Made by a program: the position numbers and the translations under genes. A stretch of 64,000 nt of DNA from Pelomonas aquatica (lineage in GTDB: Bacteria; Pseudomonadota; Gammaproteobacteria; Burkholderiales; Burkholderiaceae_C), in assembly GCF_026712205.1 (NCBI RefSeq), contig NZ_JAPPUW010000009.1:1-64000 (forward strand), read 5' to 3'. Each line of letters opens with the position of its first letter. Within the stretch, counting starts at the first letter, position 1. Below are positions 1-64,000 of the stretch, piece after piece. The notes below the pieces were generated by a model. That model saw only the letters and a list, made by a program, of their open reading frames with translations. It did not search any database and had not been told where the DNA came from.

Positions 1-120
1 GACCACTTCGTCGCCTCCCACAACGAGAACTGCCAGCCCTTTCGCTGGACCGCGACCGCCGACTCGATCCTCGAGAAGCTGCATCGACTTTGTTCACGTA
101 TTACTGGGACAGAACACTAG
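1..120 (+). pseudogene. IS630-family transposase, 3' end only (cut by window edge)
   Basis: The first 120 bases read as one open frame ending in TAG at 118-120. They encode 39 residues with an HNENCQPFRW motif followed by TADSIL and a C-terminal CSRITGTEH. This resembles the C-terminal tail of IS630-family DDE transposases, which typically read HYNE..KPF.WT.TAD.I......RI.GT.H. Only the tail lies in the window, so whether the element is intact upstream cannot be seen. The stop codon is 13 bases before the next start codon, leaving little room for a terminal inverted repeat; none is obvious. The family call rests on motif memory. Confidence 0.75.
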
Positions 121-133
121 CCCGCCCATCGCC

Positions 134-1054
134 ATGCCCCACGACATTCCCTACATCAAGCTCAGCATCGTCGCGGCCTTCGTCGCGAGCACGGTCTATG
201 TGCACTTCCGGGGTCGGGTGCGCCTGGGATTCTGGCGCCAGCTGACGGACCACTCGACCTTCATGGCGCCGATCAACTGCCTGATGTATCTGTTCTCGAA
301 GCTGCCGGCCAAGCCCTATCTGCCGGTGGCCGGCTTCCCTGAGCTGAAGCTGCTGCAGGACCACTGGCAGGACATCCGCGCCGAGGCCTTTCAACTGGCC
401 GAGGCCGGCGAAATCAAGAAGAGCGACAGGTACGACGACGCCGGCTTCAACAGCTTCTTCAAGACCGGCTGGACGCGCTTCCACCTGAAGTGGTACGGCG
501 ACGCCCACCCGTCGGCGCGCGAGCTCTGCCCGGTGACGACCGGGCTGCTGCAGCGCATCCCGAGCGTGAAGGCCGCGATGTTCGCGGCGCTGCCGCCGGG
601 CGGGCGCCTCGTGACCCACCGCGACCCCTTCGCCGGCTCGGTGCGCTACCACCTCGGCCTCGTCACCCCCAACGACGACCGCTGCTATATCTCGGTCGAC
701 GGCGAGCGCTATTCCTGGCGCGACGGCCAGGGCGTCATCTTCGACGAGACCTATCTGCACTATGCCGAGAACCAGTCCGGGCAGATGCGCATCATCCTGT
801 TCTGCGACGTCGAGCGGCCGCTGAACAATCCGGTGGCACGCTGGTTCAACCACGTCATCAGCCACACGCTGATCCGCGCCGCGGCGGCGCCCAACGCCGA
901 CACCGACAAGACCGGCGGCATCAACAAGGCCTTCGCCTATGTGCAGCAGGTGCGTCTGTTCGGCAAGCGCATCAAGGCCAGGAGCCGCTTCGCCTACTAC
1001 GGCCTGCAGTGGCTGATCTTCGGCGGCCTGTTCGCCTGGTGGTTGCTCGCGTAA
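134..1054 (+). CDS. lpxO: LpxO-like aspartyl/asparaginyl beta-hydroxylase (lipid A hydroxylase family)
   Basis: A 306-residue protein of the aspartyl/asparaginyl beta-hydroxylase family, Fe(II)/2-oxoglutarate oxygenases that include LpxO, which 2-hydroxylates an acyl chain of lipid A. The N-terminus (about residues 7-24) is a membrane anchor, as in LpxO. Likely iron ligands are His162 in THRDPF and His209 in YLHYAEN, with Arg219 in QMRIILF as a probable 2-oxoglutarate contact. A second hydrophobic stretch lies at the C-terminus (about 289-305). Length matches LpxO (about 300 residues). No clear ribosome-binding site precedes the ATG, which follows the IS630 transposase stop closely, so expression may depend on the element or an internal signal. 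The exact substrate is inferred; a peptide substrate remains possible. Confidence 0.8.
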   Translation: MPHDIPYIKLSIVAAFVASTVYVHFRGRVRLGFWRQLTDHSTFMAPINCLMYLFSKLPAKPYLPVAGFPELKLLQDHWQDIRAEAFQLAEAGEIKKSDRYDDAGFNSFFKTGWTRFHLKWYGDAHPSARELCPVTTGLLQRIPSVKAAMFAALPPGGRLVTHRDPFAGSVRYHLGLVTPNDDRCYISVDGERYSWRDGQGVIFDETYLHYAENQSGQMRIILFCDVERPLNNPVARWFNHVISHTLIRAAAAPNADTDKTGGINKAFAYVQQVRLFGKRIKARSRFAYYGLQWLIFGGLFAWWLLA

Positions 1055-1128
1055 ACCCGATGTGACGAACGGGGCCGGCCGGCGGGCTGGCTACCCTCGG
1101 CGGTTTTGGCTCAACTCCAGAACCTTCC

Positions 1129-4371
<3,243 letters not shown>

Positions 4372-4394
4372 AACCGTCGCGACGCACGGGCGCG

Positions 4395-4422
4395 CTTGCA
4401 GCGCCCGGCTGGCGGCTAGAAT
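4395..4422 (+). promoter_or_regulatory. Putative sigma70 promoter of the gcv operon
   Basis: A TAGAAT -10 box lies at 4417-4422, with CTTGCA at 4395-4400 as the best -35 candidate (16-base spacer). A start about seven bases past the -10 box would place the RNA 5' end at about 4429, just before the riboswitch. The position relative to the riboswitch is the main support. Confidence 0.55.
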
Positions 4423-4427
4423 GCCGC

Positions 4428-4641
4428 CCGTCAGGAGAGCGCCCCGTTGCAGTTGGGGGCCGCCGAAGGCGCAGGGTCCCGCGACTCGAACGCTCAGGCA
4501 AAAGGACTGACAAAACGTCATCGGTGGCAGACACTGGCGGCGTTCCTCACTGGAGAGAGGCCGGTCCCGAACCGGCCCACCGAAGGGGCAAGCCCGTGGC
4601 AAATCGTTGCGGGTCAATCTCTCAGGTACCAGGGACAGCGA
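4428..4641 (+). promoter_or_regulatory. Tandem glycine riboswitch
   Basis: Two consecutive glycine aptamers precede gcvT. Aptamer 1 (about 4431-4511) has the GGAGAG start, the conserved GCCGAAGGCGCA segment at about 4460 and the CTCAGGCAAAAGGAC closing segment at 4492-4506. Aptamer 2 (about 4547-4638) repeats the plan: CTGGAGAGAGG, CACCGAAGGGGCAAGCC and ATCTCTCAGGTACCAGGGACAG. A short linker joins them. Glycine riboswitches normally switch gcv operons on when glycine is plentiful. No strong U-tailed terminator was seen between aptamer 2 and the gcvT start 35 bases on, so control is more likely at translation initiation. An open frame beginning at 4607 inside the riboswitch is an artefact. Confidence 0.95.
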
Positions 4642-4675
4642 GGACATCCAAACCCGAATTCCGTCGGAGCCCTTG

Positions 4676-5788
4676 ATGTCCTCTCTGCTGCAAACACCCC
4701 TCCACGCCCTCCACGTCGAACTCGGCGCCAAGATGGTGCCCTTCGCCGGCTACGACATGCCGGTGCAATACCCCACCGGCGTGATGGCCGAGCACAAGCA
4801 CACGCGCGCCAGCGCGGGCCTGTTCGACGTGTCGCACATGGGCCAGGTCCGCCTGGTCGGCGCCGATGCCGCCGCCGCGCTGGAAACCCTGGTGCCGGTC
4901 GACATCGTCGACCTGGGCGTGTTCAAGCAGCGCTATGCGCTGTTCACGAACGAGCAGGGCGGTCTGCTGGACGACCTGATGGTCTGCAAGCGGCCCGACG
5001 ACCTGTTCGTCGTCGTCAACGCCGGCTGCAAGGACCAGGACATCGCCCACATGCAGAAGCATCTGGCCGGCCGTTGTGAGGTCATCCCCGTGCCCGAGCG
5101 CGCGCTGCTGGCCCTGCAGGGCCCCGAGGCCGTGACCGTGCTGAGCCGCCTGAACCCCGAGGTCGCCAAGCTGACCTTCATGACCGGCGGCTTCTTCAAG
5201 CTCGACGGCATCGACACCTTCCTGACCCGCTCCGGCTACACCGGCGAAGACGGCTACGAGATCTCCGTGCACGAGGACGACGCGGTCGCGCTGGCCCGCA
5301 AGCTGCTGGGCCACGCCGAGGTCAAGCCCATCGGCCTGGGTGCGCGCGACTCGCTGCGCCTGGAAGCCGGCCTGTGCCTGTACGGCCACGACATCAACGA
5401 GACGACCACGCCGGTCGCCGCGTCCATCACCTGGGCCATCCAGAAGATCCGCCGTGCGGGCGGCAGGCGTGCCGGCGGCTACCCGGGAGCGACCGTCATC
5501 GACGACCAGCTCGCCAACGGCGTCAAGCGCAAGCGCGTCGGCCTCGTCGGCAAGGAGCGCATGCCGGTGCGTGAAGGCGCCAAGATCGTGGCCGCCGATG
5601 GCGCCGAGATCGGCGTCGTCACCAGCGGCACGCTGGGCCCCACGGTCAACCAGCCGGTGGCCCTGGCCTATGTCGACACGGCCCATGCCGCCGTCGGCAC
5701 CGAAGTCTTCGCCGTCGTGCGCGACAAGCGCACGCCGATGGTGGTCTCCTCCACCCCCTTCACCCCCAACCGCTACTACCGAGGTTAA
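4676..5788 (+). CDS. gcvT: Glycine cleavage system T protein (aminomethyltransferase)
   Basis: A 370-residue aminomethyltransferase. It takes the aminomethyl group from lipoyl-GcvH, releases ammonia and passes the carbon to tetrahydrofolate as 5,10-methylene-THF. Typical family segments are [12 protein letters not shown] near the N-terminus, FDVSHMGQ, the central GYTGEDGYE and a C-terminal [18 protein letters not shown]. The ATG at 4676 is chosen over the upstream in-frame 4607 because the latter lies inside the glycine riboswitch and only 4676 gives the family N-terminus ([13 protein letters not shown]). It is the first gene of gcvTHP-sdaA, two bases before gcvH. Glycine control is expected through the upstream riboswitch. 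Confidence 0.96.
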
Positions 5789-5790
5789 GC

Positions 5791-6165
5791 ATGTCCATCA
5801 AGTACACCCCCGACCACGAATGGATCGAAGTCCACGGCGACGGCACCGCCACGGTCGGCATCACCGTGCACGCCCAGGACGCACTCGGTGACGTGGTCTT
5901 CGTGGACCTGCCCGAAGTGGGCAAGACCTATGCCGAGAAGGACGTGGCCGGCGTCGTCGAATCCGTCAAGGCCGCGGCCGACGTCTATATGCCCGTGGAC
6001 GGCGAGATCACCGAGGTCAACGAGGCGCTGCGCGACGACCCGGCGCTGGCCAACACCGATCCGCTGAAGGCCGGCTGGTTCTTCAAGGTCAAGCTGGCCA
6101 ACCCGGCCCAGCTCGACCCGCTGATGGACGCCACCGCCTACGACGCTCTGCTCAAGACCCTGTAA
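5791..6165 (+). CDS. gcvH: Glycine cleavage system H protein (lipoyl carrier)
   Basis: A 124-residue lipoyl-domain protein that shuttles the methylamine group between GcvP and GcvT. The lipoylated lysine is Lys60 in the motif VVESVKAA. The N-terminus ([11 protein letters not shown]) and length are standard. A GAGG sequence overlapping the end of gcvT provides a ribosome-binding site, and the two-base gap to gcvT indicates translational coupling. Lipoate attachment enzymes are not encoded in this window. Confidence 0.97.
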
Positions 6166-6185
6166 TCCCCGAAGCCAGACCTGCC

Positions 6186-9074
<2,889 letters not shown>

Positions 9075-9077
9075 GCC

Positions 9078-10466
<1,389 letters not shown>

Positions 10467-10482
10467 ACCCTCTCGCGGCTGG

Positions 10483-10505
10483 GCACGCCGCCGAATGCGG
10501 CGTGC
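10483..10505. terminator. Hairpin between convergent sdaA and binding-protein gene
   Basis: Nine-base perfect arms GCACGCCGC (10483-10491) and GCGGCGTGC (10497-10505) surround a CGAAT loop. It lies 17 bases after sdaA and 17 bases before the end of the convergent gene, where a two-way terminator is expected. There is no T-run on either side, so intrinsic termination may be weak. Confidence 0.55.
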
Positions 10506-10521
10506 ATCCGGTCGGCCTCGT

Positions 10522-11295
10522 TCAGCGCGGCGGGATGTCCTGCGGCAGCCAGCGCTTGTAGATGGCCTGGAAACTGCCGTCGCGCTTCATCGCATCGACC
10601 TCGCGCTGCCAGGCCGCCACCACGTGACGCGGCGTGCCCGGCGAGAAGGCGATATAGCCGTCGCTGCTGGCATAGGTGTAGACCTCCTCCAGCGCGCTCG
10701 GTTCGATGCCTGCGGCCGCGAGCGTTCCCGGCATGCTGATGCGCTCCGAGGCCAACAGCGGTGCACGGCCTGCCAGCAGCATGCGCAGCCCCTGCACGGG
10801 GTCGTTGACGTAGCGCAGGTTGCGAAAGCCCTCCGAGGCCAGTTGCTGGGCCGTATACCAGTCGCGCACGACCAGAACGTCGGCGGCGCGGCGCGCGTCG
10901 TCGAAGCGCTTGAGCCGGTCAGCACCGGCACGGGCGTAGAAGCTGCTGTAGAAGGTCACGATCGGGCCGACCCACTGGAACAGCCGCTCCCGCTCGGGAA
11001 TGCGTGCGGCCGAGAACAATGCGACCGGCTCAGCGCCCTGCGCCTCGCGGTAGGCCCGTGCCCAGGGCAGGAATTCGACGGGCAGCGTCTGGCCCAGGCG
11101 GCGCAGCACGGCTTGCACGACTTCCACGGCCAGCCCGCTGGGACGGCCTTCCTCCGTGAAATTGATGGGCGGGAACTCCTCGCTGAGCAGCCTCAGCGTC
11201 GGCGGTTCTGCTGCCGATGCGCCCGACGCCGGCGCGCCGGCGAAGGACTTCAACGTCCAAGCAAGCCCCAACAGCCCGAGATGACGTCGCTGCAC
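10522..11295 (-). CDS. Periplasmic solute-binding protein, SBP_bac_3 type, orphan
   Basis: A 257-residue protein resembling the amino-acid binding family (SBP_bac_3): after a signal peptide (about residues 1-28, ending ASGASA) come LRLLSEEFPPINF, the GLAVEVVQAVLRRLG segment and a C-terminal MKRDGSFQAIYKRWL typical of the family. The GTG at 11295 is preferred because a GGAG sequence lies about eight bases upstream and the signal peptide then starts properly; a longer frame to 11358 would overlap the upstream NRDE promoter region. No ABC permease or ATPase is adjacent, so it may serve a distant transporter or act as a sensor. The ligand is unknown. Confidence 0.8.
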   Translation of the reverse strand: MQRRHLGLLGLAWTLKSFAGAPASGASAAEPPTLRLLSEEFPPINFTEEGRPSGLAVEVVQAVLRRLGQTLPVEFLPWARAYREAQGAEPVALFSAARIPERERLFQWVGPIVTFYSSFYARAGADRLKRFDDARRAADVLVVRDWYTAQQLASEGFRNLRYVNDPVQGLRMLLAGRAPLLASERISMPGTLAAAGIEPSALEEVYTYASSDGYIAFSPGTPRHVVAAWQREVDAMKRDGSFQAIYKRWLPQDIPPR

Positions 11296-11381
11296 TGTGT
11301 TCTCCAGTGTCGTTGCCACGATGATAGGCGGCCGCCCCGCCTGTTGGCCGGCGGGCACCTCCCGAAAGACCCGAATCCACC

Positions 11382-12182
11382 ATGTGCCTGGCCGCCTTCG
11401 CGCTGAACGCCCACCCGCGCTTCCCGCTGGTCATCGCCGCCAACCGCGACGAGTTCTTCAGCCGGCCTGCCGAGGCCATGGCCTGGTGGTCGGCCGACAG
11501 CGCCGAACTGCTGGCAGGCCGCGACCTCGATGCCGGCGGCACCTGGTTCGGCCTGACGCGTGCCGGGCGGCTTGCGCTGCTGACCAATGTGCGCGAACCG
11601 CAGCGCCACGTCGCCGACGCGCCGTCGCGCGGCACCCTCGTCGTGGACTGGCTGGCCAGCGGCCGGGATGCGCCCGGCTTTGTCGCCGGCCTGACCGCGG
11701 GCTACAACGGCTTCAACCTCGTCACCGCCGATCTGCGCCGCGGTGCCTGGCACTGGTTCAGCAACCGCGCTCCCGGCCCGGTGGCACTCGCATCCGGCAT
11801 CCACGCGCTGTCCAACGCGGCGCTGGACACACCCTGGCCCAAGGCCCGCGGCCTGCAGGCGGCGATGGCGACGGCGCTGGACGCCGCGCGCTCATCGCGG
11901 CAACTGGCCGACGACCTCTTCGCCGCCCTCGCGGACACCTCGCCCGCGCCCGACGCCGAGCTGCCCGACACCGGCGTCGGCCTGGCGCGCGAGCGCCTGC
12001 TGTCGCCGCGCTTCGTGCGCATGCCCGACCCGGCACGGCCCGGCCTGGCCGGCTATGGCACGCGCTGCTCGACGCTGCTGATCCGCGAGGCCTCGGGCGC
12101 CACCCGCGTCATCGAGCGCAGCGTCACGGCCGACGGCCGCTGGCTGGCGCCGGTCCTGCACGAGCTGCCCGCATGGCCCTGA
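11382..12182 (+). CDS. NRDE family protein (TANGO2-like)
   Basis: A 266-residue member of the NRDE/TANGO2 family. It begins MCLAAFALN, with the conserved Cys2 expected of an Ntn-hydrolase-like fold, and carries the name-giving motif at Asn21-Arg22-Asp23-Glu24 (IAANRDEFFSRP). Further family segments are GGTWFGLTRAGRLALLTNVR and YNGFNL. The biochemical role is poorly established; family members are linked to haem or lipid handling in eukaryotes. It is divergent from the binding-protein gene and overlaps the start of the following deacetylase gene by about ten bases, suggesting cotranscription. Confidence 0.88.
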   Translation: MCLAAFALNAHPRFPLVIAANRDEFFSRPAEAMAWWSADSAELLAGRDLDAGGTWFGLTRAGRLALLTNVREPQRHVADAPSRGTLVVDWLASGRDAPGFVAGLTAGYNGFNLVTADLRRGAWHWFSNRAPGPVALASGIHALSNAALDTPWPKARGLQAAMATALDAARSSRQLADDLFAALADTSPAPDAELPDTGVGLARERLLSPRFVRMPDPARPGLAGYGTRCSTLLIREASGATRVIERSVTADGRWLAPVLHELPAWP

Positions 12183-13081
12183 CAATGCGCGCCGTGAAAC
12201 CCACCGCCCACCTGCTCGCCATCGCCGGCCTGGCCTGGCTGCCCGGCCCCGCCCAGGCCGCCGCAGCGCCGGCCACGCCGCCCCCGGCACCCGCAAGCGC
12301 GGCCAGCGCCCCGGACCACCCGCACCGCGCCCGCGCCATCGAGATCCGTGCCGCCCGCGTTCGCGGCCTCGCCGAGCAGATGAACCAGCCGGCCGCCGAC
12401 CTGAAGCAGGCCTGCCGCTTCGAGTCCGACATCACGACGCCCCCGCCGCCGGGCCTCGTCAGCCTCAGCTTCGACGACGGCCCGGAGCCCGGCGCCACCG
12501 AGGCCATCCTCGCGCTGCTCGACAAGCACCAGATCCCGGCCAGCTTCTTCCTCATCGCCGCCAAGGCCCAGCGCCATCCCGAGCTCGCCGCCCTCGTGAA
12601 GGCGCACCCGCTGGCGCTGGTGGGCAACCATTCCTGGTCCCACCCCAATTTCCACGACATCCCGGCGGCGAAGCAGTCCAGCGAGGTCGACCGCAGCGAC
12701 ACGGCGCTGGCCGCGCTGGAGGCGCCCAAGCTGTTCCGCTACCCCTACGGCAACTCCAGCTGCGAGACCAATGCCGAGCTTCAGCGGCGCGGTTACCGCA
12801 TCGTCGGCTGGCATGTGGACAGCTGCGACTGGGCCTTCGACAAGACCGGCAGCATCGACGCCCACGAGGCCAAGATCTGCGGCGTGGACAAGGCCAACCG
12901 CGAGCACTTCGTCGACCACGTCGTGTCCGCCGTGAAGGCGCGCAAGGGCGGCATCGTGCTGATGCACGAGATCCACCCGAACACGCTGGCCAAGCTGGAC
13001 ACGCTGATCGAGCGCCTGCTGGCCGAGGGCTTCAGGTTCGCGCCGCTGACCGATCCGGCGTTCGAGGCCTCGCTGCGCTAG
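12173..13081 (+). CDS. Exported polysaccharide deacetylase (NodB domain)
   Basis: A 302-residue protein with a signal peptide (ending near PGPAQA) followed by an Ala/Pro-rich linker and a NodB-type deacetylase domain. Motif 1 is SLSFDDGPEPG with Asp101/Asp102; motif 2 is NHSWSHP, giving metal ligands His153 and His157; a late ILMHEIHP supplies the other conserved histidine. Such enzymes remove N- or O-acetyl groups from polysaccharides or peptidoglycan outside the cytoplasm. The start is uncertain: ATG at 12173 overlaps the NRDE gene, and a second ATG at 12185 would give 298 residues and an equally good signal peptide; neither has a strong ribosome-binding site. Confidence 0.87.
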   Translation: MALTMRAVKPTAHLLAIAGLAWLPGPAQAAAAPATPPPAPASAASAPDHPHRARAIEIRAARVRGLAEQMNQPAADLKQACRFESDITTPPPPGLVSLSFDDGPEPGATEAILALLDKHQIPASFFLIAAKAQRHPELAALVKAHPLALVGNHSWSHPNFHDIPAAKQSSEVDRSDTALAALEAPKLFRYPYGNSSCETNAELQRRGYRIVGWHVDSCDWAFDKTGSIDAHEAKICGVDKANREHFVDHVVSAVKARKGGIVLMHEIHPNTLAKLDTLIERLLAEGFRFAPLTDPAFEASLR

Positions 13082-13094
13082 ACCTCGAACCGGT

Positions 13095-13484
13095 TCAGCC
13101 CAGCTTGCCCTTCAGGAAGGAGACCAGGAAGGGCGTCGCAGCGGCGGCAATCGTCGCGGCCGCCGACGAATCCACGCCGGCCTTGTTGGCCACCGCTTCC
13201 GCGACGCGGGCCGAGATCACGCCCTCGCCGCCGTCCTCCAGCGAACCGAAGAAGCCGTCGCCCCGCACCAGCCCCGCGGCGAAGGCGGCAAAAAAGCTCT
13301 TGCCCGGGTGCGAGCCCAACAGGCCGGCATGCTGTTCCTCGACATGGGCCTGTGCGGCCTCCGTCGCATGGCCGAGCAGCTGCTGGGCGTCGGCGTCGGA
13401 ATAGCCCTGGGCCGTCAACGCCTGCATGGCCTGGGCGCCATGTTCCGTGGAAAGAAATTCGGAGAGCAGTTCTTGGGCGTCCAT
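13095..13484 (-). CDS. Small conserved hypothetical protein, DUF937-like
   Basis: A 129-residue protein with no signal peptide. It begins MDAQELLSEF and ends with an Ala-rich helical segment and LVSFLKGKLG, a layout resembling DUF937/YidB-like proteins of unknown function. A glycine-rich GDGFFGSLEDGG lies in the middle. A GGAG ribosome-binding site precedes the ATG. It is convergent with the deacetylase gene (13 bases apart) and divergent from the next gene. No function can be assigned. Confidence 0.65.
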   Translation of the reverse strand: MDAQELLSEFLSTEHGAQAMQALTAQGYSDADAQQLLGHATEAAQAHVEEQHAGLLGSHPGKSFFAAFAAGLVRGDGFFGSLEDGGEGVISARVAEAVANKAGVDSSAAATIAAAATPFLVSFLKGKLG

Positions 13485-13613
13485 CGTCGGGCTCCGTGTG
13501 AAGGAAGCCCGACTTTAAGGGCGTGCCCATGACGGCCGAATTGCAGGCCCGAGTCGGGCGCCGAGGCCGCACCGCACGACAGGCCAGCACGGCCGAGACA
13601 CAATCCGGCCGCC

Positions 13614-15002
13614 GTGTCCGCCGCCGCCATCGCCGCCCTTCCCCGCCGCCCGCCGCCCGACCCCCGCCTGCTGCGGCGCTGCCTGCTGCTGGCCGTGCTG
13701 CTGCATGTCTGGCTGGTGCTGGTGTTCGGCAACGCGACGGGCAGCGCCGCGCCCGGCCTGGGCGTCTGGGGCAGCCTGACCGTCAAGCTGCTGGGCCGCA
13801 GCGGCGACGAGGCCGGCGCGCCGCCCGGCGACGGTGCCGCCGCCGGCGAGCGCAGCCCGGGCGAATCCGCCGGTGCCGCCCGGCAGGGCCGCTGGAACCC
13901 GCGCGAGCTGCCACCCGAGGCGGCAGCCACCGACGCGCCGCCGGACCGCACAACACTGGACCTGCCCGAGGGCTTCCGCCCGGTCGAGCGCGAGAACCTC
14001 TCGCCGCCACCGGCGCGCATCGCGCCGGCCGAGTCCACCGTGCTGCCGATGCAACGGGCCGACCTCGCCCGCGCCACCCCGGCTGCCGGGCTGCAGCCCC
14101 CCGGGGCGGAATTGCCCACCCCCGTCGGGCGGCTGGAAGCCAGGCCCGAGGCCGCCGCCACGGTGCTGGCCCCGGTCACGCGGCTGCGCCCGCCGGCCCC
14201 TGCCGTCGAGGCGCCGCCACTGTCCAGCGACCTGCCTGCGCCGGTGCAGCGGCTGGAACCCGCATCGCCGGCGGCCGCCGAAGCCGCCGCCGCATTGCCA
14301 CGCCCGGCCGAGTTGCGCGCCGCGCCGGCGCCCGCCGCCGTCGCGCCAAGCACCGAACTGCCGCCACCCGTGCGCCGCCTCGAAGCGGCGGCCGAAAGCG
14401 GCGCCGCCCCGGCCCTGCCCCGTGCGACGGAACTGCGCCCGGCCGGCGCCGCACCGCCGCCGGCGATGGCCCTGCCCAACGCCCAGGATCTGCCCGCGGC
14501 CGTGCGCCGGCTGGAGTCGACCGAAGGCGCCGGCGCCGTCGCGCCGATGCAGCCCCCGGCCAATGCCCGCATGGACGCGGCGGCGCCGGCCGCCGCGCCG
14601 CTGTCCGACCTGTCAGGCGCCCTGCCCGGCCAGGTGTCGGCTCCGGCCGGCCCGGCCCGCGGCGATCCGAATACCAGCCCCTTTGCCGCGCCCAGGGCCT
14701 TGCCGGGTTCGCCCGACGGCGGCCCGCGCGCCGGCGCAGAGGCCGCCTTGCCGCCGGACGCCGCCGCCAGCGCGGCGCGGGCGCCGCTGAACCTGTCGCT
14801 GCCGCGCGGCGACATCGGTGCCCGCCGCGGCCCCGGCCTCGTCGAGCTGCTGCCGCAGCCGCCGGAGCGCAAGTCCAGGCTGGAGCAGTCCATCGAAGAC
14901 GCCGCCAACAAGGACTGCCGCAAGGCCTACAGCAATGCCGGCATCCTGGCCGCCGTGCCCCTCGCCATCGATGCGGCGCGCGGCAAGGGCTGCAGGTGGT
15001 AG
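13614..15002 (+). CDS. Membrane-anchored Ala/Pro-rich repeat protein, unknown function
   Basis: I do not recognise a named family. The 462-residue frame starts at GTG 13614 and has one N-terminal transmembrane segment (about residues 22-40, CLLLAVLLHVWLVLVFG), as in TonB-like anchors. A long Ala/Pro-rich region (about 45-400) contains five imperfect copies of an LPxPVxRLE motif (ELPTPVGRLE, VLAPVTRLR, DLPAPVQRLE, ELPPPVRRLE, DLPAAVRRLE). It ends in a short conserved-looking domain (about 405-462) with two cysteines, KDCRKAYSNAGI...GKGCRW. The repeats make accidental coding unlikely, although compositional bias keeps a long opposite-strand frame open. A periplasm-spanning linker role is inference. 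Confidence 0.65.
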   Translation: MSAAAIAALPRRPPPDPRLLRRCLLLAVLLHVWLVLVFGNATGSAAPGLGVWGSLTVKLLGRSGDEAGAPPGDGAAAGERSPGESAGAARQGRWNPRELPPEAAATDAPPDRTTLDLPEGFRPVERENLSPPPARIAPAESTVLPMQRADLARATPAAGLQPPGAELPTPVGRLEARPEAAATVLAPVTRLRPPAPAVEAPPLSSDLPAPVQRLEPASPAAAEAAAALPRPAELRAAPAPAAVAPSTELPPPVRRLEAAAESGAAPALPRATELRPAGAAPPPAMALPNAQDLPAAVRRLESTEGAGAVAPMQPPANARMDAAAPAAAPLSDLSGALPGQVSAPAGPARGDPNTSPFAAPRALPGSPDGGPRAGAEAALPPDAAASAARAPLNLSLPRGDIGARRGPGLVELLPQPPERKSRLEQSIEDAANKDCRKAYSNAGILAAVPLAIDAARGKGCRW

Positions 15003-15027
15003 CCGGAATCCCGGCGCCGGACCCCAG

Positions 15028-15060
15028 TAAAAAGGGCCGGCCACTCGACGCGGCCGGCCC
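15028..15060 (-). terminator. Rho-independent terminator of the first RND operon
   Basis: On the minus strand a nine-base perfect stem (GGGCCGGCC at 15052-15060 and 15034-15042, nine-base loop) is followed by TTTTTAC. It lies about 30 bases past the transporter stop codon, and also sits after the stop of the convergent gene at 15002. Confidence 0.8.
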
Positions 15061-15090
15061 AAGCGCGGGAACCGCGCTCGAGGGGAACCC

Positions 15091-18000
15091 TTACTCCTTG
15101 TCCGCCGGCATCGCACCGGGCATGCCGTGCAGCGGCAGCGTCGTCGCCGCGCCCTGCTCGGCGGGCTTGGCGGCGGGCTTCCGGTCGCGCACGAGATAGC
15201 TGTAGAGCACCGGCACCACGACCAGCGTCAGCATCGTGGACGTGATGACGCCGCCGATGATGGCCCGGCCCATCGGCGCCTGGATCTCGCCGCCGTCGTT
15301 CAGCGCGATGGCCATCGGCAGCATGCCGAAGACCATGGCCGCCGTCGTCATGATGATGGGGCGCATGCGGATCAGCCCGGCCTCGCGCAGCGCCTCGGCC
15401 ACCGTCGCGCCGGCCTTGCGAGCGTGGTTGGCGAAGTCGACGAGCAGGATCGCGTTCTTCGTCACGAGGCCCATCAGCATGACGAGGCCGATCATCGAGA
15501 ACACGTTCAGCGTGGACCGCCACAGCAGCAGGGCCAGCATCACGCCGATGAGGGCCAGCGGCAGCGAGGCCATGATGGCGATGGGCTGCAGGAAGCTGCC
15601 GAACTGGCTGGCCAGCACGATGTAGATGAAGATGACCGCCAGGCCCATCGCGGCCAGCAGGCCGTTGAAGGCCTCGGCCTGCTGCTTGCCGGCGCCGTCC
15701 ACCTTGAAGCTGACGCCCGGCGGCAGCTGGATGGTCTTGACGAGCTTCTGCACGTCGGCATTCACGTCGCCGCCCGGGCGGCCCTGCACGCCGGCGAACA
15801 CGGCCTCGCGGCGCTGCAGGTTCTCGCGGCGGATGACCTCGGGGTTGAAGACCGGCTCGATGGTGGCGACCTGGTCCAGCGTGATCGGCGCGCCGTCCTT
15901 CGAGAACGCGACGGGCAGCTTGGCCATCTGCTCGATGCGCTCGCGCTGTTCGCGCGGCAGGCGCAGCAGCACCTCGACCTGGTTGCCGTCCGGCGTCGTC
16001 CAGTAGGTGGCGATGTCGCCGTTGACATAGGCGCGCAGGCTGGACGCCACCTGCGGCGCGGTCAGGCCGAGTTCGCGGATGGCCGAGTCCTTCAGGCGCA
16101 CGGCGAAGGCCGGCAGGCCGGGCTTGACGGTCGTGTCGACGTCCACGGCGCCGGGCACCTTCTTGATCTTCTCGACCAGGTCCTTGGCGGTCTGGGTCAG
16201 CACCTCCGGGTCGGTGCCGAGGATGGTGATCCAGATCGGCCGGTCAAAGCCCACGCTGACCTCCACGCCAGGAATCTTCGCGATGTCGGCGCGGATCGCG
16301 TCCTCGATCTCCTTCTGCGTGCGCTTGCGCTCGCTGCGGTCGACGAGGGAGATGTTCAGCGCCGCCTGGTTGCGGCCCGTGGCCAGGCCCTCGCCGGTGC
16401 TGCCGATGACGGCCGAGACGGTCTTGATCTCGGGATAGTTCTTCAGGATCTCCTCGATCTGAGAGACCTTGGCGCTGCCGCGCTCGACGCTGGAGGCCAC
16501 CGGCATGCGCAAATTGACCTGCGTGAAGCCGTTGTCCGTCTGCGGCACGAACTCGCTGCCGACCAGGGGCGCCAGCATCAGCGCCGCGACGAAGCTCGCG
16601 AACGCGCCCCACATGACCAGGCCGCGCGGCGTCAGCGTCGCGAAGCGCAGCACGCGCCTGGCGGCCTTGTCGCGCCTGCCGTCGGCGTCGAAGGGGTGGC
16701 CGTAGGCGGGGATGGGCGGCACGAAGACGCGGTAGCGGCGGCCGGAGAAGGCCCAGTCGATCAGGCGCGCATAGCGGTCGTGCAGATGCTCCATGCACCA
16801 GTCGGTCGCGCGGATCGCGTGGCCGACGACGGGCAGGCGCTTCACGCGCTCGTTGACCGGGTCGTGCCAGACCGAGGACAGCATCGGGTCGAGCGTGAAG
16901 CTGACGAAGAGGCTGACCAGCACCGCGACGGCGACGGTGATGCCGAAGGGGTAGAAGAACTTGCCGATGATGCCGCCCATGAAGGCGACGGGCACGAAGA
17001 CCGCGCAGATCGCGAAGGTCGTGGCCATCACGGCCAGGCCGATCTCGTTGGTGCCGTCCGCGGCCGCCTGGTAATGGCTCTTGCCCATGCCGACGTGGCG
17101 CACGATGTTCTCGCGCACGACGATGGCGTCGTCGATCAGCAGGCCGATGCACAGGCTCAGCGCCATCATCGTCATGAAGTTCAGCGTGAAGCCGAAGGCA
17201 TGCACGGCGATGAAGCTGGAGATGACGGCGATGGGCAGCGTCAGCCCGGTGATGATGGTCGAGCGCCAGCTGTGCAGGAACAGGAAGACGATGGCGACGG
17301 TCAGCAGCGCGCCTTCGATCAGCGTATGCCTGAGGCCGGTGAGGGAGCCCTTCACGAAGTCGCTGTTGGCATAGATCAGGCGCAGCTCGACGTCTTTGGG
17401 CAGCACCTTGCGCAGTTCCTCCATCGCGTCCTTCACGGCCTCGCCGGTCTGCACGATGTTGGCGTCCTGCTGCTTGAAGACGTTGAAGCTGACGGCCGGC
17501 TGGCCGTTGATGCGCGCGATGCTGTCGCGCTCGCGCTCACGCTCGACCAGGGTGCCCAGGTCGCTCAGCGTCAGCGCCAGGTTGCCGCGGCGCGCGACGA
17601 CCATCTGGCCGAAGGCCTTGGGATCCTTCGCGCGGCCTTCGACGCGCAGGATGGCGTCGGCGTTGGCGTCGGTCAGCAGGCCCACCGGCTGGTCGGAGTT
17701 GGCGTCGGCCAGCGCCTTGGAGATCTCGGCCGGCGTCACGCCGTAGGCGCGCAGCCGCATCGGGTCGAGGTCGATGCGCACCTCGCGGGTCGTCATGCCG
17801 CCCACGTCGACCTTGGCCACGCCCTCCACGCGGCCCAGCCGCTTGGAGACGATGAGGTCGGCCATCATCGACAGCTCGCGCGAGCCGCGCGTGGAACTCA
17901 GCAGCGCCAGCACGACGATGGGCTGGGCGTTGTCGCCCTGGAAGCGCGACATCGACGGCGGCTTCACGTCCTTGGGGAAGGCCGCCTGGGCCGCGGCGAC

Positions 18001-18333
18001 GCGGTCGCGCAGGTCCTGCATCGCGCGGTTCATGTCGGTGTCCAGCGTGAACTCGACGCTGGCCTGCACGCGGCCCTCGAAGCTGCGCGACTGGATGCGG
18101 TCGACGCCGGCGATGCTGTTCAGCGCCTCTTCCAGCGGCTTGGCGACCTCACGCTCCACGGCCTCGGGCGAGGCGCCGGGGTAGCGGATGTCGATCCAGG
18201 CGCCGGGCAGCGAGATGTCGGGCATCTGCTCGACGCCGAGCTTGGCATAGGAGAACAGGCCCAGCACGCACAGGGCCACCATCACCATGGTCGCGAAGAC
18301 CGGGTTCTGGATGGAAACGCGGGTCATCCACAT
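15091..18333 (-). CDS. RND efflux transporter, AcrB/MexF (HAE1) type
   Basis: A 1080-residue inner-membrane RND pump that exchanges protons for substrates in the periplasm or membrane leaflet. The N-terminus ([24 protein letters not shown]) is transmembrane segment 1, and [17 protein letters not shown] opens the first porter domain. The proton-relay pair lies in [13 protein letters not shown] of segment 4. The second half ends with [25 protein letters not shown]. It follows the adaptor gene by ten bases on the same strand. Substrates cannot be predicted. No outer-membrane factor gene is nearby, so a TolC/OprM-type channel must come from elsewhere. Confidence 0.93.
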
Positions 18334-18343
18334 GGCCTGGCCC

Positions 18344-19510
18344 TCACTGCTGGATGGTGGCGGCGGAGGCGGCCGAGCTGGCCACCTTGGCCTTGGCGGC
18401 CACGACGCTGGCCTTGTCGCCTTCGCGCAGGTTGTCGAAGCGCGCGGCCAGCACCTGGGCCTCGGGCTTGAGCCCGTTCAGGATCTCGACGCGGCCTTCC
18501 AGCGCATCGCTGCGGCCCGTGGTCACGATGCGGCGCACCAGGGCGCCGTTCTCGATCATCCAGACCTGCTCCTGGCCCGAGTTGCGGCTGATCGCGGCCA
18601 TGGGGACGGTCAGGCGCTGGGTGTCGTCCTGCAGCACGACCTTGGCGACCGCGTACTGGCCGGCCCGGTAGAGCTCCTTGGGGTTGTCCAGCACCAGGGT
18701 CACGCCGATGGAGCGCGTGCCCGGCTCGGCGGCCGGCGCGATGCGGGCGATCTTGGCCTGCACCGGCTGGTCCACACCCTCGACCTGCACCTGCACGCTC
18801 ATGCCCGGCGACAGGCGGCTGACCTCGTGCGTGCCGACCAGGCCGGCCAGCTCCAGCCTGGACAGGTCGACGATGGTCAGGATCTGCTGCTCGGCCGCCA
18901 GCTTCTCGCCCGGCAGCGCGTGGCGCTTGGCGACGATGCCGTTGATCGGCGCGACGAGGGCGGCCTGGCGCATCGTCACCTGGCTGGTGTCGAGCTGGGC
19001 CTTGGCGGCGTTCCAGTTCGCGCGGGCCGACTCGTAGGCGGCGCGCGAGTTGTCCAGCGCCGTCTGCGCGATGAAGTTCTTCGCCGCCAGGCCCTCGTTG
19101 GCCTTGTAGCTGCGCTCGGCCTGCTCCATCTGCGCACGCATGGCCTCGACGCTGGCGCCGCGCTCAGCGATGCGATAGCGCAGCTCTTCCAGGTCGACCT
19201 GGCCGAGAGCCTGGCCCGCCCGCACGCGGCTGCCTTCGCCAACGGCGAGGTTGAGCAGCGTGCCGTTGGACTTGGCGCGCACGACGACCGTGCCCGGCGC
19301 CACCAGCGGGCCGCTGAACTCGATCTGGGCCGGCATGGCGGCCAGCGCCGGCTTGACGACTTCGCTGGGCACGAACTCCAGCACGGTCTGGGCTTTGTCC
19401 TCGCCCGGCTTCTTCGGGCCGTCGCCCTTGCTGGCCATCACGGCCACGCCGGCCCCGCCCACCAGCAGCACCACGGCCGCGATACCGCCCAACTTCCAAG
19501 ACTTGCGCAT
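18344..19510 (-). CDS. RND periplasmic adaptor (membrane fusion protein)
   Basis: A 388-residue membrane fusion protein linking the RND pump to an outer-membrane channel. It has an N-terminal membrane anchor (about residues 8-26). A first lipoyl half carries GTVVVRAKSNGTLLNLAVGEGSRVRAGQALGQVD, an alpha-helical hairpin spans about residues 105-170, and the second lipoyl half contains APINGIVAKRHALPGEKL. A beta-barrel and a membrane-proximal domain follow (VPMAAI...NGLKPEAQVLA). No lipobox cysteine is present, unlike the second adaptor in this window. It is first in a two-gene operon with the transporter. Confidence 0.92.
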   Translation of the reverse strand: MRKSWKLGGIAAVVLLVGGAGVAVMASKGDGPKKPGEDKAQTVLEFVPSEVVKPALAAMPAQIEFSGPLVAPGTVVVRAKSNGTLLNLAVGEGSRVRAGQALGQVDLEELRYRIAERGASVEAMRAQMEQAERSYKANEGLAAKNFIAQTALDNSRAAYESARANWNAAKAQLDTSQVTMRQAALVAPINGIVAKRHALPGEKLAAEQQILTIVDLSRLELAGLVGTHEVSRLSPGMSVQVQVEGVDQPVQAKIARIAPAAEPGTRSIGVTLVLDNPKELYRAGQYAVAKVVLQDDTQRLTVPMAAISRNSGQEQVWMIENGALVRRIVTTGRSDALEGRVEILNGLKPEAQVLAARFDNLREGDKASVVAAKAKVASSAASAATIQQ

Positions 19511-19660
19511 GGTTCCCCCAGGACACTTTCCGATTCCGACCTTTGCAGTCTAGGAACCAGCGCGCCGGTGCGCAGCGGGCTTGTGACGAAACGCGGTTTG
19601 CGGGGGCTGAGCTGCACCCGCCGCAGACCAGGCCGGGCGCTCGGCCCGGCCCCGGGGTGG

Positions 19661-20764
19661 TCAGGGGTGACGGGCGCCGGCGATGGGGGCGATCGGCAGC
19701 ACGACGTCCCCGCACTGTGCCCGGTGCCGCAGCGCGTGGTCCATCAGCACCAGGGCCAGCATGGCCTCGGCGATGGGCGTGGCGCGGATGCCCACGCAGG
19801 GGTCGTGGCGGCCGAAGGTCTCCACCGTGGCCGGGTTGCCGGCGCGGTCGATGCTGGCCTTGGGCGCGCGGATGGAGCTGGTGGGCTTGATCGCGATGCT
19901 GGCGACGATGTCCTGGCCGGTGGAGATGCCGCCCAGCATGCCGCCCGAGTTGTTGCTGGCGAAGCCCAGCGGCGTCAGCTCGTCGCCGTGCTCGGTGCCC
20001 CTCTGCGCGACGACGCCGAAGCCGGCGCCGATCTCGACGCCCTTGACCGCATTGATGCCCATCAGCGCGTAGGCGATGTCGGCATCCAGCTTGTCGAACA
20101 GCGGCTCGCCCAGGCCGACCGGCACGCCGGTCGCTTCCACGCGGATGCGCGCGCCGACCGAGTCGCCGGCGCGGCGCAGTTCGTCCATATAGACCTCCAG
20201 CGCGGCGATCTGGCTGAGGTTGGCGGCGAAGAAGGGGTTGTCGCCGACGTGCTGCCAGCCCTCGAACGGGATCTCGATCTCGCCGAGCTGGGTCATGCAG
20301 CCGCGGAACTCCGTGCCGTAGGCCTGCTTCAGCCATTTGCGGGCGACCGCGCCGGCGCCGACCATGGGCGCGGTCAGCCGCGCCGACGAGCGGCCGCCGC
20401 CGCGCGGGTCGCGCACGCCGTATTTGCGCCAGTAGGTGTAGTCGGCATGGCCGGGGCGGAAGGTGTCGAGGATGTTGCCGTAGTCCTTGCTGCGCTGGTC
20501 GGTGTTCTCGATCAGCAGGCAGATGGGCGTGCCGGTCGTGACGCCGTCGTAGACGCCGGACAGGATCCGAACCGCGTCGGGCTCGTTGCGCTGGGTGACG
20601 TGGCGGCTGGTGCCGGGGCGGCGGCGGTCCAGCTCGGGCTGGATGTCGGCCTCGCTGAGTTGCAGGCCCGGCGGGCAGCCGTCGATGACGCAGCCGATGG
20701 CCGGCCCGTGGCTTTCGCCGAAGTTGGTGACGCGGAAGAGTTCGCCGAAGGTGCTGCCTGACAT
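19661..20764 (-). CDS. aroC: Chorismate synthase
   Basis: A 367-residue chorismate synthase, which converts 5-enolpyruvylshikimate-3-phosphate to chorismate using reduced FMN, the last step of the common aromatic pathway. Signature segments are [19 protein letters not shown] near the N-terminus, [20 protein letters not shown] in the middle and [18 protein letters not shown] near the C-terminus. The start at 20764 gives [20 protein letters not shown], the standard N-terminus; an in-frame ATG 27 bases upstream is not needed. It lies between a terminator-like hairpin and the RND adaptor gene, same strand, and is likely transcribed alone. Confidence 0.97.
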
Positions 20765-20795
20765 ATCGGCAAATTCTAGGCGGCCCTCCAAAGCA

Positions 20796-20819
20796 AAGGC
20801 GGCCTGTCAAGGCCGCCTT
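20796..20819 (-). terminator. Terminator after the CBS-domain gene
   Basis: Nine-base perfect arms AAGGCGGCC (20796-20804) and GGCCGCCTT (20811-20819) enclose a six-base loop. On the minus strand the stem is followed by TGCTTTGG, a weak T-rich tail. It lies 15 bases after the CBS-gene stop and 31 bases before aroC. Confidence 0.7.
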
Positions 20820-20834
20820 GCCGGGATGCGAACT

Positions 20835-21302
20835 TCAGAGTTTCGGCTCGGGCTCGGCCGCGTTCTCTTCCACCGGCCAGTCGCGGATATAGGCCTTGAG
20901 CATGCGGTTCTCGAAGTCCTGGCTGTCCACCACGGCCTTGGCCACGTCGTAGAAGGAGATCACGCCCATCAGCGTGCGGCCGTTCATGACGGGCATGTAG
21001 CGCGCGTGGCGGCCCAGCATCATGCGGCGCACCTCGTCGATCTCGGTCTCGGGCGTGCAGGTCAGCGGATGGTCGTCCATGACCGTGCGGACGATGGTGG
21101 CGCCGACCTCGCCGCCGTTCTTGACGACGGCCTGGATGACCTCGCGGAAGGTCAGCATGCCGACCAGTTCGCCATGCTCCATGACGACCAGGGAGCCGAT
21201 GTCGCGCTCGGCCATGATGGCCAGCGACTCCTTCAGCGGCTCGTCCGGCGAAACGGTGAACAGGGTGCCGCCTTTGACACGCAGGATATCGACGACTTTC
21301 AT
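20835..21302 (-). CDS. Two-CBS-domain protein
   Basis: A 155-residue protein consisting almost entirely of two CBS domains (about residues 10-65 and 75-130: SPDEPLKESLAIMAERDIGSLVVM...LVGMLTFREV and TPETEIDEVRRMMLGRHARYMPVM...LMGVISFYDV). Stand-alone CBS pairs bind adenine nucleotides and often regulate partners. The ATG at 21302 has GGAGG seven bases upstream; an in-frame extension to 21512 would run into metY and is rejected. The gene is divergent from metY, with about 70 bases between them. The partner is unknown. Confidence 0.9.
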   Translation of the reverse strand: MKVVDILRVKGGTLFTVSPDEPLKESLAIMAERDIGSLVVMEHGELVGMLTFREVIQAVVKNGGEVGATIVRTVMDDHPLTCTPETEIDEVRRMMLGRHARYMPVMNGRTLMGVISFYDVAKAVVDSQDFENRMLKAYIRDWPVEENAAEPEPKL

Positions 21303-21375
21303 AGGGGCCTCCGAGGGAAATACGCGTGGGCAACATAGCACACAATCCCCGCGCATCCACACCATAGAAAACACC

Positions 21376-22668
21376 ATGCCAGGCTTCGACACCCTCGCCC
21401 TGCATGCCGGCGCCGAGCCCGATCCGGGCACCGGCGCGCGGGCCACGCCGCTGCACCTGTCCACGTCCTTCGTCTTCGAATCCAGCGAGCACGCGGCCTC
21501 GCTGTTCAACATGGAACGCTCCGGCCACGTCTACAGCCGGCTCTCCAACCCGACCACGGCCGTGTTCGAGGAACGCATGGCGGCCCTGGACGGCGGCATC
21601 GGCGCGATCGCGACGGCCAGCGGCCAGGCCGCCCTGCACCTGGCGATCGGCACGCTGATGGGCGCGGGCGGCCATGTCGTGGCCAGCACCGCGCTGTATG
21701 GCGGCAGCCACAACCTGTTGCACTACACGCTGCGCCGTTTCGGCATCGAGACGAGTTTCGTGAACCCGCGCGACCTGGATGCCTGGCGCGCGGCCATCCG
21801 GCCCGAGACGCGGCTGCTGTTCGGCGAGAGCCTGGGCAACCCGGGGCTGGACGTGCTGGACATCCCGGCCGTGAGCTCGATCGCCCACGAGGCCGGCCTG
21901 CCGCTGCTGGTGGACGCGACCTTCACGACGCCCTGGCTGCAGCGCCCGGCCGAGCTGGGCGCCGACCTCGTCTACCACTCGGCCACCAAGTTCCTGTGCG
22001 GCCACGGCACCGTCGTCGGCGGCGTGCTGGTGGACGCCGGCTCGTTCGATTGGCAGGCCGCCCACGACCGCCACGGCAGGTTCGCGACCTTGTGCGAGCC
22101 GTACGACGGCTTCCACGGCATGGTGTTCAGCGAGGAGAGCACCGTCGGCGCCTTCCTGCTGCGCGCCCGCCGCGAGGGCCTGCGCGACTTCGGCGCCTGC
22201 ATGAGCCCGCACACGGCCTGGCTGATGCTGCAGGGGCTCGAAACGCTGCCGCTGCGCATGCAAAGGCATGTGGCCAACGCACAGGCCGTGGCCGAGTTCC
22301 TGGCCGCCCAGCCGCTGGTCGACAAGGTCGGCTACCCCGGCCTCGCGAGCCACCCCGACCACGCCCTCGCGCAGCAGCTGCTGCCGCGCGGCGCCGGCGC
22401 CGTGTTCTCCTTCGACCTGAAGGGCACGCGGGAGCAGGGCCGCACCTTCATCGAGGCGCTGAAGCTGTTCTCCCACCTCGCCAACGTCGGCGACGCCAAG
22501 TCCCTCGTCATCCACCCGGCCAGCACGACGCATTTCCGCATGGACGACGCCGCGCTGCGCCAGGCCGGCATCGGCCCCGGCACGATCCGCCTGTCCATCG
22601 GCCTGGAAGACCCGGCCGACCTCATCGACGACCTCAAGCGGGCACTCAAGGCAGCGGGCAAGGCATGA
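21376..22668 (+). CDS. metY: O-acetylhomoserine sulfhydrylase (Cys/Met metabolism PLP enzyme)
   Basis: A 430-residue gamma-family PLP enzyme that most resembles O-acetylhomoserine aminocarboxypropyltransferase, which makes homocysteine from O-acetylhomoserine and sulfide. The N-terminus FDTLALHAGAEPDPGTGARATPLHLSTSF is typical of MetY. The PLP lysine is Lys205 in YHSATKFLCGHG, with phosphate-binding residues in ASGQAALH and YSRLSNPTT. Length is the MetY size (about 430), longer than MetB/MetC (about 390), but a related gamma-family activity is not excluded. Its stop overlaps the start of the next gene (ATGA), so the two are translationally coupled. Confidence 0.88.
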   Translation: MPGFDTLALHAGAEPDPGTGARATPLHLSTSFVFESSEHAASLFNMERSGHVYSRLSNPTTAVFEERMAALDGGIGAIATASGQAALHLAIGTLMGAGGHVVASTALYGGSHNLLHYTLRRFGIETSFVNPRDLDAWRAAIRPETRLLFGESLGNPGLDVLDIPAVSSIAHEAGLPLLVDATFTTPWLQRPAELGADLVYHSATKFLCGHGTVVGGVLVDAGSFDWQAAHDRHGRFATLCEPYDGFHGMVFSEESTVGAFLLRARREGLRDFGACMSPHTAWLMLQGLETLPLRMQRHVANAQAVAEFLAAQPLVDKVGYPGLASHPDHALAQQLLPRGAGAVFSFDLKGTREQGRTFIEALKLFSHLANVGDAKSLVIHPASTTHFRMDDAALRQAGIGPGTIRLSIGLEDPADLIDDLKRALKAAGKA

Positions 22669-23462
22669 AGTTCCTCATCGACTCCCACGAGGCCTATGCC
22701 TACACCGGCGGCAAGGCCTTCGACCCCACCCTGCCCTGCGTCGTCTTCATCCACGGCGCGCTGAACGACCACAGCGTCTGGACTTTGCTCGCCCGCTGGT
22801 GCGCCCACCACGGTTATGCGGCGCTGGCGCCCGACCTGCCCGGCCACGGCCGCAGCGCTGGCCTGCCGCTGACCAGCGTCGAGGCCATCGCCGCCTGGCT
22901 GCACCGGCTGCTGGACGCGGCCGGCGTGGCCAAGGCCGCGCTGGTGGGTCACAGCATGGGCTCGCTGATCGCGCTGCAGGCCGCCGAGCGGGCCAGCACG
23001 CTGGTCATGGTCGGCACGGCCTACCCGATGAAGGTGTCCGAAGCCCTGCTGACGACGGCGCGCGACCAGCCCGAGGCCGCGATGGCCATGGTCAACGCGT
23101 TCTCGCATTCGCTGGCCAGCGCCAAGCCCGGCTACCCGGGCCCCGGCGCCTGGCTGCGCGGCGGCTCGCTGGCGCTGATGCGCCGGCTGCAGTCGCGTCA
23201 GACCGCGGTCAACCTGTTCGAGAACGATTTCCAGGTCTGCGACCGCTATGCCGGCGGCGAGGCGGCGGCGGCGCGCGTCGACTGCCCGGTGCACTTCATC
23301 CTCGGCGCGCTGGACCAGATGACGTCGCCGAAGCAGAACGCCGTGCTCGGCGGCCTGCTCAAGCCGCGCATCCACACCGTGCCGGCGGGCCATGCGCTGA
23401 TGGCCGAGGCGCCGGATGCCGTGCTGGCGGCGCTGCGCGCGGCGCTTCAGCCCAGCTCGTAG
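22665..23462 (+). CDS. Alpha/beta hydrolase
   Basis: A 265-residue alpha/beta-hydrolase. The oxyanion-side motif VVFIHGALNDHSVW lies at residues 26-39. The nucleophile is Ser97 in VGHSMGS, and the acid/base pair is likely Asp217 (GALDQMT) and His243 (AGHALMAE). There is no signal peptide, so it is cytoplasmic. It overlaps metY by four bases, which suggests a metabolic link, possibly with acyl-homoserine or thioester chemistry, but this is inference. The substrate is unknown. Confidence 0.87.
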   Translation: MKFLIDSHEAYAYTGGKAFDPTLPCVVFIHGALNDHSVWTLLARWCAHHGYAALAPDLPGHGRSAGLPLTSVEAIAAWLHRLLDAAGVAKAALVGHSMGSLIALQAAERASTLVMVGTAYPMKVSEALLTTARDQPEAAMAMVNAFSHSLASAKPGYPGPGAWLRGGSLALMRRLQSRQTAVNLFENDFQVCDRYAGGEAAAARVDCPVHFILGALDQMTSPKQNAVLGGLLKPRIHTVPAGHALMAEAPDAVLAALRAALQPSS

Positions 23463-23533
23463 GCGGCAGTGCTTATGGGGTTCATGTTGCCGAGGGCAAG
23501 TCCGGTTGCCGCCCTGGCCGGGCTTGCGCTCAA

Positions 23534-23851
23534 ATGACCGCCATGAGCACCTCGCGCTACACCCGCTTCGCCGACTTCTATCCCTTCTACCTGGCCGAGC
23601 ACAGCAACACCACCTGCCGGCGCCTGCACTTCGTCGGCTCGACGCTGGTGCTGGCCTGCCTGTTCAAGCTCGCGACGACGGGCTCCCTCGCCTGGCTGCT
23701 GTACGGCCTGCTGTGCGGTTATGGCTTTGCGTGGGTGGGGCATTTCTTTTTCGAGAAGAACCGGCCGGCGACCTTCAAATACCCGCTCTACAGCCTGATG
23801 GGCGACTGGGTCATGTACGCCGACATCTGGCGCGGCCGCATCAAGCTTTAG
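23534..23851 (+). CDS. DUF962 / Mpo1-like membrane protein
   Basis: A 105-residue protein of the DUF962 (Mpo1-like) family: YPFYLAEHSNTTCRRLHFVGS, two hydrophobic segments (about 36-70), and the closing GHFFFEKNRPATFKYPLYSLMGDWVMY. The conserved histidines (AEHSN, LHFVG, GHFFFEKN) match those that bind iron in yeast Mpo1, a dioxygenase in alpha-oxidation of 2-hydroxy fatty acids. Bacterial function is unproven. An alternative ATG at 23543 gives 102 residues. Its stop codon lies inside the long hairpin shared with the convergent mipA-like gene. Confidence 0.85.
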   Translation: MTAMSTSRYTRFADFYPFYLAEHSNTTCRRLHFVGSTLVLACLFKLATTGSLAWLLYGLLCGYGFAWVGHFFFEKNRPATFKYPLYSLMGDWVMYADIWRGRIKL

Positions 23852-23907
23852 GAGGCTGTCGGGCTTGGGGCCGGGTGCACTCGGCCCCAAGCCCGACAGC
23901 CTCCTAA
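23848..23907. terminator. 26-bp perfect inverted repeat, bidirectional terminator
   Basis: Arms at 23848-23873 and 23882-23907 are perfect 26-base reverse complements around an eight-base loop (GGTGCACT). The ends are TTAGGAGG and CCTCCTAA, so the stop codons of both convergent genes (TAG at 23849-23851 and TAG on the minus strand at 23906-23904) lie inside the arms. Position indicates termination in both directions; T-runs are absent. Confidence 0.85.
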
Positions 23908-24710
23908 TTCCGCCAGGCCAGGCCGATGGCGGCATGGCTGCCGTCGCGCTTCTCGACCAGCGGGCTGCGCGCCGCCGGGCCGAGCAGGCGGCTGGCACCG
24001 GCCGAGCCGAACACGAACCACTGCCTGGCGAAGGGGCGCGTGAAGCCGACGCCGACATGCAGGTCGCGCAGGCCCGCGCCGGGCGCATAGGCCGGCTTGC
24101 CGCTCGCCGCGACGGCCGATTCGGGCACGCCGAAATAGCTGCGCATGTTCTGCGCGTCGGCGGCGGAGATGCCGATGCCGCCGGTCCATTCCAGCGTCGC
24201 GCTGCGGTAGAAGCGCCAGCCCAGGTCGACGCCCGCGTTCAGGCCGCCCCCGTGGCCCAACAGATCCCGGGACAGCGCGGCGCCGAGGTTGAGGTCGGGC
24301 GCCAGGCTGTAGTTGGCGTAGAGGCGGGCGCGCAGCGTGCGCTTCACGTCGGGCAGGCCGCGCGTCGTGCTCGCGTCGTTGCTGCTGCGTCCGCCGTCCA
24401 CGCGCAGCGCGAGGCCGAGGCGCAGCTTGTCGCTGTCGATGAGCTGGGTGCTGGCGCCCGCCCCCGCGCCTTCACGGCCGAAGCCGAGCAGCGCGCTGCC
24501 GCTCGCGGTGCTGAAGCGCCAGCGGCCGATCTTCAGCGCCCAAAGTGCGCTGAGCCGGGTCTGGCGCGCGCTGGCGCCGTCGTATTCGGGGTGGCTTGCG
24601 ACCGAAGCACCGAGCAGATAGCGCACCGGCTGGCTCTCCTGATCCTGCTGCTGGGCCTGGGCGGGCGCGGCCATCGCGCACGCGGTCAGCATGAGGGAAG
24701 CGGCTTTCAT
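23904..24710 (-). CDS. MipA/OmpV family outer-membrane protein
   Basis: A 268-residue protein with a signal peptide (about residues 1-19, ending APAQA). The body has repeated amphipathic strands of a beta-barrel, opening YLLGASVASHPEYDGASARQTRLSAL, a MipA/OmpV signature, and ending with an aromatic-containing AIGLAWRN strand. MipA in E. coli scaffolds murein hydrolase MltA and synthase PBP1B; most homologues are uncharacterised porin-like proteins. No regulator or partner gene is adjacent. Confidence 0.87.
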   Translation of the reverse strand: MKAASLMLTACAMAAPAQAQQQDQESQPVRYLLGASVASHPEYDGASARQTRLSALWALKIGRWRFSTASGSALLGFGREGAGAGASTQLIDSDKLRLGLALRVDGGRSSNDASTTRGLPDVKRTLRARLYANYSLAPDLNLGAALSRDLLGHGGGLNAGVDLGWRFYRSATLEWTGGIGISAADAQNMRSYFGVPESAVAASGKPAYAPGAGLRDLHVGVGFTRPFARQWFVFGSAGASRLLGPAARSPLVEKRDGSHAAIGLAWRN

Positions 24711-24735
24711 GCCGCGAGCCTAGCAGCGCCCTGGG

Positions 24736-25689
24736 TCACCCAAGCTTCAGTTCGCGTGTCAGATTCAACAGCATGTCGTCGACCATCGCGTCGAGGTCGT
24801 AGCGCAGCCGCCAGCCCCAGTCGGCCTGGGCGGCGCCGTCGTCGATGCGCTGCGGCCAGCTGGCGGCGATGGCCTGGCGGAAGTCGGGCACGCAGTCCAT
24901 CGTGAACCCGGGCAGACGGCGGCGGATGGAGGCGGCGATGCCTTCGGGCGTGAAGCTGACGCCGGCGAGGTTGTAGCTGCCACGCTGCTTGATCCCGTCG
25001 GCCGGCGCGTTCATCAGCTCGATGGTCGCGCGCAGCGCATCGGGCATATACATCATCGGCAGGGCCTGGCCGGCTTCGAGGAAGCAGGTGTAGCGGCCGT
25101 GTTGGAGCGCCGAGTGGAAGATCTCGACGGCGTAGTCCGTCGTGCCGCCGCCGGGCGGCGTCTTCCAGCTGATGAGGCCGGGGTAGCGCAGGCTGCGCAC
25201 GTCGACGCCGTGCTTGGCGTGATACCAGTGGCACCAGCGTTCGCCGGCGAGCTTGGAGATGCCGTAGACGGTGGTCGGGTCCATCACGGTGGTCTGCGGC
25301 GTGTCGACGGCCGGCGTGCCGGGGCCGAAGGCGGCGATGGAGCTGGGCCAGAAGATCTTGTCCAGCTTCTCGTGCCGGGCCAGCTCCAGCACGTTGAGCA
25401 GGCCCTTCATGTTCAGGTCCCAGGCCCACATCGGATGCTTCTCGCCATTGGCCGACAGCGCGGCGGCGAGGTGGTAGATCTGCGTGATCTTGTGGCGCTT
25501 GACGATGGTGGTCAGCGCGCCGGCGTCGGTCACGTCCAGCATCTCGTGCTTGAGCGTGGGCACGCGGCCCTGCGGGCTCAGGTCGCTGGTGATGACGGCA
25601 TCGTTGCCGTGCAGCTTGGCGAGTTCGCTGGCCAGTTCGGTGCCGATCTGGCCGTTGGCGCCAATGATGAGGATGCGAGGGGTGCTCAT
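24736..25689 (-). CDS. tdh: L-threonine 3-dehydrogenase, SDR (epimerase-like) type
   Basis: A 317-residue short-chain dehydrogenase of the NAD-dependent epimerase class. It has a GANGQIG nucleotide-binding loop (residues 10-16) and the catalytic pair Tyr142/Lys146 in TVYGISKLAGE, with Ser116/117 upstream. The SDR-type L-threonine dehydrogenases oxidise threonine to 2-amino-3-ketobutyrate. The neighbour kbl, the enzyme for the next step, supports that assignment over a sugar epimerase. Start and kbl stop overlap by four bases (ATGA). There is no zinc-dependent MDR-type Tdh here. Confidence 0.9.
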   Translation of the reverse strand: MSTPRILIIGANGQIGTELASELAKLHGNDAVITSDLSPQGRVPTLKHEMLDVTDAGALTTIVKRHKITQIYHLAAALSANGEKHPMWAWDLNMKGLLNVLELARHEKLDKIFWPSSIAAFGPGTPAVDTPQTTVMDPTTVYGISKLAGERWCHWYHAKHGVDVRSLRYPGLISWKTPPGGGTTDYAVEIFHSALQHGRYTCFLEAGQALPMMYMPDALRATIELMNAPADGIKQRGSYNLAGVSFTPEGIAASIRRRLPGFTMDCVPDFRQAIAASWPQRIDDGAAQADWGWRLRYDLDAMVDDMLLNLTRELKLG

Positions 25690-26882
25690 TTCAGGATGCC
25701 CAGTTCCTTGCCGGCTTGCGTGAAGGCGGCGACGGCCTTCTCCAGGTGCTCGCGCTCGTGCACAGCCGAAACCTGCACGCGGATTCGGGCCTGGCCCTTG
25801 GGCACGACGGGGAAGAAGAAGCCGACGGCGTAGATGCCCAGCTCCAGGATGCGCTTGGACAGCTCCTGCGCCTTCACCGCGTCGTAGACCATGATGGGCA
25901 CGATGGGGTGGGTGCCGGGCTTGATCTCGAAGCCGGCGGCCTGGATGGCTTCACGGAACCAGGCGGTGTTGGCTTCCAGCTTGTCGCGCAGTGCCGTGGA
26001 GCCTTCCAGCAGGTCCAGCACGGCCAGCGACGCGCCGGCGATGGCCGGGGCCAGCGTGTTGCTGAACAGATAGGGGCGCGAGCGCTGGCGCAGCAGCTCG
26101 ACGACTTCCTTGCGTGCGGCCGTGAAGCCGCCGCTCGCGCCACCCAGAGCCTTGCCGAAGGTGCCGGTGATGATGTCGATCTTGCCGAACACGCCGCGGT
26201 GCTCGGCCGTGCCGCGGCCGGTCTTGCCCATGAAGCCGCTGGCATGGCATTCGTCGATGCCGAGCAGCGCGTCGTAGCGGTCGCAGAGCGCGCGGATCTT
26301 GTCGAGCTGGGCAATGGTGCCGTCCATGCTGAACACACCATCGGTGAAGACCAGCGTGAAGCGGCCCCCCTTCTCCGTGGCTTCCTTCAGGCAGCGCTCC
26401 AGGTCTTCGAGGTTGTTGTGTTCGTAGCGCCAGCGCTGGGCCTTGCACAGGCGGATGCCGTCGATGATGGAAGCGTGGTTCAACGCGTCACTGATGATGG
26501 CGTCCTGCTCGCCCAGCAGCGGCTCGAACAGGCCGCCGTTGGCGTCGAAGGCGGCGGCGTAGAGGATGGCGTCCTCACAGCCGACGAAGCGGGCGATGCG
26601 CTGTTCGAGCTGCTTGTGCAGATCCTGCGTGCCGCAGATGAAGCGCACCGACGACAGGCCGAAGCCATGCGTGCGCAGCGCCTCCTGGGCCGCTTCGATC
26701 ACCTGGGGGTGGGACGACAGCCCCAGGTAGTTGTTGGCGCAGAGGTTGATGACCTCGCGGCCATCGGTCGTCTTCACGACGGCGCCCTGGGGTGTCGTGA
26801 TGATGCGCTCGGCCTTGAAGAGGCCGGCGGCGCGGATGCCGTCGAGTTCGGACTGCAGGTGTTGGTAGAAGGCTTGGCTCAT
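25686..26882 (-). CDS. kbl: 2-amino-3-ketobutyrate CoA ligase (glycine C-acetyltransferase)
   Basis: A 398-residue alpha-oxoamine synthase that splits 2-amino-3-ketobutyrate with CoA into glycine and acetyl-CoA. The PLP lysine is Lys244 in TFGKALGG, the same number as E. coli KBL. FSMDGTIA, IDECHASGFMG and the N-terminal SQAFYQHLQSELDGIRAAGLF are typical. The ATG at 26882 is chosen over 26903 because AGGAG lies about eight bases upstream. It is first in the kbl-tdh operon and divergent from the XRE-cupin regulator, with a palindromic operator-like site between. Confidence 0.96.
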   Translation of the reverse strand: MSQAFYQHLQSELDGIRAAGLFKAERIITTPQGAVVKTTDGREVINLCANNYLGLSSHPQVIEAAQEALRTHGFGLSSVRFICGTQDLHKQLEQRIARFVGCEDAILYAAAFDANGGLFEPLLGEQDAIISDALNHASIIDGIRLCKAQRWRYEHNNLEDLERCLKEATEKGGRFTLVFTDGVFSMDGTIAQLDKIRALCDRYDALLGIDECHASGFMGKTGRGTAEHRGVFGKIDIITGTFGKALGGASGGFTAARKEVVELLRQRSRPYLFSNTLAPAIAGASLAVLDLLEGSTALRDKLEANTAWFREAIQAAGFEIKPGTHPIVPIMVYDAVKAQELSKRILELGIYAVGFFFPVVPKGQARIRVQVSAVHEREHLEKAVAAFTQAGKELGILK

Positions 26883-26920
26883 GGCGCCGCTCCTGGTGCA
26901 CAATTCAGTAAATTGAACTT

Positions 26921-26936
26921 GTTCGATATATCGAAC
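26921..26936. promoter_or_regulatory. Palindromic operator candidate between kbl and the XRE regulator
   Basis: A perfect 16-base palindrome GTTCGATATATCGAAC, set in AT-rich sequence unlike the surroundings. It lies 39 bases from the kbl start and 40 bases from the regulator start. A second, shorter inverted repeat (CAATT and AATTG) lies at 26901-26915. A regulator binding here could control both directions. Confidence 0.7.
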
Positions 26937-26975
26937 TTTCGTGCAGTATCTGAAAAACGTCTATCCGCGTCAAGC

Positions 26976-27542
26976 ATGACCATGGAAACCGAACCGCCCC
27001 GCGTGGGCGCTGCACTGCAGGCGCTGCGCGCAAGCCGCGGCCTGTCGCTGGATGACCTGTCCAAGCGGGCCGGCGTCAGCAAGTCGATGTTGTCGCAGAT
27101 CGAGCGCAACCAGGCCAACCCCACGGTTGCCGTGGTCTGGCGGCTGGCGAATGCGCTGGGCGTGGACATGGGCGAACTGCTCGGCGGCGAGCGCAGCGCG
27201 GCGCCGGCCATCGAGACGGTGCCGGCCCACGCGACGCCGGGTCTGACCAGCCCGGACGGGCTGTGCAAGCTGCGCATCCTCGGCCCCATCGAGCTGGCCG
27301 GCCAGTTCGAGTGGTACGAGCTCAGCGTGCAGCCCGGCGGCGTGCTGGACAGTCAGGCCCACGAGCCCGGCTCGCGCGAGCACCTCAGCGTGCTGAGCGG
27401 CAGCGTCGAGGTCACGGCCCAGGGCGTGACGAGCCGGATCAAGGCCGGCGAGACGGCGCGTTATGCGGTCGACGGGCCGCATGCCATCCGCAATGCAGGC
27501 AAGTCGGCAGCGACGGCGCTGCTGGTCGTCCTTCATCCTTAG
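26976..27542 (+). CDS. XRE-family regulator with C-terminal cupin domain
   Basis: A 188-residue transcription factor. Residues about 10-68 form an XRE helix-turn-helix (LQALRASRGLSLDDLSKRAGVSKSMLSQIERNQANPTV). Residues about 110-185 form a small cupin (PGGVLDSQAHEPGSREHLSVLSGSVEV...GPHAIRNAG) that could bind an effector. This HTH-cupin plan is common in regulators of amino-acid and polyamine catabolism. Divergence from kbl-tdh with a shared palindrome points to threonine catabolism as the target. A second ATG at 26982 is possible. Confidence 0.9.
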   Translation: MTMETEPPRVGAALQALRASRGLSLDDLSKRAGVSKSMLSQIERNQANPTVAVVWRLANALGVDMGELLGGERSAAPAIETVPAHATPGLTSPDGLCKLRILGPIELAGQFEWYELSVQPGGVLDSQAHEPGSREHLSVLSGSVEVTAQGVTSRIKAGETARYAVDGPHAIRNAGKSAATALLVVLHP

Positions 27543-27570
27543 ACTGCAGCCTCCGATCAAGGAGGCATGC

Positions 27571-28530
27571 ATGCAGATCACCCGTCGCGCGACCCTGGCC
27601 GGCCTGGCCGCCCTGCCCTTCGCGGCCCAGGCCCAGGACAACAAGCCCATCCGCCTGCTCGTCGGCTTCCCCGCGGGCGGCGGCACCGACGCCATCGCAC
27701 GGCTGCTGGCCGAGGCGCTGCAGGCCTCGCTCGGCACGACGGTCATCGTCGAGAACAAGGCCGGCGCCGGCGGCCAGATCGCGGCCCAGGCGCTGAAGGT
27801 GGCGGCGCCCGACGGCACGAGCTTCTTCGTCAGCCATGACCACACCATCTCCATCCTGCCGCTGGTGCTGAAGAACCCGGGCTTCGACCCGGCCAGGGAC
27901 TTCGTGCCGGTGGCCGGCTTCGCGACCTTTGCGAATGCGCTGGCGCTGTCGGGCGGCACGCCGGCCACCAGCCTGCCGGAGTACGTGGCCTGGGTGAAGA
28001 AACAAGGCGGCCAGGGCAGCGTCGGCGTGCCGGCGCCGGCCTCGGTGCCGGAGTTCCTCGTCAGGCTGCTCGGCGAGCACAACGGGCTGAACCTGCTCAG
28101 CGTGCCCTACCGCGGCAGCGCGCCGATGATGGCCGACATGCTGGGCAACCAGATTGCCGCGGGCATCGGCTCGGTGCCCGACCTCATCGCCAACCACCAG
28201 CAGAAGAAGCTGCGCATCGTGGCCGTCATGGGCCAGCAGCGCCAGGGCCTGCTGCCCGAGGTGCCGACCTTCGCGGAGCTGGGCATCGCCGGCTTCGAGG
28301 ACCTGCCCTACTACGGCGTGTTCGCGCCGGCCGGCACGCCGCGCGCGGCGCTGGAGCGCTTCTCGAACGCGCTGGCCGGCGTCATCGCCCAGGCTGACAT
28401 GAAGGCGCGCCTGACCGAACTGGGGCTGTCGGTCGGCATGATGAGTTCCGCCCAGCTCGCGACCCGCGAGCGCGCCTACTCGGCGGCCTGGGCTCGCATC
28501 ATCAAGGCCGGGGGCTTCCAGCCCCAGTAG
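27571..28530 (+). CDS. Bug-family (TctC) periplasmic binding protein
   Basis: A 319-residue tripartite tricarboxylate transporter receptor. It has a twin-arginine-like signal (MQITRRATLAGLAALPFAAQA), then KPIRLLVGFPAGGGTDAIARLLAEAL and VENKAGAGGQIAAQALKVAAPDG, hallmarks of the family. GGAGG precedes the ATG at 27571; an ATG at 27567 is in another frame. Neither tctA nor tctB is nearby, as is usual for the many orphan Bug proteins of Burkholderiales. The ligand, probably a carboxylate, is unknown. The 3' end overlaps the convergent brkB-like gene by 29 bases. Confidence 0.9.
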   Translation: MQITRRATLAGLAALPFAAQAQDNKPIRLLVGFPAGGGTDAIARLLAEALQASLGTTVIVENKAGAGGQIAAQALKVAAPDGTSFFVSHDHTISILPLVLKNPGFDPARDFVPVAGFATFANALALSGGTPATSLPEYVAWVKKQGGQGSVGVPAPASVPEFLVRLLGEHNGLNLLSVPYRGSAPMMADMLGNQIAAGIGSVPDLIANHQQKKLRIVAVMGQQRQGLLPEVPTFAELGIAGFEDLPYYGVFAPAGTPRAALERFSNALAGVIAQADMKARLTELGLSVGMMSSAQLATRERAYSAAWARIIKAGGFQPQ

Positions 28531-29782
28531 TGAGCAGGCGGTCCAGCGTCAGCCGGGCCCAGTCGCCCTGGGTCCACAGATTGGCCAGCAGCCCCTGGCG
28601 CCGGGCCAGGAAGGCGGCGATCAAGGGCTCCGCAGAGACCTTCTCCGGCGCGCACAGCAGCACCAGGCGCTGGGCGCCCTCTTCTTCCAGCAGCCCGACC
28701 CAGTCCATGGCCTGCAGCTTGTCGAGCACGGGGCTGAGCTGCAGCGGGTCCACGCGCAGCACGGTCGCCAGCCCGAGGTGAGTCAGCCCGCTCTGACCCG
28801 CCTCGCGCACGCGCCACAGCTCGCGCAGCACCTCCAGCGCCAGGGCCGTGGGCTGGCCCGGCATGTCGGGGCGCAGGTGCAGGCGGCCGGTCAGCGCGGG
28901 CGCGTTGGCAGCCAGGATGGCGCCCAGCAGCACGATGACCCAGCCGAGGTAGACCCAGATCAGGAACACCGGCACGGTCGCGAAGGCGCCGTACAGCGTC
29001 GAATAGGTCGGCACCTGCTTCACATACCAGGCCAGCATGGACTTCGCGAGCGAGAAGCCGATGGACACGAAGGCGCCGCCGAGCAGCGCGTGGCGCCAGC
29101 GCACATGGGTGTTGGGCACATAGTGGAAGAGCCCGGCCATCGCGAGGCCGAACAGCAGCACGTCGGCGCTGCCCAGCGCCGCGGAGATGCTGGCCGGCAT
29201 CGCGGTCAGCAAGCCCTGGCCGGCGCTGACGGCATAGCTCGTCAGCGTCAGGCTGCCGCCCAGCAGCAGCGGGCCCAGCGTCATCGCGGCCCAGTAGACG
29301 AGCACGCGCTGGGCCATGGGCCGCGGGCGCTGCACGCGCCAGATGGCGTTGAGCGTGCGGTCGATGGTCAGCATCAGCGTCAAGGCCGTAACGCCCAGGG
29401 CCACCAGGCCGACCGCGCCGAGCTTGCTGGCCTTGGCCGCGAACTGCGTCAGCGCGCCCAGCACCGGCTTGGCGATATTGGGCGGGATCAGGCTCTTCAG
29501 GAAATACTGCTCCAGCGCAGCCTGGAAGCTGGAGAAGATCGGGAAGGCCGTGAAGATGGCCAGCATCACCGTCAGCAGCGGCACCAGCGAGATCAGCGTC
29601 GTGAAGGTCAGGCTGCCGGCCGTGAGGCCGAGCTTCTCTTCGCGGAAACGCTGGCGGAAGGTGTGCAGGGTCTGCAGCCATGGCCAGGCCAGCAGCTCGG
29701 TGATGAAGTTGCCCGCGAAGGCGATGGGGTTGCGGGCGAGCGGCGCGTCGGGGTTGTCGGTTGGCGGGGGCGTCGTGGGCAT
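28502..29782 (-). CDS. YihY/BrkB family inner-membrane protein
   Basis: A 426-residue protein with about six transmembrane helices (residues about 45-300) and the family segments LTAGSLTFTTLISLVPLLTVML, YVPNTHVRWRHALLGG and YGAFATVPVFLIWVYLGW. A soluble C-terminal extension (about 310-426) looks like a winged-helix-type domain, found in some YihY proteins. The family was once misnamed ribonuclease BN; its true role is unclear. The ATG at 29782 gives the first residue MPTTPPP; the longer frame to 30088 overlaps the DUF2069 gene on the other strand. Confidence 0.88.
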   Translation of the reverse strand: MPTTPPPTDNPDAPLARNPIAFAGNFITELLAWPWLQTLHTFRQRFREEKLGLTAGSLTFTTLISLVPLLTVMLAIFTAFPIFSSFQAALEQYFLKSLIPPNIAKPVLGALTQFAAKASKLGAVGLVALGVTALTLMLTIDRTLNAIWRVQRPRPMAQRVLVYWAAMTLGPLLLGGSLTLTSYAVSAGQGLLTAMPASISAALGSADVLLFGLAMAGLFHYVPNTHVRWRHALLGGAFVSIGFSLAKSMLAWYVKQVPTYSTLYGAFATVPVFLIWVYLGWVIVLLGAILAANAPALTGRLHLRPDMPGQPTALALEVLRELWRVREAGQSGLTHLGLATVLRVDPLQLSPVLDKLQAMDWVGLLEEEGAQRLVLLCAPEKVSAEPLIAAFLARRQGLLANLWTQGDWARLTLDRLLTTGAGSPRP

Positions 29783-29803
29783 GGCTTCTATGATGCCGCA
29801 GCT

Positions 29804-30184
29804 ATGTCCCCTGCCCCCCAAAGAACCCAAGCGACGGCGTCGGAACGCCTGTCGCGCAACCTCGCGCTGGCGTCCGTGCTGGCCCTGATCCTGCTGTGCC
29901 TGGCCTGGGAGCTGTGGCTGGCGCCGACGGGCCGCGGCACGCTGGCCCTGAAGGTGCTGCCCCTGCTGCCCGCGCCGCTGGGCCTGTGGCGCTACCGCAT
30001 GTACACCTACCGCTGGGTGGCGCTCTTCGTCTGGCTCTATGTGCTCGAAGGCCTGGTTCGCGCGACCAGCGAGGCCGGGCGCGGCCAATGGCTGGCGCTG
30101 GCCGAGGTGGGCCTGAGCCTCGTCGTCTTCACGGCCTGCACGGCCCAGATCCGCCAGCGCCTGGCGGCGGCGAAGGCGGCATGA
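29804..30184 (+). CDS. DUF2069 small membrane protein
   Basis: A 126-residue protein with about three to four hydrophobic helices (LALASVLALILLCLAWELWLAP, LALKVLPLLPAPLGLWRY, WVALFVWLYVLEGLV, LSLVVFTACTAQI), matching the DUF2069 family. Function unknown. It is divergent from the yihY/brkB-type gene, 21 bases apart. Its stop overlaps the ATG of the FAD-dependent dehydrogenase (ATGA), so the two are coupled. Confidence 0.83.
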   Translation: MSPAPQRTQATASERLSRNLALASVLALILLCLAWELWLAPTGRGTLALKVLPLLPAPLGLWRYRMYTYRWVALFVWLYVLEGLVRATSEAGRGQWLALAEVGLSLVVFTACTAQIRQRLAAAKAA

Positions 30185-31584
30185 CGGCCTTTCTGTCGGC
30201 CCTGGGCGAGCGGCTGGGCGCGGCCGGGCTGCTGGTCGGCGGCGACCTGTCGGCCTACGAGCGCGACTGGCGCAAGCGCTACCCCGGTCGCGCGCTGGCC
30301 GTGGCCCGGCCGGCCTCGACCGACGAAGTGGCCGAGGTGCTCAGGCTCTGCCGGCAGCACCGCGTGCCCGTCGTGCCCCAGGGCGGCAACACCGGCCTGG
30401 TGGGCGGCTCGACGCCCGACGACAGCGGCACGCAGCTGGTGCTGAGCCTCGCGCGCATGAAGCGCGTGCGCGGCGTCGACGTCGCCAACGTCAGCCTCAG
30501 CGCCGAGGCCGGCTGCGCGCTGGCCGACGTGCAGGCGGCGGCCGCCGCGGCCGGCCTGCTGTTCCCGCTCAGCCTCGCGTCCGAGGGTTCGTGCACGCTC
30601 GGCGGCAACCTGGCGACGAATGCCGGCGGCACGCAGGTGCTGCGTTATGGCAATGCGCGCGAACTCTGCCTGGGGCTGGAGGTGGTCACCGCCGCCGGCG
30701 AGATCTGGCACGGGCTCTCGGGCCTGCGCAAGGACAACACGGGCTATGACCTGCGCGACCTCTTCATCGGCAGCGAGGGGACGCTCGGCGTCATCACCGC
30801 CGCGACGATGAAGCTCTACCCGCAGCCCAGGGACCGTCTGACCGCGCTGGCGGCCTGCGCGTCGCTGGACGCCGCCGTCGCGCTGCTGGGCCTGGCGCGC
30901 GAGCGCGCTGGCGATGCGCTGACCGGCTTCGAAGTCATGAGCCATGCCGCGCTGGCCCTGCTGGCGCGCGAGCTGCCCCAGCTGCAGCAGCCCACGGGCG
31001 CGGCGGCCTGGACCGTGCTGCTGGAGATCTCGGACGCCGAAAGCGAAGCGCATGCGCGCGCGGTCTTCGAGGGCCTGCTGGAGGCGGCCATCGAGCGCGG
31101 CTGCGTGCAGGATGCGGCCATCGCGCAGAACCTGCAGCAGGCACTGGCCTTCTGGCATCTGCGCGAATCCATCCCGCTGGCCCAGGCCCAGGCGGGCCTG
31201 AACATCAAGCACGACATCGCGCTGCCGGTGTCGGCCATCGCTCCCTTCGTCGCCGAGATGGACGCGGCGCTGATGGCCTATCTGCCCGGCATCGCGGTCA
31301 TCAACTTCGGCCATCTGGGCGACGGCAATCTGCACTACAACGTGCAGGCGCCGGCCGGCGTCGCGCCGGCCGCGTTCCTGGCCGCCCACGAGACGGCCAT
31401 CAATGAATTGGTCTACGACGCCGTGCAGCGGCGCGGCGGCTCGATCTCGGCCGAGCACGGCATCGGCCGGCTCAAGCGCGACGAGCTGGCCGCGCGCAAG
31501 GACCCGGTCGCGCTGGGCCTGATGCGGGCCATCAAAAAGGCCCTGGATCCCCAGGGCCTGCTCAATCCGGGCCGCTTGCTTTAG
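30181..31584 (+). CDS. FAD-linked D-2-hydroxyacid dehydrogenase (GlcD/D-2-hydroxyglutarate type)
   Basis: A 467-residue flavoprotein of the VAO/PCMH family. The FAD-binding domain (about 40-220) shows VVPQGGNTGLVGGSTP and GGNLATNAGGTQVLRYGNARE; the cap domain contains NFGHLGDGNLHYNV; the C-terminus has SAEHGIGRLKRDEL...[15 protein letters not shown]. Relatives oxidise glycolate, D-lactate or D-2-hydroxyglutarate. No glcE/glcF subunits or Fe-S partner are adjacent, so a single-chain D-2-hydroxyglutarate or D-lactate enzyme is more likely than glycolate oxidase. The stop codon overlaps that of the convergent RND gene. Confidence 0.88.
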   Translation: MTAFLSALGERLGAAGLLVGGDLSAYERDWRKRYPGRALAVARPASTDEVAEVLRLCRQHRVPVVPQGGNTGLVGGSTPDDSGTQLVLSLARMKRVRGVDVANVSLSAEAGCALADVQAAAAAAGLLFPLSLASEGSCTLGGNLATNAGGTQVLRYGNARELCLGLEVVTAAGEIWHGLSGLRKDNTGYDLRDLFIGSEGTLGVITAATMKLYPQPRDRLTALAACASLDAAVALLGLARERAGDALTGFEVMSHAALALLARELPQLQQPTGAAAWTVLLEISDAESEAHARAVFEGLLEAAIERGCVQDAAIAQNLQQALAFWHLRESIPLAQAQAGLNIKHDIALPVSAIAPFVAEMDAALMAYLPGIAVINFGHLGDGNLHYNVQAPAGVAPAAFLAAHETAINELVYDAVQRRGGSISAEHGIGRLKRDELAARKDPVALGLMRAIKKALDPQGLLNPGRLL

Positions 31585-34500
31585 GAGCCCGCGGCCGCCC
31601 CGCCGACCTGCACCCGGCCGCCACGGCGGCCGATCCAGCGCAGCAGCGCGCGCAGCAGGCGGAACAGGAAGCGCAGCAGCGTCAGGAAGGCCAGCACCTC
31701 CAGGAAGCACAGCACGCCCGACACCAGCGAGCCCCAGCGCGCGGCGCGGCGCTGGAACTTCTGGCCCAGGTGGTCGCGCATGATCTCGATGCTGTCGTAG
31801 AAGCTGGGCACCATCAGCAGCGTCAGGAAGGTCGACGTGATCGTGCCGCCGATGATGGCCACGGCCATCGGGCGGTAGAACTCGCCGCCCTCGCCGATGC
31901 CGATGGCCACCGGCAGCATGCCGGCGATCAGCGCGAAGGTCGTCATCAGGATGGGCCGGAAGCGCTTGCGGCCCGCATGCATCAGCGCCTCCTCGCGCGG
32001 CACGCCGTTGGCCTCCTCCTGGCGCGCGGCGTCCAGCAGCAGGATGGCGTTCTTGGCCACAAGGCCGGCCAGCATGATGATGCCGATGAAGCTCATCAGG
32101 TTCAGCGTGCCCTTGGTCAGCAGCAGCGCGACGACGACGCCGATCAGCGACAGCGGCTGCGACAGCATGACGCCCAGCGGCGCCGTGAAGGAGTTGAACT
32201 GGATGACGAGGATCAGATACATCAGGCCGATGCCCGACACCAGCGCAATGCCCATCGCGCCGAACACTTCCTGCTGGCTCTTGGACGCGCCGGCCAGCTT
32301 GATGCCGTAGCCGGGCGGGAAGTTCATGCTCTGGGCCAGCTTCATCGCGTCGGACGAGACCTCGCCCGAGGAACGCCCCTGGGCATTGGCCGACACGGTG
32401 ACGACGCGCTTGCCGTCCACGTGCTGGATGCTGGCCGGGCCCTTGCCCATGGTCACCGTGGCGATCTGCTCCAGCGGCACCATCTGGCCGGTGCCCGACA
32501 CGGCGATGGGCAGGCGCTCGATGTTGCCGGCGTCGACGCGGTCCTCGGGATGCAGGCGCACCGACACGTCGCGGGTCTGGCCGGTCGGGTCGATCCAGTC
32601 GCCGACCTGGATGCCGGCGAAAGCGATGCGCAGCGCATTGGCCGCGTCGCCCACCGAGATGCCCATCGCATTGGCCAGGCCGCGGTGCAGCTCGATCTGC
32701 AGCTCGTCCTGCGTGTCCTGCTGCGACAGGCCGACGTCCACCGCGCCGGGCACCTTGCGCAACCGGGCCATGTAGTCCGCGGTCATCGCCATCAGCTGGC
32801 GCGTGTCGCTGCCGTAGAAGCGGATCTGCACCGGCTTCTGCGCGCCGTTGGCGAGGTCGTCGAGCACGACGTACTCGGCGCCGGTCAGCACCTTGAGGCG
32901 CTCGCGCAGATCGACCGCGACCTGCTGGGCACTGCGCTTGCGCTTCGTGCTCTTGCCGAGGTCGATGTAGAGCTTGCCGCCGGTCGTCTGCACGAAGCTG
33001 TCGGTGGCCTGGGTCTCGGGCAGCTGCTTGGCGATCAGCGCGACGGCCGCGAGCTTGCGCCGCGCGTATTCGAGGCTGGCGCTGGGCGGCGTGCGCACCT
33101 CGACCGCGATGGTGCCGAAGTCGGAATTGGGCAGGAAGCTGCTGCCGCCGACCGTGGCCTGCAGCGCGATCGCCGCGGCGAAGCTCAGGAAGGCGATGCC
33201 CGCCATCCAGCGGCGGTGGTGCAGCGCCCAGGCGATGACGAGGCCGTAGCGGTCGGCCTGGTGGTCGAACCAGACATTGAACTTCTGCAGCAGCTTGGAG
33301 ATGCCGGTCTTGGGCGCCTCGTGGTGGCCCGGCGGGTCGCCCCAGAAGGCCGACAGCATCGGGTCGAGCGTGAACGAGATCAGCAGGCTCACCAACACCG
33401 AGGCGACGACGGTCAGCGCGAAGGGCCGGAACCATTCGCCGGCAACGCCCGCGATGAAGGCCACGGGCACGAAGACGGCGACGATGGAGAAGGTCGTCGC
33501 CGCGACGGCCAGGCCGATCTCGGCCGTGCCACGGAAGGCGGCCGTGCGCCGGTCGGCACCGCGCTCCATGTGCCGCACGATGTTCTCGCGCACGACGATG
33601 GCGTCGTCGATGAGCACACCGATGGCCAGCGACAGGCCCAGGAGGCTCATGAAGTTCAGCGAGAAGCCGAACAGCCAGACCGCGATGAAGGCCGCGATGA
33701 CCGAGGTCGGCAGCGAGGTCGCGGTGATCAGCGTCGAGCGCCAGGAGTTCAGGAAGGCGTAGACGACGAAGATGGTCAGGCCGGCGCCGAACACCAGCGC
33801 GTGGATGACGTTGTCCAGGCTGTCCTGCGCGTCCTTGCCGCCGTCCTGGGTGACGGTGAGCTTGGTCCCCTCGGGCAGCATCTTGTTGGCCTCGTCGACG
33901 ATCTTGCGCACCTCCGTGGCGACGCTGACCGTGGACGCGTCGCGCGCGCGGGTGATGGACAGGCCGACGTTGTTGCGGCCGTTGCGCACGCTCAGCGTCG
34001 TGCGCTCGGCGAAGCCGTCCGCCACGCTGGCCACCTGGGCCAGGCGCACCAGCTCGCCGCCGGTGCGCTTGACGACGATGCGGTCGAAGTCCGCCGGCGA
34101 CGCGATGCGGCCGATCAGGCGGATGCTCTGGTCCTCGTACTCGCCACGCACCTTGCCGACCGGGGCCGACATGTTCTGGTTGCGCAGCGCGTTGACGACG
34201 TCGCTGACCGACACATTGAACTCGCGCAGCTTCTGGCCGTGCAGCAGCACGGAGAGTTCGCGGTTCAGCGAGCCGAACACCTCCACCTTGCCGACGCCGG
34301 GAACGGCGCGGAACTTGTCGGCGAGCTGGTCCTCGGCGATGCGCGACAGCTCGGCGTGGCTTAGCGTCTCGGACGCCAGCGACACCTGCATGATCGGCTG
34401 GGCCGACGGGTCGACCCGCTGCAGGATGGGCTCGCGCATCTCCTGCGGCAGGTTGTAGCGCACCGACGCGATCGCGTTGCGCACGTCGTCGGCGGCCTCG

Positions 34501-34805
34501 ATGAGGTTCTTCTTGAAGTCGAACTCCATCACGAAGGTGGCCTGGCCCTCGCCGGCCGTGGCGCGCACCTCGGTGACCCCGGCGACGGCCAGCAGCGGGC
34601 GCTCGACGCGGTTGACGATCTCGCGCTCCGTGGTCTCGGGCGACGCTCCCGGGTAGGGAATGCTGACGACGAGGACCGGGATCTCGACGTCCGGGTTCTG
34701 GTTGACCTTGAGCTTGGACAGGGCCAGCAGGCCCATGGCCATGATGCCGATGATGCAGACGATGGTCGCGATCGGCTTCTTGATGGCGAAGTCTGAGATC
34801 AGCAC
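31581..34805 (-). CDS. RND efflux transporter, HAE1 type (second pump)
   Basis: A 1074-residue RND pump. Segment 1 is [24 protein letters not shown], followed by [23 protein letters not shown]. The proton-relay aspartates lie in [13 protein letters not shown]. The last membrane block ends [25 protein letters not shown], with a C-terminal hydrophobic extension ([22 protein letters not shown]) ahead of a Gly/Arg-rich tail that is not standard for AcrB. It starts one base after the adaptor stop. As for the first pump, no outer-membrane factor gene is adjacent. Confidence 0.93.
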
Positions 34806-34806
34806 A

Positions 34807-35970
34807 TCAGCCTCCCGCGCTCGCCGACGAGGCGGGCTTGGCGGCCGGCGCGGCGGCCGCCATCTGCACGGCCGTGCCCTCGACCAGCGTGCGGCTGGGG
34901 TTGCGGATGATGACGTCGCCCGCGTTCAGCCCGGTCTTGACGACGTATTCGCCGCTGCGCTGGTCGCGCTCGCCCAGCACGATGGGCTGGCGCAGCAGCT
35001 TGCCGCCCTTGACGACCCAGGCGTAGGCGCGGTCGCCGTCGCGCTGCAGGTCGGCGTCGCCCAGCATCAGCGCGGTGACCGTCGACGTGCGCACATGGCC
35101 TTCCCCGTAAAGGCCGGCGACAGCGGCCTGCCTGGGGTCGACGAAGTCCACCAGCAGCGCGACCTGGCGCGTTACCGGGTCGGCCGCCACGTCGATGCGG
35201 CGGATACGCCCTTCGGCACGCGGGTTGGCGGCGCCATTGATGCGCAGGTCCACGGCCTGGCCCAGCTTCAGCTCGGCGCGCCGGTCGGCCGACACATAGC
35301 CCTCGAAGCGCATGCTGCTCGGGTCGATGACCTTGAGCAGGGCCTTGCCGACCTGGGCCGTGTCGCCGGGCGACACCTGGCGCTCGCTGACGACGCCATC
35401 GAAGGGCGCGCGCACCTCGGTGCGGCCCATCTGCTGGCGGGCGGCCACGAGGCGGGCCTCGGCCGCGACCTTCTCGCTCAGCGCGGCGGTGCGGCGGTTC
35501 TGCGCGTCCTCCAGTGCCTGCATCGACACCATGCCCTGGGCCTGCAACGTCTTCTGGCGCTGCATCTGGCGGTCGGACTGCTCGAAGGCCTCGGCCGCGG
35601 CGCGCGCGGCCTCCTGGGCCGAGGTCAGGCTGTCGCGGATGGAGGTGGGGTCGAGCCGCACCAGCACATCGCCCTTGTGCACGACCTCGCCGTTCTCCTT
35701 GACGACCTGCTGCACGATGGCCGAGACCTCGGCACGCAGGTCGGCGCGGCGCTCGGGCTGCACCGCACCGGTGATCAGCGGGCCGCTGCTGTGCTCGCTC
35801 CGGCCCAGGACCAGGCTGTCCTCCGCGCTGAGCTGCAGCGTCGGCGGCGTCTTGGCCTCGGCGGCGGCGCCTGGCTTCTGGCAGCCGGACAGCGCCAGCA
35901 TTGCCGCCAGCGCGGCCAGGGACAGGAGACCGCGGGCGGTCGGAGTCTGCGAGTGGGGACGGTGAGTCAT
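34807..35970 (-). CDS. RND periplasmic adaptor lipoprotein
   Basis: A 387-residue membrane fusion protein with a lipoprotein signal: LALSGCQKPG places the lipobox cysteine at about residue 31. The first lipoyl half contains DLRAEVSAIVQQVVKENGEVVHKGDVLVRLD, the helical hairpin spans about 105-180, and the second half carries RAPFDGVVSERQVSPGDT. The ATG at 35970 is chosen because it gives the lipobox at the right distance; an in-frame extension to 36132 lacks support. It is first in an operon with the second RND transporter. A short inverted repeat 120 bases upstream may be an operator. Confidence 0.92.
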   Translation of the reverse strand: MTHRPHSQTPTARGLLSLAALAAMLALSGCQKPGAAAEAKTPPTLQLSAEDSLVLGRSEHSSGPLITGAVQPERRADLRAEVSAIVQQVVKENGEVVHKGDVLVRLDPTSIRDSLTSAQEAARAAAEAFEQSDRQMQRQKTLQAQGMVSMQALEDAQNRRTAALSEKVAAEARLVAARQQMGRTEVRAPFDGVVSERQVSPGDTAQVGKALLKVIDPSSMRFEGYVSADRRAELKLGQAVDLRINGAANPRAEGRIRRIDVAADPVTRQVALLVDFVDPRQAAVAGLYGEGHVRTSTVTALMLGDADLQRDGDRAYAWVVKGGKLLRQPIVLGERDQRSGEYVVKTGLNAGDVIIRNPSRTLVEGTAVQMAAAAPAAKPASSASAGG

Positions 35971-36089
35971 CCTGGGGACGGCTGGCGCCGGAAAATCGGT
36001 GGAGTGGTGGAGGGACACGGAGGGCGCCCCCCGGGAGGGCGCTGGCAGCGTTGTCGCCGCCCCGCCGGCAGCGCAGGCCACCGGCGATC

Positions 36090-36102
36090 CGTACACGGTA
36101 CG
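36090..36102. promoter_or_regulatory. Short inverted repeat upstream of the second RND operon
   Basis: CGTAC and GTACG arms around a three-base spacer lie 120 bases before the adaptor start. TetR-type repressors of RND pumps often bind such repeats, but no regulator gene is adjacent. The rest of the 255-base gap (35971-36225) shows no gene; it also holds a short GC hairpin at 36192-36213 after the NUDIX gene. Confidence 0.3.
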
Positions 36103-36225
36103 AACCCAAAAACGGGCGAAGCATAACGACATCGCCCCAGGGTGCTGGAAGTCCTGCGACGGGCTGCGGATGACGGCGCTGAAGTGCGCCTGGGGCCGAC
36201 GGGCGGCGGCCCCGTTAGCCGGCGC

Positions 36226-36807
36226 TCAGCGCGGCGCCTGCCAGGCCAGCGGCCAGGCGCCCTGGCGCCAGCGCTGCAGCCACAGCAGGCCGATCAGCGT
36301 CTTCGCATCGGTCAGTTCGCCGCGGGCGGCCAGCGCATCCAGCTCGGCCACCGTGTGCGTGACGAGTTCGAGGAACTCGCCTTCGTCGAGCTTCTGCTGG
36401 CCTTTCGTCAGGCCACGGGCGAAGTAGATGTGGATGCCCTCGTCCGAATAGGCGATGGCGTTGTGCAGCACGCCGGCGTAGGCCCATTCGGCCGCGTCGT
36501 AGCCGGTTTCCTCGAGCAGCTCGCGCCGGCCGCAGGCCAGCGGATCCTCGCCGGCATCGAGCTTGCCGGCCGGGAACTCCAGCATCACGCGGCCCATCGG
36601 GTAGCGGTACTGGCGCTCCATCAGCAGGCGTTCGCCGTCCAGCAGCGGCACGACCATCACGGCGCCCGGGTGGCGGATGTATTCGCGGTGGGCCGTGCCG
36701 CCGTCGGGCAGCGCGACGCGGTCGCGGCGCACGTCGAGGAAATGGCCGCGGTAGACCTGGGTGCTGTCGAGCGGCAGCTCGACGAGGTGATCGTCAGCCT
36801 CGGCCAC
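36226..36807 (-). CDS. NUDIX hydrolase, ADP-ribose pyrophosphatase-like
   Basis: A 193-residue NUDIX enzyme with a complete box at residues 81-103: Gly81, Glu87, Arg95-Glu96, Glu99-Glu100 and Gly102 in GKLDAGEDPL...RRELLEETGY. The upstream RQYRYPMGRVMLEFPAG segment is typical of ADP-ribose pyrophosphatases, which hydrolyse ADP-ribose to AMP and ribose-5-phosphate. It overlaps the DUF2818 gene by 14 bases and is the last gene of the nuo transcription unit, which suggests a link to NAD turnover. Confidence 0.9.
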   Translation of the reverse strand: MAEADDHLVELPLDSTQVYRGHFLDVRRDRVALPDGGTAHREYIRHPGAVMVVPLLDGERLLMERQYRYPMGRVMLEFPAGKLDAGEDPLACGRRELLEETGYDAAEWAYAGVLHNAIAYSDEGIHIYFARGLTKGQQKLDEGEFLELVTHTVAELDALAARGELTDAKTLIGLLWLQRWRQGAWPLAWQAPR

Positions 36808-37096
36808 GGCGCAGATACCTCCAGACGAAGCCGGGGAAGCCCAGCGTGATGAAGAGGCAGACCGCCGCGGCGTAGAACTGCCAGTCCTGCTGATGGCGCT
36901 GGCCGAGGCGGGCCTCCAGCATCGAGCCGAGGCCGAAGACGAGCACGGCCATCAGCGCCAGCTCCAGCAGCCGCCACCCGGCGGCCTTGGGCGCGCGGCG
37001 CGGGCCGACGAGCAGCAGGCGTTCGCTGAAATAAGGCAGGTTGGCCGCGACGACGGCCGCGGCCAGGACCAGCCAGACGGCCAGGGACTGGTCCAT
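36794..37096 (-). CDS. DUF2818 small membrane protein in the nuo operon
   Basis: A 100-residue protein with two to three hydrophobic helices (VWLVLAAAVVAANLPYFSERLLLV, LLELALMAVLVFGLGSM, FYAAAVCLFITLGFPGFVWRYL). It matches DUF2818, a family I recall downstream of nuoN in Burkholderiales. It begins 13 bases after nuoN and overlaps the NUDIX gene. Function unknown; a complex I accessory or assembly role is an inference from position. Confidence 0.82.
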   Translation of the reverse strand: MDQSLAVWLVLAAAVVAANLPYFSERLLLVGPRRAPKAAGWRLLELALMAVLVFGLGSMLEARLGQRHQQDWQFYAAAVCLFITLGFPGFVWRYLRRGRG

Positions 37097-37109
37097 CGCA
37101 GCCGCGCCC

Positions 37110-38591
37110 TCAGGTCGTCAGCGCCTGGCGGATGGCGATCTTGCAGAGGTCGAGCAGGCCGCCGGGCAGCAGACCGAACACCAGCACCGCCGCGCCGTTC
37201 AGCGTCATCACGAGGCGCACATCCGTCGGCGCGGCGATGGCGGCCGCGTCGGTCGGTTCGTCGAAGAACATGACCTTGACGACGCGCAGGTAGTAGAACG
37301 CGCCGACCAGGGACACGACCACGGCGAACACGGCCAGCCAGAGGTAGAAAGGCACGTTCGTCGACACCAGGGCCTGCAGCACGGCCAGCTTGGCGTGGAA
37401 GCCCACCATCGGCGGCACGCCGGCCAGCGAGAACATGAACATCGTCATGACCAGTGCGAACCAGGGGCTGCGCTTGGCCAGGCCGGCCAGGTCCTTGATC
37501 TCCTCGGCCTCATGGCCCTGGCGCGACAGCAGGATGACCATGCCGAAGGTGCCCAGCGTCGTCAGCACATAGGTGACGGTGTAGAACATCGCCGAGCTGT
37601 AGGCGTTGGCGGCGGACAGCGTGTTGTTGTTGACGACGCCGGCCGTCATGCCCAGCAGCATGAAGCCCATGTTGGCGATGGTCGAGTAGGCCAGCATGCG
37701 CTTGAGGTTGCTCTGCGCGATGGCGGCGAGGTTGCCGATCAGCAGCGACAGCACGGACAGCACCACCAGCATCTGCTGCCAGTCCACGGCGAGGCCGATC
37801 ATGCCTTCGACGAGCAGGCGCACCGTGATCGCGAACGCGGCGAGCTTGGGTGCCGCGCCGATCAGGAGCGTGACGGCCGTGGGCGCGCCCTGGTAGACGT
37901 CGGGCACCCACATGTGGAAAGGCGCGGCGCCGAGCTTGAAGGCCAGGCCGGCGACGACGAAGACGACGCCGAAGACCAGCACCGAGGCGTTGGGTACGCC
38001 CTGCGAGATCACGTCGAAGACCTGCGGGATGGAGAGCGAACCGGTCGCGCCGTACATCATCGACAGGCCGTAGAGCAGGAAGCCGCTGGCCAGCGCGCCG
38101 AGGACGAAATACTTCATCGCGGCCTCGGTGGCGATGGCGTTGTCGCGGCGCAGCGCGACCAGCGCGTACAGCGACAGGCTCATCAGCTCCAGGCCGAGGT
38201 AGACCACCAGGAAGTTGTTGGCCGACAGCATCACGTTGATGCCGAGCAGCGCGAACAGGCTGAGGATGAAGAGCTCGCCCTTCAGCATCTCGCGCACGCC
38301 GGCATAGGGGCGCGCATAGACCAGCGTGACCAGCGTGGCGATGCAGGCGAAGCCGGCCAGCAGATGGCCCATCGGGTCGGCGACGACCATGCCCTGCATG
38401 GCATAGGTGGTCAGGCCGGCATCGAAATAGCTGAAGTGCAGCCCGGCGACGATGGCCAGGGTCAGCTGGGTCAGCCAGTAGGTCGGGCGGCGCTGCTCAT
38501 CGGTGACCCACAGGTCCACCAGGGCGACGACGCAGCCCATCGCCAGCAGCAGGATTTCGGGGTAGATCGCGAGCCAGTTCATGTCGTTCAT
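37110..38591 (-). CDS. nuoN: NADH-quinone oxidoreductase subunit N
   Basis: A 493-residue antiporter-like membrane subunit of complex I with about 14 transmembrane helices. Family segments include YLGLELMSLSLYALVALRR, LGAAPFHMWVPDVYQGAPT and KRMLAYSTIANMGFML. It forms one proton channel of the membrane arm. An AAAGG ribosome-binding site precedes the start at 38591. It is the last core nuo gene, followed by DUF2818 and NUDIX on the same strand. Confidence 0.97.
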   Translation of the reverse strand: MNDMNWLAIYPEILLLAMGCVVALVDLWVTDEQRRPTYWLTQLTLAIVAGLHFSYFDAGLTTYAMQGMVVADPMGHLLAGFACIATLVTLVYARPYAGVREMLKGELFILSLFALLGINVMLSANNFLVVYLGLELMSLSLYALVALRRDNAIATEAAMKYFVLGALASGFLLYGLSMMYGATGSLSIPQVFDVISQGVPNASVLVFGVVFVVAGLAFKLGAAPFHMWVPDVYQGAPTAVTLLIGAAPKLAAFAITVRLLVEGMIGLAVDWQQMLVVLSVLSLLIGNLAAIAQSNLKRMLAYSTIANMGFMLLGMTAGVVNNNTLSAANAYSSAMFYTVTYVLTTLGTFGMVILLSRQGHEAEEIKDLAGLAKRSPWFALVMTMFMFSLAGVPPMVGFHAKLAVLQALVSTNVPFYLWLAVFAVVVSLVGAFYYLRVVKVMFFDEPTDAAAIAAPTDVRLVMTLNGAAVLVFGLLPGGLLDLCKIAIRQALTT

Positions 38592-38612
38592 TGTTTTGCC
38601 TTTGGCTCGTCG

Positions 38613-40088
38613 TCAACCCGGGATCTTGCTGAGCGCGACGTGCTGCAGCAGTTCGGTGACCGAGGCGTGCATCACGTCGGTGAAGGGCTTGGGATAGACG
38701 CCCATGTAGAGCGTGGCAATGGCCAGCAGGGCCAGCATGACGAACTCGCGGCGGTTGATGTCGCTCAGAGCGCGCACGTCGTCGTTGGCGATGTCGCCGA
38801 AGTAGACGCGCTTGACCATCCACAGCGTGTAGGCCGCGCCGAAGACCAGGGCCGTCGCCGCGATGCCGCCCACCCAGAAGTTGGCCTTCACGGTGCCGAG
38901 GATGACCATCCACTCGCCGACGAAGCCGGCCGTGGCGGGCAGGCCGCAGTTGGCCATGCCGAAGAAGACGGCGAAGGCGGCGAACTTGGGCATGGTGTTG
39001 ACGACGCCGCCGTAGGACGCGATCTCGCGCGAGTGCACGCGGTCGTAGAGCACGCCGATGCTCAGGAACATCGCGCCCGACACGAAGCCGTGCGAAATCA
39101 TCTGCACGAGTCCGCCGGACACGCCGAGCTCGTTGAAGATGAAGAAGCCCAGCGTGACGAAGCCCATGTGGGCGATGGACGAATAGGCCACCAGCTTCTT
39201 CATGTCCTTCTGCACCAGCGCGACGAGGCCGATGTAGACGACGGCGATCAGCGACATCGCGATGATGAGCCAGGACCACTGGTGGGCGGCGTCGGGCGTG
39301 ATCGGCAACGAGAAACGCAGGAAGCCGTAGCAGCCCAGCTTCAGCATGATGGCCGCCAGCACGACGGAGCCGCCGGTGGGGGCCTCGACGTGGGCGTCCG
39401 GCAGCCAGGTGTGCACCGGCCACATCGGCACCTTGACCGAGAAGGCGGCCAGGAAGGCGAAGAACAGCCAGGTCTGGGCGCTGCCGGTGAGGGGCAGCTT
39501 GTGCCAGGTCAGGATGTCGAAGCTGCCGGCCGACTGGTAGTACAGATAGAGCAGCGCGACCAGCATCAGCAGCGAGCCGGCCAGCGTGTACAGGAAGAAC
39601 TTGAAGGCCGCGTAGACGCGGTTCGGGCCGCCCCAGACGCCGATGATGATGTACATCGGGATCAGCGTGGCCTCGAAGAACACGTAGAACAGCATGCCGT
39701 CCAGCGCGCTGAACACGCCGACCATCAGGCCCGACAGGATCAGGAACGCGCCCATGTACTGGTTCACGCGGGTCTCGACGACCTCCCAGGCCGAGATGAC
39801 GACGATGACCGTTATGAAGGCCGTCAGCGGTACGAACCACATCGAAATGCCGTCCACGCCGAGGTGGTAGCGGATGTTGAAGCGCTCGATCCAGGCCAGG
39901 TTCTCGACGAACTGCATCGCAGCCGTCGACGTGTCGAAACCGGTGACCAGCGGCAGCGTGACGAGGAAGCTCGCCAGCGCCGCGACGAGCGCCATCCAGC
40001 GCACCGCATTGGCCTGTTCGTCGCGCCCGAGCGCCAGCAGCAGTGCGCCGCAGACGATGGGCAGAAAAATCGCAAGACTCAGCATCAT
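38613..40088 (-). CDS. nuoM: NADH-quinone oxidoreductase subunit M
   Basis: A 491-residue antiporter-like subunit of complex I. Typical segments are YHLGVDGISMWFVPLTAF, the conserved glutamate region FFEATLIPMYIIIGVWGG, and PMWPVHTWLPDAHVEAPTGGSV. It forms the second proton channel of the membrane arm, between NuoL and NuoN. GGAG precedes the ATG by seven bases. It lies 21 bases after nuoL and 21 before nuoN. Confidence 0.97.
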   Translation of the reverse strand: MMLSLAIFLPIVCGALLLALGRDEQANAVRWMALVAALASFLVTLPLVTGFDTSTAAMQFVENLAWIERFNIRYHLGVDGISMWFVPLTAFITVIVVISAWEVVETRVNQYMGAFLILSGLMVGVFSALDGMLFYVFFEATLIPMYIIIGVWGGPNRVYAAFKFFLYTLAGSLLMLVALLYLYYQSAGSFDILTWHKLPLTGSAQTWLFFAFLAAFSVKVPMWPVHTWLPDAHVEAPTGGSVVLAAIMLKLGCYGFLRFSLPITPDAAHQWSWLIIAMSLIAVVYIGLVALVQKDMKKLVAYSSIAHMGFVTLGFFIFNELGVSGGLVQMISHGFVSGAMFLSIGVLYDRVHSREIASYGGVVNTMPKFAAFAVFFGMANCGLPATAGFVGEWMVILGTVKANFWVGGIAATALVFGAAYTLWMVKRVYFGDIANDDVRALSDINRREFVMLALLAIATLYMGVYPKPFTDVMHASVTELLQHVALSKIPG

Positions 40089-40109
40089 TCTTGTTCTCCG
40101 CCGTCTCGA

Positions 40110-42155
<2,046 letters not shown>

Positions 42156-42180
42156 CTTTTTCGCCTGTGTCCTGTTTCGG

Positions 42181-42501
42181 TCAGCCCTTCAGCGCGTCGA
42201 GTTCCTCGACGTTGATGCTGGCGCGGTTGCGGAACAGCACGACCAGGATGGCCAGGCCGATGGCCGACTCGGCCGCCGCGACGGTCAGGATGAAGAACAC
42301 GAAGACCTGGCCGCCCATGTCGCCGAGGTAGTGCGAGAAGGCGACGAAGTTCAGGTTGACCGCCAGCAGCATCAGCTCGATGGCCATCAGCAGCACGATC
42401 AGGTTCTTGCGGTTCAGGAAGATGCCGATCACCGACAGCGCGAACAGCATCGCGCCCAGCGTCAGGAAATGGCCCAGGGTCAGTCCAGCGGCGCCGATCA
42501 T
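42181..42501 (-). CDS. nuoK: NADH-quinone oxidoreductase subunit K
   Basis: A 106-residue three-helix membrane subunit. Conserved glutamates lie in [17 protein letters not shown] and [15 protein letters not shown], which form part of the central proton-transfer axis. Its ATG overlaps the nuoJ stop (ATGA at 42501-42498), so it is coupled to nuoJ. Length is the family norm (about 100). Confidence 0.97.
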
Positions 42502-43139
42502 GCCTGGCCTCCTTCGGTGGGTGCAGCGGGTTGCGCAGGGTCGGCGACGGTCGGGGCCATCTTCACGATCTTCAGGCGCTGGGCCTTGGTGACCTTGACC
42601 TGCTCGGACGCGTCCATCGCGCGCGAGTCCTTGCGGCGGCGCAGCGTCAGCGCGATGGCCGCGACGATGGCGACCAGCAGCAGCACGGCCGCGATCTGCA
42701 GCGGGTAGAGATAGCTCGTGTAGATCTCGATGCCCAGCAGCTTGGTGTTGCCCTGCTGCAGTTGGGCGGCCGTGGCGGCCGGCGCGTCGGACAGCTGGAA
42801 GCCGCCCATCAGCACGATGCCCATCTCGAAGGCGATCAGCGCGCCGACCACGGCCGCCAGGGGCAGATGCTTCCAGAAGCCCTCACGCAGGCTGTCCGTG
42901 TTCAGGTCGAGCATCATGACGACGAACAGGAACAGCACCATGACGGCGCCGATATAGACGAGCACCAGCGCGATGGCCAGGAACTCGGCCTTCAGCAGCA
43001 TCCAGATGCAGGATGCCGTGAAGAAGGACAGGATCAGGAACAGCGCGGCATGCACGGTGCTGCGCGCCGTGATGACACGGAACGACGACACCAGCAGGAT
43101 GCCGGAAAAGACGTAGAAGAGGATGGTCGTGATGTCCAT
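42498..43139 (-). CDS. nuoJ: NADH-quinone oxidoreductase subunit J
   Basis: A 213-residue membrane subunit with five helices (residues about 1-165), including the TM3 segment [18 protein letters not shown] whose rearrangement accompanies quinone reduction. It has an extended cytoplasmic C-terminal tail ([24 protein letters not shown]...). The ATG at 43139 gives [13 protein letters not shown], the family start; the in-frame extension to 43250 is basic and unsupported. Confidence 0.96.
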
Positions 43140-43191
43140 ACGTATCCAGGCCAGCTGAGCTGGACCGCGGCGGCCGGTGGCCGGCCGGCGA

Positions 43192-43680
43192 TCAGCGGTA
43201 CTTGGCGTCCGCCTCCTTTTGCGCAGCGATTTGCGGCTCGTACTTGTCACCGACGGCCAGCAGCATGTCCTTCGTGAAGTACAGGTCGCCGCGCTTCTCG
43301 CCGTGGTATTCGAAGATGCTCGTCTCGACGATGGAGTCCACCGGGCAGCTCTCTTCGCAGAAGCCGCAGAAGATGCACTTGGTCAGGTCGATGTCGTAGC
43401 GCGTCGTGCGGCGGCTGCCGTCGGCGCGCACGTCGCTCTCGATGGTGATGGCCATCGCGGGGCAGACGGCCTCGCAGAGCTTGCAGGCGATGCAGCGCTC
43501 TTCGCCGTTCTCGTAGCGGCGCAGTGCGTGCAGGCCGCGGAAGCGCGGGCTCAGCGGCGTCTTTTCCTCGGGGAACTGCACCGTGATGTTGCGCGACAGG
43601 AAATGGCGGCCGGTGAGCTTCATCCCCTTGAGCAGTTCCCAGAGGAAGAAGGTCTTAGCGAAATTCGTGATTGCAGTCAT
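43192..43680 (-). CDS. nuoI: NADH-quinone oxidoreductase subunit I (two [4Fe-4S])
   Basis: A 162-residue ferredoxin-like subunit carrying clusters N6a and N6b. Two cysteine motifs are [12 protein letters not shown] (Cys63, 66, 69, 73) and [12 protein letters not shown] (Cys102, 105, 108, 112). The ATG at 43680 gives [20 protein letters not shown], the family start. It passes electrons from NuoG to the NuoB N2 cluster in the hydrophilic arm. Confidence 0.97.
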
Positions 43681-43690
43681 GAGCGCCGCC

Positions 43691-44788
43691 TCACTTCCAG
43701 ATGTTGAACGGGGTCTGCATCCAGGCACCGACAACGACCAGCCAGATCAGCGTGATGGGAATGAAGATCTTCCAGCCCAGACGCATGATCTGGTCGTAGC
43801 GGAAGCGGGGGAAGGTGGCGCGCACCCACAGGAACATCGTGACGACGACGAAGGTCTTGGCGAACAGCCAGAACCAGTTCCAGAAGGCCATCGTGTGCTG
43901 GATGAAGCCCGGCGTGTCCATGCCGAGCAGGTGCCAGGACACCGGCGCGCTCCAGCCGCCCAGGAACATGACGACGGCCAGGGCCGACACCAGGATCATG
44001 TTGGCGTATTCGGCCAGGAAGAACATCGCGAACGACATGCCCGAATACTCGATCATGTGGCCGGCGACGATTTCCGATTCGCCTTCGACGACGTCGAAGG
44101 GGTGGCGGTTGGTTTCGGCCAGGCCCGAGATGAAGTAGACGATGAAGATCGGGAACAGCGGCAGCCAGTTCCAGGACAGGAAGTTCACGCCGTAGCTGGC
44201 AAAGATGCCCTTTTCCTGCACCTGCACGACGGTGGTCATGTTCAGGCTGCCCGTCACCATCAGCACGACGACGAGGGCGAAGCCCATCGCGATCTCGTAG
44301 GAGACCATCTGGGCCGAGGCGCGCAGCGCACCCAGGAAGGCGTACTTCGAGTTGGACGCCCAGCCGGCGATGATGACGCCGTAGACCTCCAGCGACGTGA
44401 TCGCCATCAGGAACAGCAGGCCGGCGTTGACGTTGGCCACGGCGGCGTCCGGGCCGAAGGGCACGACGGCCCAGGCGGCCAGCGCCGGCATGATGGTCAT
44501 GACGGGGCCGAGGAAGAACAGGCCCTTGTTCGCGGCGGTCGGCTTGATGATCTCCTTGAAGATCAGCTTGACCGCGTCGGCGATGGGCGTCAGCAGGCCG
44601 TAGGGGCCGACGCGGTTCGGGCCCGGGCGGATCTGCGACCAGCCGATGGCCTTGCGCTCCCACAGCGTCAGATAGGCGACGCAGCCGAGCAGCGGCAGCA
44701 GGACCGCGACGATCTTCAGCAGGCTCCACACCAGGGGCCACAGGGCCCCCAGCAGCGTGGCGCCGTTTTGGTAGAGGGTGTCGATCAT
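43691..44788 (-). CDS. nuoH: NADH-quinone oxidoreductase subunit H
   Basis: A 365-residue membrane subunit that forms much of the quinone-access tunnel with NuoB and NuoD. Signature segments are [32 protein letters not shown] and [30 protein letters not shown]. The ATG at 44788 ([14 protein letters not shown]) is the family start; the frame stays open upstream only as a shadow of nuoG. It begins 14 bases after nuoG. Confidence 0.97.
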
Positions 44789-44802
44789 TCTGTGAGGCTC
44801 CC

Positions 44803-47109
44803 TCAGACCTTGCTGATGCTCAGCGTGCCGAAGGCGGCGCCGAGGCTGGCGGTTTGCGCGAGGCCGGCCGGCACGCGGGCCATGCCTTGCGGCAGGCCGG
44901 CTTCGAGGCGGGCGGGCAGCTGCGCGGCACCGCCGTCCTGCACGATGCGGACCTGGTCGCCGTCGGCGAGGCCGAGCTGTTGCCACAGGCCGCTGGGCAG
45001 GCCGACCGTGGCGGCTTCGCGGCCGTCGGTGCTCAGCTGCAGCGACGTGGCGTTGCGCACCAGCGCGTCGGTCGCGTAGATCGGCAGGTTGGCGAAGCGC
45101 TCGACGCCCTCGGCCTCGGCCGCGACTTGCGGCGTGGCCGAAGTGGCGTTGGACAGGCGGGCGCTGAAGTCGCCACCCAGGGCCTGTTCGCGGACCTGCT
45201 CGGAGCTGTCCTGGTCGAAGCCCGGCAGGCCCAGCAGATTGCCCAGCACGCGCAGCACCTTCCAGGCCGGGCGCGTCTCGGCCAGCGGGCGCACGACGCC
45301 CACGAAGCTCTGCAGCCGGCCCTCGGCGTTGACGAAGCTGCCCGAGGTCTCGGTGAAGGGGGAGATGGGCAGGACCACATCGGCGTATTCGAGGCCGCTC
45401 TTGAACGGGCTCAGCACGACGACCATCTCGGCCGCGTCCAGCGCCTTGGCGGCGGCGGCGGCGTTGGCGGAGTCCAGCACCGGGTCGGTGTTCAGCAGCA
45501 GTGCGGCCTTCAGCGACGTGCCATTCAGCATCTGGCCGGCGTTCAGGCCGTCGACCTGGGGCTGGGCCTTCACGAGCTGGGCGCCGACGGTGTTGGCGGC
45601 GGCCGTCAGGTAGCCGACGCTGGCGCCGGTCTGCTGGGCGATCCACTGCGCCAGCGCCAGCAGGCCGGCGGCCTGCGGGTGTTCGGCGGCGGCATTGCCG
45701 AGCAGGATGGCCTTGCGCTGGCCCGACTGCAGACTGGCGGCGATGGCCTTGGCTTCGTCGGTGGCCGTGCCGGACAGCGGTGCGCCGGCACCGAAGGCCG
45801 CGGTCACGTCAGCCAGGGCTTGCACCCAGCCCGACGGCGCGACGGACTGCGATGCGGCGAGGGGCATCAGCCAGTCGTCGCCGTTCACGCCGATGCGGTG
45901 CACGGCGGCGCCGCGGCGCGCCGCGTGGCGCAGGCGGGCGGCGAACAGCGGGTGGTCCTTGCGCAGGTTGGAGCCGATCACCAGCGCGCGGTCCAGTTCT
46001 GACAGGCTCGCGACGCTCGTGCCCAGCCAGCGGGCCTGGCCGGCCGAGGCAGCGTTGCCGAAGTCGCTGTGGCGCAGGCGGTGGTCGATGTTGTCGCTGC
46101 CGAGGCCGCGCACGACCTGCGCGAGCAGATGCAGTTCCTCGACGGTGCTGTGGGCCGAGCCCAGCGCGCCGATGGAGGCAGCACCATGGTCCGCCTTGAT
46201 GGACTTCAGGCCGTTGGCGATGTATTCCAGCGCCACGGTCCAATCGACCTGCTTCCAGGCGCCGCCCTGCTTGATCATGGGCGCGGTCAGGCGCTGGTCG
46301 CCGTTCAGCGCTTCATAGCTGAAGCGGTCGCGGTCGGCGATCCAGCATTCGTTGACGTCTTCGTTCTCGAGCGGAACGACGCGCAGCACCTGGTGGTTCT
46401 TGACCTGCACGACGAGGTTGGCACCGGTCGAATCGTGCGGGCTGACGCTCTTGCGGCGCGACAGCTCCCAGGTTCGGGCGCTGTAGCGGAAGGGCTTGCT
46501 GGTGAGCGCGCCGACCGGGCAGATGTCGATCATGTTGCCCGACAGCTCGGAGTCCACGGTGCGGCCGACGAAGGTCTGGATCTCGCTGTGCTCGCCGCGG
46601 TGGGCCATGCCCAGCTCCATGACGCCGGCGATCTCCTGGCCGAAGCGCACGCAGCGGGTGCAGTGGATGCAGCGGCTCATCTCCTCCATCGAGATCAGCG
46701 GGCCGACGTTCTTGTGGAAGACGACGCGCTTCTCTTCGGTGTAGCGGCTCTTGCCGGCGCCGTAGCCGACGGCCAGATCCTGCAGCTGGCATTCGCCGCC
46801 CTGATCGCAGATGGGACAGTCCAGCGGGTGGTTGATCAGCAGGAATTCCATGACGCCCTGCTGGGCCTTGACCGCCTTGTCGCTCTTGGTGCGGACGATC
46901 ATGCCCTGCGTGACCGGGGTCGCGCAGGCGGGCATGGGCTTGGGCGCCTTCTCCACGTCCACCAGGCACATGCGGCAGTTGGCCGCGATGCTGAGCTTCT
47001 TGTGGTAGCAGAAGTGCGGGATGTAGGTGCCGGCCTTCTCGGCGGCATGCATGACCATGCTGCCTTCCTGGACCGAGACCTTCTGACCGTCGAGTTCGAT
47101 TTCAACCAT
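44803..47109 (-). CDS. nuoG: NADH-quinone oxidoreductase subunit G
   Basis: A 768-residue iron-sulfur subunit. The N-terminal [2Fe-2S] ferredoxin domain (residues 1-80) has [20 protein letters not shown], then a histidine-coordinated cluster region and a further [4Fe-4S] site ([16 protein letters not shown]...[15 protein letters not shown]). The rest is a molybdopterin-oxidoreductase-like domain without the cofactor. It carries electrons from NuoF to NuoI. The length is somewhat shorter than E. coli NuoG (about 900). Confidence 0.96.
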
Positions 47110-47130
47110 GATGGTGTTTCCCTAGGCAGC

Positions 47131-48483
47131 TCAGGTCGGAGCCACCAGGGGCTTCTTGTGTTCAATCAGGTGCACGAACTCGTGCTTGAAGTGCTTGATC
47201 ATGGCGCGCACGGGCATCGCGGCGGCGTCGCCCAGCGCGCAGATCGTGCGGCCCTGGATGTTGTCGGCCACCGAGTTCAGCAGGTCGATGTCTTCCGCCC
47301 TGCCCTCGCCGTGGTAGATGCGCTCCAGCACGCGGTGCATCCAGCCCGTGCCTTCGCGGCAGGGCGTGCACTGGCCGCAGGACTCGTGGGCATAGAAATA
47401 GGACAGGCGCAGCAGGCTCTGCACCATGCAGCGCGAGTCGTCGATGACGATGACGGCGCCCGAGCCCAGCATGGAGCCGGCCTTGGCGATGGAGTCATAG
47501 TCCATCGTGCAGTTCATCATCACCTCGGCCGGCAGCACCGGGGCGGACGAGCCGCCCGGGATGACGGCCTTGAGCTTGCGGCCCTTGCGGACACCGCCCG
47601 CCATCTCGAGCAGTACCGGGAACGGCGTGCCCAGCGGGATCTCGAAGTTGCCGGGCTTCTCGACGTCGCCCGACACCGAGAACAGCTTGGTGCCGCCGTT
47701 GTTGGGCTTGCCGATCTCGAGGTAGGCCTGGCCGCCGTTGCGGATGATCCAGGGCACCGCGGCGAAGGTCTCGGTGTTGTTGATGGTCGTCGGCTTGCCG
47801 TAGAGGCCGAAGCTGGCCGGGAACGGCGGCTTGAAGCGCGGCTGGCCCTTCTTGCCCTCCAGCGATTCCAGCAACGCGGTTTCCTCGCCGCAGATGTAGG
47901 CGCCGAAGCCATGGTGGGCATGCAGCTGGAAGCTGTAGCTGCTGCCCATGATGTTGTCGCCGAGGTAGCCGGCGGCGCGGGCTTCTTCCAGGGCCGCCTC
48001 GAAGCGCTCGTAGACCTCGAAGATCTCGCCGTGGATGTAGTTGTAGCCGACCGTGATGCCCATCGCGTAGGCGGCGATGGCCATGCCCTCGATGACCTGA
48101 TGCGGGTTGAACATCAGGATGTCGCGGTCCTTGCAGGTGCCCGGCTCGCCTTCGTCGGAGTTGCAGACGAGGTATTTCTGGCCCGGGAACTGGCGCGGCA
48201 TGAAGCTCCACTTCAGGCCGGTCGGGAAGCCGGCGCCGCCGCGACCGCGCAGGGCCGAGGTCTTGACCTCGGCGATGACCTGGTCGGGCGTCAGGCCTCC
48301 TTCGTTAGCAGGAATGCCGTCCTTGCCCAGGATCTTGCGCAGGGCCGCGTAGCCGCCACGGGCTTCGTAGTCCTTGATCGACCAGTTCCTGCCGTCCAGG
48401 TCCGCATAGATCTGCGGGCTGATGTGGCGGCCGTGGAAGCAGGTCTCGGCGCCGGTGCTTTGGAATTTGGAGAGGTCCAGCAT
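47131..48483 (-). CDS. nuoF: NADH-quinone oxidoreductase subunit F (NADH/FMN site)
   Basis: A 450-residue subunit with the NADH- and FMN-binding fold ([20 protein letters not shown], then [14 protein letters not shown] and [29 protein letters not shown]) and the N3 [4Fe-4S] ligands in [12 protein letters not shown] with a further cysteine in [10 protein letters not shown]. It is the entry point for NADH electrons in complex I. It begins eight bases after nuoE. Confidence 0.97.
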
Positions 48484-48491
48484 CGTCTTTC

Positions 48492-48992
48492 TCAGGCCTT
48501 GGCAGCGTCAGCGCGCAGCACGTCGACGAGTTCGTCCAGGCGCTCGGTCGTCATGAAGCTGCACATCTGGCGGTCGTTGACGAGCATCACCGGCGAGTCG
48601 GCGCAGGCGCCCAGGCACTCGCTCTTCTGCACGGTGAACAGGCCGTCGGCAGTCGTGCCGCCCTGCTCGATGCCGAGCTTGTGGCACAGATGATCCAGCG
48701 CCTTCTGGCCGTCGCGCAGCTGGCAGGGCAGGTTGGCGCAGACGTTCAGCTTGAACTTGCCCACCGGCTTCTGGTTGTACATGTTGTAGAAGGTCGTCAC
48801 CTCGTACACGGCGATGGGCGCCATGCCGAGGTGGGCGGCGATCGCGTCTTCCGCGCCGCGGGACACATGGCCCTCTTCCTGCTGCACGATGGCCAGACAG
48901 GCCATGACGGCGGACTGGCGCAGTTCGTAGGGGTACTTGGCGACCTCGCGGTCGAAGCGAGCGCGGGTGGCGTCAGAGAGTTGGTAGCTCAT
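48492..48992 (-). CDS. nuoE: NADH-quinone oxidoreductase subunit E ([2Fe-2S])
   Basis: A 166-residue thioredoxin-like ferredoxin subunit with N1a cluster ligands Cys85, Cys90, Cys126 and Cys130 (VCANLPCQL and [11 protein letters not shown]). It associates with NuoF. It overlaps nuoD by four bases. Confidence 0.97.
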
Positions 48993-50242
48993 CGGTCGAT
49001 CTCACCGAAAACAATGTCCATCGTGCCGATGATGGCCACGGCGTCCGCGATCATGTGGCCGCGGCCCATCTCGTCGAGGGCCGCGAGGTGGGGGAAGCCC
49101 GGCGCGCGGATCTTCAGGCGATAGGGCTTGTTCGCGCCATCGCTGACCATGTAGATGCCGAACTCGCCCTTGGGGTGCTCGACACCTGCATAGGCCTCGC
49201 CCTCGGGCACGTGGAAGCCTTCGGTGAAGAGCTTGAAATGGTGGATCAGCTCTTCCATGTTGGACTTCATGTCCACGCGTGCCGGCGGCGCCACCTTGTG
49301 GTTGTCGGTGATGACAGGGCCGGGGTTGGCCTTGAGCCAGGCCACGCACTGCTGAACGATGCGATTGGACTGACGCATTTCCTCGACGCGCACGCAATAG
49401 CGGTCGTAGGTGTCGCCATTCGTGCCGACCGGCACGTCGAAGTCCATCTTGGCGTAGACGTCGTAGGGCTGCTTCTTGCGCAGATCCCAGGCAATACCCG
49501 AGCCCCGCAGCATCGGGCCGCTGAAGCCGAGGTTGAGCGCGCGCTCGGGCGGCACGACGCCGATGCCGACCGTGCGCTGCTTCCAGATGCGGTTGTCGGT
49601 CAGCAGCGTCTCGTAGTCGTCGACGTTCTTCGGGAAGCGGCGGCAGAAGTCCTCGATGAAGTCCAGCAGCGAGCCCTGGCGGTTCTCGTTGAGCTGGGCG
49701 ATGGTCTTCGCGTTCTTGATCTTGCTGACCTGGTACTGGGGCATGCTGTCCGGCAGGTCGCGGTAGACGCCGCCCGGACGGAAGTAGGCCGCGTGCATGC
49801 GCGCGCCCGACACCGCCTCGTACATGTCGAAGATGTCCTCACGCTCCCGGAAGCAGTAGATGAGGATGTTCATCGCACCGCAGTCGATGCCGTGCGCGCC
49901 CAGCCACAGCAGGTGGTTCAGGATGCGGGTCAGCTCGTCGAACATCACGCGGATGTACTGCGCGCGGATGGGCACCTCGATGCCCAGCATCTTCTCGATG
50001 GCCAGGCAGTAGGCGTGCTCGTTGGCCATCATCGACACGTAGTCGAGGCGGTCCATATAGGGCAGCGACTGGATGAAGGTCTTGCTCTCGGCCAGCTTCT
50101 CGGTCGCGCGGTGCAGCAGGCCGATGTGCGGGTCGGCGCGCTGGATGACTTCGCCGTCCAGTTCCAGCACCAGGCGCAGCACGCCGTGGGCGGCCGGGTG
50201 CTGGGGGCCGAAGTTCAGCGTGTAGTTCTTGATTTCTGCCAT
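48989..50242 (-). CDS. nuoD: NADH-quinone oxidoreductase subunit D
   Basis: A 417-residue subunit of the hydrophilic arm that lines the quinone pocket. It is separate from NuoC, not fused as in E. coli. Family segments are [41 protein letters not shown] and [20 protein letters not shown]. The ATG at 50242 overlaps the nuoC stop by one base (TAATG), indicating coupled translation. Upstream frame extension is a nuoC shadow. Confidence 0.97.
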
Positions 50243-50838
50243 TACAGACCGCCGTACTTGTCTTCGCGGATGATGCGCGGCGTGATCTCGCGCGGCTCGA
50301 TGGTCACCGGCTGGTAGACCACGCGCTTCTGCTCGGCGTCGTAGCGCATCTCGACATGGCCCGACACCGGGAAGTCCTTGCGCATCGGATGGCCGATGAA
50401 GCCGTAGTCCGTCAGGATGCGGCGCAGGTCGTCGTGGCCGTCGAAGATGACGCCATACATGTCGAAGGCCTCGCGCTCGAACCAGTTGGCCGAGTTCCAC
50501 ACCGGCGTGACCGAGGCCACGCAGGGGAAGTCGTCATCGGCGGCGAAGACCTTCAGGCGCAGGCGCCAGTTCTTCGTGATCGACAGCAGGTGGCTGACGG
50601 CCGCGTAGCGCGGGCCTTCGTGAGTGCCGTCGCGGTAGCTGCTGTAGTCGACGCCGCAAAGGTCGATCAGCTGCTCGAACTTGAGCTCGGGGTGGTCGCG
50701 CAGCGTGGTCGCGACATCGAGGTAGTCGGCAGCGCGCACGGTCAGCGTCAGCTCGCCGAGGGCGTGCTTCAGTTCGACGACGCGCTCGCCGAGGATGGCG
50801 CCAATCTGCTGGGCCAGGGTTTCCAGATTCAGGCTCAT
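50242..50838 (-). CDS. nuoC: NADH-quinone oxidoreductase subunit C
   Basis: A 198-residue subunit of the 30-kDa family with the signature [39 protein letters not shown]. It supports assembly of the Q module with NuoB and NuoD. The ATG at 50838 gives [16 protein letters not shown]. It ends one base into nuoD and starts ten bases after nuoB. Confidence 0.96.
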
Positions 50839-50848
50839 ACCTTGGCGC

Positions 50849-51325
50849 TCAGCGGGCAATGGTGTTTTCGCGGCGGATCTTGGCCTGCAACTGCAGGATG
50901 CCGTAGAGCAGCGCCTCGGCCGTCGGCGGGCAGCCGGGCACATAGACATCCACCGGCACGATGCGGTCGCAGCCGCGCACGACGGAATAGCTGTAGTGGT
51001 AGTAGCCGCCGCCGTTGGCGCAGGAGCCCATCGAGAGCACCCAGCGCGGCTCGGCCATCTGGTCGTAGACCTTGCGCAGGGCCGGCGCCATCTTGTTGCA
51101 CAGCGTGCCGGCCACGATCATCAGGTCGGACTGGCGCGGGCTGGGGCGGAACAGCATGCCGAAGCGGTCGATGTCGTAGCGCGCCGCACCGGCGTGCATC
51201 ATCTCGACGGCGCAACAGGCCAGGCCGAACGTCATCGGCCACAGCGAGCCCGTCTTGGACCAGTTGATGAGCTTGTCGACCGACGTGGTGACGAAGCCCT
51301 CTTTCAAGACGCCTTCAATACCCAT
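50849..51325 (-). CDS. nuoB: NADH-quinone oxidoreductase subunit B (N2 cluster)
   Basis: A 158-residue subunit that binds the terminal [4Fe-4S] cluster N2. Ligands are Cys37, Cys38, Cys102 and Cys132 ([24 protein letters not shown]), including the adjacent cysteine pair typical of NuoB. It passes electrons to quinone. Confidence 0.98.
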
Positions 51326-51355
51326 TTGGAATTCCCAGCTTGTGTCGGCAGACGC

Positions 51356-51715
51356 TTATTCCCAATCCAGGGCGCCTTTTTTCCATTCGTAGGCGAAGCC
51401 GACGACCAGAATGCCGAGGAAGATCATCATCGCCCAGAAGCCCGTCGCACCGATTTCCTTGAGCGCCACGGCCCAGGGGAACAGGAAGGCAATTTCCAGG
51501 TCGAAAAGAATGAACAGAATGGCGACGAGGTAGTAGCGCACGTCGAATTTCATGCGCGCGTCTTCAAACGCCTCGAAGCCGCATTCGTAGGGGGAGTTCT
51601 TGGCCTGATCCGGCCGATTGGGACCCAGCAGCGCGCCAAGCACCTGGGGTGCGATCCCGACCACTGCGCCGACCAAGATGAAGAGGATGACGGGCAGGTA
51701 TTGGTCGAGATTCAT
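51356..51715 (-). CDS. nuoA: NADH-quinone oxidoreductase subunit A
   Basis: A 119-residue three-helix membrane subunit. Conserved segments are [42 protein letters not shown]. The ATG at 51715 ([11 protein letters not shown]) is the family start; an in-frame extension to 51790 is not supported. It is the first gene of the nuo operon. The 220-base gap to the tRNA-Leu gene should hold the promoter, but no convincing -35/-10 pair was identified. Confidence 0.97.
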
Positions 51716-51897
51716 TTGGGCCTTCTCGGGTCGTGTCTTCGTCCACAGGGCCTGCGCGAAGCCGGCCACAAAAGCAAACAGGCGCGCCACCAGCGAATCG
51801 AATGATTTCGCTCGCGGATCGCGCCCGCCTTGAACCTTGCATTGCTCGCCCCAACTCTGGATCGGGCCGACCTCTGCGACAGGCCGCTCCGGCCGAC

Positions 51898-51919
51898 TCC
51901 CGCGCCAAGCGCAGCGGGA
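51898..51919 (-). terminator. Weak hairpin after tRNA-Leu
   Basis: TCCCGC and GCGGGA arms around a ten-base loop lie 16 bases past the tRNA 3' end, between tRNA-Leu and nuoA. There is no T-run, so termination here is only a possibility. Confidence 0.3.
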
Positions 51920-51935
51920 ATGCTAGCCTATGTTC

Positions 51936-52020
51936 TGGTGCCGTCGGCGAGACTCGAACTCGCACAGCTTTCGCCACTACCCCCTCAAGATAGCGTGTCT
52001 ACCAATTTCACCACGACGGC
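51936..52020 (-). tRNA. tRNA-Leu (anticodon GAG)
   Basis: On the minus strand the 85-base sequence has a seven-base acceptor stem (GCCGTCG with CGACGGC), D-arm TGGTGAAATTGGTAGACACG, anticodon loop CTTGAGG (anticodon GAG), an extra arm of class II type, T-arm GCGAGTTCGAGTCTCGC and an encoded CCA end. It sits between secG and nuoA, as I recall in other Burkholderiales. Confidence 0.97.
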
Positions 52021-52131
52021 TGGTACTCGAATATGCCTGGCAACCGGGGAGGGTTTGCTTGCCAGACAGCCTCGCATTCTATACCGGATTCAAGTGACAT
52101 CCGGCGAAGAAGCGCGGCTTTTGGTCGGGCC

Positions 52132-52515
52132 TCAGTTCGCGGCAGCCGAAGCTGCAGCGGATGCCGCCGGCGCAACGATGGCACCGGGAATCGCGGCGGC
52201 ACCCGAAGCGGCCGGGGTCGGTGCGACGACCGCGGCGCGGTCCAGCACGCTGTCGGCACCATTCGATGCCGAGCTGCGGCCGTTGGACAGGAAGGCCAGG
52301 CCCAGCGTGCAGCCGAAGAACAGCGTGGCCGCGACGGCCGTGCTGCGCGACAGGAAGTTGGCGCTGCCGGTGGCGCCGAACAGGCTGCCCGAGGCGCCGC
52401 TGCCGAAGGAGGCACCCATGTCGGCGCCCTTGCCGTGCTGCACCAGCACCAGACCGATGATCGCCAGGGCCGAGAGCAACTGAACGATCAGCACCAGATT
52501 CGCGAAGAACTGCAT
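52132..52515 (-). CDS. secG: Preprotein translocase subunit SecG
   Basis: A 127-residue protein with two transmembrane helices (residues about 3-24 and 57-76) and the family segments LVQHGKGADMGASFGSGASGSLFGATGSANFLSR. It is an auxiliary subunit of SecYEG. The C-terminal tail is Ala/Pro-rich. The ATG at 52515 has GGAG eight bases upstream and is preferred over a GTG at 52524. It lies between tpiA and the tRNA-Leu gene. Confidence 0.95.
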   Translation of the reverse strand: MQFFANLVLIVQLLSALAIIGLVLVQHGKGADMGASFGSGASGSLFGATGSANFLSRSTAVAATLFFGCTLGLAFLSNGRSSASNGADSVLDRAAVVAPTPAASGAAAIPGAIVAPAASAAASAAAN

Positions 52516-52574
52516 TCCAAACACTCCATCAATACTCGGTGGCGCCCCGCCCCGCTGGCAGGCGCCGGGAAAAC

Positions 52575-53318
52575 TCAGTGGGCCGCAGCCCGGCAGATCG
52601 CGGCGAAGTCGGCCGCCTTCAGCGAGGCGCCGCCGATCAGGCCGCCGTCGATGTCGGGCTGGCCGAACAGCTCGGCCGCGTTGTCGGCCTTGACGCTGCC
52701 GCCGTATAGGAGGCGCATGACGGCCGAGCGGTCGGTCGCCGCATGCAGCTGGGCGCGCAGCACCGCGTGCACGGCCTGCGCCTCGGCCGGCGTGGCGGTC
52801 AGGCCGGTGCCGATGGCCCAGACGGGCTCGTAGGCCACGACCATCTCGCCGCAGCAGTGGCCCAGCGTGTGGATGACGGCGGCCAGCTGGCGCTTGACGA
52901 CGGCTTCGGTCTGGCCGGCCTCGCGCTCGGCGCGGGTCTCGCCCACGCAGACGATGGGCGTCACGCCATGGGCCAGCGCGGCCTTGGCCTTGTCGGCGAC
53001 GAGCTGGTCGCTCTCCGCGTGATAGGCCCGGCGCTCGGAGTGGCCGACGATGGCGTAGCGGCAGCCGATGTCGTGCAGCATGGCCGACGACACCTCGCCC
53101 GTGTAGGCCCCCTGCTCGTGCGCGGAGCAGTCCTGCGAGCCGTAGGCGATGGCCGTGCCGGTCAGCGCGAGGGCCGTCTCGGCGATGTAGGGGAAAGGCA
53201 CGCAGACGGCGACGTCGGCATTCCAGGGGCCGGCCTCCTTCAGGCCGGCGAGCAGTTGGGCATTGGCAGCGCGGCTGCCGTGCATCTTCCAGTTGCCCAC
53301 GACGAGTTTCTTTCTCAT
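52575..53318 (-). CDS. tpiA: Triose-phosphate isomerase
   Basis: A 247-residue TIM-barrel enzyme interconverting dihydroxyacetone phosphate and glyceraldehyde-3-phosphate. Catalytic residues are Lys11 (GNWKMHG), His93 (VGHSERR) and Glu164 ([11 protein letters not shown]). Ends with [15 protein letters not shown]...GGLIGGASL. It starts ten bases after the quinone oxidoreductase gene in the pnp-qor-tpiA-secG run. Confidence 0.98.
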
Positions 53319-53328
53319 CTCGACTCCG

Positions 53329-54315
53329 TCACCAGGTCAGCACGATCTTGCCGATGTGCTGGTTGGATTCCATCAGTGCGTGCGCCTCGGCCGCGTTGGC
53401 GGCGGGCAGCTCGCGGTAAATGACCGGCTTGATCCGGCCGGCCTCGATCAGCGGCCAGACCTTGTCGCGCAGCGACTGCGCCACGGCGGCCTTGAAGGCC
53501 GTCGAGCGCGGGCGCAGCGTCGAGCCGGTGATCGTCAGCCGCTTGCGCAGCACGAGGCCGGCATCGACCTCCGACTTCACGCCGCCCTGCACGGCGATCA
53601 GCGCCAGGCGGCCATCCTCGGCCAGCACCTGCACGCCGCGGCCGATGTAGTCGCCGGCCACCATGTCCAGGATCACGTCGACACCGCGCCCGCCCGTGGC
53701 GGCCTTGGCCTCGGCGACGAAATCCTGTTCGCGGTAGTTGATCGCGACATCGGCGCCCAGCGCCTTGCAGGCCTCGGCCTTGTCGGCGCCGCCCACCGTC
53801 ACCAGCACGCGGGCACCCATCGCCCTGGCCATCTGGATGGCCGTCACGCCGATGCCGCTGGAGCCGCCGTGGATCAGCAGCGTCTCGCCGGCCTTCAGGC
53901 CGACGCGGTCGAACACATTGGCCCAGACGGTGAAGCAGGTTTCCGGCAGCGTGGCCGCCTGCGTCAGGGTCCAGCCCTTGGGCACCGGCAGGCATTGGCC
54001 GATGGGCGCCGTGCACAGCTCGGCATAGCCGCCGCCGTTGACCAGCGCGCAGACCTCGTCGCCCAGCTTGAAACCATGCGCAGCCAGGGCCTGGTCATCA
54101 CCGGCGACGATTTCGCCGGCGACCTCCAGCCCGGGCAGCTCACTCGCACCCGGCGGCGGCGGGTAGGCGCCCTTGCGTTGCAGCACGTCCGGCCGGTTGA
54201 TGCCGGACGCTGCAACACGGATCAGGCACTCACCCGGGCCCGTGACCGGATCCGGCCGCTCGGCCAGTTCCAGCACTTCGGGCCCGCCGGGGCGGGTGAT
54301 CGCGACGGCTTTCAT
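53329..54315 (-). CDS. NAD(P)H quinone oxidoreductase, PIG3-type (MDR family)
   Basis: A 328-residue zinc-independent medium-chain dehydrogenase/reductase. N-terminus [47 protein letters not shown], and nucleotide-binding [25 protein letters not shown] are characteristic of the PIG3 quinone oxidoreductase group. It reduces quinones with NADPH. It lies between tpiA and pnp with gaps of about ten bases, in the same transcription run. Confidence 0.9.
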
Positions 54316-54326
54316 CGCCTGGCCGA

Positions 54327-56486
54327 TTACTCCGCGGCGGGCGCCGTCGTCTCGGCGGCAGGCGCCGGGGCGGCTTCGCGAGGCTGCTGCTCAGGGCGGT
54401 CGATCAGCGCCTTCATGGACAGCTTGATGCGGCCCTTCTCATCGGTCTCGAGCACCTTGACCTTGACGACCTGACCTTCCTGCAGGAAGTCGGTCACCTT
54501 CTCGACGCGCTGGTGGGCGATCTGGCTGATGTGCAGCAGGCCGTCCTTGCCGGGCAGCAGGTTCACCAGGGCACCGAAGTCCAGGATCTTGACGATCGGG
54601 CCTTCGTAGATCTTGCCGACCTCGACCTCGGCCGTGATCTCGGCGATGCGCTTCTTGGCCATCTCGGCCTTCTCGGCATCGGTCGACGCGATGGTGATGG
54701 TGCCGTCTTCGCCGATGTCGATGGTCGTGCCGGTCTCTTCGGTCAGTGCGCGGATGGTGGCGCCGCCCTTGCCGATGACGTCGCGGATCTTCTCCGGGTT
54801 GATCTTCATCGTGTACAGGCGCGGGGCGAACTGCGACACCTCGGTGTTGGCACCGCTCATGGCCTCGACCATCTTGCCCAGGATGTGCAGGCGGGCTTCC
54901 TTGGCCTGCGCCAGCGCGACCTGCATGATTTCCTTGGTGATGCCCTGGATCTTGATGTCCATCTGCAGGGCGGTGATGCCGGTCGTCGTGCCGGCCACCT
55001 TGAAGTCCATGTCGCCAAGGTGGTCCTCGTCACCCAGGATGTCGGTCAGCACGGCGAAGCGGTTGGCGTCCTTGATCAGGCCCATGGCGATGCCGGCCAC
55101 GTGGGCCTTCATCGGCACGCCGGCATCCATCAGCGCCAGGCAGCCGCCGCAGACCGAAGCCATCGACGAGGAGCCGTTGGACTCGGTGATCTCGGAGACG
55201 ACGCGCAGCGAGTAGGGGAAGTCTTCCTTGCTCGGCAGTGCGGCGATCAGCGCGCGCTTGGCCAGGCGGCCATGGCCGATTTCGCGGCGCTTCGGCGAGC
55301 CCACACGACCCGTCTCGCCGGTGGCGAAGGGGGGCATGTTGTAGTGCATCATGAAGCGGTCTTCGAACTCGCCGTCCAGCGCGTCGATGCGCTGCGCGTC
55401 GCGGTCCGTGCCCAGCGTCGCGACGACCAGGGCCTGGGTCTCGCCGCGCGTGAACAGCGCCGAGCCGTGGGTGCGCGGCAGGATGCCGTTGCGGATCTCG
55501 ATGGGGCGCACGGTGCGGGTGTCGCGGCCGTCGATGCGCGGCTCGCCGGCCAGGATCTGGCTGCGGACGATGCGGGCTTCGATCTCGAACAGCAGACCTT
55601 CGACCTCGACCTTGTCGAACGACAGGCCTTCGGCGGTCAGTGCGGCAAAGACGTTCGCGGAAGCGGCGCGGCAGGCCTGCGTGCGGGCCTGCTTGGAACG
55701 GATCTGGTAGGCGGAGCGCAGAGCCGGCTCGGCCAGGCCGTTGACCTTGGCGATGAAGGCCTCGTCCTTGGCGGGCGCGGTCCAGTTCCAGGCCGGCTTG
55801 CCTGCTTGCTTGACCAGCTCGTTGATCGCGGCGATGGCGACATTGCCCTGCTCATGGCCGTAGACCACGGCGCCCAGCATGACCTCTTCCGACAGGCCCG
55901 AGGCCTCGGACTCGACCATCAGCACGGCGGCTTGCGTGCCGGCGACGACCAGGTCCATCTGGCTGTTGGCCAGCTCGGACTTGCTCGGGTTCAGCAGGTA
56001 CTCGCCGTTGACATAGCCCACGCGAGCGGCGCCGATCGGGCCATTGAACGGGATGCCGGACACGGCCAGCGCGGCGGACGTGCCGATCATGGCGGCGATG
56101 TCGGCCTGCACCTCGGGGTTCAGGCTGACGACGTGCACGACGACCTGGACTTCGTTGAAGAAGCCTTCGGGGAACAGCGGGCGGATCGGGCGGTCGATCA
56201 GGCGGCTGGTCAGCGTCTCGTGCTCGCTCGGGCGGCCTTCACGCTTGAAGAAGCTGCCGGGGATCTTGCCGGCGGCATAGGTCTTCTCGAGGTAGTCGAC
56301 GGTCAGCGGGAAGAAGTCCTGGCCGGCCTTGGCCTCGGTCTTGGCGACCACGGTGGCCAGCACGACGGTGCCTTCGATGTTGACGAGGACGGCGCCGCTG
56401 GACTGGCGGGCGATCTCGCCCGTTTCCAGCACGACGTTGTGGCGGCCCCATTGGAAGGACTGGGTGACCTTGTTGAACATGGACAT
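54327..56486 (-). CDS. pnp: Polynucleotide phosphorylase
   Basis: A 719-residue 3'-5' phosphorolytic exoribonuclease. Two RNase PH domains (about residues 5-225 and 290-540, with [27 protein letters not shown] and [19 protein letters not shown]...[11 protein letters not shown]), a KH domain ([21 protein letters not shown]) and a C-terminal S1 domain ([26 protein letters not shown]) are all present. The ATG at 56486 has AGGAG six bases upstream; ATGs at 56492 and 56480 are less well spaced. It follows rpsO and is probably cotranscribed. Confidence 0.97.
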
Positions 56487-56644
56487 GCTCATCTCCTGGT
56501 TGTTGTGGACGCGCTCATCGGCGTCCGGGGGAACCGGGAACGAGGCTGGGTTTGGTCCAGATGCCATTCCAGGGCGGCTCGGCGAGGAGCCGTCTTGGAA
56601 TGATCCGCGACCACGTCAGCTTGGTTCCTGGGTAGAAAGACAAA

Positions 56645-56679
56645 GAGCCTGTGCTGGGCTTGATGGACCAGACAGGCTC
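56645..56679 (-). terminator. Hairpin between rpsO and pnp
   Basis: On the minus strand GAGCCTGT pairs with ACAGGCTC (56672-56679 and 56645-56652), with an inner CTGG/CCAG stem, followed by TTTGTCTTTCT. It could be a partial terminator after rpsO or an RNase III processing site of the kind that autoregulates pnp in E. coli. Confidence 0.75.
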
Positions 56680-56697
56680 CTTGCGGGATTCAGCTGC

Positions 56698-56967
56698 TTA
56701 CTTGCGCAGGCCGAGCTTCTGGATCAGCGCGACGTAGCGGGCCGAGTCCACGCGCTTCAGGTAGGCCAGCAGGCTCTTGCGGGTGTTGACCATCTTCAGC
56801 AGACCGCGGCGGCCGTGGTGGTCCTTGGCGTGCAGCTTGAAGTGGGGGGTCAGCTCGTTGATGCGAGCGGTCAGCAGGGCGACTTGGACTTCCGGGCTGC
56901 CGGTGTCGTTGGCGCTGCGGGCATTGGCCTTGACGATTTCGGCCTTGTTCAGATCGGCGACGGACAT
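56698..56967 (-). CDS. rpsO: Ribosomal protein S15
   Basis: An 89-residue 30S protein ([17 protein letters not shown]...[22 protein letters not shown]...[23 protein letters not shown]), the standard length. The ATG at 56967 is chosen; an in-frame extension to 57012 is unsupported. A promoter candidate lies about 150 bases upstream. It is first in the rpsO-pnp unit. Confidence 0.98.
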
Positions 56968-57117
56968 TTTGTTTTCCAAAAAGGTTTCGGAAGTCCGGCC
57001 GGGCGAGCACAACTGCTGGTGCCGCCGCAGACGGTTTCCGGGGTTGACTTGCGGACACGAGGGAAACCACCCCGAGCCGTGCTATGCGTTCTGCACCGTG
57101 AAGCGCAAAACCTCCGG

Positions 57118-57147
57118 ATTCTAGCCGAAAGCAGGAATGCGACCCAA
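57118..57147 (-). promoter_or_regulatory. Putative sigma70 promoter of rpsO
   Basis: On the minus strand TTGGGT (57147-57142) and TAGAAT (57123-57118) are 18 bases apart, matching the -10 form seen before the gcv operon. The 377-base gap between rpsO and hsp20 (56968-57344) otherwise shows only the sigma32-like site; no gene is seen. Confidence 0.5.
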
Positions 57148-57257
57148 CCAGCCCAGGCCAAGCGGGCGGACATGCGGCCGGTCACCCGGGCTTTCAAGGG
57201 CCGCAGGCGCCCTGCCCTGCAAATGCGTGACTTCTCTTCATCGGCGCGCAAACAGCT

Positions 57258-57285
57258 CTTGAAGCGCCCCGGCGCCGCCCTATTT
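57258..57285 (+). promoter_or_regulatory. Putative heat-shock (sigma32) promoter of hsp20
   Basis: CTTGAAG at 57258-57264 and CCCTATTT at 57278-57285 are separated by 13 bases, close to the sigma32 consensus CTTGAAA-N11-16-CCCCATNT. They lie 60 bases before the start codon of the small heat-shock gene. Confidence 0.7.
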
Positions 57286-57344
57286 CCCGGTCATCGGGTG
57301 CTGCTCCCGACTGGTTCAGCAGCGCAAACCAACGGAGTTCCATC

Positions 57345-57740
57345 ATGTTCTACCTGACCCACCCCCGCCATGTCGCCCGCGTGCTGCGCCAGTTCGATGC
57401 CGACAGCGATGCGGCCCGCACGCCCGCGCTGGACGTCAGCGAGGACGACAAGGGCTACCACGTCACCGTGGACATGCCGGGCGTCGCCAAGGAGGCCGTC
57501 AAGGTCCGCGTCGAAGGCCGCCGCGTGCACATCGAGACCGCCGCCGAAGAAGCCGCCGCGCCGACCGACGGCTCGCGCCTGCTTTACCGCGAACGCCGCG
57601 CGGCGCGCTACGCCCGCAGCTTCTCACTGCCCGTCGAGATCGACCCGGGGCAATCGCAGGCCCGCTTCGAGAACGGCGTGCTGACGCTGGACCTGGGCAA
57701 GCGCGTCGCCGACAACGGCGGCCAGCTGACCGTCAACTAA
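57345..57740 (+). CDS. Hsp20/alpha-crystallin small heat-shock protein
   Basis: A 131-residue small heat-shock protein. The alpha-crystallin domain spans about residues 27-120 ([37 protein letters not shown] ... [25 protein letters not shown]). The protein is short, with a brief N-terminal arm, so it resembles class II IbpA-like proteins. A GGAG ribosome-binding site precedes the ATG. It holds unfolding proteins and is likely heat-induced from the upstream site. It is convergent with tsaD, overlapping by four bases. Confidence 0.92.
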
Positions 57741-58780
57741 GCGGCGGTCAAGTCCCAGCGCGGGCGGACCTCGAAGCCGCCGTCCTGCCGCGGCCGGGCC
57801 ATGCCGCGCTGCAGGCGCAGCGCGGCGGCCATCGCGATCATGGCGCCGTTGTCGGTGCACAGCGACAGCTCCGGATAGTGCACGCGCACGCCCCGCTTGG
57901 CGCAGACGGCGTTCAGCTGCTCGCGCAGCCTGGCGTTCGCGCCCACGCCGCCGGCGACGACGAGGCGCTTCAGGCCCGTTTCCTTCAACGCCAGCAGCGA
58001 CTTCTTCACCAGCACGTCGACGATGGCCGCCTGCGTCGACGCGGCCAGGTCAGCCTTGGTCTGCTCGCAGGGAGATTCGCCGATCTTCTTCACCTGCGTC
58101 AGCACAGCCGTCTTCAGGCCGGCGAAGCTGAAGTCCGGCTTGCCGCTGTGCAGCAGCGGGCGCGGCAGCTCGAAGGCCTCCGGGTTGCCGAACTCGGCCA
58201 TGCGCGCCAGATGTGGGCCGCCCGGGTAAGGCAGGCCCAGCAGCTTGGCGCTCTTGTCGAAGGCCTCGCCGGCCGCGTCGTCGATGGTCTCGCCGAGGAT
58301 CTCGTAACGGCCCATGTCGTCCACGCGCATCAGCTGCGTGTGGCCGCCGCTGACCAGCAGCGCGACGAAGGGAAACTGCGGCGGGTCGACCGACAGGAAG
58401 GGCGACAGCAGATGCCCTTCGAGGTGATGGATGGGCAGCGCCGGCACGTCCAGCGCGGCGGCCAGCGACACGGCCACGCCGGCGCCCACGAGCAGCGCGC
58501 CCGCGAGGCCGGGGCCTTGCGTGTAGGCGACGAGGTTCACGTCATGCAGCGCCAGGCCTGCCTGCGACAGCACCTCGCGCGTCAGCGGCAACACGCGGCG
58601 CACATGGTCGCGCGAGGCCAGCTCGGGCACGACGCCGCCGTAGGCCTGATGCATGCTGATCTGGCTGTGCAGCGCCTGGGCCACCAGCCTCGGCGGCTGG
58701 TCGCCGTCGACCTCGACGAGCGCAACCCCGGTCTCGTCGCAGGACGACTCGAAACCGAAGACACGCTGGATGGCACTCAC
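57737..58780 (-). CDS. tsaD: tRNA N6-threonylcarbamoyltransferase TsaD
   Basis: A 347-residue ASKHA-fold enzyme that transfers threonylcarbamoyl to A37 of ANN-decoding tRNAs. Signatures are [14 protein letters not shown] near the start, the metal-binding HLEGH motif (His119/His123) and [15 protein letters not shown]. The start is GTG 58780, overlapping the fdx stop by four bases, with GGAAGG just upstream; a longer in-frame extension to 59035 runs through fdx. It is co-directional with the isc cluster. Confidence 0.96.
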
Positions 58781-59115
58781 TTGCCTTCCTTGGCGTGATT
58801 GATCGAGTACTTGGGAATCTCGATCGTCACGTCCTGCTGGCGCAGCAGCGCTTGGCAGGACAGCCGCGAATCCGGCTCCAGGCCCCAGGCGCGGTCCAGC
58901 ATGTCCTCCTCGTCCTCCTCCATCTCGGACAGGGAGCGGCCGCCCTGGCGCACGATGACGTGGCAGGTCGTGCAGGCGCAGACCTGGTCGCAGGCGTGCT
59001 CGATGTCGACATGGTTGGCCAGCAGCGCCTCGCAAATCGACGTGCCGGGTTCGGCGGTCACCGTCCTGCCCTCGGGGCAGTATTCGGCGTGCGGGAGGAT
59101 GGTGATGACGGGCAT
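58777..59115 (-). CDS. fdx: ISC-type [2Fe-2S] ferredoxin
   Basis: A 112-residue adrenodoxin-like ferredoxin. Cluster ligands Cys42, Cys48, Cys51 and Cys87 ([21 protein letters not shown]) have the same numbering as E. coli Fdx, and Cys46 is also conserved. It supplies electrons for cluster assembly. The ATG at 59115 is chosen over 59142, which overlaps hscA. The last isc gene, overlapping tsaD. Confidence 0.96.
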
Positions 59116-59125
59116 GGTGTGAGTC

Positions 59126-60970
59126 TCAGAGCTGGCTGACATCGCGGCCCGTCAGGGCGCGGGCGATGGAGCGGTTCATGCGTTCGGCGGCGAAGCCTTC
59201 GGTGGCCTCGGCCAGCGCTTTCACGGCGGCGTCGATGGCGTCGGCATCGCCGTCCATCCGCGCCAGCGCCGCCAGCCGGGCTTCGAGCGCTTCGCGCTCG
59301 GCCTCGGGCAGCAGGTCGCCATCGGCCGCGAGCGCGCTGTGGGTCGCGAGGACCATGCGCTCGGCCTCCACCTTGGCCTCGCGCAGCTTGCGCGCGGCCA
59401 TGTCGGCGTCGGCACTGGCGAAACCATCCTTCAGCATGCCGGCGATCTGGTCGTCGGACAGGCCGTAGCTGGGCTTGACGGTGATGGCCGCCTGCGCGCC
59501 GGAGGTCAGCTCCTCGGCGGACACGCTGAGCAGCCCGTCCGCATCGACCTGGAAGCTGACACGGATGCGCGCCGCGCCGGCGGCCATCGGCGGGATGCCG
59601 CGCAGCTCGAAGCGCGCCAGCGAACGGCATTCGCTGACCAGCTCGCGCTCGCCCTGCACGACGTGGATGGCCATGGCGGTCTGGCCGTCCTTGAAGGTCG
59701 TGAAGTCCTGGGCCTTGGCGACGGGGATGGTCGAGTTGCGCTCGATGACGCGCTCGACCAGGCCGCCCATGGTTTCCAGACCCAGTGACAGCGGGATCAC
59801 GTCCAGCAACAGGATCTCGCCATCGGCGGCGTTGCCGGCGAGCTGGTTGGCCTGGATGGCGGCGCCGAGAGCGACGACCTCGTCCGGGTTCAGATTGGTC
59901 AAGACCTCGCGGCCGAACAGCTCACCGACGGCGCGGCGCACGATGGGCATGCGCGTCGAGCCGCCGACCATGACCGTGCCCTGCACGTCCGCAGCCTTGA
60001 CCTTGGCGTCGCGCAGCACGCGCTTCACGGACGACAGCGTCTTGGCGATCAGAGGCTGGGCCAGTGCCTCGAATTGCGCACGCGTGACCGTCACGCGCAG
60101 TTCGCCGGCATCCAGCGCGGCGACGAGTTCGGCCGCATCGGCGTCCGACAGCGCCTCCTTGGCCGCACGCGCGGCGACGAGCACGGCACGTTTGTCGTGA
60201 GCGGACTCGACGGCGCGGCAGCCCAGCGCCCAGTCGGCCAGCGCACGGTCGAAGTCGTCGCCACCCAGGGCCGCATCGCCGCCGGTCGCCACGACCTCGA
60301 AGACGCCGCGCGTCAGGCGCAGCAGCGAGATGTCGAAGGTGCCGCCGCCCAGGTCGTAGACCGCATAGAGGCCTTCGCTGGCGTTGTCCAGGCCGTAGGC
60401 AATGGCCGCGGCCGTGGGCTCGTTGATGAGGCGCAGCACCTTCAGGCCGGCCAGCTCGGCGGCATCCTTGGTGGCCTGACGCTGGGCGTCGTCGAAATAG
60501 GCCGGCACGGTGATGACGGCGCCGAACAGGTCGTCGACGAAGCTGTCCTCGGCGCGGAAGCGCAGCGTCGCCAGGATCTCGGCCGACACCTCGACGGGGC
60601 TCTTCGCGCCGTCACGCGTCGCGAGGGCCAGCATGCCGGGGCGGTCCTCGAAGCGGTAGGGCAGGCGCTCGCGGTTGGCCACGTCGGCCACGGCGCGGCC
60701 CATGAAGCGCTTGACCGAGACGATGGTGTTCTCGGGGTCTTCGGCCTGGGCTGCCAGAGCGTCGGCGCCGATCTGGCGGCGGCCTTCGGGCAGATAGCGC
60801 ACGGCCGACGGCAGGATCACGCGCCCCAGCCCGTCGGGCAGGCATTCGGCCACGCCGTGGCGCACGGCGGCGACGAGGGAATGCGTCGTGCCGAGGTCGA
60901 TGCCGACGGCGATGCGGCGCTGGTGCGGGTCGGGCGACGCGCCGGGTTCGGAAATCTGGAGAAGTGCCAT
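59126..60970 (-). CDS. hscA: Fe-S protein assembly chaperone HscA
   Basis: A 614-residue DnaK-like ATPase. It has the nucleotide-binding signatures [29 protein letters not shown] and [20 protein letters not shown], followed by a substrate-binding domain. It acts with HscB on IscU, recognising its LPPVK motif, to help transfer clusters. It starts two bases after hscB and shows the DnaK fold at the length of HscA (616 in E. coli). Confidence 0.96.
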
Positions 60971-60972
60971 GG

Positions 60973-61491
60973 TCAGGCGTCGAGCGCGGCGAGGCGCTGG
61001 TCGATATCGGTGCGGAAACGCTGGATGAACATCAGCGCCCTCACCTGCGCGGCGGCGGCCGGCGCGTCGTGGTTGTCATCGAGCAGGCGCTGGGCCTGGG
61101 CCAGCGCGGCGGCCTCGGCCTGTGCCGCATCGTCGTCGAGAGCTTCGAGCGCGGACTCGTCGCCCGCGTCGTCCAGCGCCTCGCGCCATTCCATCTGCTG
61201 CATCAGGAAGGCTGCGGGCATGGCCGTGTTGTTCTCGGCCTGCACCGGCGCGCCGCGCAGCCCGCACAGATAGGCCGCCCGCTTGAGCGGATCCTTCAGG
61301 CGCTGGTAGGCCTCGTTGACGCGCATGGCCCATTGCATGGCCACGCGCTGGGCGGCGGCGCCTTCAGCGGCGAAGCGGTCGGGATGGACCTCGGCCTGCA
61401 GCGCCTTCCAGCGCGCGTCGATGTCGGCGCGCGACTGTGCCTGGGTTTCAGGCAGGCCGAAGAGCTGGAAGTCGTTGTCGGTCAGTCGCAT
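60973..61491 (-). CDS. hscB: Fe-S protein assembly co-chaperone HscB
   Basis: A 172-residue J-protein. The J-domain (residues about 6-75) has the HPD motif at His36-Asp38 (AEVHPDRFA), and the C-terminal helical domain binds IscU. It stimulates HscA. It follows iscA across a terminator-like hairpin, unlike the tight spacing of the rest of the operon. Confidence 0.96.
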
Positions 61492-61511
61492 GCTGCGGCG
61501 AGAAAGTAAAA

Positions 61512-61531
61512 AGCGCGGCCAATGCCGCGCT
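61512..61531 (-). terminator. Rho-independent terminator between iscA and hscB
   Basis: On the minus strand AGCGCGGC (61531-61524) pairs with GCCGCGCT (61519-61512) around an ATTG loop, followed by TTTTACTTTCT. It lies 20 bases past the iscA stop and 20 bases before hscB, so part of the transcription would end before hscBA-fdx. Confidence 0.8.
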
Positions 61532-61551
61532 CAGCCAGAACCCTGCCCTTG

Positions 61552-61875
61552 TCAGACACGGAAGGATTCGCCGCAGCCGCAGCGATCCTTCTCGCGCGGG
61601 TTGCGGAACTTGAAGCCTTCGTTCAGGCCTTCGCGCACGAAGTCCAGCTCGGTGCCGTCGAGGTAGGGCAGGCTCTTGGGGTCGATCAGGATCTTGACCT
61701 CGTGGCCCTCGAAGACGACGTCCTCGGGCGCGACCTCGTCGGCGTATTCGAGCTTGTAGGCCAGGCCCGAGCAGCCCGTCGTCTTGACGCCCAGGCGCAC
61801 GCCGACGCCCTTGCCGCGCTTGGCGATGTAGCGCTTCACATGGCGGGCAGCAGCCTCGGTCAGGGTCACCGACAT
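61552..61875 (-). CDS. iscA: Iron-sulfur carrier IscA
   Basis: A 107-residue A-type carrier with ligands Cys35, Cys99 and Cys101 (TTGCSGLAY and DRCGCGESF), identical in number to E. coli IscA. It delivers iron or clusters to apo-proteins. One base separates it from iscU. Confidence 0.97.
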
Positions 61876-61876
61876 A

Positions 61877-62263
61877 TCAATTCGCGTGCTTGGCGCGGTA
61901 GTCGTCCACGGCGGCCTTGATGGCGTCCTCGGCCAGGATGGAGCAGTGGATCTTGACCGGCGGCAGCGCCAGTTCCTCGGCGATCTGCGTGTTCTTGATC
62001 GTCAGCGCTTCGTCCAGGCTCTTGCCCTTGACCCATTCGGTCACGAGGGAGCTGGAGGCGATGGCCGAGCCGCAGCCATAGGTCTTGAACTTGGCGTCCT
62101 CGATGAGGCCGGTCGCCGGGTTGACCTTGATCTGCAGCTTCATCACGTCGCCGCAGGCCGGGGCGCCGACCATGCCGGTGCCGACGTCCTCGTCGCCGTT
62201 TTCAAACTTGCCGACGTTGCGGGGGTTCTCGTAGTGGTCGACGACCTTTTCGCTGTATGCCAT
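61877..62263 (-). CDS. iscU: Iron-sulfur cluster scaffold IscU
   Basis: A 128-residue scaffold on which clusters are built. Ligands are Cys37, Asp39, Cys64 and Cys107 ([27 protein letters not shown]). The HscA recognition motif LPPVK is at residues 100-104. It starts ten bases after iscS. Confidence 0.98.
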
Positions 62264-62273
62264 GGTGTTCTCC

Positions 62274-63494
62274 TCAGTGGGCGGCCCACTGGATGGTGCT
62301 CAGGTCCACGCCGTCCTTGTACATGTCCCACAGCGGGGACAGCTCGCGCAGCTTGGCGACGCGGTCGGTCAGCACGCTGACGGCGTAGGCTATCTCTTCC
62401 TCGGTCGTGAAGCGGCCGATGGTCATGCGCAGCGAGCTGTGGGCCAGTTCGTCGCTGCGGCCCAGTGCGCGCAGCACATAGCTGGGCTCCAGGCTGGCCG
62501 AGGTGCAGGCCGAGCCGGACGACACCGCCAGGCCCTTCACGCCCATGATGAGCGACTCGCCCTCGACGTAGTTGAACGAGATGTTCAGGTTGTGCGGCAC
62601 GCGCTGTTCGAGGTCGCCGTTGATGAAGGTCTGCTCGATGCCCGACAGGCCCTGGATCAGCCGGTTGTGCAGCACGCGAATGCGCTCGTTCTCGGTGCCC
62701 ATCTCCTCGCGGGCGATGCGGAAGGCCTCGCCCATGCCGACGATCTGGTGCACGGGCAGCGTGCCCGAGCGCATGCCGCGCTCATGGCCGCCACCGTGCA
62801 TCTGCGCCTCCAGGCGCACGCGCGGCTTGCGGCGCACGTAGAGCGCGCCGATGCCCTTGGGGCCATAGGTCTTGTGCGAGGCCAGGCTCATCAGGTCGAT
62901 GGGCAGTTGGGCCATGTCGATCTCGACCTTGCCGGTGGCCTGGGCCGCGTCGACGTGGAAGATGATGCCGCGCTCGCGGCAGATATTGCCCAGCGCGACC
63001 ACGTCCTGGATGACGCCGATCTCGTTGTTGACGTACATGACCGAGGCCAGGATGGTGTCCGGGCGCAACGCGGCCTTGAAGGCTTCCAGGTCGACGAGGC
63101 CGTTCTCCAGCACATCGAGATAGCTCACGTCGAAGCCCTGGCGCTCCAGCTCGCGCATCGTGTCGAGCACGGCCTTGTGCTCGGTCTTCACGGTGATGAG
63201 GTGCTTGCCGCGGGTCTTGTAGAACTGGGCGGCGCCCTTCAGTGCCAAGTTATTGGACTCGGTGGCGCCCGAGGTCCAGACGATCTCGCGCGGGTCGGCG
63301 CCGATCAGCTCGGCCACCTGCGTGCGCGCCTTCTCGACCGCCTCTTCCGCCTCCCAGCCCCAGGCGTGGCTGCGCGACGCCGGGTTGCCGAAGTGCTCGC
63401 GCAGCCAGGGGATCATCGCGTCCACCACGCGGGGGTCGCACGGCGTCGTCGCGCCGTAGTCGAGGTAGATCGGGAAATGCGGGGTCATGTCCAT
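62274..63494 (-). CDS. iscS: Cysteine desulfurase IscS
   Basis: A 406-residue class V aminotransferase-fold PLP enzyme that extracts sulfur from cysteine. The PLP lysine is Lys208 ([13 protein letters not shown]) and the persulfide cysteine is Cys330 ([14 protein letters not shown]), on the mobile loop. It provides sulfur for clusters and tRNA thiolation. It begins 23 bases after iscR. Confidence 0.98.
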
Positions 63495-63517
63495 GGAACG
63501 ACTACTTTTGAGTTCTG

Positions 63518-64000
63518 TTACTTGCTGAACGCGCCGCTGAGATTTCCACCCAGGGCGAACACGGAGTTCGGCGCCGTCACGCGGATGGGCTTGAGCACCG
63601 GCTGGCTGGAGATGGCGCGCTTGACCGGCGCCGCCTCGACCTCGAAGCCCTTGGCCAGCTGCTCGTCGGCGAGCTTGCGCAGGGACACGGAGTCGAGGTA
63701 CTCGATCATCTTGGCGTTCAGATTGGTCCAGAGTTCATGGGTGATGCAGCGGCCGCTGTCCTCGCCCATGCAGTTTTCCTTGCCGCCGCAGCCGGTGGCG
63801 TCCAGCGCCTCGTCCACGGCGACGATGATGTCGGCGACGGTGATGTTCTCGGCCTTGCGGCCGAGGGAGTAGCCACCGCCCGGGCCACGGGTACTTTCCA
63901 CCAATTCGTGGCGGCGCAGCTTGCCGAACAGCTGCTCCAGGTAGGAGAGCGAAATCTGCTGCCTTTGGCTGATCGCCGCCAGGGCCACGGGGCCGGTATT
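63518..64000 (-). CDS. iscR: Iron-sulfur-responsive Rrf2 regulator IscR (5' end beyond window)
   Basis: The window holds 160 residues; the first residues and promoter lie past base 64000. The winged-helix region reads [44 protein letters not shown]. Cluster ligands are three cysteines in [22 protein letters not shown] (codons near 63788, 63770 and 63746), with a His after the third. The spacing is C-x5-C-x7-C, while E. coli IscR has x5 and x5. With cluster bound it represses the isc operon; without cluster it activates other sites. A GTG at 63988 is not the true start because the frame continues upstream. Confidence 0.95.

Follow-up and report, generated by a model that had tools for sequence, protein, structure and literature searches.

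The isc operon is commonly depicted as a single unit, and the locus described here raises the question of whether a hairpin between two of its genes divides that unit into parts of unequal output. The window, i.e. the whole stretch of 64,000 nucleotides from Pelomonas aquatica that was analysed, carries on its minus strand the genes iscR-iscS-iscU-iscA-hscB-hscA-fdx in this order, followed by a tsaD-like gene (Table 1). Its HscB is 93% identical to that of Roseateles saccharophilus, which places the window in the Roseateles/Rhizobacter group. The names of all genes other than hscB are presumed from the sequence and supported by the order in related loci.

Table 1. Features of the isc region and further strong terminator-like hairpins, with positions in the window
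Feature	Position	Strand	Remarks
iscR, regulator, cut by window end	63518..64000	minus	presumed name; related loci show the same order wherever placed
iscS, cysteine desulfurase	62274..63494	minus	presumed name; related loci show the same order wherever placed
iscU, scaffold	61877..62263	minus	presumed name; related loci show the same order wherever placed
iscA, A-type carrier, last gene before the hairpin	61552..61875	minus	presumed name; 77–100% identity across 110 loci
iscA–hscB intergenic gap, holding the hairpin	61492..61551	minus	60 nt, exactly from iscA stop to hscB start
stem-loop GAGCGCGGC-ATTG-GCCGCGCTT	61511..61532	minus	9 pairs, 7 of them G-C; 4-nt loop
T-rich tail TTTACTTTCT right after the stem	61501..61510	minus	read from the sequence
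hscB, co-chaperone, first gene past the hairpin	60973..61491	minus	over the TIGR00714 cut-off
hscA, Hsp70-type chaperone, downstream of the hairpin	59126..60970	minus	presumed name
fdx, ferredoxin, downstream of the hairpin	58777..59142	minus	presumed name
tsaD-like gene	57737..58780	minus	presumed name; GTG start assumed, overlaps fdx end
further strong terminator-like hairpins	15034-15060, 31539-31558, 20798-20817	minus	each 17–30 nt past an ORF end

The hairpin in the iscA–hscB gap

Both the hairpin and its T-tract lie on the minus strand, which is the sense strand of the isc operon, and 19 nt separate the iscA stop codon from the stem. An earlier note on this DNA had placed a hairpin terminator between iscA and hscB, with an eight-base-pair stem and a TTTTAC tail but no mention of the minus strand; the same hairpin was recovered and confirmed as terminator-like, the stem having been read one pair short. 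A GC-rich stem of at least about 7 pairs with a short loop, followed on the sense strand by a T-rich tract, is what characterizes intrinsic terminators, and all of this was found. Folded by itself, the 33-nt hairpin reaches −17.5 kcal/mol (z −3.5), a value matched by 1 of 200 shuffles, and it pairs with a probability of 0.74–1.0 when folded in a 209-nt context made up of the iscA end and the gap. For the whole gap stretch (63 nt folded), z is only −1.8 and 9 of 200 shuffles are as good. No Rfam match was obtained at gathering thresholds for 57–64 kb of the window.

Two callers were used for terminator-like sites, a strict one and a looser one allowing bulges, both of which demand T's after the stem. 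Between 57.5 and 64 kb, four such sites were observed against 2.8 ± 1.7 in shuffles; since this count is not above chance, conservation had to decide. The iscA–hscB hairpin has the longest stem among these four and ranks second by energy among the 13 calls that the stricter caller makes in the 64-kb window. Each of the four strongest calls in the window lies 17–30 nt past the end of a mechanically found ORF on its own strand, and a second, overlapping ORF encloses two of the other three. Two ORFs of about 1075 codons that precede these further hairpins resemble what we take to be RND pump genes.

Because the probable GTG start of the tsaD-like gene overlaps the end of fdx, this gene too lies downstream of the hairpin. 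It follows fdx in the window and in only 6 of 70 named loci, and was rejected as the general gene downstream of fdx; in many other named loci that place is taken by a gene presumed to be dnaQ-like. At its other end, the tsaD-like gene converges with a plus-strand gene (57345-57740, presumably small heat-shock-like), the 3′ ends of the two overlapping at 57737-57740.

Recurrence at one junction

The family sample comprised 150 genomes spread over genera, the window's own included. A match was present in 144, of which 141 were used further after G027, G093 and G100 (partial or weak) had been left out, and one more had no iscA match, leaving 140. A second sample of 80 named close loci overlaps the first in species, and the same gap occurs in L012 and L052 and again in L014 and L051. 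The counts on 112 hairpins and 128 loci given further below pool both samples.

With the strict caller, a hairpin was called at the iscA–hscB junction in 66 of the 140 family genomes, against 0/121 at iscS–iscU, 1/138 at iscU–iscA and 0/30 at hscB–hscA. The element thus sits where the earlier note had it, separating iscRSUA from hscBA-fdx, and the conservation on which that note had made its reading depend is present. In the named loci the same caller gave 46/80 at iscA–hscB, 0/77 at iscS–iscU, 0/80 at iscU–iscA, 0/79 at hscB–hscA and 1/73 at hscA–fdx; the iscR–iscS gap is longer (median 77 nt), yet it also yielded 0/77. Judged by gene order, the co-directional genes between which the hairpin recurs would belong to one operon.

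The looser caller found 77/140 iscA–hscB junctions in the family, and with one locus from the strict list (L003) the number rises to 78/140. All of these have gaps of at least 20 nt, so that 78 of 111 such gaps (70%) carry a call; by chance, the looser caller alone is expected from shuffles to make 12.2. Among the 98 family gaps of 25–250 nt there were 60 calls, compared with 2.7 on average and at most 6 in dinucleotide shuffles. The signal is also bound to the strand, with 60/98 calls in sense and 1/98 in antisense in the family gaps, and 46/60 and 4/60, respectively, in the named loci.

Beyond the family, the terminator signal fades. In the order set (39 loci from 82 genomes over the family cut-off, taken nearly in score order with two skipped), 10/39 loci had a call where 1.8 were expected, and the controls were less clean: antisense 4/27 against sense 9/27, and 1/38, 2/39 and 2/29 at other junctions. 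The first class set (the best 30 loci of 51 over the cut-off, reduced to 29 by one without an iscA match) gave 2/29, with 0.6 expected. The second (the best 30 of 182 matching genomes, at least 4 of them also in the first class set) gave 4/30 with the looser caller, with 0.95 expected, and 5/30 with the strict one.

Within the family, 62 of the 140 genomes had no call, 29 with a gap shorter than 20 nt and 33 with a longer one, so that the operon split is dispensable. Where the hairpin is missing, hscB frequently follows iscA directly or overlaps it, often with the four bases GTGA shared by the iscA stop and the hscB start; the terminator and the overlap seem to be alternatives to each other. 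An hscB with a GTG start in such a four-base overlap, and no hairpin, is seen in L011, L017, L074, L081, L086, L089, L107 and others. Of these, L081 belongs to Curvibacter, L107 to Hylemonella and L074 to Rhodoferax, and the hairpin is present in other members of Curvibacter and Rhodoferax. The hairpin label forms clusters on the tree, with 37 changes against a shuffled mean of 60.2 (0/500 shuffles as low). The tree is poorly resolved, 91 of its 176 inner branches being open, and its starred branches force at least 9 changes; for these reasons neither a single origin nor a number of gains and losses is claimed. One metagenome-assembled record (L033), titled Methylotenera, has an HscB 92% identical to that of the window and an S-type hairpin (see below), and its title is probably a binning or naming error.

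Some loci hold an additional gene at this junction. An acetyltransferase-like gene of about 150–180 codons, which we take to be of the GNAT kind, lies between iscA and hscB in L022, L044, L180, L237, L244 and L261, and the same insert was recognized by resemblance, in another frame or by its end, in L020, L064, L247, L251 and L275. The iscA–hscB gap in the loci with this insert is about 480–580 nt, and a hairpin is called before the inserted gene in L020, L180, L244, L247 and L251. Three further loci (L219, L236 and L265), with gaps of 226–262 nt, contain a small ORF in which a stretch reading NQGCGCC is conserved.

Two stem types and their conservation

Two unlike stems occupy the same place between iscA and hscB. 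The S-type, GGCGCGGC/GCCGCGCC, is found in the Roseateles/Rhizobacter group including the window (41 sequences), and the C-type, CCGCC/GGCGG with a variable upper part, in Acidovorax, Variovorax and their neighbours (65 sequences, 56 aligned). Identical hairpins and hairpins of neither type were dropped from the stem alignments, which took in 41/41 S-type and 56/65 C-type sequences; the nine C-type sequences left out as near-copies or odd shapes were L042, L047, L057, L062, L069, L070, L088, L103 and L172. Since the sequences had been picked through the hairpin call itself, high pairing is expected and proves nothing. Among the 41 S-type sequences, 11 cells were changed on both sides and still paired, a number reached by 0/500 shuffles. 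Two of the five covariation measures were unremarkable, namely the pairs changed on both sides (3, reached by 31/500 shuffles) and the further pair types (34/500), and the core of the stem shows little variation.

In the C-type alignment the spacing of the half-stems varies and the stem base and the T-tract stay, which suits an RNA better than a DNA operator; the latter was rejected on account of the variable spacing. Three of the T's after the stem never vary among the 56 C-type sequences, and two are conserved to 90% in the S-type, figures to which the demand of the callers for T's contributes. T's are retained even in L020, where hscB lies 508 nt away. This bears on the view that the hairpin is a processing or stability element, which would leave transcription unterminated and shield iscRSUA at the 3′ end left by an RNase cut. 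The strong GC stem speaks for this view, and terminal stem-loops can also protect upstream transcripts, as stated in a study on Clostridia (PMC9045158). However, a T-tract is not needed for it, and the T's are among the best conserved columns (with the same proviso on the callers) and persist at the 508-nt distance of L020, so that pure stabilization appears very unlikely.

The base of the isc stem is better conserved than that of the terminator of the dnaQ-like gene. Over six bases, the mean pairwise identity was 0.754 for the isc hairpin and 0.422 for the other in 34 loci, these being the named loci in which both hairpins were called, unselected by stem type and with loci lacking either excluded; in 24 thinned loci the values were 0.708 and 0.426. 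The corresponding values of 0.778 and 0.414 in 28 loci chosen by stem type are biased by that choice. A finely set efficiency, a reader of the sequence or a slow turnover of GC-rich stems could each account for this conservation. The last is favoured somewhat in view of another conserved hairpin, CCGCCGAAGCTGAAAAGCCCGGCGG-TTTTT, which lies elsewhere and is identical as a 30-base string in 5 of 12 C-type genomes (G004, G010, G088, G136 and G142), with look-alikes in G003 and G085. As a second CCGCC..GGCGG hairpin is thus common to several C-type genomes, the outer C-type stem is not unique.

The difference of 0.754 against 0.422 in the 34 loci could also be taken as a sign of a regulated attenuator, in which an effector, perhaps tied to Fe-S or iron status, would toggle the hairpin between termination and read-through. 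Conservation so high is not exceptional, however, given the exact recurrence of the CCGCCGAAGCTGAAAAGCCCGGCGG hairpin in 5/12 genomes. Moreover, the 209-nt context of the window sequence showed no competing structure, the stem keeping its probability of 0.74–1.0, the spacer from iscA to the stem is not conserved by eye and an Rfam match is absent, and regulated attenuation is accordingly given very little credence. A more far-reaching idea, quite speculative at present, is that the stem base is kept by sequence beyond its pairing because a factor, or a finely set efficiency, adjusts the ratio of scaffold to chaperone, making the hairpin a cis-acting controller of Fe-S stoichiometry in Burkholderiales. 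If this were true, such a controller would also exist in E. coli, perhaps gained separately.

The strict S-stem pattern occurs at two places in the window's own 5.1-Mb genome. On both strands together, a looser S pattern gave 2–5 matches per genome in 11 of 12 genomes and a single match in G091, where the isc hairpin was missed; the C pattern gave 2–11 matches per genome in 12 genomes, the isc site being among them in 12/12. Outside the isc sense hairpin there were 73 strong calls (70 in the 80 named loci and 3 in the window), with a single C-type call among them and a single S-type call; this S-type call is the antisense reading of the isc hairpin in L085. A dispersed repeat or a house-style terminator was rejected, because the strict S-stem stands at two places in its own genome and the other strong calls are seldom C- or S-type, although the second CCGCC..GGCGG hairpin of several C-type genomes weighs the other way. 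The same two-place count argues against a DNA repeat as the nature of the element. A functionless chance hairpin would agree with the number of terminator-like sites in the window, but not with recurrence in the family, strand specificity and junction specificity, and a structure of either meaningless kind is scarcely credible.

Probable read-through and parallels in other operons

Across the 112 pooled hairpins, a median of 21.5 nt separates the stem end from the hscB ATG; this distance is at most 40 nt in 85/112 and ranges from 8 to 508 nt. A consensus promoter scan of the 280 nt before hscB reached at least 9/12 in 0/128 loci and 8/12 in 7/128, compared with 0/50 and 3/50 inside iscS. The scan is a weak one, at least 9/12 being reached before iscR in only 4/48, and at this low power it showed no enrichment of promoter-like sites before hscB over the inside of iscS in the 128 loci. 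From the closeness of the hairpin to the hscB ATG and the lack of such enrichment it follows that hscBA-fdx probably depend on read-through, and the hairpin would thus be a divider at which part of transcription ends after iscA. A role of the T-tract in ribosome binding was rejected, given the 8–508 nt between stem end and hscB and the similar anti-Shine-Dalgarno energies of hscB (means of −2.96 with and −3.76 without the hairpin).

Another way to account for the position of the hairpin is a full terminator between two units, in which iscRSUA would end at the hairpin and hscBA-fdx would have a separate promoter missed by the scan. About ten relatives have the acetyltransferase-like gene between iscA and hscB, five of them with the hairpin before that gene, as two units would allow, and one E. 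coli paper names iscRSUA and hscBA-fdx-iscX apart (PMC9508795). With 85/112 hairpins ending at most 40 nt from the hscB ATG, however, such a promoter would usually have to lie upstream of the hairpin or overlap it, with its transcripts still passing the hairpin, and promoter-like sites were not enriched before hscB, weak as the scan is; two separate units are therefore considered unlikely.

The preferred reading, to which a probability of about 0.72 is assigned, is that the hairpin is a partial intrinsic (Rho-independent) terminator inside the isc operon, its read-through feeding hscB-hscA-fdx in a ratio that would favour IscS, IscU and IscA. Of the polymerases starting at the iscR promoter, a share would halt in the T-tract downstream of iscA, and the iscRSUA mRNA so produced would have its 3′ end protected. 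The remaining polymerases would read on into hscB-hscA-fdx and, in the lineage of the window, into the tsaD-like gene, with the outcome that IscS, IscU and IscA would exceed HscB, HscA and Fdx in a proportion set by the hairpin. Termination in the cell, its partial extent and the ratio as a selected trait are what we infer from these sequences, and unequal output of iscRSUA and hscBA-fdx would be the most likely consequence. That much of a family has a terminator at one junction, and that the genes abut or overlap in many of the genomes lacking it, suggests that selection acts on the proportion of assembly to chaperone components and that this proportion is set in cis. For the isc operon, gene order alone is no warrant for equal expression.

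In the open-licence PMC literature, as far as its texts were accessible, no report of an iscA–hscB terminator or of any internal isc terminator was found. The iscRSUA-hscBA-fdx order is shared by Leptospirillum sp. CF-1, for which one transcript through iscX by RT-PCR and a predicted terminator at the end are reported (PMC9628965). For Comamonas testosteroni S44, the text consulted describes a test of co-transcription within iscRSUA only (PMC4683182).

The closest measured systems are ABC-importer operons of cellulolytic Clostridia, in which internal intrinsic terminators are reported to set the ratio of products (PMC9045158). Like these, the isc element consists of one stem-loop and a T-rich tail within an intra-operon gap, with no anti-terminator seen, and is expected to lower the genes downstream. 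They differ in that termination was measured in Clostridia and is predicted for the isc hairpin, in the genes and the phylum concerned, and in shape: the clostridial terminators have fewer U and longer stems, and the isc hairpin a 9-pair stem and a five-T run, two T's of which are paired.

The earlier note had likened the split to the one achieved by a small RNA in E. coli. This comparison does not hold for junction or mechanism, since RyhB is reported to pair upstream of iscS, whereupon the 5′ part with iscR is stable and the 3′ part is degraded (PMC5040110). What RyhB shares with the role proposed here is unequal output from one isc transcript; it differs as an iron-dependent small RNA that acts through degradation at iscR–iscS, a junction with calls in 0/77 of the named close loci, whereas the isc hairpin would act in cis at iscA–hscB.

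E. coli K-12 (L294) itself has a hairpin, CCCCACCGTGGTCGCCTGCGCGTGGGG-TTTGTTTTAC, in its 95-nt iscA–hscB gap, found by the looser caller only, and no call in its four other isc gaps or in the stretch after iscX. Of 5426 E. coli genomes, 5375 contain the stretch with this hairpin. It resembles the window in its junction and in a GC stem followed by a T-tract (TTTGTTTTAC), and differs from it in stem sequence and in the longer gap (95 against 60 nt); this hairpin is a better E. coli parallel than RyhB. From sequence comparison, the element is likely of a known kind, an internal terminator that sets stoichiometry, and what is new would be its recurrence at the iscA–hscB junction of the isc operon.
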